Positions 1-59,271 of a stretch of 59,271 bases of DNA are shown in pieces (position 1 is the stretch's first letter; each line of letters starts with the position of its first letter). A program made the translations under genes and the position numbers. The notes beneath the pieces were generated by a model. That model was not told the DNA's origin. It saw nothing but the letters and a program-made list of their open reading frames with translations, and searched no databases. Source of the DNA: Luteitalea sp. (lineage in GTDB: Bacteria; Acidobacteriota; Vicinamibacteria; Vicinamibacterales; Vicinamibacteraceae). Where the stretch lies: contig WHTT01000039.1 in assembly GCA_009377605.1 (NCBI GenBank), positions 1-59,271 of the forward strand, read 5' to 3'.

Positions 1-1047
1 TGACGCCCAGGCGACCGACATCGACAAACAACGCGCCATCGCCCTTGGTGTACGAAGGCAGCACGTCTCCTAGCTCGAACGTCAGGCGCCGGCCGACATA
101 CGTGATGCCGCCCGCGACGCCGACACGCCATTGTGCGCGGGTGAGCACGTCATAGCGCGCCCACAGATTCGCGGCATTTCGTGGATTGTTCTCCGCGGCC
201 TTGCCAACGTTGGCAGGATCGACGTCGCGGGTGACCTCGGCGCGAAAACTGTGCGTGTAGTTGGCGTACATGCTGAGCGCTCGCGTGACGTGCCCGGCGA
301 CGTCGAGCTCGACGCCGCGGCTCTCGAACGCACCGACCGGCACGTAGCGGTCCGGCAGCTCTGGCGTCGGACTCCGGAGCAGCATGTCGTGCTTTGCGGC
401 CCCTTCACGACCTCCACTCGCTCCACATTCAGCAAGCGCGGTTTCACGAAGAAGTCGTGCACCTGATTCAGGCCGTCGACCTTCACCGACTCGTCTTGCG
501 CCCGAAAGCCGCGGAAGTTGAAGTCGAGATACTCGCTGAACATGGTGACGCCGCTGGCGTTGCGCAACGCGTCGTTGAGATAGACGGCGCCCTGATCCTG
601 CGTCAGATCTTTGTTGATGACCTGGATCGACTGCGGCAAATGCCGCAGCTCCGACGACGTACGTGTGGAGGTCAGGCTTCGGCGGACCGCGTAGCCATCT
701 TCGACGCCCGCGACCCGCTCGAAGACGTAGGCGCCTTCGTTGAGCGTGAGCGCCAGGGTGCGGGGCTGTCCGGCGGTGAGCTCGAGGGACTCTTCGGCCG
801 GCGCGAAGCCGGAGAGCGCCGCGCGGATTACGTACCGGCCGGGGCGCAAGCCGTCGATCTGAAAGCGGCCGTCGCCGTCGGTTGTCGTCTCGCGGGCCGT
901 ACCGTCGATCGTCACGACCACGCCAGGCAGCGCGGTGCCGGCTTCGTCGGTCACGTGACCGTTGATCACCACTCTGTCCGGCGTGTCGACCTGCGGGGGC
1001 GCAAGGTCGGGGATCACGAGCGTAAGAAGAAGACAGACCATCGACAT
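1..1047 (-). pseudogene. TonB-dependent siderophore receptor, internally deleted and frameshifted (3' end outside window)
   Basis: The 5' part encodes a signal peptide (MSMVCLLLTLVIPDLA), a carboxypeptidase-regulatory-like beta-sandwich (about residues 27-105) and the start of a TonB plug domain with the expected SELRHLPQSIQVI and VERVEVVKGP stretches. Directly after VEVVKGP (about position 397) that frame becomes arginine-rich nonsense. A different minus-strand frame then carries recognisable C-terminal barrel sequence (PDRYVPVGAFESRGVELD, then YANYTHSF and GGITYVGRRLTFELGDVLP) and runs off the window edge. The rest of the plug and most of the barrel, roughly 400 residues by family length, are therefore missing and the join is out of frame. 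Intact homologues import ferric siderophores across the outer membrane using TonB energy. ATG at 1047 is preferred over the GTG at 1056 because GGAGG lies 8 nt upstream of it. A misassembly could give the same picture. Confidence 0.85.
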
Positions 1048-1061
1048 GGAGGACACCTCCA
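1047..1061 (-). promoter_or_regulatory. hairpin covering the ribosome binding site of the TonB receptor
   Basis: In the mRNA the string UGGAGG-UGU-CCUCCA lies immediately before and into the AUG. It is a perfect 6-bp stem with a 3-nt loop in which the Shine-Dalgarno GGAGG pairs with CCUCC. This could limit translation initiation; the regulatory role is inferred. Confidence 0.4.
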
Positions 1062-1089
1062 GGGGCTATAGACGTGAAGCGTCGTTCAA

Positions 1090-1110
1090 TATTGAGACTC
1101 AGTCTCAATA
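1090..1110. promoter_or_regulatory. Fur-box-like 7-1-7 inverted repeat
   Basis: A perfect palindrome around a central C has the core TGAGACT-C-AGTCTCA, flanked by further matching A/T bases to give 21 bp. The 7-1-7 geometry is the classical description of Fur operators (TGATAAT-A-ATTATCA), and several half-site bases agree. It lies about 43 bp upstream of the start of a siderophore-type TonB receptor, which is the expected place for iron repression. Assignment to Fur rather than another dimeric repressor is inferred. Confidence 0.6.
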
Positions 1111-1150
1111 AAGTGGTGATAGCCTATGCACCGAAAGGCGACCTGTCAAG

Positions 1151-1227
1151 TCGGATATCCACAGTCGGATATCCACAGTGAGATATCCTCGGCTGTCCTC
1201 GGGTGTCCCGTCTTGTGTCGGATATCC
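1151..1227. repeat. iterated GGATATCC motif
   Basis: TCGGATATCCACAG occurs twice in tandem (1151-1164 and 1165-1178), followed by TGAGATATCC (1179-1188) and another TCGGATATCC (1218-1227). Each core is itself palindromic. The cluster lies in the non-coding interval between the receptor promoter and the convergent end of the next gene. Its function is unknown; it could be a multi-site operator or a short tandem repeat. Confidence 0.6.
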
Positions 1228-1302
1228 CACGCAGCCGGAATTTTACGGTCGGTGTTCGAGGTCGGGATTCACGGTCGGGGACTTGTCTGTCGCTGCGCGT
1301 GT

Positions 1303-1659
1303 TTAGACGCGGCTGGTAGGGGCGAGGCGAGCCGCGATCCCGAAATACAGAAAGTACTTGCTCAGCGACTCGGCTGAGCCTGGTGGAGCATCGTTTGCAA
1401 AGAACAGTCGGCAGAATTCCTCGCGTGCGCGGAGCACCTCCCGGCGCCGTGGACCACGCCAGCGTTCGTCCGCGGCGGTCAAATCGAACAGCTCGAGCGC
1501 ACGCGTAATCGCCTCGTCGCGTCGTGCAACGCGATTGTTCTGATGGGCACGGATGGCGCGATCAACTTCCGAGCCGATGTTCGCAAATTGCTCGACGAGC
1601 GTGAGGGTTCGCCAGCGGCCAGCTGCCAGGCTCCGATGAACATTGGGGACAGTCTGCAT
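1303..1659 (-). CDS. conserved hypothetical protein, partner of DUF5674
   Basis: This is a 118-residue soluble protein that begins MQTVPNVHRSLAAGRWRTLTL. The start is fixed by a TGATG overlap with the upstream DUF5674 gene, whose stop shares bases with this ATG, so translation is probably coupled. The body is helical and charged, with a recognisable core (VEQFANIGSEVDRAI, ALELFDLTAADERWRGPRRREV, ESLSKYFLYFGIAAR). From memory of the family, similar 100-120 residue proteins are found next to DUF5674 in several phyla. I know of no assigned function and see no catalytic motif or export signal. A regulatory or toxin-antitoxin-like pair is possible but unproven. Confidence 0.75.
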   Translation of the reverse strand: MQTVPNVHRSLAAGRWRTLTLVEQFANIGSEVDRAIRAHQNNRVARRDEAITRALELFDLTAADERWRGPRRREVLRAREEFCRLFFANDAPPGSAESLSKYFLYFGIAARLAPTSRV

Positions 1660-1999
1660 CAGCCCACCACCAGTGAATGAACAATATCCTGGATCGCTCA
1701 CGCAGTGCCGGATCATCAACACCCCGCGAGCGGTTCGCTTGCCGAGGCCGGATGTTGATCATGGAATCGTACTCGATCTCTTCCTGCGCTGCTTCCCCCG
1801 TATAGAGGTTGATACCCCAGAGGTCCTCTTGGCGCGACCCGTCATCGAGCAGCAAGGCCTCCTCGTCCGAGTGTAGCTCACCACCGACCACCATGACGCG
1901 CCGTGCCACGTCGACCACTGCTTTCACCATATCGCCGAATTGGTCTTCCGCGATCGATGCCAGTTCCGACCGCCGAATGGGCTCTCTCACGATACGCAC
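1659..1999 (-). pseudogene. DUF5674 family protein with a single-base frameshift near its end
   Basis: The frame encodes VRIVREPIRRSELASIAE, FGDMVKAVVDV, VMVVGGELHSDEEALLL, GSRQEDLWGINLY and DSMINIRPRQANRSRGVDDPALRE, the characteristic blocks of DUF5674. After LRE it shifts: one base is missing around 1695-1697. Restoring it gives IQDIVHSLVVG and a stop at 1659-1661 that overlaps the next ATG. With that base the product is about 113 residues, the normal family length. The GTG start at 1999 is chosen because GGAGG sits 4 nt upstream and the family normally starts at this point. The function is unknown. It could be a true pseudogene or a sequencing indel. Confidence 0.8.
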
Positions 2000-2101
2000 C
2001 TTGCCTCCACGTCGCGTCCTGTCGCTTGACAACGCTACTTCGAAACGAAACCCGCCCCAACACGCCCGCCCGCGTCCATCGCCTTCCGTCGATTGACCAC
2101 G

Positions 2102-3583
2102 CTACCTCGAATCTGAGCCCGTGCCAGGCATCGCAAACGATTGGGTCGTGTCGTCCAACACCAGGACCCAATCGTTGCCCTGTCGTGGCGCACCGGGGGG
2201 ATCGAACCGGTGGACGCCCTCGTTGTGCAACGCGCCCGCCTCCTTCGAGTTGCCGGTGCGGGGATCGAACCACCAGGCCCGCACGCGCTCGCCGCCGATG
2301 CGTCCCATGCGAACCGTGAAGGGCCGACCCGTGTATGTGTAGATGAGCGCATAGCTCGAGCCGCGCGTCGCGATCACGCGCTCGTAGCGTTCTCCGTTCT
2401 CTCCATCGATGAGGCCTTGATCCGGCACGCGCTCGAAGAACGGCCGCGACAGCATGAGCGCGTTCAAGTGCTGCAGTTGCCCGGCGCCGGGGGCGTCGAT
2501 GGCATCGTACCAATAACTTCGCACGCCGTAGGCGCCCTCGCCCGAGTCCGGCGCATGCATCTGCATCACGGCGTTGTGACCGTACGTGTGACCGAAGGAT
2601 CCGGCGAAGACCGACCAGTAGGCGTAACGCCGCACATCGTCTGCCGTCCAGTAGGGCTCTGCGGGATCGTGCAAGCCTTGCGGGATCTCTTCGTAGGATG
2701 GCTCGCCATCAAGGGTCGGCTTGGGTGGGTGCTTCGCAAGGTCGTCTTCGACGTAGCGCCAATTGTCCTCCCCCTTCGGGTCAGGCAGCTCGCTATCCTG
2801 TCCGTAGCGGCGATGTCCAGACTGGAACATGTTGAAGTCGAGCCACGGCTCGTCGTGGAACCATGTCGAGGACTGCGTGCGGCCGAAAGGGTGGAACGTG
2901 ATGAGATGATTGGGGTCGAGCGCGTTCAGCGTCTCACCCAGGGCGCGCCACACCTCGGTGTTCTCGTTGCCATGCGTGTCTCCCCCAGTCAGCCACACGA
3001 TGTTCGGCTGATCGCGGTAGCGCTCGGCCAGAAAGCGCGCATAGGCACGGACGTTCCCTGCGTTCAAGATCCCCTCGTCGACGACGGAGCCCCAGGCAGC
3101 GACCATGCCGACGTAGATTCCGCGCGCGGCCGCCTGGCTGACGATCCAGTCAACGTGGTCCCAGTAGTCGTATTCGTGCTCATTGTCTGGGTCGCTCCCG
3201 GGCGTCACGCGTGGTCGTGCGGGGTCGCCCTCGGTCAACGCCAGGCTCCCATAGGCGTTCTTGCTCTCGGCGCTGCGGATGACCATCACCTGCACGACAT
3301 TGAACCCCTTGCGCCGGCGATTCTCCAGGTATCGCTCCACTTCCTCTCGGTCGAGCCGCTCGAAGAGCAGCCATGCCGTGTCGCCCAGCCAGAAGAACGG
3401 CTGGCCATCTCTCGTTTGGAGGAAGCGTCTGTTGCCGGACACGGTGAGCTGCGACACGTAGGGATCGTCTGACCGATTCCGGTCTTGAACGTCTCGGCCC
3501 TCGTGCGTGCGCGCAACTCCCGCATGTGATGACATGCTGTGGACCAGCAACACGGTGACAACGGCGTGTGAAAGTCTCTGCAT
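2102..3583 (-). CDS. secreted GH140-like glycoside hydrolase (DUF4038 plus collagen-binding-like C-terminal domain)
   Basis: The 493-residue product has a signal peptide (MQRLSHAVVTVLLVHSMSSHAGVA), a DUF4038-type TIM barrel (about 35-400) and a C-terminal beta domain of the Collagen_bind_2 type (about 405-493). Family blocks include RDGQPFFWLGDTAWLLFERLD, RRRKGFNVVQVMV, WLTGGDTHG, LDGEPSYEEI and YGHNAVMQM. Founding GH140 members are apiosidases acting on rhamnogalacturonan II side chains, but the wider family has other or unknown substrates, so apiose is only a suggestion. Upstream in-frame ATGs exist, but the start at 3583 is chosen because it opens directly into the signal sequence. Tandem palindromic operators lie about 190-220 bp upstream, suggesting substrate-induced expression. 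Confidence 0.85.
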   Translation of the reverse strand: MQRLSHAVVTVLLVHSMSSHAGVARTHEGRDVQDRNRSDDPYVSQLTVSGNRRFLQTRDGQPFFWLGDTAWLLFERLDREEVERYLENRRRKGFNVVQVMVIRSAESKNAYGSLALTEGDPARPRVTPGSDPDNEHEYDYWDHVDWIVSQAAARGIYVGMVAAWGSVVDEGILNAGNVRAYARFLAERYRDQPNIVWLTGGDTHGNENTEVWRALGETLNALDPNHLITFHPFGRTQSSTWFHDEPWLDFNMFQSGHRRYGQDSELPDPKGEDNWRYVEDDLAKHPPKPTLDGEPSYEEIPQGLHDPAEPYWTADDVRRYAYWSVFAGSFGHTYGHNAVMQMHAPDSGEGAYGVRSYWYDAIDAPGAGQLQHLNALMLSRPFFERVPDQGLIDGENGERYERVIATRGSSYALIYTYTGRPFTVRMGRIGGERVRAWWFDPRTGNSKEAGALHNEGVHRFDPPGAPRQGNDWVLVLDDTTQSFAMPGTGSDSR

Positions 3584-3752
3584 TTGTACCTGCGCTTGGT
3601 AGACTCTCGTACGGCAGAACGACGGCCACAACGTCTGGGATCTATCAGGTGTGGGTTGTTGGGCTACGTGAAGCTGGCGTGCCGAGACGCCGTGATAGGC
3701 CCATTCTCCTAGAAAGAGCCCCGCTGCGACGAACTGTTCGAGGAGTCGAGGC

Positions 3753-3780
3753 AGTATATGAGATCTATTCACGCCGTGAA
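3753..3780 (-). promoter_or_regulatory. candidate sigma-70 promoter of the GH140 gene
   Basis: On the minus strand TTCACG (3780-3775) is followed by 16 nt and TATACT (3758-3753). The -35 element lies within the first palindromic operator, so a bound repressor would block polymerase. The leader to the start codon would be about 160 nt. The match to consensus is moderate. Confidence 0.4.
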
Positions 3781-3804
3781 TGATGATCATTCACGACGTG
3801 AATG
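3767..3804. promoter_or_regulatory. tandem palindromic operators
   Basis: Two near-identical perfect palindromes lie side by side: ATTCACG-C-CGTGAAT (3767-3781) and CATTCACG-A-CGTGAATG (3788-3804). Their centres are 22 bp apart, about two helical turns, so two dimers would bind one face of the DNA. The arrangement fits a LacI-, GntR- or TetR-type repressor. No such regulator gene is in the window. Confidence 0.65.
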
Positions 3805-3999
3805 GCAATGCGACCAGGCCCGGGCTGAACTTCCCGAGGCTCGCGACGAGGCACACCGGATCGATGTGCGGGACCGGCGCCCTGGCGCGCCATCGGCCCG
3901 TTGCCCCGAACGATGAGTCTTGTCGCTCCCTGGAGTCTATATCTGCAGATCCCGCGGGACTGCGTGTGGCAGCGCCGCAGCTTCAAAAGGAGTCTTCTC

Positions 4000-4419
4000 G
4001 TGTCGATTCAGTCAGCAACCCCCTACTTCATCCTCAACGGCAGGGTCGAACAGGCCATCTCACTGTATGAGCGTGCCCTCGGTGCGCGCGTCGAAACCCT
4101 GCAGCGCTTCGGCGATGTAGACCAGAGCTGCCCCGATGCGCAGAAGCACCGCGTCATGCACGCCGCGTTGCGCGTGGGCAGTGCCCTGCTGATGATGAGC
4201 GACGGTCCTGGCGACGGCTCACTGCCTGACGGCGGAAAGGTGAACGTCGCCTTGGACCTCGACAATCCCGAGGAAGCACGACGAGCCTTCGACCAACTGG
4301 CCGCCTCGGGCAGCGTGATTGAGCCAATCTTCGACGCGCCGTGGGGAGCCCTGTTCGGCGTCGTGCGTGACGAGATGGGGATCCACTGGATGTTCAACTG
4401 CGCGAAGGAGCCTCGCTGA
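4000..4419 (+). CDS. VOC-superfamily (PhnB/glyoxalase-like) protein
   Basis: This is a 139-residue small cytoplasmic protein of the PhnB-like branch of the vicinal-oxygen-chelate fold. It shows the usual opening PYFILNGRVEQAISLYERALGARVETLQRF, the middle block VMHAALRVGSALLMMSDG and the end PWGALFGVVRDEMGIHWMFN. The GTG at 4000 is chosen because AAAAGGAG lies 7 nt upstream and the fold begins about six residues in. Family members often act as metal-dependent lyases or isomerases or as binding proteins, but most PhnB-like copies have no known substrate. It is a single gene in the gap between the glycosidase and the two-component locus. About 170 nt between its end and the next gene hold nothing recognisable. 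Confidence 0.8.
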   Translation: MSIQSATPYFILNGRVEQAISLYERALGARVETLQRFGDVDQSCPDAQKHRVMHAALRVGSALLMMSDGPGDGSLPDGGKVNVALDLDNPEEARRAFDQLAASGSVIEPIFDAPWGALFGVVRDEMGIHWMFNCAKEPR

Positions 4420-4591
4420 CGCGACCGCCCCGAACGTGCGGTGTCTTGGGAGCATCGACTCGCGCTGGCCGGAACGGGCGCCAGGGTTGCGCGACCTCCG
4501 ACTTGGTGAACAGGACGTTCTTGATCGGCATAGAATGTCCTTTCACCAGCACGAGTACCGCTTCACCGAGGTCAAATAACGGCCATCGGGC

Positions 4592-5995
4592 TCACTTCAC
4601 GAGCTCGGTGAGCATCTGACGACGACCCCGCGGAAAGTCGATGCCAAGTGTCTTGATTTTGTAGTTGATCACCCGCGGGCTGATTCGGAGGAGATCGGCG
4701 GCATCCTTCTGGATCCAGTTGGCCATCTTCAGTGCTTCGATGAGCGCTCGGCGCTCGATCTCCTGGAGCGCAATGCCGCTGGGTGGAATGTGAATGACGG
4801 GTTGGCCGGCGTTCGCGCCACTCGCGAGGCCTCCGTCGCCGAGTGTCAGATCGCTCGCGGCGATGTGCGGGCCTTCGCACAAGAGCGTGGCACGCTCGAT
4901 CGCGTTCTCCAGCTCGCGGATGTTCCCCGGCCAGTTATAGCGCATGAGTAGCTTGAGCGCTTCCGGCTCGAGGCCGGCGACCCGCTTCTTGAGCTCGCCC
5001 GAGAAGCGCGTGATGAAGTGCTGCGTCAACGCCGGGATGTCTTCTTTCCGATCGCGCAGCGCGGGCACGTCGACAGTGACGACATTGAGACGGTAAAAGA
5101 GGTCTTCGCGAAAGGCGCCGCTGGCGACCATCTGCTGGAGGCTGCGGTTGGTCGCGCAGATGAGACGAACGTCGACGCGAATCGTGCGCGTGCCGCCCAG
5201 GCGCTCGAACTCCTGTTCCTGCAGCACGCGCAAGACCTTGGCTTGCGTGCTGGGGCTCATGTCGCCGACCTCGTCGAGAAACAAGCTGCCGCTGTCGGCC
5301 TGCTCGAAGCGGCCGATGCGCTGCTTGTCTGCGCTGGTGAACGCCCCGCGTTCGTGGCCAAACAGCTCAGACTCGAGCAGGTTCTCTTGGAGCGCCGCGC
5401 AGTTGACCTTCACGAAGTTGCGCCCCGCGCGCGTCGAGCTGTGATGGAGGGCGCCGGCGATGAGCTCCTTGCCGGTGCCGGTCTCGCCCCGAATCAGGAC
5501 GGTCGCATTACTCTTCGAGACCTTGCGGACCACATCGAGCACGCGCTGTAGCGCGCCGCTCGCGCCAATGATGTGATTGAAGTCGTAGATGTCGCCTTGA
5601 GCGTGACGAAGGTAGTCCACTTCGTACTGAAGACGCCGGTGCTCCAGCGCTTTCTCGACCTTGACCTCCATTTCCTCGATCTCGAACGGTTTGGGGACAT
5701 AGTCGAACGCGCCGTGCCGCATGGCCTCGACGGCGGTGTTCACCGATCCAAACGCCGTCATGACGATCACGCCGCACGAGGGATGCAGCATCCGAGCCGT
5801 TCGGAGCACTTCCAAGCCATCGGAGCCGCCCATCTTCAGGTCGCTCACGACGACATCGAAGTGCCGCTCGTGCAGCCGCGCCAGCGCATCGTTGCCGTTG
5901 CGCGCCTCGACCACTTCGTGCCCCGCGTCGGCCAGTGCCTCACCCAGCCCGTGTCTGAGCGAGTCATGATCGTCCGCGACGAGTATGCGTCCCAT
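4592..5995 (-). CDS. NtrC-family sigma-54-dependent response regulator
   Basis: The 467-residue protein has a receiver domain (1-about 120; acidic DD at 8-9, phospho-acceptor D52, T80, K102), a AAA+ sigma-54 activation domain (about 138-375; Walker A GETGTGKE 170-177, Walker B FLDEVGD) and a C-terminal Fis-type helix-turn-helix (about 418-460, with DAADLLRISPRVINYKIKTLG). The sigma-54 contact loop reads GAFTSA (217-222) rather than the usual GAFTGA. It lies 23 bp downstream of its probable kinase and is co-oriented with it. Target promoters are unknown; I did not find a convincing -24/-12 site in the window. Confidence 0.93.
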   Translation of the reverse strand: MGRILVADDHDSLRHGLGEALADAGHEVVEARNGNDALARLHERHFDVVVSDLKMGGSDGLEVLRTARMLHPSCGVIVMTAFGSVNTAVEAMRHGAFDYVPKPFEIEEMEVKVEKALEHRRLQYEVDYLRHAQGDIYDFNHIIGASGALQRVLDVVRKVSKSNATVLIRGETGTGKELIAGALHHSSTRAGRNFVKVNCAALQENLLESELFGHERGAFTSADKQRIGRFEQADSGSLFLDEVGDMSPSTQAKVLRVLQEQEFERLGGTRTIRVDVRLICATNRSLQQMVASGAFREDLFYRLNVVTVDVPALRDRKEDIPALTQHFITRFSGELKKRVAGLEPEALKLLMRYNWPGNIRELENAIERATLLCEGPHIAASDLTLGDGGLASGANAGQPVIHIPPSGIALQEIERRALIEALKMANWIQKDAADLLRISPRVINYKIKTLGIDFPRGRRQMLTELVK

Positions 5996-6018
5996 CGTTT
6001 GCTCCGGAGCCGAGCACG

Positions 6019-7245
6019 CTACTTACCAGCGTGGTTCTCATCGACCGGCTCGACGGCAGCCGCCGAGTACTGTGGTAGCCGCACCCTGAAGCAGGCGCCC
6101 AGGCCGTCCAGCCCGGCGGTGACGTCGATCCGTCCGTCGTGGGCGTCGACGATCTTCCGGACGATGGCGAGGCCCAAGCCGGAGCCGCGCGACTTGGTCG
6201 TGAAGAAGGGACTGAAGATCCGCTCCCTCACGTCCGGCCCGACGCCGGGACCATCGTCTGCCACTTCGGCCAGGACCATTGGCTGCGGCGGATCGCCCGG
6301 CCCGGTGGCTTCACCGGGCTTTTCGAGCCGCAGCAAAACCTCGACACGCCCGGTGCCACCCAGCGCTTCGAAGGCGTTCGTCAACAGGTTGCTGAAGAGC
6401 TGTCGCAACTGGTTCGCGTCGCCGACGACCGGCGGAAGCTGCGGGGAGATGTGGAGCACGACGTCGATGGCGCCACGCGCGACGTGGCGCTCGGCCAGCG
6501 AGCGTGCGTCCGCGACCACCCGCGAGAGCTGCACCGGCTCGACTTGGAGCCGGATGGGCCGGACGAACTCGAGCACCTCCAGCACAATGGCGTTTGCGAG
6601 CTTCGCCTCCTTGATGATGTCGCTCAGCATCGCCTGGGCGTCACCGTGGTCCGTCAGGCGCCGCCTCAGGAGGCCAGCCATGACCTCGATCCCGCCGAGC
6701 GGGTTCTTCACTTCGTGCGCGATGGCTGCGGCCATCTCACCGAGCGCCGCGAGCCGATCGCGCAGCCGCTCGCGTTCTTCGAGCTGCTCGACGCGTGTGA
6801 GGTCGCGGAAGAGCAACGCCGCGCCCAAGGCCGTATCTTCACCATCACGCACCAGCGAGAGCGTGTAGCCGATGGCCTTCCCTGACCTGCTCAACCTCAT
6901 CTCCGCACGGTTGGGGAGATGATTCACGCCGAACACACCGCGCAGCACACGCACGACCTCGGGCACGCTGCGGAGCACCTCACCAAACGGTCGGCCGACG
7001 TCAGTGGAGCGCGCTCGAATACCCAGGGCTCGGTAGGCGGCCTCGTTCATCAGCGCGAGCCGGCCGTCGCGCGTGATGGCAATGATGCCGTTCTGGAGGT
7101 TGGCGATGAGCGCGCGGAAGAACAGCTCCGGGACGTGAGCTAGCCCCGTGGGTTCCGCCCCACGTCGGTCGCGGGTACGCCGCGACTCCGCCGCGTACCG
7201 GCCGGCTCGTTGCCCCGGCCCCTTGCCAGATGTTCGTGGCTTCAA
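6019..7245 (-). CDS. cytoplasmic PAS histidine kinase (NtrB/AtoS-like)
   Basis: Starting from TTG at 7245 the product is 408 residues. It has an arginine-rich start, a PAS sensor domain (about 35-150; FFRALIANLQNGIIAITRDGRL), a HisKA dimerisation helix with the phosphorylated H177 in AIAHEVKNPLGG, and an HATPase_c domain with NLLTNA, DDGPGV and GSGLGLAI. No membrane segment is visible, so it should sense a cytoplasmic signal. The TTG start has AGGAG 8 nt upstream; an in-frame ATG at 7389 would add 48 arginine-rich residues unlike a kinase N-terminus. It precedes the sigma-54 regulator gene, which it presumably phosphorylates. Confidence 0.88.
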   Translation of the reverse strand: MKPRTSGKGPGQRAGRYAAESRRTRDRRGAEPTGLAHVPELFFRALIANLQNGIIAITRDGRLALMNEAAYRALGIRARSTDVGRPFGEVLRSVPEVVRVLRGVFGVNHLPNRAEMRLSRSGKAIGYTLSLVRDGEDTALGAALLFRDLTRVEQLEERERLRDRLAALGEMAAAIAHEVKNPLGGIEVMAGLLRRRLTDHGDAQAMLSDIIKEAKLANAIVLEVLEFVRPIRLQVEPVQLSRVVADARSLAERHVARGAIDVVLHISPQLPPVVGDANQLRQLFSNLLTNAFEALGGTGRVEVLLRLEKPGEATGPGDPPQPMVLAEVADDGPGVGPDVRERIFSPFFTTKSRGSGLGLAIVRKIVDAHDGRIDVTAGLDGLGACFRVRLPQYSAAAVEPVDENHAGK

Positions 7246-7477
7246 GGCGCCAGCTCCTCTCCGACGGCTCTGAAGGGCGGGTGTGCGCACGCCAGAGCGC
7301 CAGTCGGAGCGGTGGGCCGGTACCAGATCTTGGTACCAACCGCGCCTCGATGGCCGGCGTAAGCCGTCAGCGCAAGCCCCATGCCGCAATCTGGGGAGGT
7401 GCCACAGGGCAAGATTGGGCCGAAAAATCCGTGCAACGCATCCGGAACGGGAAGCCGTTGCTCACAGTACTGTATGC

Positions 7478-7579
7478 AGATTACCAAATTGTGACTGGGA
7501 ATCGTTCTCTTCTTCAACTGGGCGGCCAATCATGCAAAAACAGGGAGGAAGCTCATCCACAGCTTAGATTACCAAATTG
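7478..7579. repeat. 14-bp direct repeat upstream of the histidine kinase
   Basis: AGATTACCAAATTG occurs exactly at 7478-7491 and 7566-7579, 88 bp apart, in the interval upstream of the kinase start. Two identical sites about eight helical turns apart could be upstream activator or repressor sites. No protein can be assigned. Confidence 0.5.
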
Positions 7580-7589
7580 AGGGTCTCTC

Positions 7590-7825
7590 GGGAATCGGGA
7601 ATCGCGGGTCGCCCTTCGACTTCGCTCACCCCTCGACTCCGCTCGGGGTGACCCTGAGCTTGTCGAAGGGTCAGGGAGCCCCGAGCAACGTCGAGGGGCT
7701 CAGGGCAGTCGCCTCGTCTGTCGGCCTGCCACGAGTCGAATGGGAGTCAGGAATCGGGAATCAGGAGGTGGAGCAGGCCCAGACTTCGGGCCTCAAACTC
7801 AAAACTCAAAACTCAAAACTCGAAG
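7590..7825. repeat. intergenic word tract and hairpin between kinase and ABC-F genes
   Basis: No gene is visible in this roughly 240-bp interval. It contains the inverted pair CCCTTCGAC ... GTCGAAGGG around 7612-7670, two GGGAATCGGGAATC-like stretches, and a run of AAACTCAAAACTCAAAACTC near 7795-7818. Low-complexity intergenic words of this kind recur at other sites in the window. Confidence 0.6.
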
Positions 7826-9841
7826 TCACTCATTGCTGAGCTCTTCCCACTCTTGAAGCAGTTTGCCCACCTCCCACATGAGCGCTTGATGCTGCTCGAT
7901 GACGGGGCGCGAGGCGTCGGGGGTCTGGTAGAAGCCGGGCTCGGCCATTTGCGCTTCGAGATCGCGGATCGCCTGTTCGCGCTCGGTGATCCGTGTTTCG
8001 AGCGTCGCAACGCGGGCGCGCTGCGCGTCGCGTGCCCGGCGCTGACGCCGTGCTTCGGCTTCAGCCCGCTTCCGCTCGTCGCGCGAGAGGACCTGATCGC
8101 TCTGCTCCGGCTGGCGGCTCCTGCTTTTTGATGCGGACGTGCCCGACCTCAAGGTCGGGACTCCAGGCGACGGCTGTTGCCTGTCTCTCGATCCCGGTTT
8201 TCCGTTTCCTGATGCCTGAATCCTGGTTGCCAATTCTTGATGAGTCTTGCTCCAGCGGAATTCTTCGTAGGTACCGGGATACACGACCGCTTGACCGTGG
8301 CCGATCTCGACGATCTTGGTGGCGAGCCGATCGATGAAGTAGCGATCGTGTGAGACGAGGACGAGCGTGCCACCGAAGTCCTCGAGCGCGTCGAGCAAGA
8401 CATCTTTCGAGTCGAGGTCGAGATGGTTCGTTGGCTCGTCGAGCAGGAGCGCGTTGGCGGGGCGAAGGAGCAACCGGGCCACGGCAAGCCGGGTGCGCTC
8501 GCCGCCGGACAGCACGCTCGCCTTCTTGTTCACATCGTCGCCGCTGAAGAGAAAGCCGCCGAGGATGTTGCGAATCATGGGCACCATGTGCATGGGCGAG
8601 CCGGCGGCCAGCGTCTCGTAGACGGTGAGAGGGGGATCCAGGCGTGCGGCTTCATCTTGCGCGAAATACTGCATGACGACTTGGTGGCCCTCTGCGCGAG
8701 ATCCAGTGTCGGGTGCCTCGACTCCGGCGAGGAGCCGCATGAGCGTCGATTTTCCGGCGCCGTTGGGACCGACCAGCGCAATGCGATCACCACGCTCCAC
8801 CAACAGGTCGAGGTGGCGAAAGACGCAGATGTCGCCGTAGGTCTTCGAAGCGCCGCCGAGCTCGATCACCGCGCGTCCACTCTTGGCGCACTGCGGAAAG
8901 GTGAAGTGCACACGCTTGCGCTCGGGCGGCACCTCGATGGGCACGATCTTGTCGAGCAGCTTGACGCGGCTCTGAACCTGCGCCGCCTTGGTGGCCTTGT
9001 AGCGAAAGCGATCGATGAACAGCTTGATGCGCGCGACCTCTTCGTCTTGCTCGCGCTTGAGCGTGCGAAGTCGCGCCATCCGCGCTTGGTGCTCTTCTAG
9101 ATACTCGCTGTAGTTGCCACGGTAGTCCGTGAGTGTGCGCAGGGTGAGGTCTGCAATGCGCGTGGCCACCGCGTCGAGGAAGTAGCGGTCGTGCGAGACG
9201 AGCAAGACGGCGTGCGGGTAGTCGACCAGATACTCTTCGAGCCAGTTCCGAGCCTCGAGATCGAGATGATTCGTGGGCTCGTCGAGCAGCAGGAGATTCG
9301 GCCGGCCGAGCAGCAGCTTCGCGAGCGCGATGCGCATCTGCCAGCCGCCCGAGAACGTCTCGACTGGGCGCTGCATGTCGTCTGGTGTGAACCCGAGGCC
9401 CTGCGCGACCGTGGCAATGCGGAGGTCGATGGTGTAGCCGTCTTGCGCGCGAAAGCCGTCCTGGAGGTCGCTGTAACGCAGGAGCATCGCATCGTGCTCG
9501 GCCTCCGGAATCGTGGCGTCGCCGAGTCGTTCTTCGAGTGCCGCCATCTCCAACTGCATGGCCACGAGCGGCGCGAAGGCGAGCCGCACTTCTTCGGCGA
9601 GCGTCCGCCCCGCGTGAACCACGCCGTCTTGCGGAAGGTAGCCAATGGTGAGCGCGGCGGGCTTGACGATCGTGCCCTGGTCCGCCTCTTCGAGGCCGGC
9701 CAGCATGCGGAAGAGCGTTGTCTTGCCGGCGCCGTTTGGACCGCACAGCGCCACGCGATCGCGCGCGCCGAGCTGCCAGGTCACATTGTCGAGGAGAACT
9801 CTATCGCCGAATGCCTTGGTGAGAGACTGGAGCTGAATCAT
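7826..9841 (-). CDS. ABC-F family ATPase with duplicated ATP-binding cassettes
   Basis: The 671-residue protein has two ABC domains in tandem and no membrane segments. Cassette 1 has GPNGAGKTT, the signature FSGGWQMRIALAKLLL and LLLLDEPTNHLD; cassette 2 has GPNGAGKST, LSGGERTRLAVARLLL and LLLDEPTNHLD. Between them is the P-site-tRNA-interaction-type linker (RFRYKATKAAQVQSRVKLLDKI). The C-terminus is a charged coiled coil (RDERKRAEAEARRQRRARD to WEELSNE). Such proteins act on ribosomes, in translation rescue or antibiotic protection; the Uup/YheS side of the family fits best. ATG at 9841 is chosen because cassette homology starts at MIQLQSLTKAFG. The stretch between cassette 2 and the coiled coil carries a REP-like hairpin and intergenic-type repeat words. 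Confidence 0.92.
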   Translation of the reverse strand: MIQLQSLTKAFGDRVLLDNVTWQLGARDRVALCGPNGAGKTTLFRMLAGLEEADQGTIVKPAALTIGYLPQDGVVHAGRTLAEEVRLAFAPLVAMQLEMAALEERLGDATIPEAEHDAMLLRYSDLQDGFRAQDGYTIDLRIATVAQGLGFTPDDMQRPVETFSGGWQMRIALAKLLLGRPNLLLLDEPTNHLDLEARNWLEEYLVDYPHAVLLVSHDRYFLDAVATRIADLTLRTLTDYRGNYSEYLEEHQARMARLRTLKREQDEEVARIKLFIDRFRYKATKAAQVQSRVKLLDKIVPIEVPPERKRVHFTFPQCAKSGRAVIELGGASKTYGDICVFRHLDLLVERGDRIALVGPNGAGKSTLMRLLAGVEAPDTGSRAEGHQVVMQYFAQDEAARLDPPLTVYETLAAGSPMHMVPMIRNILGGFLFSGDDVNKKASVLSGGERTRLAVARLLLRPANALLLDEPTNHLDLDSKDVLLDALEDFGGTLVLVSHDRYFIDRLATKIVEIGHGQAVVYPGTYEEFRWSKTHQELATRIQASGNGKPGSRDRQQPSPGVPTLRSGTSASKSRSRQPEQSDQVLSRDERKRAEAEARRQRRARDAQRARVATLETRITEREQAIRDLEAQMAEPGFYQTPDASRPVIEQHQALMWEVGKLLQEWEELSNE
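8142..8165 (-). repeat. REP-like hairpin inside the ABC-F coding sequence
   Basis: CCCGACCT-CA-AGGTCGGG (8142-8159) is a perfect 8-bp stem. Read on the minus strand it is preceded after a T by GGAG (8165-8162), one of the two tetranucleotide feet described for REP elements. It resembles the intergenic element at 19791-19813. It lies in frame and encodes part of the linker PGVPTLRSGTSASKS. Confidence 0.6.
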
Positions 9842-9857
9842 CACAAAGCTAAGGGCG

Positions 9858-10038
9858 AGGGGCAAGGCTGACAGGGTGACACGGTGACCGGGTGACAAGG
9901 TGAAGGAGGTTTTCGGGCTGCAGGCAAACCCATCGAACGAAACGAGAGCCTCGCGCCGCCCACCTGAGCATAGAACCACCCCCTCACGTTCTCACCTTGT
10001 CACTTTGTCACCGTGTCACCCCTGCCCGCCTTGCCCCT
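9858..10038. repeat. long imperfect inverted repeat between ABC-F and sigma-factor genes
   Basis: The left arm (9858-9903) is built from GGTGACA words and begins AGGGGCAAGG. The right arm (9992-10038) is its imperfect inverse, with CACCTTGTCAC words ending in CCTTGCCCCT. About 90 nt separate the arms. The rest of the interval up to 10341 holds no gene; a TATACT hexamer at 10092-10097 may be part of the sigma-gene promoter, but no good -35 is visible. Confidence 0.65.
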
Positions 10039-10341
10039 ACAGTAACATGTCGACCCCGAGATTCTGGCTAACCCTTTGTGCTGATGAGCGTTATACTAGG
10101 GTGGCGAGCTCGGCTACCCGCTCGTCGGACGACTCGTCACCGCCGCCGACCGCCCGCCGCGAACCAGCGTCTAAGCAGTAGTAACGGGCCTGAAGGGAGA
10201 CGCAACAGCGGTAAGGGTCAGACGCGGTGCCTACCGCCCAGGAAGGCCGGTCCAGGAAGGCTAGCCCGGGAAGGCTAGGACTGGCCCGCGCGGGCCGTTC
10301 CGCGTAGGGTCACCGATCGGGCGTGGCGCGCACAACCCGAC

Positions 10342-10965
10342 ATGGCATCTGATGAAGAACTGGTCGCCCGCTCGGCTGGGGGCGATCTGGAGAGCTTCAA
10401 CCAGCTCGTCTTGCGCTGGGAGCGGCCGATTTACGCCCTCGCGTATCGCGTGATCGGCCGCGAAGAAGATGCTCGTGACGTTTGCCAGGAAACCTTCCTG
10501 CGCGCGTTCCGATCGCTCGGCGCATTTCGCGGTCACGCGAAGTTTTCGTCCTGGCTCTATCGCATTGCGCTCAACCTCTGCCGCGATTGGATTCGTCGAC
10601 AAAAGCGCACCCCGGTGGTTCAGGCGCCGGAAGGTGTGGATATCATCGAGTTGGCCGGAGAGCAGGGGCCAGTTGAGTCGGTCGACGAGCTCGTGGCCCG
10701 GCGTGATCTCGGGCTCATCGTAACGCGGGCGATGTCGGCGCTGACCGAAGATCAACGTACCGCCATCGTGTTGAAGGAGTATCAAGGCCTGACGTTCCAG
10801 GAAATTTCAGACCTGCTCGGCTGCCCGCTGAGCACGGTGAAGACGCGGTTGTACCAGGGGCTGACCGTGCTGCGACGTGAGCTGGAGCGGCAGGGAATCG
10901 ACGCGGACGTCATCGCGCGAGAGCTCGGCCGCCGCGAGTCCACGCATCGCCCGGTACTGCAGTAG
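10342..10965 (+). CDS. ECF-type RNA polymerase sigma factor (sigma-E/RpoE-like)
   Basis: The 207-residue protein has sigma region 2 (about 20-90; FNQLVLRWERPIYALAYRVIG, EDARDVCQETFLRAFRSLGAFRG, SSWLYRIALNLCRDWIRR) and region 4 (about 135-190; ALTEDQRTAIVLKEYQGLTFQEISDLLGCPLSTVKTRLYQGL), with no region 1 or 3. It directs polymerase to an alternative promoter set. The next gene encodes its likely anti-sigma factor, 29 bp downstream in the same orientation. No good Shine-Dalgarno precedes the ATG, so the exact start is moderately certain. Confidence 0.92.
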   Translation: MASDEELVARSAGGDLESFNQLVLRWERPIYALAYRVIGREEDARDVCQETFLRAFRSLGAFRGHAKFSSWLYRIALNLCRDWIRRQKRTPVVQAPEGVDIIELAGEQGPVESVDELVARRDLGLIVTRAMSALTEDQRTAIVLKEYQGLTFQEISDLLGCPLSTVKTRLYQGLTVLRRELERQGIDADVIARELGRRESTHRPVLQ

Positions 10966-10994
10966 CGTTTTGTCGTAGCTGTCCACGTGAGACG

Positions 10995-11792
10995 ATGAGT
11001 ACGAACACCATTGAATGTCCGGATAAAGCCTCGTTGGTGACACTCCTCTATGGGGAGGGGAGCGAAGCAGAAGAACGACAACGGCTCGAGGGTCATGTCC
11101 TGGGATGCGAAGCGTGTGCTGGCGAGCTTGGCGGGCTCCGTAGCGTGCGCGGAGCGCTCGCGCAGTGGACCGCGCCGGAGGTACCGCTTGGCTTCCGTGT
11201 GGTGCGCGAGGTTGCGCAGGCGCAGGCAGCGGCCCCGGCAGCGGCAGCGGCACCGGCCCCGGCACCGGCTCTGCGTCGCTGGTGGGTGGCTGTTCCGCTC
11301 GCGGCTGCAGCGGTGCTGGTGCTGGCAGCGGCAGCCGCACTCGCCAACCTGGACGTGCGTGTCGGACCCGAGGGTCTGACGGTGAGGACCGGTTGGAGTG
11401 AGTCTGACCAGGAGACCTCCCGTACGGCGCGCGCCGACGATGCGAGCGCGACGACTGCTCCGTGGCGCACGGATCTTGCCCGCTTCCGACAAGAGCTACG
11501 CCGCGAATTTGCCGCCATGCCCGTATCGGCGACGTCGACGGCGTCCAGCGATGAGGCCTCGGCGGAGCTGTTTCGACGGCTGCAGGTGCTCATCGACCGG
11601 AGCGAAGCGCGACAACAGGAACAGCTGGCGCAGCAGATTGCGGATCTCGCGACGCAGTTCCAGCTTCAGCGGCGTGAGGACCTCGTGCGCATCACGCAGG
11701 ACATCGGCCGGCTGGAGCTGCAGCGGGGCGTGGACCAACGCGTGTTGAATCAGTTCGTCCGCTTCGTGTCCGCGCAGCAGTCGGTGCCGTAG
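10995..11792 (+). CDS. membrane anti-sigma factor with zinc-binding N-terminus
   Basis: The 265-residue protein begins with a ZAS-type zinc-finger domain (C8 plus H34-x3-C38-x2-C41) that in the family clamps the ECF sigma factor. An Ala/Pro-rich spacer, one membrane helix (about 97-117) and an extracytoplasmic C-terminal half follow. The last 110 residues form a long charged amphipathic helix (LARFRQELRREF, LFRRLQVLIDRSEARQQEQLAQQIADLATQFQLQRREDL), probably a coiled coil. It is co-transcribed with the preceding sigma gene. The signal is likely to be sensed outside the cytoplasm through this coiled coil. Confidence 0.85.
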   Translation: MSTNTIECPDKASLVTLLYGEGSEAEERQRLEGHVLGCEACAGELGGLRSVRGALAQWTAPEVPLGFRVVREVAQAQAAAPAAAAAPAPAPALRRWWVAVPLAAAAVLVLAAAAALANLDVRVGPEGLTVRTGWSESDQETSRTARADDASATTAPWRTDLARFRQELRREFAAMPVSATSTASSDEASAELFRRLQVLIDRSEARQQEQLAQQIADLATQFQLQRREDLVRITQDIGRLELQRGVDQRVLNQFVRFVSAQQSVP

Positions 11793-11838
11793 CAGGCAAG
11801 GCTGACCGCGCGTGACCCTCAGTGTTGCGAGGAGACGT

Positions 11839-13005
11839 ATGAAGAGTAGGTTTCCCGTTCCATGCCTCGTGGGAGGCGCAGCGCTTCTCACCCTTGGTGG
11901 TGCGCAAACCACGACGGCGAAGGTCCACATGGCCGGACCGGCGATGGTGCACGTGACGACCGGTCTCGAGATGAGGTTGGGCGCGCCGCGCCATGACGTG
12001 CGCCAACAGCGGCCGGCAGCCGCGTCACGCGGTGAAGAGCGGCCAGCACCACCACCGTTGGTCACTCCCTCGGCAGCACCTCGCGCCAGCGCTTCGACGC
12101 TGCAGCCGCTGACCACGATGGGGCTCGCTGCCCGTCCGGCCTCGCCGTACGAGCCGAGCGCACGTCCAGCCCAGGAAGCGAGCGCGCAAAGCGAAGCCGC
12201 CAGCCGCGTTCGCTACCAAGTACAAAACATGGAATCGATGCTCGTGAACGCGGTTCAGCACGCCGCAGATCGCCTCACGCGGCAGATCCGAGCCGTGTCG
12301 CCCGACATCGTCATGCTGACCGGCGCGCCGCGTGCGCGTGGCGTGATGCTGGAGGGGTACGGCGCGTTTTTCAGTGTGGACGTACCGGCGATGAGCCCGA
12401 GCATCAATTGGAGCCTGCGTGTCCTCGCGCAGAAGTATCTCGGTGTCGAGAGTGCGCTGACCCGGCTCAGGCGCAGCATGACCGCCCTCGAGGATCCCAA
12501 GGCACGTGCCGACGCTGAGCTTGCGCTGCAAGCCATCGAGATTCAGGTGCGCCCCCAGCGGCCGCGCCCCGTCTCACAGACCCTCTGGCAAGACGAAGAG
12601 TCGCCGCAGCGGACGACAGCGGCGTCGGCCTCCCCTGTTCCTGCACCTGATGCCGCGGGTGAGCTGTCCAGGGCGAGCGTCGAGGCGACCTCCACCAGTC
12701 CGAGCGCCGATGGGGTGAACGTGGACGTGCCGGACGAGCTCCTGCGGAACCCCAGCGAAGCGTACGAGCGAGAGGTCAAGCGCACGCTAGTCGATACCAT
12801 GCTCGACTACGCTGGGCCTATTCCAGTGGCGCCGAACGAATGGTTTACCGTGGCTGCCCGCGATGCCGACTATACGATTGCGCCCGGGGGCGGCCAGGCC
12901 GTGACCATCATCCTCCAGCTTAGCGGTGCGGACCTCGAGGCCTACCGTGCCGGCCGCCTCTCACACGAGGAAGTACGCCGCCGCGTTAAGATTCAAGAGT
13001 TCTGA
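11839..13005 (+). CDS. secreted protein of the ECF sigma / anti-sigma operon
   Basis: The 388-residue protein has a signal peptide (MKSRFPVPCLVGGAALLTLGGAQTTTA) and no recognised domain. A middle part (about 130-240; NMESMLVNAVQHAADRLTRQIRAVSPDIVMLTGAPRARGVMLEGYGAFFSVDVP) and a C-terminal part (about 300-388; LVDTMLDYAGPIPVAPNEWFTVAARDAD, GGQAVTIILQLSGADLEAYRAGRLS) look folded and conserved-like, separated by a Pro/Ser/Ala-rich disordered linker. The start at 11839 has GAGGAG 5 nt upstream. The position directly behind sigma and anti-sigma suggests that it is the sensed envelope component or a main target of the regulon; this is inference. Confidence 0.75.
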   Translation: MKSRFPVPCLVGGAALLTLGGAQTTTAKVHMAGPAMVHVTTGLEMRLGAPRHDVRQQRPAAASRGEERPAPPPLVTPSAAPRASASTLQPLTTMGLAARPASPYEPSARPAQEASAQSEAASRVRYQVQNMESMLVNAVQHAADRLTRQIRAVSPDIVMLTGAPRARGVMLEGYGAFFSVDVPAMSPSINWSLRVLAQKYLGVESALTRLRRSMTALEDPKARADAELALQAIEIQVRPQRPRPVSQTLWQDEESPQRTTAASASPVPAPDAAGELSRASVEATSTSPSADGVNVDVPDELLRNPSEAYEREVKRTLVDTMLDYAGPIPVAPNEWFTVAARDADYTIAPGGGQAVTIILQLSGADLEAYRAGRLSHEEVRRRVKIQEF

Positions 13006-13011
13006 ACAGGC

Positions 13012-13130
13012 GTCAGGGGGCAGGCCTCAGGGTAGGCCTCAGGGGTCAGCAGGCTTCAGGCATCAGGCTTCCCTAAATTCCTGCTGCCCCGACCCTGGTT
13101 CCTGCTGATCCCTGAGGCCTGCCCCCTGAC
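13012..13130. repeat. intergenic inverted repeat with perfect 21-bp arms
   Basis: Positions 13012-13032 are the exact reverse complement of 13110-13130 (21 of 21). The sequence between them is made of the same words (AGGCCTCAGG, CAGGCTTCAGG, CCTGCTG). The structure starts right after the stop of the secreted protein and ends 27 bp before the next ATG, so it may act as a transcription or RNA-stability boundary. Confidence 0.8.
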
Positions 13131-13156
13131 CCCTTGTTAGTGCATAATGCTTCCCC

Positions 13157-13699
13157 ATGCGAAAGCGAGGCCGTGATCAGTTGCCGGACCGACGACAGCT
13201 GCCCGTGCGATGGCTCATCGCGGTGCTCGTCACGGTCGTCGCCATTAGCGCGGGAGCCTGCGGTGCAGAGCGGGATCTCGCGCAATCGATCGAGGTGACC
13301 GACGTGACGACGGGCTTCATGAGCGTCCCGCCGCAGGGGGGCCAGCACAAGATCGTCCCAGCGATTTCGTTCCGCCTGAAGAATGTCGGCCCGGAGGCGT
13401 TGGGCACCCTGCAGCTCAACGCCGTATTTCGGATCGCGGACGACCCGACCGACGAGCGCGGCTCCGGGTTCATCCGAAGCGTGCAGCCCGACCCGCTCGA
13501 GCCTGGCCGCTCGACGGAGGCGTTTACACTACAGGCACAAAAGGGCTATACGGGTGAGCAGCAGGCAGGCGAGATGTTCCAGCACAGCCAGTTTCGCGAC
13601 ATGAGGGTCGAGGTGTTCGCGAAGTTCCGTGCACAGCAGTGGCAGAGAGTCGCCGAGTTCACCATCCAACGGCAACTGCTCATGCCCGCGGCGTCATGA
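13157..13699 (+). CDS. putative lipoprotein of unknown function
   Basis: The 180-residue protein has a positively charged start, a hydrophobic segment (about 19-33) and a cysteine at 35 in SAGAC, an acceptable though not ideal lipobox. The mature part is a single beta-rich domain with SFRLKNVGPEALGTLQLNAVFRI, like a small immunoglobulin-type fold, and no catalytic motif. Its stop overlaps the start of the permease gene (ATGA), so the two are translationally coupled. I do not recognise the family. Confidence 0.75.
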   Translation: MRKRGRDQLPDRRQLPVRWLIAVLVTVVAISAGACGAERDLAQSIEVTDVTTGFMSVPPQGGQHKIVPAISFRLKNVGPEALGTLQLNAVFRIADDPTDERGSGFIRSVQPDPLEPGRSTEAFTLQAQKGYTGEQQAGEMFQHSQFRDMRVEVFAKFRAQQWQRVAEFTIQRQLLMPAAS

Positions 13700-15150
13700 C
13701 GACTTCCTCCACCGAGCTTCATTCCACGCCCCACGCTGTGCATCGTCAATCATCTTCCTTCACGCCATCGCATGAGGAACCGAGTGTGCTCGAGCGCCGC
13801 CTCGGACCATACGATGCCGCGGCGGTCGTTGTCTCGAACGTGATTGGCAGCGGAATCTTGTTCGTGCCGGCGGTGGTCGCGCTCATGGTGCCGCACCCGA
13901 TGGGGATTCTCGCGGTGTGGGTCGTTGGCGGGATGCTTGCGCTTGCCGGTGCGATGGCGTACGCGGAGCTTGCGGCGCTGAAGCCACGTGCAGGGGGCGA
14001 GTACGTGTACCTCCGAGAGGCGTTCGGCCCGCTCGCCGCCTTTCTCACCGGGTGGACGTCGTTCGTGGCGGGCTTTTCCGGCGCGATCGCCGTCGCGGCT
14101 GTTGGCCTCGCGGCGTACCTCGGGCGGTTCATCCCGGTCGCCGGCGATGCGACCCCCTTGTTCTCTTTGCCGTTGGGGATCGTGACGCTGACGGTGTCGC
14201 CGCAAGCCCTGGTGGCGCTCACCGCGATTGTCGCGTTGACGGTGGTTCACATCTTGGGCATCGGTCCCGGCCGCGTCGTGCAGAACTTACTGGCGCTGGC
14301 CAAGGTCCTGGCGCTCGTGGCGTTCGTCGCCTGCGGGCTGACCTTCGGCGCTGGCTCCGTCGAACATTTCGCGGCAGACACCACGCCTGCCCCATCGGGG
14401 ATGCTGCTCGCCCTGATTCCGGTGATGTTCGCCTACTCCGGATGGAACGCCGCGTCGTACATCGCTGAAGAGATCAGAGACCCGGAGCGCAACGTACCGA
14501 AAGCGCTCGCGATCGGCACTCTGGCGGTCGTCGTGCTCTATGCGTTGATGAACGTCGGCTATCTCTATGCGCTGCCGGTCTCAGCGTTGGCGGAGCTCAC
14601 CATGCAGAGTGGCCGCGTGATTGATGTTGCCGCCGACGCGCTCTTTGGACCGAGGGTGGGCGATATCCTCACGATCGTGTCGCTCTTCATCATGACCGGA
14701 ACGATCAGCGCCATGGTCTTTGCAGGACCGCGCGTGTATTTCGCGATGGCCCGAGACGGCCTGTTCTTGCCGGCCGCGGCGCGGGTCCATCCCACCCGAC
14801 GGACGCCGGCCTTTTCAATTGCGGCACAGGGTGTTTGGAGCGGGCTGCTCGTGCTGTCGGGCACGTTCCAGCAGCTCCTCACCTACACCGGTTTTGCAAT
14901 CATGTTGTTTGCCGGCATTGCAGTGTCCGGCCTGTTCGTGCTCCGGCGGCGCACACCAAGCGCGCAGCGGGCCTTCAGCGCGTGGGGATATCCGGTCGCG
15001 CCGGCGCTCTTCGTGCTCGCCAGTGCCGCTGCGGTGGTCAATGCCATGTGGCGCGCGCCCTGGGAGTCGCTGGCAGGCGTCGGGATCATCAGCCTGGGGA
15101 TCCCGCTCTACTTCGTAATGCGTAGGTTGATCTCGGAAAGTAGGGGGTAA
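13696..15150 (+). CDS. APC-superfamily amino-acid permease
   Basis: The 484-residue protein has about 12 membrane helices after a 45-residue hydrophilic N-terminus. It has the APC landmarks NVIGSGILFVPA (broken TM1 that binds substrate), PRAGGEYVYLREAFGP, and SGWNAASYIAEEIRDPERNVPKAL at TM6. It would carry amino acids or related amines across the inner membrane, as a secondary transporter or exchanger; the exact substrate cannot be read. The start is set by a 4-bp ATGA overlap with the upstream lipoprotein gene, and an upstream in-frame start lies inside that gene. Confidence 0.9.
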   Translation: MTTSSTELHSTPHAVHRQSSSFTPSHEEPSVLERRLGPYDAAAVVVSNVIGSGILFVPAVVALMVPHPMGILAVWVVGGMLALAGAMAYAELAALKPRAGGEYVYLREAFGPLAAFLTGWTSFVAGFSGAIAVAAVGLAAYLGRFIPVAGDATPLFSLPLGIVTLTVSPQALVALTAIVALTVVHILGIGPGRVVQNLLALAKVLALVAFVACGLTFGAGSVEHFAADTTPAPSGMLLALIPVMFAYSGWNAASYIAEEIRDPERNVPKALAIGTLAVVVLYALMNVGYLYALPVSALAELTMQSGRVIDVAADALFGPRVGDILTIVSLFIMTGTISAMVFAGPRVYFAMARDGLFLPAAARVHPTRRTPAFSIAAQGVWSGLLVLSGTFQQLLTYTGFAIMLFAGIAVSGLFVLRRRTPSAQRAFSAWGYPVAPALFVLASAAAVVNAMWRAPWESLAGVGIISLGIPLYFVMRRLISESRG

Positions 15151-15367
15151 GAGGTTGGAGGTTCGAGGTTCGAGGTGGGGGCAGGACGAGGCGTTCGGGG
15201 TTCACGATTCGAGGTAGTGGCAGGGCGAGGCCAGGAGGTTCAAGGCTGAAGGTTTGAGGTTCAAGTTTGAACGTGGTGGCGGGCGCAACCGACCCTTCCA
15301 CCCGACACGTTCGACGAAGCCACCGAAGCTTCGCCCCGCCACCACCTCGAACCTCGAACCTCTTACC
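15147..15367. repeat. intergenic word tract with inverted ends
   Basis: GAGGTTGGAGGTTCGAGG (from 15151) at the left end mirrors CCTCGAACCTCGAACC (from 15345) at the right end. Scattered AGGTTCAAG and AGGTTTGAGG copies lie between. The tract fills the whole gap between the convergent permease and PEGA genes, touches both stop codons, and may form a two-way terminator or RNA end structure. Confidence 0.75.
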
Positions 15368-16187
15368 TTTCTTCGAGCTCACCGCGATACGTGACCGTCT
15401 GGTCCCGCACGATGAGCACGCTGAACTCGAGCGGCTCGTAACCATCCGCCCGCACTTGAACGCGATGTCGTCCTGGCGGCAAGCGCAATCGCTGAAACGC
15501 ACCGTCGTAGTCATCGACCTGGCCGACGAAGTCACCTTCGATGAAGACCTCGGCCTGGCGGGGCTTCATCTTTAGGCGGAGCGCGCCACGGTCTTCTCGT
15601 TCGTAGGCTCTGTGTCCGCCATAGTAGCCTGGACCGCCGCCCCAATAGCCGGGTCCCCCGCCGTAGCCCGAGTAACCGCCCCAGGAAGGTCCCCAAAGCG
15701 GATCCCAATAGCCAGCGCCGAACCAGAACGGGTCATAGAAATAGCCGCCGCCCCAGCCAAGACCCCAGGGGTAGAACGTTCGCGGCCGCACGATGATGGT
15801 CGAGCCGCCGCCGCCGCCGCCGGGCACGCGGCCGCGCGGCACAGCGTGACCAACCACCGCTCGGCCTGTGCTGGGCCGAGCGTAGTCCGGAGCCCTGCGC
15901 TGCGCCGTGCCCACGCTGGTCTCCGCACCCGAGCGTTGGCGTGGCACCGCCGCGCGTGGTCGGCTCGGCTCCGAACGCGCGCTGCTGCCGCCGCGGCTGC
16001 TGGTGCTGCTGCCACCGCGCGGCGTGGCACTCCCACCACTCCCGCCCGAAGAGCCGCCGCCCCCAGACGACCTGCCCGCTGCTTCGGAGTTTCGTGGTCT
16101 GGCCTGATCCGCATGAACAACGCCTGTTCCGGCCAAGGCGAGCGTGACCGTCACGGCGCCGATCGAGAGTAGCCACCTTGCCTTCAT
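15363..16187 (-). CDS. exported PEGA-domain protein with Gly/Ser- and Trp/Tyr/Gly-rich regions
   Basis: The 274-residue protein has a signal peptide ([26 protein letters not shown]), a disordered Gly/Ser/Arg-rich region (about 30-135), an aromatic-glycine stretch (about 138-200; [21 protein letters not shown]) and a C-terminal PEGA domain (about 207-272; [41 protein letters not shown]). PEGA domains are small surface beta-sandwiches, often cell-wall or substrate-binding. AAGGAG lies 6 nt upstream of the ATG. It is monocistronic and convergent with the permease. Confidence 0.85.
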
Positions 16188-16354
16188 TGATATCTCCTTC
16201 GAGTGTGCCCTTCGTCCATGGTATCACTTGCAACAATGCTGCCACCACAGACGACCCGCAAAAGGGCCCTCTCGTCGTTGCCCGCCGTGACCGTCTATGT
16301 CGTGAGGCAGGTGAGCGTCCTGCCACGCGGACATATGTTAGGCTGACGACAGCG

Positions 16355-16882
16355 ATGACTCACGGGACGACCGTTCTCGCCGTTCGACATGAGGACCGTG
16401 CGGCGATGGCGAGCGACGGGCAGGTGACGTTCGGCCAGACGGTTCTGAAGCAGTCGGCTCGCAAGATTCGTCGACTCTACCACGACCGCGTCCTCGCAGG
16501 GTTTGCCGGCTCCGCCGCCGACTCATTCGCCCTGTTTTCCCGCTTCGAAGCGAAGCTCGAAGAGTATCGCGGCAATCTCGATCGTGCTGCCGTCGAGCTG
16601 GCGCGCGATTGGCGCACTGATCGGTTGCTCCGTCGCCTCGAGGCGGTGATGCTGGTGATGAATCAGCAGCATCTGTTCCTCCTGTCCGGTACCGGCGATC
16701 TCATCGAGCCCGATGATGGCGTGATGGGGATTGGCTCGGGTGGCCCGTATGCTCTCGCAGCAGCACGCGCGCTCGTGGGGCACTCGTCGCTCGATGCGCG
16801 CGCGATCGCAGAACAGGCCATGACGATCGCCGGCGACATCTGCATTTATACGAACCGCGCGATCACTGTCGAAGAGCTTTAG
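16355..16882 (+). CDS. hslV: ATP-dependent protease proteolytic subunit HslV (ClpQ)
   Basis: The 175-residue threonine peptidase of the HslUV protease has the family blocks [49 protein letters not shown] and [16 protein letters not shown]. The mature N-terminal threonine should be T5 (in MTHGTT), so a four-residue propeptide has to be removed; many orthologues start directly at M-T-T. Double rings of HslV are gated by HslU, encoded 133 bp downstream. A large in-frame extension upstream is ignored because homology starts at this methionine. Confidence 0.95.
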
Positions 16883-16884
16883 GG

Positions 16885-16993
16885 AGTGGCCAGTGGTCAG
16901 TCGGTTTTACGAGCGGTCGGCGGCTAGCGACGAACCACCACTGGCAAACGATGCAACCTCCGGAGGTCGTGCATCGGCTGATCACTGGCCACT
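16885..16993. repeat. inverted repeat between hslV and hslU
   Basis: AGTGGCCAGTGGTCAG (16885-16900) pairs with CTGATCACTGGCCACT (16978-16993) with one mismatch in 16 bp. The structure lies inside a two-gene operon that is usually tightly spaced, so it is more likely an mRNA-processing or expression-balancing element than a full terminator. Confidence 0.75.
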
Positions 16994-17014
16994 GATCACG
17001 GACCCACTGACTGC

Positions 17015-18394
17015 ATGCCTATCTACCTTCCGGAGACCACCGCCTCTCGCACCGAGGAGCTGACCCCGCGGCAGATTGTCGGCGAGCTGGACAAGTATGT
17101 TGTCGGGCAGCATGCCGCCAAGCGCGCCGTTGCCATTGCGTTGCGCAACCGGTTGCGGCGTCAGAAGCTGCCTGCCGAAATGGCTGAAGAGATTGCGCCA
17201 AAGAACATCTTGATGATTGGTCCGACGGGTGTTGGCAAGACGGAGATCGCCCGCCGGCTCGCGCGATTGGTCCAGTCGCCGTTCATCAAGGTCGAGGCGT
17301 CGAAGTTCACGGAGGTTGGCTACGTCGGCCGCGATGTCGAGTCGATGGTCCGTGATCTCGTCGAAGTGGCCATCGGCATGGTTCGCGAAGAGCAGCGCGC
17401 AGGTGTGCGCGAGAAGGCTCGCCAGCACGCGGAAGAGCGCCTCCTCGATCGCCTCTTGCCGCCCGTCGTGCCAACACGCGGGCCGGCGGAGGCAGACGAG
17501 CCACTCGAGCCCGCGCAGCGCACCCGCGAGCGCCTCCGCGAGCAGCTCAAGGCGAGCCGCCTCGATCAGCGCGAGATTGAGATCGAAGCGCCTGAACGGA
17601 CGATGCCGGCCTTCGAGGTGATCACCGGGTCGTCTGTCGAAGAGATTGGCATCAACCTGAAAGAGATGTTGCCTGGATTCTTTCAAGGAAAGACCCGGAC
17701 GCGTCGGCTCAAAGTGCCGGAAGCGCTCGAAGTGCTCGCCGAGGAGGAAGAGCAGAAGCTCATCGACATGGAAAGCGTGTCACGTTCGGCAATCCACCGC
17801 GTCGAGCAGTCTGGCATTGTCTTCATCGACGAAATCGATAAGATCGCTGGCCGCGAAGGCGGTCAGGGACCGGATGTCAGCCGCGAGGGCGTGCAGCGCG
17901 ACATCTTGCCGATTATCGAGGGGACCACCGTCAACACGAAGCACGGGATGGTGAAGACCGACCACATCTTGTTCGTTGCCGCCGGCGCCTTCCACATTGC
18001 GAAGCCGTCCGATCTCATTCCGGAGCTGCAGGGACGCTTTCCCATTCGCGTGGAGCTCGAAGCCTTGACCGAGGAGGACTTCGTGCGCATTCTCATGGAG
18101 CCACGCAACGCGCTGCTCAAGCAATACGCCGCACTTCTCGGAACCGAGGGACTGGAGCTGACCTTCACCGAGGACGCCGTGCAGCGCATCGCCGGGATTT
18201 CTGCGCTCGTCAACGAGCGTACCGAGAACATCGGCGCGCGGCGGCTGCACACGGTGATGGAGCGGCTGCTCGACGAGGTGTCGTTCAACGCGCCAGACGA
18301 ATCGGACAAGACGCTCCGCGTGGACGCGGCCTACGTGGAGCGGATGCTGGGCGGCATCGTCAAGAACGAAGACCTGTCACGTTACATCCTGTGA
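17015..18394 (+). CDS. hslU: ATP-dependent protease ATPase subunit HslU (ClpY)
   Basis: The 459-residue AAA+ unfoldase feeds substrates to HslV. It starts with [16 protein letters not shown], has Walker A GPTGVGKT (69-76), the pore loop GYVGRD (102-107), an intermediate I-domain (about 110-245), Walker [12 protein letters not shown] and sensor/arginine-finger region [12 protein letters not shown]. It ends in the expected C-terminal tail LSRYIL, which docks into HslV and activates it. Length and all motifs are normal. Its stop overlaps the next start (GTGA). Confidence 0.97.
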
Positions 18395-19794
18395 ACCGTT
18401 TTCGGACTGCCATCATCGCGACGCACGCTGGTGCCCTCGTGCTCGGCGGAATGTTGGCCGGCTGCGGCAAGAAGGGACCTCCACTGGAGCCGCTGCGACT
18501 GCTCCCTGCGCGGATCGAGGACGTGCGCGCCACGCGGCAGGGAGACAACGTGCGGATCACCCTCACGATTCCCAACAAGAACGCCGACGCCACGACGCCA
18601 GCCGACCTCGCGTACGTCCTCGTGTACGGCATCACCGGTGAGCCCGTGGGCCCCGCCAACCGGCCGCTCGATGTCGAGGAATGGGAACGATTCGGCACGC
18701 TGGTTGGCCGCATCGACGTCGCGCCGCCGCCGCCTCCCACCGACGATGACGACGAGGCGTCGGCGAACGCGCAGCGCGCGGCTGAAGAGGCGGCGCTGAC
18801 ACGCGTGGATCCGCGCCCCAAACAGGGCGCATCGGTGACGGTGGCCGAAACGCTGGGCTCGCGCGTCGAGACCCGCTTCGTGCATCCGGACGTTGCCGCA
18901 AGCAGCGTCCAAGACGCCGACGCGCCGCTGTCAGGTGAAGGTGGCCCGCCGCCGGACGTCAGCCCTGACGAGACGTCCACGTTTCCGGCACCGACGGCAT
19001 TGCCGGCTGGTGACATCTGGCCGCGACAGAAGCTCCTCGAGCGAGTCTACGTCGCCATCCCGTTCGCGCGCGGGGACCGGGTCGCCGCCGTCTCCAACGC
19101 CGCATCGATACCGCTCGCAGCGACACCGCCGGCGCCCCCAGCGCCGACGGTCACCTACACGGCCGACGGGTTCATGCTGAAATGGCAGCCGCCCGCCGGC
19201 ATTCGGATGCCCGTTCAACGACCGGTTACCGACGCCATGCAGGAGGAAGGCTGGCTGCGCGCGCGGCCGGCGCTTCCGGGTGTGCCGCCGCACGCCTTTG
19301 CGATCTATGAGCTGCCAGACCCGGACGCCGACCCGTCCGAGGCGCGCTTGGTGACGCCGGTGCCGGTCTCGCCGACCGACCCCGTATTCGCGGACCGCAG
19401 ACTTCAGTTCGGCCAGCAGCGTTGCTACGTGCTCCGCACGATTCAAGCATTCCCAAGCGGGACGCTCGAGAGCCCGCTCTCGCCGGCGACCTGTGTGACG
19501 GCCAAGGACACGTTTGCACCGGCGGCGCCGGCCAATCTCTCGTCGGTCGGCAGTGAAGGCGGCGTCAGCTTGATCTGGGAGCCCAATACGGAATCGGACC
19601 TCGCAGGATACCTCGTGCTCCGGGGCGAGCCGGGACAGCCGCTCGAGCCGATTACCACCGCTCCGATCAAGGAGACGACCTACCGCGATACGACGATGCA
19701 GGCCAATGTAACGTACGTGTATGCGGTGGTTGCCGTAGACGGCGACGGAAACCGGAGCGCCGAGTCGAATCGCGTCGAAGACATGGCGCAGTAG
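18391..19794 (+). CDS. lipoprotein with fibronectin type III domains
   Basis: The 467-residue protein starts at a GTG overlapping the hslU stop. It has a lipoprotein signal with lipobox LAGC (C25), followed by [10 protein letters not shown], a start often seen in small LptM-like lipoproteins. Ala/Pro-rich spacers join beta-rich modules; the C-terminal one (about 375-465) is a clear FN3 fold ([45 protein letters not shown]). It is probably anchored to a membrane surface with a binding role. Its TAG stop forms the foot of a REP-like hairpin. Confidence 0.8.
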
Positions 19795-19813
19795 GCCCGA
19801 CCTTAGGTCGGGC
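19791..19813 (+). repeat. REP-like element GTAG plus hairpin (may also terminate transcription)
   Basis: GTAG (19791-19794) is followed at once by GCCCGACC-TTA-GGTCGGGC, a perfect 8-bp stem with a 3-nt loop. This is the layout of REP sequences recognised by REP-associated tyrosine transposases. The TAG in the foot is the stop codon of the preceding gene. No U-tract follows, so any terminator role would be weak. Confidence 0.65.
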
Positions 19814-19853
19814 GTTTGATGACTATTCGTTGTCGAGGGATCAACGGTTGACG

Positions 19854-20609
19854 ATGACACGCTTCTATCGGTTCAGTGACAATGGAACGGCGCGGTATGC
19901 CGTCGAGCGGGACGGCGCGTGTCGTCTCGTCGACGGCGACATCTTCGGTGACTGGCGCGAGGGCGCGGCAATCGCGATGCCGGAGCGGCTGCTCGCGCCG
20001 ATCCTGCCGTCGAAGGTCGTGGCCATTGGCCTGAACTACAAAGACCATGCGGCGGAGCAAGGCAAGCCGGTGCCCGCCGAGCCGGTGCTGTTTCTCAAAC
20101 CGTCGACGGCCGTCATCGGGCCGGGCGAGCGCGTGGTGATTCCTCGCGGGGTGGGGCGCGTGGACCATGAGGCGGAGCTCGGCATCGTCATTGGCAGGCG
20201 CGCCACACGTGTGGCCGAGGCGGAGGCGCTCCAGTACGTGCTCGGCGCGGTCTGCGTGAACGATGTGACCGCCCGCGACATCCAACGGAAGGACGGGCGT
20301 TACACGCGTGCGAAGGGCTTCGACACGTTCGCGCCGATCGGGCCCTGCGTGGCGACTGGCCTGTCGCTGGACGACCTGGAGGTCGAGGGATGGGTGAACG
20401 GTGCCCGGCGACAAGCCTCGAGCACACAACAGCTGATCTTTTCGGTGCCCCGGCTCATTGAGTACGTATCCGCCATCATGACGCTGCTGCCAGGCGATAT
20501 CATCTCAACAGGTACGCCGGCCGGCATCGGTTCCCTGCAGCCGGGCGATCGTGTGACGATAAAGGTAGGAGGCGTGGGGGAGCTCACGAATCCCGTCGTC
20601 GCTGGATAG
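19854..20609 (+). CDS. fumarylacetoacetate hydrolase family protein
   Basis: The 251-residue protein has a short N-terminal domain and the FAH fold. The metal site is visible as D104-H-E-A-E-L-G (E107 and E109) and NDVTARD (D137), with the substrate lysine region LNYKDHAAE and the motifs YTRAKGFDTFAPIGP and GDIISTGTPAGIG. Relatives are acylpyruvate hydrolases, oxaloacetate decarboxylases or hydroxyheptadienedioate isomerases, so the reaction is divalent-metal cleavage or isomerisation of a dioxo acid. ATG at 19854 is preferred over an in-frame TTG 24 nt upstream. It leads a run with the transaldolase and carboxyltransferase genes. Confidence 0.88.
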   Translation: MTRFYRFSDNGTARYAVERDGACRLVDGDIFGDWREGAAIAMPERLLAPILPSKVVAIGLNYKDHAAEQGKPVPAEPVLFLKPSTAVIGPGERVVIPRGVGRVDHEAELGIVIGRRATRVAEAEALQYVLGAVCVNDVTARDIQRKDGRYTRAKGFDTFAPIGPCVATGLSLDDLEVEGWVNGARRQASSTQQLIFSVPRLIEYVSAIMTLLPGDIISTGTPAGIGSLQPGDRVTIKVGGVGELTNPVVAG

Positions 20610-20625
20610 ATTGAAGGAGACTGTT

Positions 20626-21279
20626 ATGAAGCTCTTCATCGACACTGGCAGTGTGAAGGAAATCGAGAAGCTCGTTCCAATTGGGATCATCGATGGAATC
20701 ACGACCAACCCATCGCTGCTCGCCAAGGAAGAAGGGGATTACCGGCAGATCTTGAAGCAGATCTGCACGCTCGTCCGCGGTCCGGTCAGCGCAGAGGTGG
20801 TGGCGACCGAGGCCGATGGCATGGTGCGCGAGGGGCGTGAGCTCGCCGCGATCGACGATCACATCGTCGTGAAGGTGCCGTTCGGGCCGGAGGGGTTGAA
20901 AGCCTGCGGCCGCTTGCGCGCCGAGGGACACCGCGTCAATGTGACCTTGGTCTTTTCACCTGCCCAGGCGCTGCTCGCGGCAAAGGTGGGGGCCAGCTAC
21001 GTGAGCCCGTTCGTCGGGCGCGTAGACGATATTGCTTCGGATGGGATGCGCTTGATCGAGGAGATCGTGGAGATCTTCGAGAACTTCGACTTTCCCACCG
21101 AGGTTCTGGTGGCGAGCGCGCGCAGCCCGATGCACGTGGTCCAGGCGGCACGGATGGGCGCGGACATCTGCACCTGTCCGTCGAGCGTGATCGAGGCGCT
21201 CTTCAAGCATCCGCTCACGGACATCGGCCTCGCGCGCTTCTTGAAGGATTGGGAGCAGGCACAGGCCGTGAAGGCCTGA
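20626..21279 (+). CDS. transaldolase / fructose-6-phosphate aldolase (FSA-type)
   Basis: The 217-residue TIM barrel of the small transaldolase group has the Schiff-base lysine K83 in HIVVKVPFG, the [10 protein letters not shown] motif (27-36), [28 protein letters not shown], and ASARSPMHV near the end. It transfers or cleaves dihydroxyacetone units from sugar phosphates. Sequence alone does not separate true transaldolase from FSA. AAGGAG lies 6 nt upstream of the ATG. It follows the FAH gene by 16 bp and precedes the carboxyltransferase by 4 bp, so the three are co-transcribed. Confidence 0.92.
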
Positions 21280-21283
21280 GGGC

Positions 21284-22825
21284 ATGGACCCGAAGGCGAA
21301 GCTGGCCGAGCTCGAGCGGTTGGCGGAGCTCGGCGGGGGCCCGGCGCGGATCGAGCGCCAACACGCGGCCGGCAAGCTGACGGCACGGGAGCGCATCGAT
21401 CTCCTGTTCGACCCAGGCACGTTCGAAGAGGTCGACAAGTTCGTGGTGCACCGCTGCCGAGATTTCGGGCTGGAGCGGCAGCTCGTGCCGGGCGACGGGG
21501 TGGTCGCCGGAAGCGGTCGCATCGACGGCCGCCTCGCGTACGGGTTCGCGCAGGATTTCACAGTCTTCGGAGGGTCACTCTCGGAGACCAACGCCGCCAA
21601 GATCGTGAAGGTCATGGATCTGGCGGTGAAGATGGGCGCGCCAATCGTCGGTCTCAACGACTCGGGTGGGGCGCGCATTCAGGAGGGCGTCGTCTCGCTC
21701 GGTGGATACGCGGACATCTTCCTGAGAAACGTGTTGGCCTCCGGTGTCGTGCCGCAGATCTCCGCGATCATGGGGCCCTGCGCGGGCGGGGCGGTCTACT
21801 CGCCGGCGCTCACCGACTTCAACATCATGGTGGATGGCACGAGCTATATGTTCGTGACCGGTCCGGATGTGATCAAGGCGGTGACGCACGAGGAGGTCAC
21901 CAAGGAAGAGCTCGGCGGCGCGATGTCGCACAACACCAAGAGCGGTGTTGCACACTTCGCGGTGTCGGACGATCGCACCTGCCTGGCGCTGATCCGCGAC
22001 CTGCTCTCGTACTTGCCGAGCAACAATCTCGACGATCCGCCGATGGTGGATGCGGGTGATCCAGCGGACAGGGAAGACGCGTCACTCGATGCGCTGGTGC
22101 CTGCCTCGCCGAACCAGCCCTACGACATGCACGAGCTCGTGCAGACGGTCGTCGATCGCGAGACGTTCCTCGAGGTGCATCAACACTACGCGCGCAATCT
22201 GATTGTCGGCTTGGCGCGGTTGGCGGGTCGCACGGTTGGGCTGGTTGCGAATCAGCCGGCGCATCTCGCGGGGTGTCTCGACATCGACGCGTCCGTCAAG
22301 GGTGCGCGGTTCGTGCGCTTCTGTGACGCCTTCAATATCCCACTCGTGACGTTCGAGGATGTACCGGGCTTCCTGCCGGGAACGGTTCAGGAGTACGGCG
22401 GCATTATCCGCCATGGTGCCAAGCTGCTCTACGCGTTTGCCGAGGCGTCGGTCCCCAAGGTCACGGTCATTACCCGGAAGGCGTATGGCGGCGCTTACTG
22501 CGTGATGGCCAGCAAGCACCTTCGCACGGACGTCAACCTCGCCTGGCCCAGCGCGGAGATTGCCGTCATGGGGCCGGAGGCCGCGGTCGGCGTGCTCTAC
22601 AAGCGCGAGATCGAAGCGGCGGAGAATCCTGAAGTGCAGCGGGCGGCTCGCGTGGCCGAGTTTCGCGAGAAGTTCGCGAACCCGTACGTCGCAGCGAGCC
22701 GCGGTTTCATCGATGCGGTCATCGCGCCTCGCACGACGCGCCGCCGGCTAATCTCCGCCCTCGCGAGCCTCGAGACCAAGCGCGACGCCTCACCAAAGAA
22801 GAAGCACGGAAACATCCCGCTGTAG
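21284..22825 (+). CDS. acyl-CoA carboxylase carboxyltransferase subunit (propionyl-CoA carboxylase beta-like)
   Basis: The 513-residue protein moves the carboxyl group from carboxybiotin to an acyl-CoA. Both crotonase-fold halves are present with oxyanion motifs [12 protein letters not shown] and [15 protein letters not shown]; the C-terminus is the usual KKHGNIPL. At the site where Streptomyces PccB has the specificity residue Asp422 (GGAYDVM) this protein has Cys, so propionyl-CoA specificity should not be assumed. The biotin carboxylase and carrier subunits lie 4.5 kb downstream on the same strand, beyond an opposite-strand island. Confidence 0.92.
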
Positions 22826-22832
22826 ATGCGTG

Positions 22833-23270
22833 TCAACTCACGCCGCCGTACGCGATACGCCCCAGCACGTTTTCAACGGCGCGTGCGCCCAGCTCCATGT
22901 CGATCATCGCGAGAGGAACGAGACCGCCGAGCGCACGATTTGGACGCCTCAGCCATCGCATCGCCACGTCAGCGGTGCCCAGATAGAGCTTTGCAAGAGC
23001 GACAATGCGTGCGAGTCGATAGAGACGATCTGATTCGTACTGCGCTAGCCGTCCCTCATGCCTCCGACGTTGGAGGCTGCGTGCGGAGAGGTCGAGGCTG
23101 GCCGCGAGCTCTCGTAGGGTCAAGCCTGTGGCCGCCATTACCTCTCTGACAACCGACTGAGGGAATCCCTCGCGAATTGCCGTCTGGAGGTCGATTTCGG
23201 TCCGGAGAGATCGCCCCACGGCCGACTCGCCACCAAGTTGCTCAACGACAGCCTGAAGCTCGCTCGCCAT
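22833..23270 (-). CDS. orphan Xre/MbcA/ParS-type antitoxin (DUF2384)
   Basis: The 145-residue protein has an N-terminal Xre-like helix-turn-helix (TGLTLRELAASLDLSARSLQRRRHEGRL) and the C-terminal toxin-binding domain (DRLYRLARIVALAKLYLG, ALRWLRRPNRALGG-type block, LLGRIAYG-type end). Such genes normally precede a RES toxin, but here the next gene ends convergently 7 bp away and no toxin follows. A perfect TATAAT (minus strand 23286-23281) ends 10 nt before the ATG, with no Shine-Dalgarno, suggesting a nearly leaderless mRNA. It may be a remnant, or may cross-neutralise or regulate the RES system next door. Confidence 0.85.
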   Translation of the reverse strand: MASELQAVVEQLGGESAVGRSLRTEIDLQTAIREGFPQSVVREVMAATGLTLRELAASLDLSARSLQRRRHEGRLAQYESDRLYRLARIVALAKLYLGTADVAMRWLRRPNRALGGLVPLAMIDMELGARAVENVLGRIAYGGVS

Positions 23271-23312
23271 TCTGTCACTTATTATAGCGCCAAATGGCAC
23301 CATCGCACGCCT

Positions 23313-23417
23313 TCAACCCGCCGCAAATCTCGAAATGGCATAGGCTGCGAACACGAGCGCCGCGGCAACCAACATCACGAGCTCTGCTCGATATAGCCAA
23401 CTCTTGGGTTGTGACAT
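23313..23417 (-). CDS. 34-residue single-span membrane peptide
   Basis: This short frame lies between the RES toxin gene and the orphan antitoxin. It encodes MSQPKSWLYRAELVM, then a hydrophobic stretch LVAAALVFAAYAIS, and ends RFAAG. Charged ends and one membrane helix (about 12-29) are as expected of a real small protein. GAGG sits about 7 nt upstream of the ATG. It could be a small membrane toxin or unrelated. No family is recognised, and chance cannot be excluded for so short a frame. Confidence 0.45.
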   Translation of the reverse strand: MSQPKSWLYRAELVMLVAAALVFAAYAISRFAAG

Positions 23418-23474
23418 GTGGACACCTCACTCCGCTATCTCGATATCCTTGATTCTACTAAAGGCCGCCCCGCG

Positions 23475-24203
23475 CTACGTGGCCGTGTCAATCGTGGGGT
23501 CGGGTGCCCCATCCCATCGCAACACATATGTCGTCGCCTTGCGCACGTTCATCACGAGCGCCGGCCGCAAGCATGCGAGGCAGGTGCCCTTCCGCCTGCG
23601 CACGCTGGGATAAACGATACCGAGCGAGCCCTGCGCCAGCAGTTGTTCCGCGAGACCCTGTGACGCGACGTAGCTGCCGGGCGCGAGGCAGTCGGCAAAC
23701 TTCCTGTCACGGCGGATATCGTGCAGCTCGGCGCTGAAGTCGGCGAGATAGTCGTCATAGGTGGCCTCCTCCTGGAGCCACCCGACTTCCGCGAGCTCCA
23801 CCCATTTGTGGAACGCGACTTCCGCCTGCGCGGTCTCCACCTCGAAGGCCGCGTACCACGCGCCCCGCTCGGGACCGTTGAAGCGGCTCCCGAGCGGATG
23901 CGGATGACAGAAGGCGGCATTGACGATGCGATAGTACGGCACGCCAAAGACCAGCTCATGGATGCCGATGCCAGGCAGAAGATCGTTCTCGAACAGCAGC
24001 CGTTCGTTGGTTGCGTGATCGAGGTCGAAGATGTTCTCCAGGTGTTGGTCATCATCGGCGATTCGCGTCAACACGCTCTCGCCGCCGTCACTGTATTTCG
24101 ACGGGATGAGGCGATGGGTGTCCTGTTGCCGGATGAGCCCAACCGCGGGCGCCGCCCGCGCCGCGCGGACCCCAGCCGCGCGATGTGCCGGCCGCCGCGT
24201 CAC
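23475..24203 (-). CDS. RES-domain toxin (NAD+-degrading family)
   Basis: The 242-residue protein has the RES fold: LPGIGIHELVFGVPYYRIVNAAFCHPHPLGSRFNG, then ERGAWYAAFEVETAQAEVAFHKWVEL with the conserved Arg, Tyr and Glu, and QGLAEQLLAQGSLGIVYPSVRRRKGTCLACLRP with the late Ser. Characterised RES toxins phosphorolyse or hydrolyse NAD+, causing growth arrest unless bound by an Xre-type antitoxin. The GTG start at 24203 overlaps the antitoxin stop in a GTGA tetramer, so antitoxin is translated first. The N-terminal 45 residues before VLTRIADDDQH are less certain. Confidence 0.88.
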   Translation of the reverse strand: MTRRPAHRAAGVRAARAAPAVGLIRQQDTHRLIPSKYSDGGESVLTRIADDDQHLENIFDLDHATNERLLFENDLLPGIGIHELVFGVPYYRIVNAAFCHPHPLGSRFNGPERGAWYAAFEVETAQAEVAFHKWVELAEVGWLQEEATYDDYLADFSAELHDIRRDRKFADCLAPGSYVASQGLAEQLLAQGSLGIVYPSVRRRKGTCLACLRPALVMNVRKATTYVLRWDGAPDPTIDTAT

Positions 24204-24637
24204 ACACCGCCCCGGCGCGCGTCGAGCAGGCGCCGCACCGTCTGCATGGTCGGCAGGCCGCCCTCGAGCATGTAGGCGAGCGGCGTCCGGCCTCGGAAGA
24301 TGCGGTTGCTGTTGGGCAGCCGGATCCACTGATCGGCCAGCTCGGTCGAGTAGAGGATGTTGAGCGCCTTGAAGATACCGATCAAATAGGAGATGCGAAG
24401 TAGTCGATCCGTGTCCAGGACACGATCGGGACTCTTCTTCATCTCGTAGTAGGGGCCGTTGGACACGCCTCCCAGAAGCACGCGGGCATCCTCGTCGCGG
24501 ACTCCCCACCGGGCGAGGATGTTGAAGAACGCGCGTACCGCCGCCGGGCTGAGCCGTTCCCTTTCCGTCTTGGCCGTGAGGTCCACGAACGGCGAGACCT
24601 CGTAGCGCGTGGTCGGATATTCGGCAGGAACGGCCAT
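24200..24637 (-). CDS. Xre/MbcA/ParS-type antitoxin (DUF2384) of the RES system
   Basis: The 145-residue protein directly precedes the RES toxin gene and overlaps it by 4 bp. The N-terminal half is a diverged helix-turn-helix (LSPAAVRAFFNILARWGVRDEDARVLLGG). The C-terminal half is the toxin-binding domain (DRLLRISYLIGIFKALNILY, NRIFRGRTPLAYMLEGG, VRRLLDARRGG). It blocks the toxin's active site and, as in the family, should repress its own promoter; a matching operator overlaps the -10 box. AGGAG lies 9 nt upstream of the ATG. Confidence 0.88.
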   Translation of the reverse strand: MAVPAEYPTTRYEVSPFVDLTAKTERERLSPAAVRAFFNILARWGVRDEDARVLLGGVSNGPYYEMKKSPDRVLDTDRLLRISYLIGIFKALNILYSTELADQWIRLPNSNRIFRGRTPLAYMLEGGLPTMQTVRRLLDARRGGV

Positions 24638-24646
24638 CTCGCAGTA

Positions 24647-24689
24647 CTCCTATTTAGGAGATAATAGACTACTAAATCGGATATTGCAA
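24647..24689 (-). promoter_or_regulatory. promoter and operator of the RES-Xre operon
   Basis: Minus strand: TTGCAA (24689-24684), 17-nt spacer, TATTAT (24666-24661). Three related half-sites surround the -10: CTCCTA (24647-24652), TAGGAG (24655-24660) and CTACTA (24669-24674). These give an inverted pair CTCCTA-TT-TAGGAG and a second pair TTTAGGAG ... CTACTAAA (24653-24676). This fits autorepression by the antitoxin. Confidence 0.65.
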
Positions 24690-24701
24690 TAGAGGGGATG
24701 A

Positions 24702-27134
24702 CTACTCTGCGCGAAGCGCCACCACGGGATCGACCCGCGCCGCGCGCTGTGCCGGCCAGAAACAGGCGAGCAAGCCAACGATCAGCAAGAGAGCGGCCAC
24801 GGCGACAAACGACAGCACATCGAATGGCGAAACGCCCCAGAGTTGGCTGGCCAGCAGGCGAGCGGCGGCGAGCGCGCCGAGGCACCCGAGCAGGAGGCCC
24901 GCCAGGATGAGGCGCAGGCCCATGCCCATCACCAGGCCCACGACGTCGCGCTGGCGGGCACCGAGCGCAACGCGCACGCCGATCTCCTGCGTCCGGCGTG
25001 TGACCACATAGGTGAGAACGCCGTAGATGCCTACGGACGCGAGCAGCAGTCCGAGGCTTGCAAAGATCGCGAACAGCACGAAGGTGAACCGTGGCCCGGC
25101 AAGGGAGTACTCGAACATCGCCATGTCCACGGTTCGTGCCTCGGTCACCGGCTGATCCTTGTCGACCGCGTACACCCGGCTTCGCACGCTGCGCTGGAGC
25201 TGCATTGGCGGGAGATCCGCCTGAACGATCAAATACGAGCGCATCGCGCTGAGGGTGAACGGCACGTACACTTCCGGCCAGACTTCGCTTTGGCTACCGA
25301 CACCGGTGTTGCGGACGTTCTTCACGACGCCGATGATCTCGACGCCATCGTCGGCAGCGCTTACGGCTGGCTCGCTCAGATAGAGCAGTCGTACGATCCG
25401 CCCGAGGGGTGACTGGTTTGTAAAGTATCGCGCGACGAACGCTTCGTTCACCACGCCCACGCGCCGCGCCGCCGTGACATCCCGCTCATCGAAGAGCCGG
25501 CCGCTGAGCGGCACGACGGCGGCGATGCGGAAATAAGCAGGGCTGGCTTCCTGCACGGCCACGCCGCGTGGATCAGCGGACTGTCCTGGAATCTCGATGC
25601 GCGATCCCCAACCGGCATAGAGCGGAATAGAGCTGTTGACCGCGACCTCCCTGACGCCCGGAAGAGCGCGCACCTGGTCCAGAAGCGCAGTGAAGAAGCG
25701 CGTGCGATCGGCGGTCGTCGGATAGCGCTCTTCCGGCAGCGGGACGCGCATCGTGAGGATCTGGTCCGGCTCGAAGGTCAGCTCCACCTGCTGCAGGCTC
25801 AGCATCGTCCGCATCATGAGGCTCGCACCAACCAGCAGGATGACCGCCAGCGCGACCTCCGCGATAACGAGCGCGTTCCGGAGCCAGACGTGCCGCGCGC
25901 CGCCCGCGAGGCCGCGTCCCGTCTCTCTCAGCGCGCTCGTCACGCTCGTCCGCGCCGCTTGCAGGGCTGGCACCAATCCAAACGCGACAGCGCTCAGCGT
26001 CGACACACCCAAGGCGAACGAGAGGACCGGGAGATTGATGACCAGCTCCGACTCATCCGGCACGAGATTGTCAGGTAGCAAGGCGGTTACGGCGTTGAGG
26101 CCGGCATAGGCGAGCAGGATGCCGGCGACGCCGCCCAGTATCGCCAGCACGAGGCTCTCCGTCAGTAGTTGCCGCGCGATTCGTCGGCCGCCCGCACCGA
26201 GCGAGGTGCGGACGGCCATCTCCCGTTCACGCACGCTGGCGCGCGCCAACAGAAGGTTCGACACGTTGGCGCAGGCAATCAGCAGGAGCAGACCAACGGC
26301 CCCCAAGAGCGCAAAGAGCGATTCACGCAGCCCGCTGGCAAACGCTTCCTCGAACGTGGAGACTTGGATTCGAGGATTTTCAGGGAAGCGGTCAGGGTCG
26401 CGGCGACGGAGATCCTCGATGATGGGGCGAACGTCCGCTTGGACACGCTCCCGCGTGACACCCGGCTTCAGCCGCCCCATGAGATGTACGCTACCGACGC
26501 CGTCAATCGTTTGGCCCCGACGAAAGAGCTCGGGCAGATAGACGTCCGCTCCACGCCACATGAACCTGGGGGGCATCACGCCGACCACTGTCCGAACCCG
26601 GCCGTTCAGGCGCAATTGGCGGCCGATCACGTCCTGCCGTCCGCCGTAGCGGCGCTGCCAGAACTTGTAGCCGAGCACCGCGATCGGTTCTGCTCCGGGC
26701 CGGCCATCCTCCGCCGTGCTGCCACGGCCCAGGAGGGGCGGAACGCCCATGACGTCGAACGTGTTCTGCGTGACGTAGTTCCCGCGCAGTCGCTCCGGTT
26801 CGCCGGTGCCGACCATCAGCACGTCGCTAATGGTCGACGCAATCGTGTCGCTGAAGACACGGTTGCGCTCGGCGATCTCCACGAACTCGTCGATGAGGTA
26901 ATACGACGTGCTCCCCCCGCCGGGGGTGGCGGAAGAGACGCTTACGAGCGTGTCGGGATCCCGGTACGGAAATGGCTCCAGGACGATGGCGTGGACTGCG
27001 CTGAAGATGATGGTGGTCGCGCCGATGCCAAGGGCGAGCGAGGCGATGGCGACCACCGAGAAGCTCCGTTGTCGCCAGAGCGCACGGGCGCCGTAACGCA
27101 GGTCTTGCGCGAGCGTTTCCAGCCAGGTGAGCAT
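24702..27134 (-). CDS. ADOP-type ABC transporter permease (duplicated MacB/FtsX permease)
   Basis: The 810-residue protein has two MacB-type periplasmic core domains and two FtsX permease domains in one chain. It opens with LETLAQDLRYGARALWRQRSFSVVAIASLALGIGATT, the hallmark of acidobacterial duplicated orphan permeases, and ends in the second FtsX domain (LGLLLASVGIYGVLTYVVTRRTQEIGVRVALGA). ADOP proteins lack an adjacent ATPase gene, as here. They are linked by homology to export or mechanotransmission across the envelope, but the substrate is unknown. ATG at 27134 is chosen because homology starts there; upstream in-frame codons are antisense to the biotin carboxylase. Confidence 0.93.
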   Translation of the reverse strand: MLTWLETLAQDLRYGARALWRQRSFSVVAIASLALGIGATTIIFSAVHAIVLEPFPYRDPDTLVSVSSATPGGGSTSYYLIDEFVEIAERNRVFSDTIASTISDVLMVGTGEPERLRGNYVTQNTFDVMGVPPLLGRGSTAEDGRPGAEPIAVLGYKFWQRRYGGRQDVIGRQLRLNGRVRTVVGVMPPRFMWRGADVYLPELFRRGQTIDGVGSVHLMGRLKPGVTRERVQADVRPIIEDLRRRDPDRFPENPRIQVSTFEEAFASGLRESLFALLGAVGLLLLIACANVSNLLLARASVREREMAVRTSLGAGGRRIARQLLTESLVLAILGGVAGILLAYAGLNAVTALLPDNLVPDESELVINLPVLSFALGVSTLSAVAFGLVPALQAARTSVTSALRETGRGLAGGARHVWLRNALVIAEVALAVILLVGASLMMRTMLSLQQVELTFEPDQILTMRVPLPEERYPTTADRTRFFTALLDQVRALPGVREVAVNSSIPLYAGWGSRIEIPGQSADPRGVAVQEASPAYFRIAAVVPLSGRLFDERDVTAARRVGVVNEAFVARYFTNQSPLGRIVRLLYLSEPAVSAADDGVEIIGVVKNVRNTGVGSQSEVWPEVYVPFTLSAMRSYLIVQADLPPMQLQRSVRSRVYAVDKDQPVTEARTVDMAMFEYSLAGPRFTFVLFAIFASLGLLLASVGIYGVLTYVVTRRTQEIGVRVALGARQRDVVGLVMGMGLRLILAGLLLGCLGALAAARLLASQLWGVSPFDVLSFVAVAALLLIVGLLACFWPAQRAARVDPVVALRAE

Positions 27135-27191
27135 GTGGCTCTTTTCCTGAGAAGGGTGCCGAGACACGCTAGAATACACTGTTCGACGCTT

Positions 27192-27216
27192 GGCAGGCCT
27201 CGAGGCCTGCTCTACG
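27192..27216 (-). repeat. REP-like palindrome with GTAG foot
   Basis: GCAGGCCTCGAGGCCTGC (27193-27210) is a perfect 18-bp palindrome, followed after a T by CTACG. On the minus strand this reads GTAG, one base, then the hairpin. Nearly the same element occurs inside the E2 gene at 52547-52571 (two differences over 25 nt). It sits in the divergent gap between the ADOP permease and biotin carboxylase genes. Confidence 0.65.
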
Positions 27217-27287
27217 AGCGTTACCGGCGGCGGCACGTGGCGCTTCCGCCCCATCCCGGGCGGTCCATTCCCCCGAGTCGATTCGAC

Positions 27288-28808
27288 GTGCGCAAGATTC
27301 TCGTTGCAAATCGTGGAGAGATTGCCATTCGCGTGATGCGTGCGTGCCGGGATCTCGGCATTCGGAGCGTCGCAGTCTTCTCCGACTGCGACCGCGCAGC
27401 GCTTCACGTGCGGTTTGCAGACGAGGCGTACTACCTGGGTCCGAGCCCGCCCGCCGAGAGCTACCTTTGCATCGACCGCCTGGTGGAGCTGGCGCGGCGT
27501 GCGGAGGCAGACGCGGTGCACCCAGGCTACGGCTTCCTGGCGGAGAACCCGGCGTTCGCCGAGACATGTCGGCAGGCGGGCCTGACGTTCGTCGGACCAT
27601 CGACCGACGCCATTGCCCGCATGGGCAGCAAGACCGCCGCCCGTGAGATCGCGCAGTCAGCCGGTGTTCCGGTCGTGCCCGGGACGGACGGACCGGTAAG
27701 TCCTCAGCTCTCCGATGCGGAGGTCGCATGCCTTGCGAACGAGGTCGGCTACCCGTTGCTCGTCAAGGCAATTGCGGGCGGTGGTGGCAAGGGGATGCGC
27801 TTGGTGCGAACAGCGGACGAGCTGCCGGGCGCGATACGACTCGCGCGCTCCGAGGCAGGCTCGGCGTTCGGCGATACGGCTGTGTACTTCGAGCGACAGC
27901 TCGAACGGGCTCGGCACGTCGAGATTCAGCTCCTCGGCGACGGGCAGGGCACCATCGTGCCGTTCGTGGAGCGCGAATGCTCCGTACAACGGCGCCACCA
28001 GAAAGTCATCGAGGAATCACCGTCGCTCGCCGTGACGCGCGCGCTCCGTGCCCGAATGGCGGAGGCCGCCGTTGCTGTGGCTCGCGCTGTCGCGTATACG
28101 AACGCCGGCACGATAGAGTTCCTGCTCGATCGAGACGGCCAGTTCTATTTCTTGGAGATGAACACACGCCTCCAAGTCGAGCACCCAATCACGGAAGCCG
28201 TCACCGGCATCGACCTCGTGGCGTGGCAGATTCTGATCGCGCAGGGCCATCGTGTGACGCTCAAAACGGCACAGACCCTCAGACCAAACGGCCACGCCAT
28301 CGAATGCCGCATTTACGCCGAGGACCCGGATGTCGGCTTCTTGCCATCACCCGGGCAGATCGTGGCGCTTTCGCCGCCCGGGGGGCCAGGCATTCGTGAC
28401 GACTCCGGCGTGCAAAGTGGCTCTGAGGTCCCGGTGTTCTACGACTCTCTGTTGTCGAAGCTGGTCGTGTGGGGAGAGGATCGGCCGCAAGCGGTCCAAC
28501 GCATGCTGGGGGCGCTTGGCGAGTATGACGTTCGAGGGATCAAGACCACCATTCCGTTCTTTCGATGGATGCTGCGCACACCCGAGTTTCAACGCGGCAT
28601 CTTCGACACGACGACACTCGATGCGATTCTTGCGGGTCGGCGCGGCGACTCCTTCGAAGAGATCTCGGCAGAGGGTGAGGAGACCGCCGTGGTGGCTGCA
28701 GCACTGCAGTCCTTCCTCGATGCATCGGCCGTCCTGCCGGAGGGCGGCCGCTCATCGATGGCCGTCAGTAACTGGAAGTCCACCGGCCGGCGGGAGGGGT
28801 CGCGATAA
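27288..28808 (+). CDS. biotin carboxylase subunit of acyl-CoA carboxylase
   Basis: The 506-residue ATP-grasp enzyme carboxylates biotin using bicarbonate and ATP. It opens VRKILVANRGEIAIRVMRACRDLGI and has HPGYGFLAENPAFA, the ATP loop AIAGGGGKGMRL, the active-site run ECSVQRRHQKVIEESPS and EMNTRLQVEHPITE. The roughly 50 residues after the core (RGDSFEEISAEGEE onward) are a non-conserved tail. GTG at 27288 is the family start. The carrier protein gene follows, and the carboxyltransferase gene is the nearest same-strand gene upstream. Confidence 0.94.
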   Translation: MRKILVANRGEIAIRVMRACRDLGIRSVAVFSDCDRAALHVRFADEAYYLGPSPPAESYLCIDRLVELARRAEADAVHPGYGFLAENPAFAETCRQAGLTFVGPSTDAIARMGSKTAAREIAQSAGVPVVPGTDGPVSPQLSDAEVACLANEVGYPLLVKAIAGGGGKGMRLVRTADELPGAIRLARSEAGSAFGDTAVYFERQLERARHVEIQLLGDGQGTIVPFVERECSVQRRHQKVIEESPSLAVTRALRARMAEAAVAVARAVAYTNAGTIEFLLDRDGQFYFLEMNTRLQVEHPITEAVTGIDLVAWQILIAQGHRVTLKTAQTLRPNGHAIECRIYAEDPDVGFLPSPGQIVALSPPGGPGIRDDSGVQSGSEVPVFYDSLLSKLVVWGEDRPQAVQRMLGALGEYDVRGIKTTIPFFRWMLRTPEFQRGIFDTTTLDAILAGRRGDSFEEISAEGEETAVVAAALQSFLDASAVLPEGGRSSMAVSNWKSTGRREGSR

Positions 28809-28850
28809 CGGCGGTGCCAGGTGCGGTACCGATCCTCCTGAGGAGCCGGG

Positions 28851-29360
28851 TTGACCTTTGAGATCGAGGTGAACGGTCGCGTGCGCACGGTGGCGGTGGA
28901 ACGCCTCGCCAGCCCGCCGGATCACTATCGCGTGACCGTCGACGGCCTGCCTGCGGTCGTGGGCGCAGTGCGGCTCGACGGGGCCACGTTGTCGCTGTTG
29001 TGGCCGGACGGCGGGAGCCGTGAAGTGCGGTTTGGACCACGTGATGCCCGCGGCATCGTCCGCGCGCACCTGCGCGATGAAAGCGTGGATCTCGTCGTGA
29101 ACGGTCGGCGGTTACGACGGGGTGGCCTCGCAGTGGGCGAAAGCGGTATCGTGCAGATTGCGGCGCCGATGCCCGGCAAGGTACTGCACGTGTATGCGAC
29201 GGTCGGTGAGGAGGTGGCGGCGCGGCAGCCGCTGGTCGTGGTCGAAGCAATGAAAATGGAGAACGAGCTGTCGGCGCCGAGAGCGGGCCGGGTCAAGGCT
29301 GTGGTGGTCGTTGAAGGGCAATCGGTCGAGGCTGGACGGGTGCTCGTCGAGATGGAGTAG
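28851..29360 (+). CDS. biotin carboxyl carrier protein (biotin/lipoyl domain)
   Basis: The 169-residue protein has a C-terminal biotinyl domain (about 97-169; PMPGKVLHVYATVGEEVAARQPLVVVEAMKMENEL) with the biotinylated K135 in EAMKMENE. The N-terminal 90 residues form a beta-rich BT-like domain that probably joins the carboxylase and transferase subunits. The start is a TTG backed by GAGGAG 5 nt upstream; no ATG or GTG is better placed. It follows the biotin carboxylase by 42 bp and leads into tamB by 10 bp. Confidence 0.9.
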   Translation: MTFEIEVNGRVRTVAVERLASPPDHYRVTVDGLPAVVGAVRLDGATLSLLWPDGGSREVRFGPRDARGIVRAHLRDESVDLVVNGRRLRRGGLAVGESGIVQIAAPMPGKVLHVYATVGEEVAARQPLVVVEAMKMENELSAPRAGRVKAVVVVEGQSVEAGRVLVEME

Positions 29361-29370
29361 AGGCGAACCT

Positions 29371-32300
29371 ATGCACGAGCATGTCCCGCCGTCGGTCCAG
29401 CGTCAAATCCGCCTTCGCGCTTCGCGCTACAGTGGACGAATCTGGCGTGTGATCCGCCCGCTGCTCCTCCTGACCGTCGCGCTCCTGGCCGCCGCAAGTG
29501 TCTCACTCGTCACGGTTGATCTTGGGCCATCTCTCCGGGCCCGCGCCGAGCGCGCGGCATCGCGGGGCATTCAGCGGCCGATACACATCGGTCGACTCTC
29601 GATTCGGCTCCTGACCGGCCGCTTCCAGCTCGACGACGTGGTCATCGACGGATTGACATCGCAGTCGCGTCCGTTCCTTGTCGCGAAGCGTATCGAGGTC
29701 GGTCTGCCCTGGTGGACGCTGTTTCGCCGAGAGCTCGTGCTCGACACGATTGAGATGCGTGGCTGGCGCATGCTGGTCGAGACATTTCCTGGCGGCCGCC
29801 ACAGCGTCCCGAAGTTCCCCTCGTCCAGGCCCTCAGAGTCGGGTCGGAGCGGCTCGCGCGGGTTCGTGACGACGCTGCGTCTCATGCGGGCAAGCGACGG
29901 CCATTTCACCTACTTGGATCATGGTCTGCCCTGGAGCACGGAGGCGGCCAACCTCGAGATTGTCGTCAGCAAGTCGGACAAGTACCGCGGGGAGGCGACG
30001 TTCCATGATGGGCGCGTGCGGATACAGGACTTCGTGCCGATGTCGGCAGCGATGCGCACCAGGTTCACGATCGAGGGCGGTCTCGTCCACTTCGACCAGA
30101 TCGATCTCGACACCGACGGCGCACGTTCACAGCTGGTCGGGAGCGTCAACCTTGGACGATGGCCGGAGCAGTTCTATCGTGTCGAATCGCGGCTCGACTT
30201 TGCGCGGCAGCGCGAGCTGTTCTTCGCCGACCAGCGCTTCCGCGTGAGCGGCAGCGGCGACTTCGCAGGGACGTTTCGGGTCTTCAAGGGAGGACACGAG
30301 CTGAAGGGGCGCTTTGCCAGCAGCGAGGCCCGCCTGAACGCCTACCACTTTGGCAATCTCGACGGGGCGCTCACCTGGACGCCTGACCGCTTTCAGGTGA
30401 CGAATGTATCGTCAGCGGTTCTGGGCGGACGAGCGCGGTTCGATTACGTGATTCGCAGGCAGGCCGACGGACCGCGATCGACACGTTTCGAGGCCGCCTA
30501 TCGAGATATCGATCTTGCGGAGTACACGGATCTCGTCGAGCTGCACGGGCTCCGCCTGGCGGGTCGTGCAAGCGGGGAGAACGTGCTCGAGTACCCATTG
30601 GGGCGGTTCAGCGAGCGTCGCGGAGGCGGCCGAATTCAGGTCGTGCCGCCGGAGGGGGTCTTGGTGCAGGGGCGTGCCCTGGCTTCGCGCGTGGCGTCCG
30701 AGCGGTCGCGCCCGTCCGCCGGACGTCGAAGTCGGGCCGACGCGCCGTTGGAGCAGGTCGCGTTGGCTGGTGCGCTCGCGTATCGGTATGACCCTGAGTG
30801 GGTGAGCTTCGAGCGGGGCGAGCTTGCCACGCCAGATACCTACGTCACCTTTGCCGGCCGTACGGCGTGGGGTGCCAAATCGACGATTCCGTTTCACGTG
30901 ACGAGCGGTGATTGGCAGGAGAGCGATCGCTTGCTCGCGGGCATCATGACGGCTGCGGGCCGGCCGACGCAGGCCATCGAGATTGGCGGGCGCGGCCAGT
31001 TCGACGGCGTGCTCACCGGCGCCATCGGGCAACCGCGCATCGAAGGCCGGTTCGCAGCTTCCGGCATGCGAGCGTGGGATGTGTTGTGGGGACAGGCGAC
31101 CGGGGACGTGATCGTAGACGAAGGCTATGCCACGGTGAAGCGCGGCCGTGTCCGGAACAACCGTTCGACGATCGATGTCGACGGCCGTTTCGCGCTCGGC
31201 TCCCGGCCGGTGAATGGCGGCGATGAGATCAACGCTCGTTTGCGCATCGATCAACGCCCAATCGCCGATCTCCGCCACGCGTTTGGTGTCGACGACTATT
31301 CGCTCGACGGCCACCTTTCCGGTGATCTGCATCTCTACGGTCGCTACGGGGCGCCGTTCGGCGACGGTCGCATCGAGATCGAGCGCGGCGCTGCCTGGCG
31401 TGAGCCGTTCGACGTCGCCTCTGCAAACCTGCGGTTCGAGGGCAAGGGCGTGCGCCTCGACGCTGTGACGCTGCAGAAGTCGACAGGTCGGATGACCGGC
31501 GCCGCTTATGTCGGGTGGAACGGCACGTACTCGTTCAGCGCAGACGGAAGACAGCTTCCTATCGAAGGTCTCACGCGGCTGCAGATGCCGCGAGTGTCGC
31601 TCACGGGTCAGCTCCGGTTCACAGCATCCGGCAGCGGCACATTCGCATCGCCGCGTTATCTCGTGCGTGGCAGCGTCGACGATCTGTACGTGGGCGATGA
31701 GGCGGTGGGCCAGGTGCGCGGCCAGTTCTCGGTCGATGATGAGACCCTTTCGATCACGCAGCTCGAGGTGGCCTCCACGCGCCTTGCGCTGTCTGGCACG
31801 GGCCGCATTGCGCTGACCGATCGCGCCGACGCTGACCTGTCGTTCCGCTTCAACGACACGTCCGTCGAACCATACGCACGGCTGTTGTTCCCGAGCCTGT
31901 CGCGTGATGCTCACGCGGTGGCGAGCGGCACCATCCGGCTCGTCGGTGCGCTCGCGCATCTCCCCGACCTGCGTGGCGAAGCGCGCATCGAGCGCTTCAA
32001 TCTCGACGTGCTCGACTATCGCATCCGGAACGACGGCCTGCTGCGCTTCTCTCTCGGCCAGCAGGAGGTGAAGGTGGATCGGTTGCGCTTGGTGGGCGAG
32101 GGCACAGCGATCGAGGTTGCCGGCGAGGTCGGTCTCGACGGGCGGCGGCTGAGCCTGGGCCTGCTCGGCGATGCGAATCTGAGCATCTTGCCGGGCTTCG
32201 TGCGCAATGTGCGCAGCTCCGGCGCCGCAGAGGTGCAGGCCACCATTCGCGGCTCGCTCCATCGTCCCGAGATCGTCGGAGGCGCCATTCTGGCCGACGC

Positions 32301-33501
32301 GCGGGTTCGCCACTTCGCGCTGCCGCACAGCGTGGAGCAGCTCAACGGCCGTGTGGCGTTCGATAGCTCCGGGGTGCGCGTCGACAGCCTGACAGGACGG
32401 ATTGGCGGCGGAACCGTGCGCTTCGACGGGCACATTGGCGTCGAGCATTTCGCGTTGGCCGAGTACGGCCTGACAGCCTCGGGGACCAATATGCGCGTCC
32501 GGTTTCCCTCGAGCTTCCGCTCGACGGTCGATGCAGAGCTCGCGCTGCGAGGGGCCGCGAGCGCGCCCACCCTGTCTGGCCGTGTCAGGGTGCGCGATGC
32601 GGTGTTCGTGCAGGGACTGGACACGGCCGGCTCGGGCCTGTTCGGCCTCACCGCCGTTGGGCCACCACAGCCGCCGCCGACAACGACGACGACGTCAAGT
32701 CCCGAGAAGGGCATTCCGCTCCAGCTCGACGTGCGCGTCGAAGCGCCGGGCACCATTCGTGTCGACGACCGCGACATGCGTCTCACGGCAAACACGGACC
32801 TCACACTGCGCGGCACCTACGACGAGCCGCAGCTCTTCGGTCACGGCGAAATCGTGCGCGGGGAGATCTTCGCCGAGGGCAAGCGGTACGAGGTGACGCG
32901 TGGCGTGGTGAACTTCTCGAACCCGACCAGGATCGAGCCGTTCTTCGACGTGGAGGCGGAGACGCGCGCTCAAGTCCCCGGCCAGGTCTATCGCGTCACG
33001 TTACGGGCGTCCGGAACACCTGATCGGTTCGTCTTCGATCTGAGCTCGGATCCACCGCTCGCCGAGGTCGACATCCTGGGGCTGCTGTTCGGCGAGACCG
33101 CTGACCCGCAGGACGCGGAGCTGCGCGCCCTGCGCGAGCCCAACCAGGCCGAGCGCGATCTCATCGCGACGCGGGCGCTCCGGATGCTCGCCAACCCGGT
33201 CTCATCAGAGGTGGGACGGGCCGCCGAGATCGCGCTCGGCGTCGATACGGTGCAGATCACGCCGGCGCTCGGTGATATCTCAGCCGAGACCGCTGCACGT
33301 CTCGACCCGGGCGCGCGTCTCACGATTGGCAAGCGCTTCTCGGATCGCGTGTACCTGACCTACGGACGCTTGCTGACCTCCTCGCGTCGCGATCAGCTCA
33401 TCCTGCTCGAGTACAACCACAGCGACCGGCTGTCGTGGGTCCTTTCGCAGAACGAAGACGAGACGTACGCGCTCGATGTCCGCGTAAGGCATGTGTTTTG
33501 A
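29371..33501 (+). CDS. TamB-like translocation and assembly module protein (DUF490)
   Basis: The 1376-residue protein has a short cytoplasmic start, one membrane helix (about 28-48) and then a very long run of repeated beta-strand segments typical of AsmA/TamB bridge proteins. The C-terminal DUF490 domain (about 1130-1376) contains PLQLDVRVEAPGTIRVDDRDMRLTANTDLTLRGT and VRGEIFAEGKRYEVTRGVVNFSNPTRIEPFFDVEAETR, ending in Phe. TamB-type proteins span the periplasm, help insert outer-membrane proteins and probably carry phospholipid outward. The next gene encodes the BamA/TamA-type partner and overlaps by 11 bp. Confidence 0.92.
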   Translation: MHEHVPPSVQRQIRLRASRYSGRIWRVIRPLLLLTVALLAAASVSLVTVDLGPSLRARAERAASRGIQRPIHIGRLSIRLLTGRFQLDDVVIDGLTSQSRPFLVAKRIEVGLPWWTLFRRELVLDTIEMRGWRMLVETFPGGRHSVPKFPSSRPSESGRSGSRGFVTTLRLMRASDGHFTYLDHGLPWSTEAANLEIVVSKSDKYRGEATFHDGRVRIQDFVPMSAAMRTRFTIEGGLVHFDQIDLDTDGARSQLVGSVNLGRWPEQFYRVESRLDFARQRELFFADQRFRVSGSGDFAGTFRVFKGGHELKGRFASSEARLNAYHFGNLDGALTWTPDRFQVTNVSSAVLGGRARFDYVIRRQADGPRSTRFEAAYRDIDLAEYTDLVELHGLRLAGRASGENVLEYPLGRFSERRGGGRIQVVPPEGVLVQGRALASRVASERSRPSAGRRSRADAPLEQVALAGALAYRYDPEWVSFERGELATPDTYVTFAGRTAWGAKSTIPFHVTSGDWQESDRLLAGIMTAAGRPTQAIEIGGRGQFDGVLTGAIGQPRIEGRFAASGMRAWDVLWGQATGDVIVDEGYATVKRGRVRNNRSTIDVDGRFALGSRPVNGGDEINARLRIDQRPIADLRHAFGVDDYSLDGHLSGDLHLYGRYGAPFGDGRIEIERGAAWREPFDVASANLRFEGKGVRLDAVTLQKSTGRMTGAAYVGWNGTYSFSADGRQLPIEGLTRLQMPRVSLTGQLRFTASGSGTFASPRYLVRGSVDDLYVGDEAVGQVRGQFSVDDETLSITQLEVASTRLALSGTGRIALTDRADADLSFRFNDTSVEPYARLLFPSLSRDAHAVASGTIRLVGALAHLPDLRGEARIERFNLDVLDYRIRNDGLLRFSLGQQEVKVDRLRLVGEGTAIEVAGEVGLDGRRLSLGLLGDANLSILPGFVRNVRSSGAAEVQATIRGSLHRPEIVGGAILADARVRHFALPHSVEQLNGRVAFDSSGVRVDSLTGRIGGGTVRFDGHIGVEHFALAEYGLTASGTNMRVRFPSSFRSTVDAELALRGAASAPTLSGRVRVRDAVFVQGLDTAGSGLFGLTAVGPPQPPPTTTTTSSPEKGIPLQLDVRVEAPGTIRVDDRDMRLTANTDLTLRGTYDEPQLFGHGEIVRGEIFAEGKRYEVTRGVVNFSNPTRIEPFFDVEAETRAQVPGQVYRVTLRASGTPDRFVFDLSSDPPLAEVDILGLLFGETADPQDAELRALREPNQAERDLIATRALRMLANPVSSEVGRAAEIALGVDTVQITPALGDISAETAARLDPGARLTIGKRFSDRVYLTYGRLLTSSRRDQLILLEYNHSDRLSWVLSQNEDETYALDVRVRHVF

Positions 33502-36500
33502 TGGGGGCTCGCTGTCGAGCGCGAGGCCTGTAGGCCCCGCGCGACCTGCCGGGTGCGTGGTGTCGAGCGCTCGTGCCACGCGACGGGGCCGCGCGTGCCT
33601 GACCCTTCTCTTCACGTTTGTGCTCCTCGTCTCGGTCGCTCATGCGCACCAGGACGATCGAGACGAGGCGATCGCAGAGCTCGTCGGGAAGCCGATCACG
33701 AGCGTCCGCATCGAGCGTGACGGCGAGGAAGTGGACGAGCCGCAAGTGCGGGCGCTCGTGCTCACAGCGCCGGGACAACCGCTCGCCCTCGATGCCGTTC
33801 GTCAATCCCTGTTCCATCTCGTCCACCTCGGACGCTTCGAGGACGTCCGCATCGCGGCCGAGCCGGACGGCCGCGGCGTGCGGCTGACCTATGTCCTCGT
33901 TCCGATTCGGGCGATCACCACGCTCCGCTTCGCCGGCACACTCGGTCTACCGGAACGGACGCTGCAGAGTGCCATCGTCGATCGTCTCGGCTCGTCTCCG
34001 CCTGCTGGGCGCATGGCAGAAGCAGTCGCGGCGCTGCGGGCCGCCTATGCCGATCACGGCTTCCTCCGGCCATCGATCGACACCGCTGTCCAGGCCACGC
34101 GTGACGAGGATGAGCTCGTGCTCGTCTTCAACATTGATGCAGGCGTACGCGCGCGGGTGGGTGAGATCATCGTCGAGGGCGACCCGCTCGTCCCGGTGCC
34201 GCAATTGCTGCGAGATCTCCGCTTGGGTCGCGGACAGTACGTGGACCGACCAGACGTCGACCAACGGATTGACGACTACACCGCCGAGCTGCGGCGTCGT
34301 CGCTACTACGAAGCAACGATCTCTCTCTTGACAAGTCAAGGGAGCGATCAGTCGACGATTGACGTGTCAATCCAGGTGGCACCGGGGCCGCTCGTCACGT
34401 TGCGCTTTGCCGGGGATCCGCTGCCGGGTGACGCGGAGCGCGATCTGGTGCCACTCGAACGTGAGGGCGCAGCCGACGAGGACTTGCTCGAGGATTCGAA
34501 GCGCCGCATCGAGGAATATCTCCGGAGTCGCGGGTACTGGCGCGCCGAGGTGAGCTACCAACGGACGCGTCGCGGTGACACTCTCGACATCGTCTTCACG
34601 ATACGACGCGGACGTGCGTACGTCACGCGACGCGTGACGTTCGAAGGGGGCGCCATGGTGCCGGAGGCGGAGCTGCGCCCACTCGTCACGCTGCCGGAGG
34701 GAGAGCCCTTCGTCGCCTCGGAGGTCGACCGGGCGACGCGGGCGCTCCTCGCGCAGTATCATCGGCGCGGTCTTGCTGCGGCGGAGGTCGAAGCGCGGGT
34801 CGATGATCTAACGCCGGATAACGCGGCGGCGAACGCGCCGGGCGCAGTGGCCGTTCGCTTCGTCGTGAGCGAAGGGCCGCAGACGATGGTTGGCCGTGTG
34901 GCGATCACCGGCGCGCACGGCCTTTCCGAGGCGGAGCTCCGCAAGGTACTGACGACGAAGGCGGGGGCGCCGCTATCGGTGGCGCGTGCGGGTGCCGACC
35001 GCGACGCGCTCCAACGGCTCTATCTGGATCGCGGCTTTCGGCAGGCGCGGGTCGAGGCGGTGTTCACCCGCGTTCCGACGACGACGGATATCGATGTGAC
35101 CTACCGCCTGGATGAGGGGCCGCAGACCCTGGTCGATCGCATCTTGGTCGTGGGCAACACGCGAACGGACGCCGAGACGATCGTGCGAGAGGTGACGCTC
35201 GAGCCGGGCGGGCCGCTTGGCTTCGCGGACGTCGCGGAGAGTCAGCGGCGGCTGTCGGCGCTGGGCCTGTTTCGTAGCGTCCGCATCACGGACGCAGGGG
35301 ATGTCGGCCGCATGCGCCGGGACGTGATCGTCGCCGTCGAGGAGGCGCCAGCCACAACGGTTGGATACGGCGTCGGTATCGAGGCGGGTGAGCGGCTGCG
35401 GCGAGTGGCCGACACCGATGGCGGTGTCGGCACGCGGCTCGAGTTTGCCGGGCGAGGCTTCTTCGAGATCGGCCGGCGCAACCTCTGGGGCAAGAATCGG
35501 GCGGTGAACCTGTTCATGCGCGCGAGCCTCAGACCGCGGGAAGCGCCGGAGGATCCGGAGCGTGACGGCAGCGGGCTGGCGTTCAATGAGTACCGCGTGG
35601 TGGGCACGTACCGGGAGCCGCGGATGCTCGATCTGGGCGCGGACGTCAATGTGCTGGCTTTTGGGGAGCAGGCGATTCGATCGAGCTTCAACTTCCGACG
35701 CGGTGGCATACGGGTTGATGTGTCCCGGGCGCTGACGCGACGGCTCACCGTCATCGGCCGGTATGGCTTCGGTCGCACGGAGCTGTTCGACGTGCGGGTC
35801 GCGCCGGAGGACCAAATCACGGTCGATCGGTTGTTCCCACAGGTGCGGTTGTCGACGCTGGCCTTTTCGGTGATCAACGACACGCGCAACGATCCCCTCG
35901 ATCCGAGCGCGGGTACCCTCATCAGCATGGATGGCGAGCTCTCCGCGCGCGCAATCGGGTCGGAGGTCGGCTTCGTGAAGGGGTTCTGGCAGGGCTTCGT
36001 CTATCGTCGGATGCCACAGATGGAGCGCACGGTCGTGGCGCTCGGCGCGCGGCTCGGTCTGGCGGAGGGGCTGGCGCGTCCCGTGCCGGTGACCGACGAA
36101 CAGGGCAACGCGATCATCGGCTCGGACGGCACTCCGGTGCAGGAGGAAGTGCGTGATGTCCCGATCAGCGAGCGCTTCTTCGCTGGTGGCGATACCACGG
36201 TGCGCGGCTTCACGCTCGATCGGCTCGGCGCCCCGAACACGCTCGACCGCAACGGTTTTCCGACGGGCGGGAACGCGCTCGTCGTGCTCAATGCGGAGCT
36301 CAGGTTTCCCCTGTGGCGGTCGCTCGGCGGCGTGCTGTTCACCGATGCGGGTAACGTGTTCCGGCGAGCTGCAGAGCTCGCGCTGGACGAGATCCGAGGG
36401 AGCATCGGGTTCGGCCTGCGCTACAGGTCGCCCATCGGTCCCGTGAGGGTCGACTGGGGCTTCAAGCTGGATCGTCAGACATTCGTCAGCGGCGAGCGTG

Positions 36501-36544
36501 AAGACCGCTCCGCGTGGCACGTCAGTATTGGGCAGGCGTTTTGA
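33491..36544 (+). CDS. BamA/TamA-family outer-membrane assembly protein (Omp85)
   Basis: The 1017-residue protein has a signal-like segment (about 36-52; LTLLFTFVLLVSVAHA), then about six POTRA-type repeats (about 65-590; for example RVTFEGGAMVPEAELRPLVTLPEGEPF and RILVVGNTRTDAETIVREVTLEPG) and a 16-strand barrel (about 600-1017) with RFFAGGDTTVRGF and a terminal Phe (HVSIGQAF). More POTRA units than BamA's five suggest a family-specific form. The ATG at 33491 overlaps the tamB stop; a GTG near 33557 just before the signal segment is an alternative, and the first 20 residues look repeat-derived. Confidence 0.9.
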   Translation: MCFDGGSLSSARPVGPARPAGCVVSSARATRRGRACLTLLFTFVLLVSVAHAHQDDRDEAIAELVGKPITSVRIERDGEEVDEPQVRALVLTAPGQPLALDAVRQSLFHLVHLGRFEDVRIAAEPDGRGVRLTYVLVPIRAITTLRFAGTLGLPERTLQSAIVDRLGSSPPAGRMAEAVAALRAAYADHGFLRPSIDTAVQATRDEDELVLVFNIDAGVRARVGEIIVEGDPLVPVPQLLRDLRLGRGQYVDRPDVDQRIDDYTAELRRRRYYEATISLLTSQGSDQSTIDVSIQVAPGPLVTLRFAGDPLPGDAERDLVPLEREGAADEDLLEDSKRRIEEYLRSRGYWRAEVSYQRTRRGDTLDIVFTIRRGRAYVTRRVTFEGGAMVPEAELRPLVTLPEGEPFVASEVDRATRALLAQYHRRGLAAAEVEARVDDLTPDNAAANAPGAVAVRFVVSEGPQTMVGRVAITGAHGLSEAELRKVLTTKAGAPLSVARAGADRDALQRLYLDRGFRQARVEAVFTRVPTTTDIDVTYRLDEGPQTLVDRILVVGNTRTDAETIVREVTLEPGGPLGFADVAESQRRLSALGLFRSVRITDAGDVGRMRRDVIVAVEEAPATTVGYGVGIEAGERLRRVADTDGGVGTRLEFAGRGFFEIGRRNLWGKNRAVNLFMRASLRPREAPEDPERDGSGLAFNEYRVVGTYREPRMLDLGADVNVLAFGEQAIRSSFNFRRGGIRVDVSRALTRRLTVIGRYGFGRTELFDVRVAPEDQITVDRLFPQVRLSTLAFSVINDTRNDPLDPSAGTLISMDGELSARAIGSEVGFVKGFWQGFVYRRMPQMERTVVALGARLGLAEGLARPVPVTDEQGNAIIGSDGTPVQEEVRDVPISERFFAGGDTTVRGFTLDRLGAPNTLDRNGFPTGGNALVVLNAELRFPLWRSLGGVLFTDAGNVFRRAAELALDEIRGSIGFGLRYRSPIGPVRVDWGFKLDRQTFVSGEREDRSAWHVSIGQAF

Positions 36545-36567
36545 GGAAGAACGATGGTGGAAGACAC

Positions 36568-37152
36568 ATGACGCCGGCCCTGACGCGAGCATGCGCCATC
36601 GTCTGTCTAGGCTTCGCCACAGCGAGTGCCACGGTCGGGGTAGTAGAGGCTGGCATGCTGGCCGCTGGAGCACGAACGTCATCGCGCCAGCCGGTCACGA
36701 TTCTCGACCGCCTGTTCGCGACTGTTGCCGGCCACCCGATCGCGCTCTCGGACGTGCGCGCGGCACGGCTGCTGGGCCTGGTGCCGGAGACGGAAGACAC
36801 GGCCGCCGTGGTCGAGCACTTGATTGATCGTGAGCTGATGCGAATCGAGGTGGAGCGTTTCGCCACCGCCGAAACGCCGGCCGAAATCATCGACCAGCGA
36901 CTGGCGGCCGTGCGCCAGCGTCTGTCGCGCCCCAGCGCCTTCGAAGAGGCTGTCCGCTCGACGGGCTTGACGGTCGACCAGCTGCGCGCAGTGATACGCG
37001 ACGAGGTGCGCATCGAGTCGTACCTCGAGCAGCGTTTTGGGGCGACCGCCGCCGATGAGCGATCCGAAGCCATTGACGACTGGGTCGCGAGCCTGCGCCG
37101 ACGAGTAGAAATCAGGAAACAGGGTTCAGGAATCGGGATTCCTGACTCCTGA
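36568..37152 (+). CDS. SurA-N-like periplasmic chaperone-type protein lacking a PPIase domain
   Basis: The 194-residue protein has a signal peptide (MTPALTRACAIVCLGFATASATVGVVEAG) and one helical SurA-N-type domain (about 45-175; LDRLFATVAGHPIALSDVRAARLLGLV, AVVEHLIDRELMRIEVERFA, EAVRSTGLTVDQLRAVIRDEVRIESYLEQRFG). No parvulin domain follows. Downstream of an Omp85 gene it could help client delivery. The last dozen residues (RKQGSGIGIPDS) are encoded by an intergenic repeat tract that has run into the gene, so the native end was probably near VASLRRRVEI. Confidence 0.8.
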   Translation: MTPALTRACAIVCLGFATASATVGVVEAGMLAAGARTSSRQPVTILDRLFATVAGHPIALSDVRAARLLGLVPETEDTAAVVEHLIDRELMRIEVERFATAETPAEIIDQRLAAVRQRLSRPSAFEEAVRSTGLTVDQLRAVIRDEVRIESYLEQRFGATAADERSEAIDDWVASLRRRVEIRKQGSGIGIPDS

Positions 37153-37182
37153 CCCCTGATTCCCGATTCCTGAATCCTGATT
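37111..37182. repeat. inverted word tract overlapping a gene end
   Basis: TTCAGGAATCGGGA (37125-37138) pairs perfectly with TCCCGATTCCTGAA (37161-37174), with further AATCAGG / CCTGATT pairing outside. The left arm is coding and supplies the C-terminus of the SurA-like protein. The right arm ends just before the ATG of the ligase-like gene. Confidence 0.8.
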
Positions 37183-39375
37183 ATGTCTCGGGTCATTGCG
37201 GCCATCGTGCTTGCCTTTCTGGTCGCGTTCCCTGTTCAGGCGGCGCTTCTGACCCCTGCGGTCGCCTGGTGGTTCAAGCTCGCGTGGCTGGGGCTCGTGG
37301 CGATCGGCGTGCTCCGGCCGTCTTGGTCGCCCGCCATCCTCGTTGTCGCGACGCCGCTCTCGCCAATCCTGCCGGTGACCTGGCCTGCGATTCCGGCCGG
37401 TCTCGTGCACCTCACGATCATGAGTCAGGCGCTGCCGTTTCTCGCGCGCGTTGTGATCGGGCGTGTGGCATCGCCACGAGATCCAGTCACGGCGTCATGG
37501 GCACTCGTGGTCATCGTCGCGCTGTCGACGCTCGCGGGACCACACCTGGGCTACCTGCTTGCGGGAGGGTCGCTCGACGCGTGGTGGTTGGAGGTCCAGC
37601 TAAAGGCAGCACGCTACGTCTTCGAGCCGACGCCATCGCTGTCGTTTGGGGGCGTGGTGAGCTGCACGGTGCTGCTCGACGGTCTGCTCGTCGCGGCGAT
37701 GGTGGTGAAGCTCACCACGGCCGAGGCGCGGCGGCCGCTGCTCGCCGCGGCGGCCGTGACGGCGGCCGTTGTCGCAGGTGTAGGTATCGTCCAGTCACAG
37801 ACGCTGGTTGGCTTGAGCCCGCTCTGGCGCTTCTTCGATCCGGGAATCGTCCGTGTCAACGCCACCTACACGGATCCCAACGCCCTCGCCGCGTACTTCG
37901 CCCTGCTCGCGTCGGTCATTGCAGGGCTCGCGGGTGGCACGACCGGCTGGCGCCGCATGCTCTGGCTGGTGATATTCACGACGGTGGTGCTGGCGCTCGT
38001 GATGACGGCCGGCCGCATGGGTCTGCTCGCCGCGATTGCCGGCCTCGCTCTGCTGGTGGTTGGCGCGTTGAGGCGCGATCTCGACCGCGTCGATGCGTTC
38101 GCCGGCGTGCGACGTTATACCAGGCGAGCGGCGACGGCCGCGGCCGTGGCGCTCGGGCTGCTCCTTGGTACGGCGGTTGTCGTGGGCACTACGCTCGACA
38201 TACGGCACGACGAACAGACCTCCTATGTGCGCACCTGGCTCTACACGTTCAATCTGCGCCAACCGGCGGACAACATTGCAAAGGGGCGTTTGGCCATCTG
38301 GGGCATCGTTGGCCGCATGATTGCGGACCACCCTGTGTACGGCGTGGGCCCTGGCCAGTTGTTCGAGCAGTTTCCGCGCTATCTGACCCCAGCCGACAGG
38401 TTCTCGCCCGGCACGACCCTGAGCGCGCACAATACCTTTCTCTCGATTACTGCGGAGCTTGGACCTGCCGGCCTTGCGGCTTGGTTGGTGCTGCTCTTTG
38501 CCGTCTACCGGAGCGCGTTCGATCCGGCGTTGCTCGTCGCACGGACCTCGGCTACGTGGCCGTCGCTGGGCCTGGCGACGGGGTTGGCGGCGTACGGGCT
38601 CACGATGGTCACCGGTGACCGCACTGTGCTGCGCGAGGACGTGGTCATGTTTGCGGCGATGGGTGCGCTCGCCGCGGCCGGCCGCGTCCAGAGCGGCACC
38701 GGTTGGGCGACGCACGGCTGGCGGCGCTCGCTTCGCCGCGTCATGCGCCTCGTCGTGCTCGCCGTGCTGCTGATGACCACCGCTCGGGCAGCGCTCGCGA
38801 GTCGACGTATCGACGTCATGGACGTGGCGTTTGGCCTGTACGGTCTCGAGCGAGATCCTCACGGCGTGCCGTTTCGCTGGACCAGCGGCGCGGCCATGGT
38901 TCCCGTTCGCGCCGACGCGCGCCGAGTCACCATCAGAATACGTAAGCTCGCGCCGATCGCGCAGCGCATTCGAGCGCGCTTCGACGGGCGCCTCCTTCAT
39001 GACTCCGTTGTGACCGCTGATGGATGGCGGTCTCTTCACTACGTTGTTCCACCCTCCGATCTGGGCCGGCCCCACTACTTCCGGATTGAGGTCACACCGA
39101 CCTGGCCACTAGAGCTACAGGCGCGCCCGTTGGGTGTCATGTTGGGGGACGTGGAGGTTCAGAGCTCACGACTCTCACCTCGAACCTCGGACTACGACCG
39201 GCGTTCGGGCCAGTGTGCGGGCAACGTGGAGAGCGCTCAGAAGCGGCGGCAGCACCGCGACAACGGTGAGAGCGGCAATCAGCGCCGTCCGCGGGGCCCG
39301 CGCAATCTCGAACCGGCGGAGCTGGCTGACGCCAGACACGACGGCAATGGCGGCCAGCAGGCAGGTCGCCGGTAG
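37183..39375 (+). CDS. O-antigen ligase family (Wzy_C) membrane protein
   Basis: The 730-residue frame has about 12 membrane helices in the first 535 residues and the Wzy_C landmarks YTDPNALAAYFALL, MTAGRMGLLAA, GRLAIWGIVGRMIADHPVYGVGPGQLFEQFPRY and SAHNTFLSITAELGPAGL (about 330-430, large periplasmic loop). Such proteins ligate or polymerise lipid-linked glycans. A soluble C-terminal beta domain (about 560-655) follows. The last 70 or so residues after VMLGDVEVQ lie antisense to the convergent glycosyltransferase gene and are charged low-complexity; the native stop was probably lost in the repeat at 39154-39188. Confidence 0.85.
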   Translation: MSRVIAAIVLAFLVAFPVQAALLTPAVAWWFKLAWLGLVAIGVLRPSWSPAILVVATPLSPILPVTWPAIPAGLVHLTIMSQALPFLARVVIGRVASPRDPVTASWALVVIVALSTLAGPHLGYLLAGGSLDAWWLEVQLKAARYVFEPTPSLSFGGVVSCTVLLDGLLVAAMVVKLTTAEARRPLLAAAAVTAAVVAGVGIVQSQTLVGLSPLWRFFDPGIVRVNATYTDPNALAAYFALLASVIAGLAGGTTGWRRMLWLVIFTTVVLALVMTAGRMGLLAAIAGLALLVVGALRRDLDRVDAFAGVRRYTRRAATAAAVALGLLLGTAVVVGTTLDIRHDEQTSYVRTWLYTFNLRQPADNIAKGRLAIWGIVGRMIADHPVYGVGPGQLFEQFPRYLTPADRFSPGTTLSAHNTFLSITAELGPAGLAAWLVLLFAVYRSAFDPALLVARTSATWPSLGLATGLAAYGLTMVTGDRTVLREDVVMFAAMGALAAAGRVQSGTGWATHGWRRSLRRVMRLVVLAVLLMTTARAALASRRIDVMDVAFGLYGLERDPHGVPFRWTSGAAMVPVRADARRVTIRIRKLAPIAQRIRARFDGRLLHDSVVTADGWRSLHYVVPPSDLGRPHYFRIEVTPTWPLELQARPLGVMLGDVEVQSSRLSPRTSDYDRRSGQCAGNVESAQKRRQHRDNGESGNQRRPRGPRNLEPAELADARHDGNGGQQAGRR
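39154..39188. repeat. small inverted repeat at the convergent gene junction
   Basis: GAGGTTC (39154-39160) and GAACCTC (39182-39188) flank the stop codon of the minus-strand glycosyltransferase (39177-39175). The words match the tract at 15147-15367. The plus-strand frame reads through without a stop. Confidence 0.55.
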
Positions 39376-40404
39376 CAGCGTCAGCACACGCGCGTCGACT
39401 AGCGACACGCTGCAGCCGGCAAGAACCGCGACAATGGGGAACCCCGTTGCCAAGGTCCAGCGCGTGCGACCGGGGCCCTTCACCGCGCGCACGATGCCGA
39501 GGGCCATGCCGCCAATCATGAGCAGCATGGCCGGCCAGCCCAGCTCGCCGGTGAGGTGCCCGACCGGCACCCACCACGCAGCCGGTGGATCCGTCGCGGC
39601 GCGCTCGGTCGCGCGGCGCGCAACGTCGTTCAAGAACCAGGGCAGGTCGAGCAGGACGAAGGGGCAGCTCGCAACGTAGAGCACGAGTGCGCCGCCCAGT
39701 GCGGCTATGCCGCAGACGCGTCGCGAAGGGACCGCGGTGAGCGTCATCCAGGCCGCCGTCAGCGGTAAGGCGACCGCCAGCGCTGCGACGGGACTCATCG
39801 CCGCGGCGAGCCCAGTCGCGCCGCCCGCCAAAGCAAATGCCCGCCACGTGGGGCGTTCCGCGGCGCGGATCGAGAGCAGGAAGCCGAGGGCCAGCAAGAA
39901 GACCGCCGGCACATCGGGCGTGAGAAAGTGGGACGCGCGCACGTGAGAGGGCATCACCGTCATCAGGCCCGCGCCGAGCAGCGCGTGCCGCGCACCCCAT
40001 CGAAGCCCGATCTGGAACACAATCCAGACCGTTGCCGTGCCGCAGAGGGCAACCGTCAGGCGGCCCCAGAACGCGAGCGCCTCGGGCGTCAGCTCACCGA
40101 CCGACGTGAACGTTCCGCCGGCAACACCAGCCAGGAACCTGGCCACCGCGACGGGAACCAGGAGATACGAGAGCAGCGGCGACGGATCGAGACTGCTCGG
40201 GTGCCAGAGATTGCTCTGGAGCGCGACGATGACGCGTGACAGAACGACGCGCTCGTCGTCGAGAAGCGTGCCGGGTAAGCCATGACCGAGCGACCACAGT
40301 CGCAGGAGCAGCGCGCACAACAACACGAGCGCGAGATTGACCACCGACACGCGCATGTCGCTTGCTTCACGCCATTCACGTTCTTGGGGCACGGCGCCCA
40401 TCAT
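39175..40404 (-). CDS. GT-C fold glycosyltransferase (GT39/PMT-like)
   Basis: The 409-residue protein has about 10-11 membrane helices. The first periplasmic loop carries an acidic pair in GTLLDDERVVL, as expected for the catalytic or metal site of GT-C enzymes such as ArnT and protein mannosyltransferases. Further features are LRWGARHALLGAGLMTVMPSHVRASHFLTPDVPAVFLLALGF (helical core). It would move a sugar from a polyprenyl-phosphate donor to an acceptor at the outer face of the inner membrane. The ATG at 40404 overlaps the protease stop (ATGA); an internal ATG at 40356 is an alternative. Confidence 0.8.
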   Translation of the reverse strand: MMGAVPQEREWREASDMRVSVVNLALVLLCALLLRLWSLGHGLPGTLLDDERVVLSRVIVALQSNLWHPSSLDPSPLLSYLLVPVAVARFLAGVAGGTFTSVGELTPEALAFWGRLTVALCGTATVWIVFQIGLRWGARHALLGAGLMTVMPSHVRASHFLTPDVPAVFLLALGFLLSIRAAERPTWRAFALAGGATGLAAAMSPVAALAVALPLTAAWMTLTAVPSRRVCGIAALGGALVLYVASCPFVLLDLPWFLNDVARRATERAATDPPAAWWVPVGHLTGELGWPAMLLMIGGMALGIVRAVKGPGRTRWTLATGFPIVAVLAGCSVSLVDARVLTLLPATCLLAAIAVVSGVSQLRRFEIARAPRTALIAALTVVAVLPPLLSALHVARTLARTPVVVRGSR

Positions 40405-41219
40405 GCCAGATCCATGACGTGAAAGACTACCTCTACGGTATTGAAGATCGCGTGCGACACGACCGGAGCGACAATGCTCCGGCGCCATAGGTACACGACG
40501 CCCCACAGGAGGCCGAACAACCCTGTCAGCAGCGCGGCGTCATACCCTTGAAGGAGGTGCCCGAGGCCAAAGGCGAGGCTGAAGATAGCCAGGCCGAGCC
40601 GGGCGCCGCCCAGGTGCTGCTCGAAGCGGTGGAGCACGAAGGCTCGCTGGATTTCCTCACGGAGCCCACCGGCGACGATCGCCACCATGGCGAACAGCGC
40701 GGCGCTGCCAGCGGATTCGAGCAGGGCCTCGAACGGGTTCGTGGGGACGTTGTGCAACCGCGGCAGATACCGCTGAACGATCAGCCCCACGATGCCGGCC
40801 ATTCCCAGCAGGACGGGCACGAGGCTGACGCCGAGCAGCGCTTCGCGGAGCGTGCGGCGGTTGCCCAACAGCACGCTCGCGGGTCGTTCGCCGCGGAGTC
40901 GCAGGAACGTCCAGACGAGACCGATCACCAGGGCGGCATCTGCGAGCGACAGGAGAACGACGAAATCGAGGCGAATGGCGCCGCGACCATCGCCAGCCGT
41001 AATGCCAAAGGCGAGGAGCGCGAATGCCAACAACAACTGTGTCGGATAGCCTGAGCACAGCAGCACCTCGCAGAACGACAGCCAGCGATCGCGCGCTGGC
41101 ACGCGCGGTCGCGGAGTCGCTGCTCGGGCCGCGGCCCCGTCGGGCCATTCCGCGGTGTTGGATTGGTCCGGAGGAGGTTCCGCGCGGTTCGGAATCGCGG
41201 GAAAGTTATCGGAAGACAC
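40401..41219 (-). CDS. CPBP-family intramembrane metalloprotease
   Basis: The 272-residue protein has about 8 membrane helices after a 45-residue hydrophilic start. Its three CPBP motifs are visible: GGLREEIQRAF (glutamate pair), LAFGLGHLLQG (His) and APVVSHAIFNTVE (His/Asn). Relatives are glutamate intramembrane proteases such as Rce1, or self-immunity proteins; the substrate is unknown. The start is a GTG without a clear ribosome site. It leads a two-gene operon with the GT-C glycosyltransferase, and diverges from the sigma-54 regulator across a 70-bp gap. Confidence 0.85.
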   Translation of the reverse strand: MSSDNFPAIPNRAEPPPDQSNTAEWPDGAAARAATPRPRVPARDRWLSFCEVLLCSGYPTQLLLAFALLAFGITAGDGRGAIRLDFVVLLSLADAALVIGLVWTFLRLRGERPASVLLGNRRTLREALLGVSLVPVLLGMAGIVGLIVQRYLPRLHNVPTNPFEALLESAGSAALFAMVAIVAGGLREEIQRAFVLHRFEQHLGGARLGLAIFSLAFGLGHLLQGYDAALLTGLFGLLWGVVYLWRRSIVAPVVSHAIFNTVEVVFHVMDLA

Positions 41220-41243
41220 GAGCGGTCACGATGGTTGCGACTC

Positions 41244-41257
41244 TAACACAAGTGTTA
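41244..41257. promoter_or_regulatory. inverted repeat in a divergent promoter region
   Basis: TAACAC-AA-GTGTTA lies in the 70-bp gap between the divergently transcribed protease and regulator genes, 33 bp upstream of the regulator's GTG. It is a candidate operator for both; the binding protein is unknown. Confidence 0.5.
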
Positions 41258-41289
41258 AACTTCAGGTTTACCTACAGGAGGTCTCTGCG

Positions 41290-42720
41290 GTGGGTTCCCA
41301 GGAAACTGAAGGGTTGGCGATGTCGGAGCTGGCAGCAACGACAGGCGGCGGTGGTGAGCGCGTCCTGGTCGTAGAAGATGACCGAGCGGCGCTGACTGGA
41401 CTGACAGAGCTCATCACAGCCTGGGGCTACGTCACCGAGGGTGCGATTGACGGCGAGGAGGCCCTCCACAAGGTGACGACTTTTCGGCCCGGCATCATCG
41501 TCACCGACCTGGTGATGCCCCGCCTCGATGGCCTCGGCCTGTTGCGGGCCTTGCAAGACCAGCTTCGGGACATCAGCGTCATTATCTTGACGGCACAGGG
41601 GACCGTAGAGACCGCCGTGGATTCTATCAAGGACGGCGCCTACGATTACCTCACGAAGCCGGTCGACCCGCAGCGGTTGCAGATTCTGCTGAACAAGGTG
41701 GTCGAGCGGCACCAGACGCTGCGCGAGGTCAAGCAGCTCCGTCGTCAGCTTCGGGATCAGGGCAGCTTCGGCCGCATCGTGGGCAACACGCCGGCGATCC
41801 GCAGGCTGTATCGCGTGATCGAGCAGGCGGCGCCCACGGCCGCTTCCGTGCTCATCTGGGGCGAGTCGGGCACTGGCAAGGAGCTCGTCGCCCAGACCAT
41901 TCATCAGCTGAGCCAGCGCGCGCAGCAGCCATTTGTCGCGATCAACTGCGCGGCGATTCCGGAGACATTGCTCGAGAGTGAGATCTTCGGTCACGAGAAG
42001 GGGGCGTTCACCGGCGCCGTGGACCGGCGCCAAGGCTGCTTCGAGCTCGCGCATCGCGGCACGCTCCTTCTCGACGAGATCGCCGAGATGGTGCCCTCGA
42101 CGCAGGTGAAGCTGCTGCGGGTGTTGCAGGAACGAACCTTTCGGCGTATCGGCGGGCAGCGAGAGCAAGCGGTGGATGTGCGGATCATTGCGGCGACCAA
42201 TACGAACCCGACCGACGCCGTGCAGAAGGGAAAGCTGCGCGAGGATCTGTACTATCGCCTCAATGTGTTCTCAATCGAGCTTCCGTCGCTCCGCGAGCGC
42301 CATGAGGACATCCCGCTTCTGGTGCAGGCGTTTCTCGGAGAGTTCAATACGCGCAATGGGAAGTCCGTTTCTGCGGTGCACCCCGACGCCATGCGCGTGC
42401 TCGAGCGCTATCCGTGGCCGGGAAACATCCGGGAGCTGCGCAATGTGATCGAGCGCGCCGTGATCCTTGCCCCTGGGGAGTTCATCGAGGTCTCTCATCT
42501 TCCGCCGACCATGCTCGAGACGCGCGAGGTGCCGCGCGATGAGACGACGCTGACGTTGCGACCAGGGATGTCGGTCGACGAGGCGGAGACGGAGCTCATC
42601 AAGCTGACGTTGCAGCACACCGGCTTCAACAAGACTCGAGCGGCAGAGACGCTCGGTATCAGCTTGAAGACGCTGCACAACAAGCTGAATCGCTTGAAGG
42701 TGCGTGAGGCGGAGAAGTAG
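41290..42720 (+). CDS. NtrC-family sigma-54-dependent response regulator
   Basis: The 476-residue protein has a receiver domain (about 23-140; ED/D at 29-31, phospho-acceptor D73 in VTDLVMPRLDG, K123), a AAA+ domain (about 160-395; Walker A GESGTGKE 191-198, intact GAFTGA 238-243) and a Fis-type DNA-binding end (LTLQHTGFNKTRAAETLGISLKTLHNKLNRL). GTG at 41290 is chosen because AGGAGG lies 8 nt upstream; an internal ATG at 41320 is an alternative. The kinase gene follows after a repeat tract. Confidence 0.94.
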   Translation: MGSQETEGLAMSELAATTGGGGERVLVVEDDRAALTGLTELITAWGYVTEGAIDGEEALHKVTTFRPGIIVTDLVMPRLDGLGLLRALQDQLRDISVIILTAQGTVETAVDSIKDGAYDYLTKPVDPQRLQILLNKVVERHQTLREVKQLRRQLRDQGSFGRIVGNTPAIRRLYRVIEQAAPTAASVLIWGESGTGKELVAQTIHQLSQRAQQPFVAINCAAIPETLLESEIFGHEKGAFTGAVDRRQGCFELAHRGTLLLDEIAEMVPSTQVKLLRVLQERTFRRIGGQREQAVDVRIIAATNTNPTDAVQKGKLREDLYYRLNVFSIELPSLRERHEDIPLLVQAFLGEFNTRNGKSVSAVHPDAMRVLERYPWPGNIRELRNVIERAVILAPGEFIEVSHLPPTMLETREVPRDETTLTLRPGMSVDEAETELIKLTLQHTGFNKTRAAETLGISLKTLHNKLNRLKVREAEK

Positions 42721-42721
42721 G

Positions 42722-42887
42722 GTGAGGCGGTGAAAGGGTGACAGGGTGAGGGGGTGACAGAGTGACAGGGTGAAGGGGTCACAAGGTAACACGGTGAAAG
42801 GGTGAAGGGCGGCGGTGACTTGGGCGACCGCACCCCGTTCCTCCGTTGGTCACCTTGTCACCCGGTCACCCCATCATCCCCTCACCC
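42722..42887. repeat. inverted word tract between regulator and kinase genes
   Basis: A left half (42722-42803) made of GGTGACAGGGTGA-type words is followed by a right half (42847-42887) made of the inverse TCACCTTGTCACCCGG. The word family is the same as at 9858-10038. The kinase start lies 30 bp beyond the tract. Confidence 0.75.
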
Positions 42888-42917
42888 CGCGCCCTGCCAC
42901 TCCTGATCGAACTACCC

Positions 42918-44786
42918 GTGAAGCGTATGCGGCTCGGCCTCAAGACGAAGCAGGTGCTGGGTGTCACGTTCGTGGTGGGCGTGGCGGTCTGCATCTTGAG
43001 CCTGATCAATCTCGTCACACTTGCGCGCGTCAGCCTGGAAGAGGCCAAGGCGCGCAACGAGATGCTCGCCTCGTTCATCTTGCAGCGCGTTATCGCGGTG
43101 GTGAGCAGTCCCCAGCAGGCCCTCGCGCAGCTCCGCGCGGATCCGGTGGTGCGGGATCTCCTGGACGCCACCAGCGCCTACGAGAGGAACGTCAGCTACG
43201 CCGCCATTGTCGACGCGAAGAACGTCGTCGTTATTTACAGCCCCGAGGGGGAGGGGAACCTGGAAAGTCAGGTGCTGGAGCCGCAGTCCAGCATCGATGA
43301 GCTCCTGCAAAGTGGCGTGTTCAGCCGCCTTCGTGCCCTGCTTTCGGACCGCCCATTCGAGGTTCAGCAAACCATTATTCTCAGGTCGACGCGCGAGACG
43401 TTCGTCGTCATTCGCATCGGCATTTCCATGTTGCTCATCTGGCAGTACCTCATGGAGCAGCTGATGCCGGTGCTCTGGACGTCGCTCACCGCTCTGATCG
43501 TGGCGGTGATCGTGTCGCTGGTCCTTTCGAACTGGATACTCCGGCCGATCCACATCCTCAAGGGAGGACTCGCGCGGTTGGGCAAGGGCGAGGAGGGGGT
43601 CAAGCTCGATCTGCCGCCTGGCGATGAGTTCGCTGATCTCGGCAGCTCCTTCAATACCCTCAGCGCCGAGCTGTCGGCGGTCCGTGCCAAGCTCGCGGGC
43701 CACGCAACGGGCGTCGAGTCTGCCGTCGATCAGCTCGAGGATGCCGTCGCCGTCTTGAACACCAACGGCGAGCTGGTGTTTGCCAACACGGCGTTTCGCG
43801 GCACCGTGCCGGGCCTCGCCGACACCGCGGAAGGGGCAGCGCTCGGTGACGATTTCCCGTACCGACGGCTCGTGGCGCGCGTGCTCGAGACCGGCGAGTC
43901 GCTTGGCCCCTTGGCGATCGATGTGTCTGCCCCAGACGGCACGGTCGAACAATCGGTCACGGCGCACCCACTGAGCGAGGCCACGGGGCGGCCCATGGGT
44001 GTGATGGTCGTGGCGCGCAACCTGAGCTATCTGCATCACGTCGAGAGCACGCTGAGCTATTCACGGAAGCTGGCGGCGCTCAACCGGCTGCTCGCAGGGG
44101 TCGCCCACGAGGTGAAGAATCCCCTGAACGCGATGACCATCCATCTCGAGCTCCTCAAACAAAAGCTGCGCGCCAGCGGCGACGGCGGCGCCGGGCCGCC
44201 CACCATCGACGCGCCGCCAGTGATGCCGCATGCGTCCATCATCGGCGCGGAGATCCGCCGGCTCGACGAAGTGGTGCAGGGCTTCTTGAAGTTCAGCCGG
44301 CCGGAGGAGCTCCTGCTCCAACCGGTCGAGGTGTACGGACTGCTCCAAGAGGTGAGGGAGGTGATGGCGCCTCAGGCGCAGGCAGCCGGCGTGACGATTG
44401 TGAACGAGTGTCAGCCCAGCGTGCCAAAGGTGAGCGGCGACCGCAGCATGCTGCGGCAGGCATTTCTCAACCTGGCGTTGAACGCGTGCCAGGCCATGCC
44501 ACACGGAGGTGTGCTGCGCTTTGCCGCCGGCGCCGACGGCTCCCGCTTCGTGGTCGTCGAAGTGGCAGATACGGGTGTTGGCATCGACCCGGAGCACATG
44601 GAGAAGCTGTTCGATCTGTACTTTTCGACCAAGGACAAGGGCAGCGGGCTCGGTTTGTCGATGGTCTATCGGACCGTGCATCTCCACGATGGCAGTATCG
44701 AAGTAGAATCAGTACCAGGCTCAGGGGCGACGTTTCGGTTGCGCCTGCCTCGTGCCGAGGTCCCGGCCCCACGCCGCGTCGCGTAG
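42918..44786 (+). CDS. membrane sensor histidine kinase with HAMP and PAS domains
   Basis: The 622-residue protein has a first membrane helix (about 12-34), an extracytoplasmic sensor (about 35-180), a second helix (about 182-206; LTALIVAVIVSLVLSNWIL), HAMP (about 205-262), PAS (about 270-390; VDQLEDAVAVLNTNGELVFAN), HisKA with the phosphorylated His in LLAGVAHEVKNPLNAM, and HATPase_c (NLALNACQAM, DTGVGIDPEHMEKLF, GSGLGLSMVY). GTG at 42918 is chosen; in-frame codons further up lie in the repeat tract. It presumably phosphorylates the sigma-54 regulator encoded just upstream. Confidence 0.92.
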   Translation: MKRMRLGLKTKQVLGVTFVVGVAVCILSLINLVTLARVSLEEAKARNEMLASFILQRVIAVVSSPQQALAQLRADPVVRDLLDATSAYERNVSYAAIVDAKNVVVIYSPEGEGNLESQVLEPQSSIDELLQSGVFSRLRALLSDRPFEVQQTIILRSTRETFVVIRIGISMLLIWQYLMEQLMPVLWTSLTALIVAVIVSLVLSNWILRPIHILKGGLARLGKGEEGVKLDLPPGDEFADLGSSFNTLSAELSAVRAKLAGHATGVESAVDQLEDAVAVLNTNGELVFANTAFRGTVPGLADTAEGAALGDDFPYRRLVARVLETGESLGPLAIDVSAPDGTVEQSVTAHPLSEATGRPMGVMVVARNLSYLHHVESTLSYSRKLAALNRLLAGVAHEVKNPLNAMTIHLELLKQKLRASGDGGAGPPTIDAPPVMPHASIIGAEIRRLDEVVQGFLKFSRPEELLLQPVEVYGLLQEVREVMAPQAQAAGVTIVNECQPSVPKVSGDRSMLRQAFLNLALNACQAMPHGGVLRFAAGADGSRFVVVEVADTGVGIDPEHMEKLFDLYFSTKDKGSGLGLSMVYRTVHLHDGSIEVESVPGSGATFRLRLPRAEVPAPRRVA

Positions 44787-44798
44787 AATTAGCACCAC

Positions 44799-44823
44799 GG
44801 CGCGCTCGGCGAACGCGCCCTAC
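44799..44823 (-). repeat. REP-like hairpin with GTAG foot
   Basis: GGCGCG-nine nt-CGCGCC (44799-44819) is followed at once by CTAC (44820-44823); on the minus strand this is GTAG plus hairpin. It lies in the 93-bp gap between the kinase and lipoprotein genes. A second weak stem (AGGGA ... TCCCT) follows. Confidence 0.55.
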
Positions 44824-44879
44824 CAGAGGACCAAGGTAGGGAGGGCTCGCCGGGGCGTCCCTCCTCAAGGCGGTCATTG

Positions 44880-45500
44880 ATGCCTGCAAGAATCCTCCGC
44901 GCGTGTGCGCTCGGTGTCCTGCTCGGAGGTGGCGTCTTGCTCGGCGCCGGTTGCGCGACGCGCAGCCGGGCGGAGACGCGGGCGCCCGTTGCGGAGCCGC
45001 TGCGCGTTCCCAACGTGCCTCCCCGGGTCATCGCCGGCCCGCCAGAACCGGAAGCGAGCCTCCCCACCGACACGATCGACGTGACCGCGACCGAGGCCCC
45101 ACCGGCGACAGAGACGGCGTCGACACGGAAGCCGCAGCCAAAAAGCGAGCGCAACACTGCGGCCGCCAAGCCGCCCGCGACGCCGCCGGGCCCCACGGAA
45201 GCTGCCACCGAGACCAAGCCTGAAGGCGAGTCGATCCTCAGTACGCCCGAAACCGTGAACGACAAAGAGATGGAACGCAAGATTCGGGAGACCATGCGGC
45301 GGGCGGGCACTCATCTCAAGAACCTCAATTTCGCGACGCTGAACGACAACGCGAAGAAGGACTACACGAACGCGCAAAGCTTTCTCCGTCAGGCGGAGAC
45401 TGCCCTGGCGAACCGAAATCTGTCCCTGGCGAGCGACCAGGCCGACAAGGCGGAGAAGCTGGCGCGCGGCCTGACGGAGCGATCCAGCGGTAGTGTGTAA
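44880..45500 (+). CDS. putative lipoprotein with C-terminal helical domain
   Basis: The 206-residue protein has a lipoprotein signal with lipobox LGAGC (C25), a long Pro/Thr/Ala/Glu-rich disordered region (about 28-120) and a C-terminal helical hairpin (about 125-200; MERKIRETMRRAGTHLKNLNFATLNDNAKKDYTNAQSFLRQAETALANRNLSLASDQADKAEKLA) that resembles a single TPR-like or coiled-coil unit. It follows the kinase gene in the same orientation. I do not recognise a family; a stalk-borne envelope role is a guess. Confidence 0.75.
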   Translation: MPARILRACALGVLLGGGVLLGAGCATRSRAETRAPVAEPLRVPNVPPRVIAGPPEPEASLPTDTIDVTATEAPPATETASTRKPQPKSERNTAAAKPPATPPGPTEAATETKPEGESILSTPETVNDKEMERKIRETMRRAGTHLKNLNFATLNDNAKKDYTNAQSFLRQAETALANRNLSLASDQADKAEKLARGLTERSSGSV

Positions 45501-45650
45501 GAGCTACGTAGCGCCTGCATACGTTGCACACACCCGGTCTGGAGGCGAGGCAGGTCCATCGAGACCAGCTGAGGCAATTTTGGCTGATTTTGGCTTCGAT
45601 TCTTCAATTTCAGCGCACAGCTCGGTTTGGTACCGACCTTGCAATAGCTA

Positions 45651-45683
45651 GTAGCGTCCCCACGCTTCGCCTCGGCGAAGCGT
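45651..45683 (+). repeat. REP-like hairpin preceded by GTAG
   Basis: ACGCTTCGCC-TC-GGCGAAGCGT (45662-45683) is a perfect 10-bp stem with GTAG at 45651-45654, seven bases upstream. It lies in the gene-free 45501-46007 interval. Confidence 0.5.
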
Positions 45684-45722
45684 AAGTATCTCCCTCAGAA
45701 TAAGTCCCCGAATGAATCCCCA

Positions 45723-45750
45723 GGGGAACGGCCCTCTCGGGCCGTTCCCC
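45723..45750. terminator. strong GC hairpin, possible terminator
   Basis: The sequence forms a perfect 12-bp stem (GGGGAACGGCCC) with loop TCTC. No T-run follows on either strand, so it may be a repeat element or a factor-dependent stop rather than an intrinsic terminator. It separates the lipoprotein gene from the nrdJ promoter; the interval otherwise has no gene. Confidence 0.45.
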
Positions 45751-45856
45751 TCGTCCCCCTGCCCCCTTGATTCCTGAGTCCCGACTCCTGATTCCAAGAA
45801 ACCCCTGATCTTGGGGCCGACACCGCACCTCAGCACCAGATGTGGTAGATACCCGC

Positions 45857-45885
45857 TTGACAACCAGGTAACCTGGCGCCATAGT
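45857..45885 (+). promoter_or_regulatory. nrdJ promoter with palindromic operator in the spacer
   Basis: A consensus -35 TTGACA (45857-45862) is followed 17 nt later by CATAGT (45880-45885). The spacer contains the perfect palindrome CCAGGT-A-ACCTGG (45864-45876), ideally placed for a repressor or MerR-type activator. A leader of about 115 nt would precede the start at 46008. I see no B12-box (GCCACTG-type) sequence, so a cobalamin riboswitch is not supported. Confidence 0.55.
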
Positions 45886-46007
45886 GGTCTCCCGAATCGC
45901 ACACTCGACCGTCGCCTTCCGGCGTGCCTCCCAGCGTCGACGGCGGGCTTCGGTGGCGATTGGCTTACCGAAAGAAATCTGAACAAAACGGGGCGTTGGA
46001 GGGGGCC

Positions 46008-48845
46008 ATGGAACAAGGGGCTGTCCAGCAGGCCGATGTCGATCGAGACGTGCGCCGCCGGCGGCAAGCCGAGGTCCCGGGCACGCAAGCCGCGCCGGCG
46101 CCGGAGGCGCCGGTCGTCCCAGGACTCGCCTTCGAGCGCCGTTTCACCAGCGGTCGGCGCGACGCGTTCAAGGAGATCGAGTGGGAGCTGCGCACCGCGA
46201 TCATCGGGAACGAGAAGGGCGAGCACGTCTTCGAACAGCGCGACGTCGAGGTGCCGGCATTCTGGTCGCAACAGGCCACGAACATTGTTGCCTCGAAGTA
46301 CTTTCGGGGCTTGCTGGGAACACCAGAGCGCGAGCGGAGCGTCAAGCAGCTCATTGGCCGTGTCGTCGACACGATTACGGCATGGGGGCGAAAGCAGCAG
46401 TATTTCGCCACCGATGAAGACCTGCAGGCGTTCAGCGGTGAGCTGAAGCATCTCCTCGTCTATCAGAAGGCGGCTTTCAACAGTCCGGTCTGGTTCAACG
46501 TCGGCATCGAGAAACAGCCGCAGTGTTCCGCCTGCTTCATCAACTCGGTCCAGGACACGATGGATTCCATCCTCACGCTCGCGCGGACCGAGGGGATGTT
46601 GTTCAAGTATGGCTCCGGCACGGGGAGCAACCTCTCGCCCCTGCGCTCGTCGCGCGAGCCGCTCGCGGGCGGCGGCACCGCATCCGGTCCCGTCTCGTTC
46701 ATGAAAGGGTTCGACGCGTTTGCCGGCGTGATCAAGTCTGGCGGCAAGACGCGGCGCGCCGCGAAGATGGTCATCCTGAACGCCGATCATCCAGATGTGC
46801 TGGACTTCATCACGTGCAAGGTCGACGAAGAGAGGAAGGCCTGGGCGCTCATCGACGCCGGTTACGACGGGTCGTTCACCGGCCCGGCGTACACATCAGT
46901 CTTCTTCCAGAACTCGAACAACAGCGTGCGAGTGACCGACGACTTCATGCGGTCGGTGCTGGACAATGGTTCCTGGCAGACGCGTGCCGTGACCGACGGC
47001 GAGATCATGGATACGTATCGCGCGCGTGAGCTCATGCACCTGATTGCCGACGCGACGTGGGTGTGCGGCGATCCGGGCATGCAGTTCGATACGACGGTCA
47101 ACGAGTGGCATACCTGTCCAGCGGAAGCGCGCATCAACGCGAGCAATCCCTGCTCGGAGTACATGTTTCTCGATGATTCGGCGTGCAACCTCGCATCACT
47201 GAACCTGATGAAGTTCGTGGGCGGCGATGGAGAGCTGGACGTCGACGGCTTTCGGCATGCAGTGCGGACCGTCATTACCGCGCAAGAGATCCTGGTCGAC
47301 AATGCCAGCTACCCGACGAAGGCGATCGGGAGGAACAGTCAAGACTACCGACCGCTTGGCTTGGGCTACGCGAACCTCGGCGCGTTGTTGATGGCGCGCG
47401 GCCTCCCGTACGACAGCGACGTCGGCCGCGGCTACGCGGCCGCAATTACGGCGCTGATGACCGGCGAAGCCTATGCGCAGTCGGCGCGCATCGCACGTGA
47501 CCACGGCGGGCCGTTCACCGGGTATCAGAAGAACCGTGAGCCCTTTCTCAGGGTCATGCACAAGCACCGCGCGGCGCTCGGCGATGTCGAGCAGTGTCAT
47601 GTGCCGCCCGATCTCTTCGACACGGCCACACGGTCGTGGGACGAGGCGATTCAGATCGGCGAGGAATTCGGATTTCGCAACGCGCAAGCCACGGTGCTCG
47701 CGCCGACCGGGACCATTGGCTTCATGATGGATTGCGACACGACCGGCGTCGAGCCGGACATCGCGCTCGTCAAGTACAAGAAGCTCGTCGGCGGTGGGGT
47801 GATGAAGATCGTCAACACCACCGTGCCCATGGCGCTCGCGCGGCTCGGCCACACCACGTCGCAGATCAAGGACATCGTGGGTTACATCGACGAGCGCGAG
47901 ACCATCGAGGGAGCGCCGCACCTCAGCGAGGACAAGATCGCCGTGTTCGACTGCGCGTTCAAGGCGCGCAACGGAGAGCGCTCCATTCAGTATCTCGGCC
48001 ATATCCGGATGATTGGCGCGACGCAGCCGTTCATCTCCGGTGCGATCTCCAAGACGATCAACGTGCCGAAGGAAGCCACGGTCGACGAGATCGAGCGTGC
48101 GTACATCGAGGCATGGCGCCTGGGGTGCAAGGCCGTGTCGATCTATCGTGACGGCAGCAAGCGGACGCAGCCGCTGAACACCTCGGCCGAGGAGCGCGCT
48201 CCCGCGGCGCGGCCGGTGCGCCGCAAGCTGCCCGACGAGCGCCACTCCATCACCCACAAGTTCGATATTGCCGGCCACGAAGGCTACATCACGGCTGGCC
48301 TCTACGAGGACGGTACGCCGGGCGAGATCTTCCTGGTCATGGCGAAGGAGGGGTCGACCATTTCCGGCTTTGCCGACGCCTTTGCGCAGGCCATTTCGTA
48401 CGCCCTCCAGTACGGGGTGCCACTTCAGGTGCTCGTCGACAAGTTCAGCCATGTCCGCTTCGAGCCGGCCGGCATGACCAAGAACCCTCAAGTGCGGATC
48501 GCGAAGTCAATCGTGGACTATGTGTTCCGGTGGATCGCAGCCAAGTTCCTCTCACCCGAAGAGAGGTTCCGCGTGGGGGTCAACGGCGTCGAACCGACGC
48601 GCCAAGATCCGCCGGCGCCCACCGCGGAGCGCGTGGCTGATGCTGCTGCGCCTGCTTTCCACGTCGTCAGCGCAGGCAACGGGAGCACCAACGGCAGCTC
48701 CACGAACGGTGTAGGCCGAGCCGTCTACGCCACTATCCAGTCCCAGGAGGACGCACCGCCCTGCCCGTCGTGCGGCTCAATCATGATCCGCGGCGGTGCG
48801 TGCTACAAGTGCGCCAATTGCGGCACCACCAGCGGGTGCGCCTGA
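46008..48845 (+). CDS. nrdJ: adenosylcobalamin-dependent (class II) ribonucleoside-diphosphate reductase
   Basis: The 945-residue protein makes deoxyribonucleotides using a B12-derived radical, with or without oxygen. It shows the class II blocks AFNSPVWFNVGIE, QCSACFINSVQD (active-site Cys), GSGTGSNLSPLRSS, NPCSEYMFLDDSACNLASLNL (radical Cys region), APTGTIGFMMDCDTTGVEPD and KTINVPKEATVDEI. A C-terminal TSCPD-like domain (HKFDIAGHEGYITAGLYEDGTPGEIFLVMAKEGST) and a Cys-rich tail (CPSCGSIMIRGGACYKCANCG) complete it, as in NrdJ enzymes that re-reduce through a zinc-ribbon end. The ATG at 46008 has GGAGG just upstream. A strong terminator follows. Confidence 0.95.
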   Translation: MEQGAVQQADVDRDVRRRRQAEVPGTQAAPAPEAPVVPGLAFERRFTSGRRDAFKEIEWELRTAIIGNEKGEHVFEQRDVEVPAFWSQQATNIVASKYFRGLLGTPERERSVKQLIGRVVDTITAWGRKQQYFATDEDLQAFSGELKHLLVYQKAAFNSPVWFNVGIEKQPQCSACFINSVQDTMDSILTLARTEGMLFKYGSGTGSNLSPLRSSREPLAGGGTASGPVSFMKGFDAFAGVIKSGGKTRRAAKMVILNADHPDVLDFITCKVDEERKAWALIDAGYDGSFTGPAYTSVFFQNSNNSVRVTDDFMRSVLDNGSWQTRAVTDGEIMDTYRARELMHLIADATWVCGDPGMQFDTTVNEWHTCPAEARINASNPCSEYMFLDDSACNLASLNLMKFVGGDGELDVDGFRHAVRTVITAQEILVDNASYPTKAIGRNSQDYRPLGLGYANLGALLMARGLPYDSDVGRGYAAAITALMTGEAYAQSARIARDHGGPFTGYQKNREPFLRVMHKHRAALGDVEQCHVPPDLFDTATRSWDEAIQIGEEFGFRNAQATVLAPTGTIGFMMDCDTTGVEPDIALVKYKKLVGGGVMKIVNTTVPMALARLGHTTSQIKDIVGYIDERETIEGAPHLSEDKIAVFDCAFKARNGERSIQYLGHIRMIGATQPFISGAISKTINVPKEATVDEIERAYIEAWRLGCKAVSIYRDGSKRTQPLNTSAEERAPAARPVRRKLPDERHSITHKFDIAGHEGYITAGLYEDGTPGEIFLVMAKEGSTISGFADAFAQAISYALQYGVPLQVLVDKFSHVRFEPAGMTKNPQVRIAKSIVDYVFRWIAAKFLSPEERFRVGVNGVEPTRQDPPAPTAERVADAAAPAFHVVSAGNGSTNGSSTNGVGRAVYATIQSQEDAPPCPSCGSIMIRGGACYKCANCGTTSGCA

Positions 48846-48854
48846 CCGGTCTGA

Positions 48855-48877
48855 GGCGGGGCTAACGCCCGCCCTAC
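48855..48877 (-). repeat. REP-like hairpin with GTAG foot
   Basis: GGCGGG ... CCCGCC (48855-48873) is followed at once by CTAC (48874-48877), that is GTAG plus hairpin on the minus strand. It lies between the nrdJ stop and its terminator. Confidence 0.55.
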
Positions 48878-48884
48878 GAAAAAG

Positions 48885-48932
48885 GAACCGGGTACCTTTT
48901 CGCGCCCGAAAAGGTACCCGGTTCTTTTTTTT
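48885..48932 (+). terminator. intrinsic terminator of nrdJ
   Basis: A perfect 18-bp stem (arms 48885-48902 and 48907-48924, containing CCGGGTACC) with loop CGCC is followed by eight Ts (48925-48932). A-rich sequence before the left arm means it could also stop transcription from the other side. Confidence 0.92.
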
Positions 48933-48955
48933 GCGGAATCGCGACCAGAACGGTG

Positions 48956-48970
48956 TTGCGTATGGCGCAA
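48956..48970. promoter_or_regulatory. inverted-repeat operator upstream of the muconolactone-isomerase-like gene
   Basis: TTGCG-TATGG-CGCAA, followed by TAAATTGTGCA, lies 82 bp upstream of the ATG at 49052. It differs in one base of 15 from the site at 57801-57815, and the flanking bases also align, so the same regulator probably binds both. Confidence 0.6.
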
Positions 48971-49051
48971 TAAATTGTGCATGATGGGGTCAGTCGCTAT
49001 ATCAGCCGGTCGAATTGGACTCGAGACCGACCCAGAGGAGGACAAGAGAGC

Positions 49052-49381
49052 ATGCAGTTCTTGACCTTAACCCGCCGTCAAACCGACAGTTTCGCTGGCG
49101 CCGAGTTCGCGGCGCGCATGGACGAGGAGGTCGAGCAGGCTCGTGCCCTCTATGGTCAAGGGTTCATTCGCCAAATCTGGCATCGCTGCGACGTCGAGGG
49201 GGCGTGCATCCTGATCGAAGCGGACTGTGAAGCAAACGTGCGGGAGAAGCTGAACACACTGCCCCTATTTCAAGCCGGCATGCTCGATGTGTCGATTATT
49301 CCTTTGAAGCCCTATGCGGGGTTCTCTGCGCAACGGGCGCCGGAACGGGTCGCTGCTACACGCCGAGTCTCGCGCGCCTGA
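49052..49381 (+). CDS. muconolactone-isomerase-like small protein
   Basis: The 109-residue protein, [45 protein letters not shown] and so on, has the ferredoxin-like pattern of muconolactone delta-isomerase and YciI-type proteins ([50 protein letters not shown]). GAGGAGG lies upstream of the ATG. Its 3' end overlaps the convergent E1 gene by 26 bp. Family members isomerise lactones or dienes or bind small metabolites; no substrate can be assigned. The upstream operator ties it to the adjacent catabolic cluster. Confidence 0.75.
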
Positions 49382-51815
49382 CCAATTCGCTGAGCGTCTG
49401 GTTGGTGGGGGGCTGGTGCCCTTCCAGTAGCAGAGCGCGCTCGTGAATGGCATCGAGCAGCCAGGACACCTGGGGAAAGAACAAGGCTTCGAGCTCAGCG
49501 GCGGGCGTGATCCAGTTCCTGGAGCCGATGACGATGGGGGGAGCATCCAGGTCATCGAAGCAGAGTTGGGTCAGCGTGGCCGCAACCGTCTGCATCACGC
49601 TGCCGCGCTCTACGGCATCGCACGCCAGGAGCACCTTGCCGGTCTTGCGAACCGACGCGATGAGCGGCGCGTAGTTCAGCGGATTGGCGGCTCGTAGGTC
49701 GACGATTTCTGCAGATTTCCCGAACCGCGCCTCGAGCTCGTCAGCCGTCTGGACGGCCGTATAGAGTGTTGGTCCAAGTGTGACAATCGTCAAATCCTTA
49801 CCGGGTCGCTTGACGGACGGCTCCGAAAGGTCGATCTCGTAGTAACCCTCCGGAACTCCACTGTCGACGAACCTCTCACCGACGTCGTAGAGCTTCTGGC
49901 TTTCGAAGAAGACAACCGGATCGGTGCCGGCAAGCGCGGCGTTCATCATGCCCTTGGCGTCGTAGGGCGTGACCGGATAGACGACCTTCAGGCCGGGAAT
50001 ATGATGCACGAGCGAGGTGAAGTCCTGCGAGTGCTGCGCACCGTACTTCGCCCCGACGGAGACGCGTAGCACCACCGGCATCTTCAGTTGGCCAGCGGAC
50101 ATGGCCTGCCACTTGGCGAGCTGGTTGAAGATCTCGTCGCCCGCACGACCCATGAAGTCCGCGTACATGAGCTCTGCCACCACCCGGCCGCCGGACAACG
50201 CGTAGCCAACGGCCGCGCCGACGATCGCCGCCTCGGAGATTGGTGTGTTGAAGAGCCGATGGTAAGGCAGCGCTTCGGTCAGACCGCGGTAGACGGCGAA
50301 CGCACCGCCCCAATCACGATTCTCCTCACCGAAGGCAATCATCGTCGGATCGATGGAGAAGCGGTGGAGCATGGCCTCGAAGATGGCGTCGCGGATGTTG
50401 TACGCCTTCATCTTGGGGACCGGCTTGCCCTCGTCGGTGGGCGTGCGCAGCTTGCCTCGAATCTGTTGCACTCGTGGATTGGCCGCGGGATCCTGCAGGA
50501 GCTCCGGCTCGCGGTCATCGAGCTTGTCGACGCGCTCATTCGAGAACATGACGGAGCCGACCAGCTCGGATCCCACCGTCACGCGCGGGCTGGTGTCGAG
50601 GTCGACCGCCAGGCGGAACGTGTCGCCGATAGCCGATTCGATGGATGCTCTGGCGGCGTCGAGCGTTTCCCGTGCGACGACCTGGTGTGCGATCAGCTTG
50701 TGCTGGAAGGCGCGCAGCGAGTCCGCCTCCTGCCAGCGCTCGATCTCCTCCTTGGAGCGGTAGCTCGAGGCATCAGAAGGTGAGTGGCCGCTGATCCGGT
50801 AGGTCACCGTGTCCAACAGCACTGGGCCCCGGCCTTCGAGAAGCACCTGCTTCTTGCGCCGGAACGCGTCGATCACCGAGAGCGGATCGTATCCATTGAT
50901 CCGCTCCGCGTGCATCTGGTCTGGATTGACGCCGGCGCCGATGCGCGCGATGTATTGCACGCCCATCGTCTCACCGAACGGCTGACCGCCCATTCCGTAG
51001 AAGTTGTTGATGCAATTGAAGATGATCGGCAGGCCGCCGCCCAGCGACGCTTCCCATAGATTGCGATACTGGTCCATCGCGGAGAAGGTGATGCCTTCCC
51101 AGACCGGGCCACAGCCGAAGGAAGAGTCGCCGATATTTGCCACGACGACGCCAGGTTTTCGATTCACCCTCTTGTAGAGAGCCGCGCCCGGCGCGATGGA
51201 TCCGGAGCCGCCGACGATGGCGTTGTTGGGATAGATGCCGAACGGTGCGAAGAAGGCGTGCATGGAGCCGCCCAGCCCGCGGTTGAAGCCGGTCTCACGC
51301 GCGAAGATCTCGCTGTACGCGCCGTAGATGAAGAAGCGAACCGCCAGCTCCTTGAGCGTTCCGTTGTGTCCCCTCTCGACCGGACGGAGCAGAGCGCCTT
51401 CCCGGTAGCTCTCCATGATTCTCAAGAGATCATCGTCGCCGAGCTGCCGGATTGCAGAGAACGCTTTGGCCAGAATCTCTCCATGGCTGCGATGCGAGCC
51501 AAAGATGTGGTCGTCGGGCGTCAACGAGAAGGCCATGCCGACGGCAGCCGCCTCCTGACCGATCGAGAGGTGGGCTGGTCCAGCATGGGTGTAGGAGACG
51601 CCCTTGTAGGTTCCCTTCGTCTTGATCTCGTTGAGCGCCGTCTCGAACTCCCGAATCCCGCACATGTCCTGCCAGATGGATACGAGGTCTTCCGCAGCAT
51701 AGCGCGCAAGATCTTCGTCTGCTGTCTCCTGGTAGGCGTTGACTGGAATATCGGAGAGCTGGATGGTCTCTCTGGCGAAGACCCGTTCCGGCTCGATGAT
51801 GAGCGACTTTGGCAT
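49356..51815 (-). CDS. fused alpha-beta E1 component of a 2-oxoacid (or acetoin) dehydrogenase
   Basis: The 819-residue protein joins an E1-alpha half (about 40-420; [21 protein letters not shown], thiamine-diphosphate motif [13 protein letters not shown] ... NN at 229-271, [13 protein letters not shown]) and an E1-beta half (about 475-800; [90 protein letters not shown]). It decarboxylates a 2-oxo acid or splits an acetoin-like compound and passes the acyl unit to lipoyl-E2, encoded 23 bp upstream in the operon. No E3 gene is in the window. Confidence 0.9.
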
Positions 51816-51838
51816 GCGATCCTTTTATCCCTGGACCC

Positions 51839-53113
51839 CTAGATCCCTAGGTCCCTGCCTACCTTTTCCACACTCTCGACCTTGTCCCTGAGAACTTGCA
51901 AGAACCTCGCGCCCGGTGCACCGTCGATGACCTGATGGTCACAGGTGAGCGACAGACCGATGACGTCGATGAGCGCCACTCTCCCCTCGCGCCGCACTGG
52001 CTTGAGCTGAATGGCGTCCACGCCGAGAATTGCCACCTGCGGCGGGTTGATGAGCGGGGTGAACCACTCGATTCCGAGGCTGCCCAGGTTGCTAATCGTG
52101 AACGTCCCGCCAGACAGATCATCGGGCCTGATGGTTCCCTCGAGCGCCTGCGCGGTGAGCGTCTTCATCTGGAGGGCCAACCGGCTGATCGGCAACGTAT
52201 GCGCGTTCCGGACCACCGGAACCAGCAGCCCCCTGGGTGTGTCGCACGCGAAGCCGATATGTATCTCTGCGTGCTCCACGAGCTCGCCGTCGACGAGCTC
52301 CTGATTGAGGGCTGGCACGTCGACGAGCGCCCTGATCGTGCAGAAGGTGACCAGGTCGCCGATCGTAATATCCGGCAGGGTGGTTGACGCCTTGATACGG
52401 GCGCGCAGCGTCAGGAGCCCGCCCGCGTCCGCCGACGTGTGCATCGTGTACTGCGCCGTGGACGCGAGAGACTCCCGCATGCGGCGGGCGATGGCGTCGC
52501 GCACGCCGCGCCGCGCCTGGTTCTTCGGTGGGGACGATACGGTCGAGGCACGCCTCGAGGCCTGCGCTACGGCCGACGGGGAGGAGGCCTGCGTTACGGC
52601 GGTTGCGGAGTACGCGCGGCGCAGGTCTTCCTCGAGCACCCTTCCGCCCGGACCGGACCCAGCGACGTTCGATGGATGAAAGTCGTGCTCCTGGGCAAAA
52701 CGCCGCGCGCGGGGGCTGAGCGGGGCCATGTGATCTGCTGGAGTTACAGCTGCGGTCGACACAGAGAGCGTCGATGCTGCCGGCGGCTCCGACGAGGGCG
52801 CGCCAGTCTGCGTGTCTGGCCCGTCGGAAGGCGCCAAGCCGGCCGACTGTGGTCGGAACTCTACAGCGCTCTCCCCGTCCTCGCCAATGACGAAGAGGTT
52901 CGTGAAGACCGGGACGAGCGAGCCCTCTTCGAAGAAGGTCTCCAGCACCGTACCGTCGACCGGAGCGGTGACCTCGAAGTTTGCCTTGTCCGTCTCGATC
53001 TCGACGACGATGTCCCCCGTGGCGACAACGTCGCCTTTCTGTCTAATCCACTTGCTCACCAAGCACTCGTCGACCGTGTTGCCAAGCTTGGGTAATTCAA
53101 CTGGTGTGGCCAT
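51839..53113 (-). CDS. dihydrolipoamide acyltransferase (E2)
   Basis: The 424-residue protein has a lipoyl domain (1-about 76; lipoylated K43 in EIETDKANFEV), an E1/E3-binding domain (about 133-168; LSPRARRFAQEHDFHPSNVAGSGPGGRVLEEDL) and a catalytic domain (about 195-424) with LTCDHQVIDGAPGARFL (H393 and D397). Ala/Ser-rich linkers separate them; the second linker (ATAVTQASSPSAVAQASRRAST) is encoded by REP-like repeat sequence. It carries the acyl group from E1 to CoA. It is transcribed ahead of the E1 gene. Confidence 0.93.
   Translation of the reverse strand: MATPVELPKLGNTVDECLVSKWIRQKGDVVATGDIVVEIETDKANFEVTAPVDGTVLETFFEEGSLVPVFTNLFVIGEDGESAVEFRPQSAGLAPSDGPDTQTGAPSSEPPAASTLSVSTAAVTPADHMAPLSPRARRFAQEHDFHPSNVAGSGPGGRVLEEDLRRAYSATAVTQASSPSAVAQASRRASTVSSPPKNQARRGVRDAIARRMRESLASTAQYTMHTSADAGGLLTLRARIKASTTLPDITIGDLVTFCTIRALVDVPALNQELVDGELVEHAEIHIGFACDTPRGLLVPVVRNAHTLPISRLALQMKTLTAQALEGTIRPDDLSGGTFTISNLGSLGIEWFTPLINPPQVAILGVDAIQLKPVRREGRVALIDVIGLSLTCDHQVIDGAPGARFLQVLRDKVESVEKVGRDLGI
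52547..52571 (-). repeat. REP-like element inside the E2 coding sequence
   Basis: GCACGCCTCGAGGCCTGC (52548-52565) followed by GCTACG matches the intergenic element at 27192-27216 with two differences in 25 nt. A partial second copy (AGGCCTGCGTTACGG) follows at about 52586-52600. It is in frame and encodes linker residues around AVAQASRRAS. Confidence 0.7.
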
Positions 53114-53117
53114 GGTC

Positions 53118-53229
53118 GGTTCTTGGTTCCTGGTCCTTGGTCCTTGGTGCGCTTAGTACGCTTCGATACTTCGGGTAGGCCAAGGCGCACCAAGCACCAA
53201 GCACTAAGGACCAAGAACCAAGAACGGTT
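53118..53229. repeat. intergenic inverted word tract between transaldolase-like and E2 genes
   Basis: The left half (53118-53153) uses TTGGTTCCTGGTCCTTGGT words. The right half (53184-53229) is their inverse (CACCAAGCACCAAGCAC, GGACCAAGAACCAAGAAC). It fills the whole gap inside an otherwise continuous minus-strand operon, and could lower expression of E2/E1 relative to the upstream genes. Confidence 0.75.
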
Positions 53230-54256
53230 ACCGATAGCTCTCCAACTGCTTCCAACCGATCTCGGTGAACTGACTGAGGGTCCGTTGGGTGATGCCAAAT
53301 GTGACGAACGCCGCCGGTGCCATGCCATTCGGCTCGTACGCGCGCACGAAGTCAGGCAGCTGCAGGAGCCGCTCGATAACATCCTCCGGTACGGGGTTGT
53401 CGATTCGCGGCTCTCGCGGCAAGTCGTTCGACACGAAGACCTCCTGATACGTCGGATGGATGGACATCACGAGGTCGGCGCCGGCCAATTCCGTCAGGTG
53501 GTAGTCGCCGCGCAGCGCGGCCACCAACAGCACCGCTTCATAGCCGCGGTCCTTGTAGATGGCGTACGCGCGCTTGGAGACTGCCAGACCGGCCTGGCGG
53601 ATGTCGGGCTCACTGATCGCGGCGGCCCCGCAATCGTGCGCAACTTCGCGCAAGTAGTCGTCCAAGCGGCCGATCATGAGCACGGCGAAGCACTTTCCAG
53701 GCGTGATCCCGTTCTGCGTCGCGCGTGCCATGCCGGCGCGATGTCGCTCCGCGATGGCAATCACCTGTGGCACGGTGAAGCTGACCGTCGCCGTGGTCGT
53801 GATGCCCTCCGCGATGCAGTCCTCGAGCACGTCGAGACCTGCAGCGGTTGCCGGCAGCTTGACCGCGATGTTCGGCGCCCAGGCGTGGAAACGTCTCGCC
53901 ATGGGGCCCATGCACTCGCGGTTGCCCGCGCGCGACGGGTTCACCTGCGCGCAGACGAAGCCGGATTCCCCCTGGCGGCGCTCGAACTCTGGCATCAGCC
54001 TCGCGGCGGCCTCAGTGACGGTGATCCGCATCAGCGCCTCAGCCTTCTGCTCCGGTGGCAGCTTCTGGCCGAGCACCTGATCGATGGCGGCACCCCAGAG
54101 CTGCCGGTCCTTCTTCAACGCGACGCTCGAGAGTACTGGATTCGTGGTGACACCGACCGCGCCGCGCTGCAGACCGATGTCGAGCTCTGCCGCTTCCGCG
54201 GAGTCGTGCCACCACTTCGTTGCCGTGTGCTCACTCACCCAGCGCAAATACGTCAT
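53228..54256 (-). CDS. transaldolase-family lyase
   Basis: The 342-residue protein belongs to the class I aldolase group with TTNPVLSS (37-44) and the Schiff-base lysine K133 in NIAVKLPATAAG. It also has CIAEGITTTATVSFTVPQVIAIAERH and the late block LAGADLVMSIHPTYQEVF. It is longer than the FSA-type protein at 20.6 kb and belongs to a different subgroup of unknown substrate. It starts 3 bp after the SDR stop, so it is strongly coupled. The likely reaction is retro-aldol cleavage or three-carbon transfer on a ketose or ketose phosphate. Confidence 0.88.
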   Translation of the reverse strand: MTYLRWVSEHTATKWWHDSAEAAELDIGLQRGAVGVTTNPVLSSVALKKDRQLWGAAIDQVLGQKLPPEQKAEALMRITVTEAAARLMPEFERRQGESGFVCAQVNPSRAGNRECMGPMARRFHAWAPNIAVKLPATAAGLDVLEDCIAEGITTTATVSFTVPQVIAIAERHRAGMARATQNGITPGKCFAVLMIGRLDDYLREVAHDCGAAAISEPDIRQAGLAVSKRAYAIYKDRGYEAVLLVAALRGDYHLTELAGADLVMSIHPTYQEVFVSNDLPREPRIDNPVPEDVIERLLQLPDFVRAYEPNGMAPAAFVTFGITQRTLSQFTEIGWKQLESYR

Positions 54257-54259
54257 GCG

Positions 54260-55015
54260 TCATTTGCCTTGCCAACCGCCGTCGACGTAGACCGACTGCC
54301 CGGTGAGGTAGCTCGCCTCGTCGGACGCGAGGAACGCCGCGACGGTGCCGATCTCGCGCGGGGAGCCGGCGCGGCCGATCGAGATCTGCGCGAGCACGCC
54401 CGGCAGCAGCTCCGGGTTCTTCATGACCCACTCGGTCATCGGCGTGTCGATGAGGCCGGGATGCACGCAGTTGACCCGGATCCCCTGCGGTGTCACCTCG
54501 GCCGACATGTTGCGCGTCAGCGCTTCGAGACCGAGCTTGGTGGGTGCGTAGTGCGTGCGTCCCGGCAGCACCTTGCCGGCTTGAATCGAGCCGATGTGAA
54601 CGATGCTGCCCGTACGGCCTTCCGCGATTGCGCGTCGGCAGAAGACCTGCGAGCAGAGCCAGGCGCCGCGCAAGTTCACGTCCACCAGCCGCGTCCATTG
54701 CTCATCGGTGAGCTCCAGGAACGGGACGATCGTTTCGATCCCGGCGTTGTTCACGAGGATGTCGATCGGCCCGAGCTCCTTCCAGACTCGCTCGATCATC
54801 GGCTCCACGTCCGAACGGTTCGCCACGTCGGCTCTACACGTGACAGCACGGCGGCCCACGGCACGGATCCCTGCCGCCACTTCCTCGGCCAGCGGCATGT
54901 TGGTGACGTCGTTCACCGCGACATTGGCGCCTTCCGCGGCGAAGACCTCGGCGATGCCACGACCTATGCCGCGAGCCGCCCCTGTCACAAGCGCAATTTT
55001 GCTTTCGAGCTTCAG
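54260..55015 (-). CDS. short-chain dehydrogenase/reductase (SDR) with apparent CTG start
   Basis: Read from CTG at 55015 the product is 251 residues, (M)KLESKIALVTGAARGIGRG. It has the TGxxxGxG motif (11-18), D36 after the second strand (favouring NAD+), NNAG, and the catalytic set S143, Y156, K160 (YAPTK). It ends with YLTGQSVYVDGGW, a classical SDR end. An AAGGAGG exactly 5 nt upstream of the CTG overlaps the TAA of the previous gene. The next in-frame GTG (54988) would cut off the first beta strand and has no such site. It probably oxidises a sugar, polyol or hydroxy acid within the cluster's pathway. Confidence 0.9.
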   Translation of the reverse strand: MKLESKIALVTGAARGIGRGIAEVFAAEGANVAVNDVTNMPLAEEVAAGIRAVGRRAVTCRADVANRSDVEPMIERVWKELGPIDILVNNAGIETIVPFLELTDEQWTRLVDVNLRGAWLCSQVFCRRAIAEGRTGSIVHIGSIQAGKVLPGRTHYAPTKLGLEALTRNMSAEVTPQGIRVNCVHPGLIDTPMTEWVMKNPELLPGVLAQISIGRAGSPREIGTVAAFLASDEASYLTGQSVYVDGGWQGK

Positions 55016-55025
55016 AGTGACCTCC

Positions 55026-56843
55026 TTACCGTCTGCCGGCCAGCTTCGCGCTCGGCGTCGTGTCGGCTTCGAGATCCCCCAGGACGAACTGGATCCCCGC
55101 CAAGACGTGCTCCGCCAGCGGCCGCGTCATGAACATCGTCGTCGTGTGTCCCAGCGCGCAGTTGAACACACGTCCCTTACCGTAGCCTTTTATCCAGCTG
55201 AGCCCGTAATCGTTGTCAGGACGGAGATAGAGAGGGCGCTCCCCCCGCATGTCCGTTCTACCGACGTCAAGGCTCAAGAGCACTCGCAGCTTCTCCCGAG
55301 AGTACGGCCCGTCTGCAAGGAAACGATAGTATTCGTCCGTGTACTCGAACGTCTCCCTGCCGGCGAATCCTGCATTGAGCGGATGGCTCGGGCTCTCGAT
55401 CCGCAGTGTTGCCGGCTCCACGCGGTGGGGACCATCTTGGGCGCCCATCATCTCCCCGAACTCCGGCAAGTTCATCGAGGCGTACGTCGTGCCGTGGAGC
55501 CCGGCGACACCCCCGCCTTCGCGGACGAACCGCAGGAGGCCATCGAGAACGTCAGGATCGCTGAACACCTGACCCACGACGCTATTCAAGAATACGGCAT
55601 CGAACTGTGTGATCGTCGGGTACTTCAGATTGTCCAGATCATTGTCGAATACCGGCTCATACGCGCCCGTGCTCTTGGCCATGAGCTCCAGCGCCAGGTT
55701 CGTGTGGGCAATGTTCTCATGATAGAAGCCGCCGCTGGGACAGAGGTCGATGACCAGGAGCTTCCGTGCCTTCTTCGGCTTCACGGCCGCCTCGCGCGGC
55801 AAGGCCGCCGCGATCTTCCGCCGGTCCTCCGGCGGCACGCGATCGGTCGGCGTGATTGGCATCTTGCGCGAGATTTCGTTCACGCGATATCCCGTCGCAG
55901 GGCGAACCAGCGCCTCGAAGCGCTCGACGGCTCCCGACAGCTCCAGGAACGTATCCGCAGCCCCGGCGGTGTTGAGGCCGATGAACAGCGGCGTGACCGC
56001 CGCGCGTGGGCTGGCGCAGTTGCCGCACTCCGGCAGCCATCGGGGAGCCTCGGGCGGATGGCGTCGACTGATCGCAAGGAGGAGCTCCCCAATAGCCGCA
56101 CCGTTGTCCTGCGGCATATCGCGGCCATTCGTGCCGCGAGCGCTCCGATCGCGCAGCTCCAGCGCCATCAACCGCGTCTCGATCAGAGATAGCGCCTCCA
56201 GCGGCTCGATACCTTGCTGCCTCCAGCGGTCGACGTCGAGGCTGACGCCAATCCGCTCGCTCCGGCGCTCCAGCGCCGCCACCAACTGCTCTGGATCCGA
56301 ATGGTCCGATGTCTGGTCACCAATCTCCAGCGCGACGTTGATGTCGAGCTCGTTCGCGAGCTCATCCAGCGTGGAAAGCGATGCGCTGTCGGAGCTTGCG
56401 ACGATCGTCTCGACCTCCAGGCTCTTCGCGAGCTCGAAGAGCTGGCGGCCTGCCTCTTCGTCGCCGATGGCGTCGACGTGGTAGGCCACCATTCGAAGGT
56501 TCAGCTCTCCAAGCCTCTCCTTGATGGCCGCCACCTCCGTGGGGGAGAGGTGATAGTCCAGCTTCTTGGGGATCTCGGGGCTCACCTGTTGCGAGCTGAA
56601 TCCCTCGATGAACGCCAGTCCCAGGAGGTCCGCGTTGCTGGCAGCCTCGAAGAAGGTGAGATCGCGAAAGGCCGTGGAGGCGATGCCGACCCTCCAGCCC
56701 AGGAGGTCGTCGACCGCCGTGCGCGTTTGCCTCGAACCGCCCGGGCGCGCCGAAACGACAGTGGGCTCGTCTGCCGGCGGATCGCCTTGTGGCCCCGCCG
56801 CGGTCAGCAGGGCCACCAACGCCAAGTGCAGGTAGATCTTCAT
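55026..56843 (-). CDS. exported TIM-barrel isomerase-like / ThuA-like fusion protein
   Basis: The 605-residue protein has a signal peptide (MKIYLHLALVALLTAAG), a xylose-isomerase-type TIM-barrel domain (about 48-330; GIASTAFRDLTFFEAASNADLLGLAFIEGF, LNLRMVAYHVDAIGDEEAGRQLFELAKSLEV) and a ThuA-like glutamine-amidotransferase-fold domain (about 360-595; KLLVIDLCPSGGFYHENIAHTN, FLNSVVGQVF, GGGVAGLHGTTYAS, GKGRVFNCALGHTTTMF). The two folds are often neighbours in sugar-utilisation clusters; here they are one chain. It starts 4 bp after the upstream stop, and its own stop overlaps the SDR ribosome site. The activity is unknown, probably on a periplasmic carbohydrate. Confidence 0.85.
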   Translation of the reverse strand: MKIYLHLALVALLTAAGPQGDPPADEPTVVSARPGGSRQTRTAVDDLLGWRVGIASTAFRDLTFFEAASNADLLGLAFIEGFSSQQVSPEIPKKLDYHLSPTEVAAIKERLGELNLRMVAYHVDAIGDEEAGRQLFELAKSLEVETIVASSDSASLSTLDELANELDINVALEIGDQTSDHSDPEQLVAALERRSERIGVSLDVDRWRQQGIEPLEALSLIETRLMALELRDRSARGTNGRDMPQDNGAAIGELLLAISRRHPPEAPRWLPECGNCASPRAAVTPLFIGLNTAGAADTFLELSGAVERFEALVRPATGYRVNEISRKMPITPTDRVPPEDRRKIAAALPREAAVKPKKARKLLVIDLCPSGGFYHENIAHTNLALELMAKSTGAYEPVFDNDLDNLKYPTITQFDAVFLNSVVGQVFSDPDVLDGLLRFVREGGGVAGLHGTTYASMNLPEFGEMMGAQDGPHRVEPATLRIESPSHPLNAGFAGRETFEYTDEYYRFLADGPYSREKLRVLLSLDVGRTDMRGERPLYLRPDNDYGLSWIKGYGKGRVFNCALGHTTTMFMTRPLAEHVLAGIQFVLGDLEADTTPSAKLAGRR

Positions 56844-56847
56844 ATCC

Positions 56848-57759
56848 TCAGGCGCGGAACGTGAATCCCAGCTTCTGCAGATACGCCTTGCTGATCTCTG
56901 CGGTCTCTCGCGGCGTGTACGGCGCGTTCTTCGAGCCGTCCAGCTCCACCATGATGTTGGCAGTGGGATTCGCGGCGTCGACCATCTCGAGAATCGCCTT
57001 CAGGTCGACCTTGCCCTGGCCCAATGGGCAGTAGCCGGCAAAGTGTTCCCCGCCGACGTAGTCCTTCAGATGCATGTGGACGGTGATGGGGAGGAAGTCC
57101 TTCACGACTTGGGCCGCATCGGCACCGCCCTTTTGCAGCTGGCCCACATCTGGCGCGAACTTGAAGTGATCGGTGTTGACCGCCTCCATGACGGCGTATG
57201 TCTCGTCTCGCGTCTCGATCGCGGTGTTCGTGTGCTGGTGCAGGCCGGCTCCCAGCCCGATATCGTTCATCGCCAGTCCATACTCGTTCAGGGCGGACAC
57301 GATGTTTGGGCGGTGCTCCTTGAAGTTGTAGCCCTGTCGCTCGACGCCGTTGGCGGAGAGCACGGCAAAACGGCCGCCGTATTTCTTGAGGACCTTGCCT
57401 CGCTGGACCAGGTCCGCCAGCGTCTCCTTTCGCTTGGAAGGATCGATCACTTGGACCGATGAGTACGCGGAGACCAGCGGGATGCGGTACTTGTCGAGGA
57501 GCGCTTGGAGTGTGTCTTTCTTGTCCCAGTCCTCGAGGATGGCGGCGAAGGTCTCGAACTTGTGAAAACCGAGGCTGTCCATGTCCGCGACGGCTGGAGC
57601 GAGATTTTCCGGCGTGCGCGGGACGGCACCCCAGATGAGCGACGTGCAGCCGATCTGGAGCTTACCCGCTTGCGCCGTACCCGAGAGCGGCAGGCTCGCC
57701 GCGCCAAGCGCAGCGCCCAGCGCCTTGGTGAAGGTCCGGCGATTCATCCTGTGTCTCAT
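56848..57759 (-). CDS. Tat-exported sugar phosphate isomerase/epimerase-like TIM barrel
   Basis: The 303-residue protein has a twin-arginine signal (MNRRTFTKALGAALGAASLPLSGTAQA) and an AP-endonuclease-2-type TIM barrel resembling inosose dehydratase or xylose isomerase-like enzymes. Likely metal ligands lie in FETFAAIL (Glu), FAPDVGQLQKGG (Asp), VHMHLKDYVGG (His) and IMVELDGS (Glu). It is the first gene of the minus-strand cluster. ATG at 57759 is chosen because GAGAGG lies 9 nt upstream; the methionine just before the Tat motif is an alternative. Export of a cofactor-loaded protein by Tat fits a metal enzyme. Confidence 0.88.
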   Translation of the reverse strand: MRHRMNRRTFTKALGAALGAASLPLSGTAQAGKLQIGCTSLIWGAVPRTPENLAPAVADMDSLGFHKFETFAAILEDWDKKDTLQALLDKYRIPLVSAYSSVQVIDPSKRKETLADLVQRGKVLKKYGGRFAVLSANGVERQGYNFKEHRPNIVSALNEYGLAMNDIGLGAGLHQHTNTAIETRDETYAVMEAVNTDHFKFAPDVGQLQKGGADAAQVVKDFLPITVHMHLKDYVGGEHFAGYCPLGQGKVDLKAILEMVDAANPTANIMVELDGSKNAPYTPRETAEISKAYLQKLGFTFRA

Positions 57760-57800
57760 CGTTCACGACCTCTCTGGGCGCGGCTCGTGCCCTCCACATG

Positions 57801-57815
57801 TTGCGTATTGCGCAA
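57801..57815. promoter_or_regulatory. inverted-repeat operator in the divergent cluster promoter
   Basis: TTGCG-TATTG-CGCAA lies between the divergent TIM-barrel and UPF0261 genes. It contains the perfect 12-bp palindrome TATTGCGCAATA (57806-57817) and is followed by GGATGTGCA. It is 14/15 identical to the site at 48956-48970. The layout suits an IclR- or GntR-type regulator, which is not encoded in the window. Confidence 0.65.
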
Positions 57816-57962
57816 TAGGATGTGCAGAATACGTCACGATTTGTATCAGTCGGTGACTGGCGAAGTCAAGCGCTGGTCAGTTCGCCGCGCTCACGCTCGG
57901 CCCGCGAACGACCGCAGATGAGGGCGCAGTACCGAACGCACGGACAGGCAGGTAGGCTGCTC

Positions 57963-59192
57963 ATGAGCACGATCGCGGTTCTTGGAACGTTCGACACGAA
58001 AGGAGTCGAGCACGCTTACGTGGCCGACTGTATCCGGGCCCGCGGCCATGACGTGTTGATGGTGGACGTCGGGGGACAGGGCCCACCGCAGGTCCAGGCT
58101 GACGTCGACGCCGACGCCGTCGCGGCCGAGGGTGGTGTCGATCTCGCCGCACTGCGCGCCCGCGGCGACCGCGGTGCGATGGTCGAGGCCATGGCGCGAT
58201 CGGCGCCCGGGCTCGTCGCGCGTCTGGCAAGGGAGGGACGTATCGACGGTGTGCTGTCGCTCGGTGGAAGCGGCGGCACGGCCATCGCCACGGCGGCGAT
58301 GCGCGCGCTGCCGCTGGGTCTGCCAAAGGTCATGGTGTCCACGGTCGCCAGCGGAAACGTGGCCCCCTACGTCGGCGCCCAGGACATCGTGATGTTTCCG
58401 AGCATCGTCGATGTCGCCGGGCTGAACCGCTTCTCCCGCGGCATCTTCCGTCGAGCGGCGGTGGCGATCTGCGCAATGGTGGAAGCGGTCGGTGCTGAGG
58501 CCACGGACGCGAAGCCACTCGTTGTCGCCAGTATGTTCGGTAACACGACCGCGTGTGTCGAGCGGGCGCGACACCGCCTGGAGGCCGAGGGTTATGAAGT
58601 GCTGGTCTTTCATGCTACCGGCGCGGGCGGTCGGGCCATGGAGTCGCTGATCGAGTCTGGAACCGTGGACGGTGTGCTCGACGTGACAACCACCGAATGG
58701 GCCGACGAGCTGGTGGGCGGCGCGCTGAAGGCGGGTCCAACGCGGCTCGAGGCAGCCGCGCGGCACGGCGTCCCGGCGATCATCAGCCCGGGGTGCCTGG
58801 ACATGGTGAACTTCGGTCCTCCAGAGACCATACCCGAGACCTTCTCCGGGCGGACGTTCTACCAACACAATCCGCAGGTCACGCTGATGCGGACCACGGC
58901 TACCGAGTGTACGCAGCTCGGGCGTATCCTGGCGGAGAAGGCCAATCTATCGACCGGCCCGGTTACCGTTTTGATCCCGCTCCAGGGCGTCAGCGTGATC
59001 GGCGAAGCGGGTCAACCCTTTCATGATGCAGCGGCCGATGCAGCGCTGTTCACCGAGCTACGAAAGCATCTTCGTCCCGAGATCCCTGTGGTCGAAGTGG
59101 ATGCCGCAATCAACGATCCACGGTTCGCGGACGCGTGCGCCGTGGCGCTCATCGACAACATGCGCAAGCCGGCACGATTGGAGAGCACATGA
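57963..59192 (+). CDS. UPF0261 / Tm-1-like ATP-binding domain protein
   Basis: The 409-residue protein, MSTIAVLGTFDTKGVEHAYVADCIRARGHDVLMVDVG, is a member of the UPF0261 family related to the N-terminal domain of plant Tm-1. Typical blocks are GVLSLGGSGGTAIATAAMRALPLGLPKVMVSTVASGNVAPYVG, DIVMFPSIVDVAGLNRFSR and FGNTTACVERARHRLEAEGYEVLVFHATGAGGRAMESLI. The fold binds ATP; the biochemical role in bacteria is not settled. It diverges from the catabolic operon across a shared operator and overlaps the next gene by ATGA. An upstream in-frame start would add up to 47 unconserved residues. Confidence 0.9.
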   Translation: MSTIAVLGTFDTKGVEHAYVADCIRARGHDVLMVDVGGQGPPQVQADVDADAVAAEGGVDLAALRARGDRGAMVEAMARSAPGLVARLAREGRIDGVLSLGGSGGTAIATAAMRALPLGLPKVMVSTVASGNVAPYVGAQDIVMFPSIVDVAGLNRFSRGIFRRAAVAICAMVEAVGAEATDAKPLVVASMFGNTTACVERARHRLEAEGYEVLVFHATGAGGRAMESLIESGTVDGVLDVTTTEWADELVGGALKAGPTRLEAAARHGVPAIISPGCLDMVNFGPPETIPETFSGRTFYQHNPQVTLMRTTATECTQLGRILAEKANLSTGPVTVLIPLQGVSVIGEAGQPFHDAAADAALFTELRKHLRPEIPVVEVDAAINDPRFADACAVALIDNMRKPARLEST

Positions 59193-59271
59193 CTCACGCT
59201 AGGGCCGTGCGCTGCTGTTTGTTCCCGTTGGCCATCGCGCTGACCGTGGTGTCCGGCATCGCCGACGAGCC
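59189..59271 (+). CDS. start of a secreted protein, truncated by the window edge
   Basis: A frame opens at an ATG overlapping the UPF0261 stop (ATGA) and reads MTHARAVRCCLFPLAIALTV then VSGIADEP to the end of the window. The hydrophobic stretch with a basic start looks like a signal peptide. The product cannot be identified from 27 residues. The coupling suggests that it is part of the same plus-strand operon. Confidence 0.65.
   Translation, partial: MTHARAVRCCLFPLAIALTVVSGIADE

Follow-up and report, generated by a model that had tools for sequence, protein, structure and literature searches.

A split receptor gene at the end of a contig

The window (the whole stretch of DNA analyzed, 59,271 bp) is the entire contig C39 of a Luteitalea draft genome of 6.79 Mb in 382 contigs. 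At its beginning lies the remnant of a TonB-dependent siderophore receptor, without working membership of that family. The locus comprises the following features, with "sister" denoting the genome of a second Luteitalea species.

1, no strand: terminal base of contig C39; neither the final 39 residues of the receptor nor the greater part of the downstream PepSY_TM gene could be located in the assembly
2–394, minus strand: strands from the late part of this receptor's barrel, read in a second frame that corresponds to sister residues ~621–752 and is open to the contig end
395–397, minus strand: the join, where three bases (minus-strand GCA) align with neither flank and 1213 bp present in the sister gene are absent
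398–1047, minus strand: 5′ part of the receptor with start codon, CarboxypepD_reg domain, and most of the plug, corresponding to sister residues 1–217 of 791
1092–1108, no strand: perfect palindrome TTGAGACTCAGTCTCAA, a probable iron-responsive operator, conserved in the sister and preceding other receptors
1121–1149, minus strand: TTGACA-17-TAGGCT, a possible promoter recognized by eye and near-identical in the sister (TAGCCT there)

The plug-bearing frame (window 388–1047, minus strand, 220 aa, ATG at 1047) has Pfam matches to CarboxypepD_reg (E 4.2e-21) and Plug (PF07715; E 9.1e-16). The Plug match spans positions 2–97 of 107 and scores 58.7 bits (cut-off 23.9), even though the domain is truncated at its end. 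The barrel-end frame (window 2–400, minus strand, 133 aa) is stop-free, with 132 codons from 397 to 2, and matches TonB_dep_Rec_b-barrel in Pfam (positions 300–414 of 436, E 3.8e-11). These positions are all that is left of the barrel, and they lie in a different frame from the plug piece, the two pieces occupying frames −1 and −3; a complete in-frame barrel is therefore lacking, compared with positions 9–436 in the sister protein. NCBIfam placed both pieces among siderophore receptors, with TIGR01783 scores of 37.8 and 38.2 bits that are far below the cut-off of 223.5, as expected of fragments. The remnant thus resembles TonB-dependent siderophore receptors (TIGR01783, PF07715, and PF00593) in that both pieces match these models, but differs in that residues 218–620 are gone, with the part beyond them shifted out of frame. 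A preliminary description of this DNA had named a siderophore-type receptor with its ends joined out of frame, and both points agree with these matches and frames. The description had also given the gene a span of 1–1047; the join within that span stands, but position 1 is the end of the contig rather than of the gene. Judging from titles, we found nothing on this receptor gene in the literature.

The intact sister orthologue and the missing middle

An intact version of the gene was found in WHTZ01000009.1 (contig C97 of G001), which belongs to the metagenome-assembled genome (MAG) of the sister species and served as our reference. This gene has 791 codons (L021 6001–8376), encodes a CarboxypepD_reg domain, a plug, and a barrel, and has a PepSY_TM gene after it. 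Protein identity between the window and the sister is 85% over residues 1–217 and 86% over residues 621–752; the corresponding DNA identities by BLAST are 83% (window 1159–398) and 85% (window 394–2). Identity stops at L021 6650 and restarts at 7864, leaving 1213 bp of sister DNA (L021 6651–7863) without a counterpart. The absent residues, 218–620 of 791, number 403, close to the ~400 estimated in the preliminary description. Assuming that the source gene was formerly of sister length, the net difference is 1210 bp, which is not a multiple of three and agrees with the change of frame. In the assembly as given, the locus thus combines an intact orthologue in a relative with a disabling lesion, as expected of a pseudogene.

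The lost middle was not found in the searchable part of the source assembly, where the best protein match was a paralogue on contig C51 (28%); at least the four short contigs that were retrieved (C200, C300, C381, and C382) read wholly as N and fell outside the search. When 40 genomes, including the source, were searched with each piece (cut-offs 1e-30 and 1e-12), matches were found only in the source and G001. A scan of the genome_contigs set returned two loci. One was the Luteitalea contig; at the other, in Fibrisoma limi, a 49-residue portion matched weakly (37%). The intact protein had matches at E ≤ 1e-60 in 11 of 193 genomes of the class, including the source and G001, with up to five candidates scored per genome. 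Among these candidates, the 11 places outside the source genome each gave one continuous match across most of the query; ten of them have 30–32% identity and are homologues of unproven orthology. The join was not seen in a second genome, either among the 40 genomes or among the 193 genomes of the class with up to five candidates scored in each.

For the downstream DNA, we used L021 6600–12651 as the query, for which 40 of 222 candidates were scored. Among these, window 2–394 was the sole match listed for the first 2988 bases of the query, and none was listed for L021 8257 to ~9587, a stretch of ~1.3 kb that comprises the receptor end and the bulk of the PepSY_TM gene. The final ~270 bp of this PepSY_TM gene lie at the extreme end of contig C45 (51,581 bp), with 76% identity. 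This contig carries a 10-N gap ~0.4 kb from its end, and the flanks of the gap share seven bases (CATTAGG). The window has no N at the join, which is 397 bp from the contig end.

Both pieces of the receptor appear to be under constraint. Relative to the sister, the front piece has a dN/dS of 0.132 and the back piece one of 0.137, and 13 neighbors picked from the 26 other matched genes have values of 0.045–0.169. Neither piece contains a stop. Signs of aging, such as relaxed constraint and secondary lesions, were not found, although a fresh pseudogene need not show them. Because both pieces look constrained and are stop-free, the break is either very recent or artificial; the word "recent" in the preliminary description is apt for the age, provided that the loss is real. 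We also compared 51 frames (at least 120 codons, GC3 at least 0.65) from positions 1–75,000 of the sister contig with the window. At >60% identity and with weaker pieces dropped, 27 of them were matched, some partly, and the receptor alone among these 27 has an internal loss. One other matched frame fell into two pieces in different frames; in our reading its start was extended in error, given that a better-conserved frame lies there on the opposite strand.

The palindrome and the other receptors of the genome

The preliminary description had placed a Fur-like box at this gene. A conserved, operator-like palindrome is indeed present, but at 1092–1108 it lies outside the span of 1–1047 given there. 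With up to two mismatches, the palindrome TTGAGACTNAGTCTCAA occurs at five places in the source genome and four in the sister genome, and the reversed control pattern occurs at none in both genomes. In the source, the palindrome precedes the broken receptor, the intact receptor on C51, a CbiX-receptor fusion on C55, a barrel fragment on C112, and a frame without Pfam match on C48. In the sister, the places are the orthologue, the fusion, a receptor on C77 that resembles that of C51, and one on C1, where the nearest frames look by eye like ribosomal protein S4 and a peptidase and a plug-bearing frame is ~1.7 kb off. The palindrome is mostly, though not exclusively, ahead of receptors. We presume that it resembles Fur boxes, and Fur may bind it. 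The possible promoter at 1121–1149 was not reported by a consensus scan. Immediately upstream of this promoter, at window 1149–1229, a 14-bp unit (AGTCGGATATCCAC, with variants) occurs four times. Synteny with the sister stops at these repeats, and the non-syntenic stretch is 3.4 kb here and 7.7 kb in the sister. Within this stretch and adjoining the broken receptor is a DUF5674 family gene (window 1562–2032, minus strand, E 9.3e-31).

The C51 receptor, which has 800 aa and a box of its own with one mismatch, is an intact paralogue of the kind that the preliminary description had suggested looking for; at 28–32% identity, it is a paralogue and not a second copy. The fusion is a frame of 925–935 aa in which an N-terminal CbiX/CbiK-type tetrapyrrole metal chelatase region is joined to a TonB-dependent receptor, with the palindrome just upstream of the frame or at its start in both genomes:

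L060 1210–3987, minus strand: CbiX-receptor fusion of the source (C55), plug and full barrel found
L061 1162–3969, plus strand: CbiX-receptor fusion of the sister (C38), CbiX and plug found in a scan of the first 519 residues

This domain arrangement suggests a possible role in removing or inserting metal at the outer membrane, e.g., with haem-like ligands. Judging from titles, we found no CbiX-receptor fusion in the literature. On C112, a frame of 190 codons (L063 2160–2732, plus strand) contains only a barrel end (Pfam positions 286–436), and its closest full receptors have 35–36% identity. The palindrome there has two mismatches and is located ~0.6 kb ahead of the fragment with a small frame in between, which it may serve.

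Among the 76 plug matches listed in the source genome, we classed 10 as broken receptors, the gene under study counted (C39, C79, C34, C60, C80, C14, C32:60665, C31, C67, and C32:37356). Within this set, C79 and C32:37356 were classed as broken from overlapping frames only, the second frame of C79 had no Pfam match at 0.001, and the plug of C67 scores below the cut-off. Receptors on C77 and C132 were left out of the count for being near contig ends, and the receptor on C16 looked whole. In G001, 4 of 79 had an open frame of <600 aa, a count based on length only and with one case near a contig end left out; among the other matched window genes, none of 26 was broken. The excess in the source, taken among the matches listed, is not significant in Fisher tests against G001 (p = 0.097) or the window genes (p = 0.061). 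Inside their contigs, C34 (L077) and C60 (L078) have plug and barrel in different frames, and C80 (L079) and C31 (L083) have the barrel part in another frame; these four are apparent frameshifts. Homopolymers of at least 5 bases were found in the frame overlap of one of five other broken receptors (C79). The C67 gene (L084 803–2209, plus strand) is a receptor-like frame of 469 aa with a normal front and, by eye, a last strand VRVGFALTF, but no scored barrel. It may be another receptor that has lost its middle, in this case in frame; no orthologue of it was found in G001, where the best match has 37% identity.

Origin of the join

We give a slight preference to a real and recent internal deletion of ~1.2 kb, carried either by the genome itself or by the strain that dominated the sampled population, and we put its chance barely above even. 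It ranks slightly above a false join, and either would be ordinary. Such a deletion would remove the plug end together with most of the barrel and shift the frame, such that the locus would yield no receptor and at best a product of ~320 residues with a frame-shifted tail; the upstream region and the palindrome would be left untouched. The join would then exist in DNA molecules and would have formed without long repeats, through end joining or slippage with homology of a few bases at most. In favor of this reading, the two pieces are orthologous to one gene with equal divergence, and the join has no N. Given that C45 received a 10-N gap with seven shared bases, the gapless join suggests that reads crossed it. 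Loss would also be tolerable in terms of redundancy, with at least 76 plug matches in the source genome. With dN/dS within the range of the neighbors and no stops, the loss would have to be very recent. Further receptors of the source genome appear broken well inside contigs, but these help little because they may be assembly errors themselves and their excess is not significant. Against a deletion stand the nearby contig end, beyond which ~1.3 kb of the operon was not found and which faces the gapped C45, and the fact that the internal loss is the sole one among the 27 matched frames; the assembly is troubled at just this place. Compared with known bacterial pseudogenes formed by internal deletion, the locus is alike in its intact relative, disabling loss with frame change, and retained upstream region, but unlike them it is known from assembly alone and lies beside an assembly gap.

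The competing explanation, to which we assign somewhat less than an even chance, is that the gene is intact in the organism and was falsely joined from a poorly covered or strain-mixed stretch; as part of the same explanation, the middle and the 3′ continuation would sit in unbinned or short contigs. PMC7111523 documents that draft metagenome bins can contain local errors and breaks driven by strain variation, and defines a local assembly error by a consensus that is without support from any read. The window resembles the errors described there in having a broken coding sequence near a contig end and a gap, and this explanation would also account for the missing operon DNA, the apparently full constraint on both pieces, and, through the all-N short contigs outside the search, the absence of the middle. 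However, the join differs from those errors in that no overlap or repeat accounts for it and no N marks it, read pairs with ordinary short inserts would hardly bridge a distance of 1.2 kb, and other receptors appear broken far from contig ends. The preliminary description had proposed misassembly across repeats as one option, which in the strict sense is not supported, as no repeat of at least 12 bp connects the break sites in the sister. The only such repeat near a break (L021 6690–6710 and 7848–7868, 81% alike and sharing ATCACGAAGCA) touches the right break site only. We rejected its collapse as the cause, since recombination would drop 1158 bp without changing the frame and would spare ~50 bp missing from the window. 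It is also conceivable, though rather unlikely and overlapping with the preferred deletion instead of adding to it, that intact and deleted alleles coexist in a mixed population, with the deleted path assembled and the contig ended nearby by branching. This would account together for why the join is gapless, why the contig ends nearby, and why constraint is retained, but the contig runs through the join instead of stopping there. The many receptors of the genome offer ample material for recombination or confusion, and a chimera of two different receptors is nevertheless extremely improbable; both pieces match one sister gene at 85–86%, and the next homologues in the source genome have 28–33% identity. 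We rejected a join with another receptor based on the single orthologue common to both pieces.

These results call for caution, as an apparent loss of iron uptake at a contig end, next to further missing sequence, should not be reported as biological without reads. If the break is real, the locus would represent a recent, clean pseudogene whose sister orthologue is intact, and it could help to date receptor loss in a lineage that carries many TonB receptors. A broader and quite doubtful view is that the large receptor set is in rapid turnover, in which deletions and frameshifts would silence receptors while their promoters stay, with the window gene freshly lost; the driver would perhaps be phages or bacteriocins that enter via the receptors. 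If such turnover is true, strains of one species would differ in their working iron receptors.
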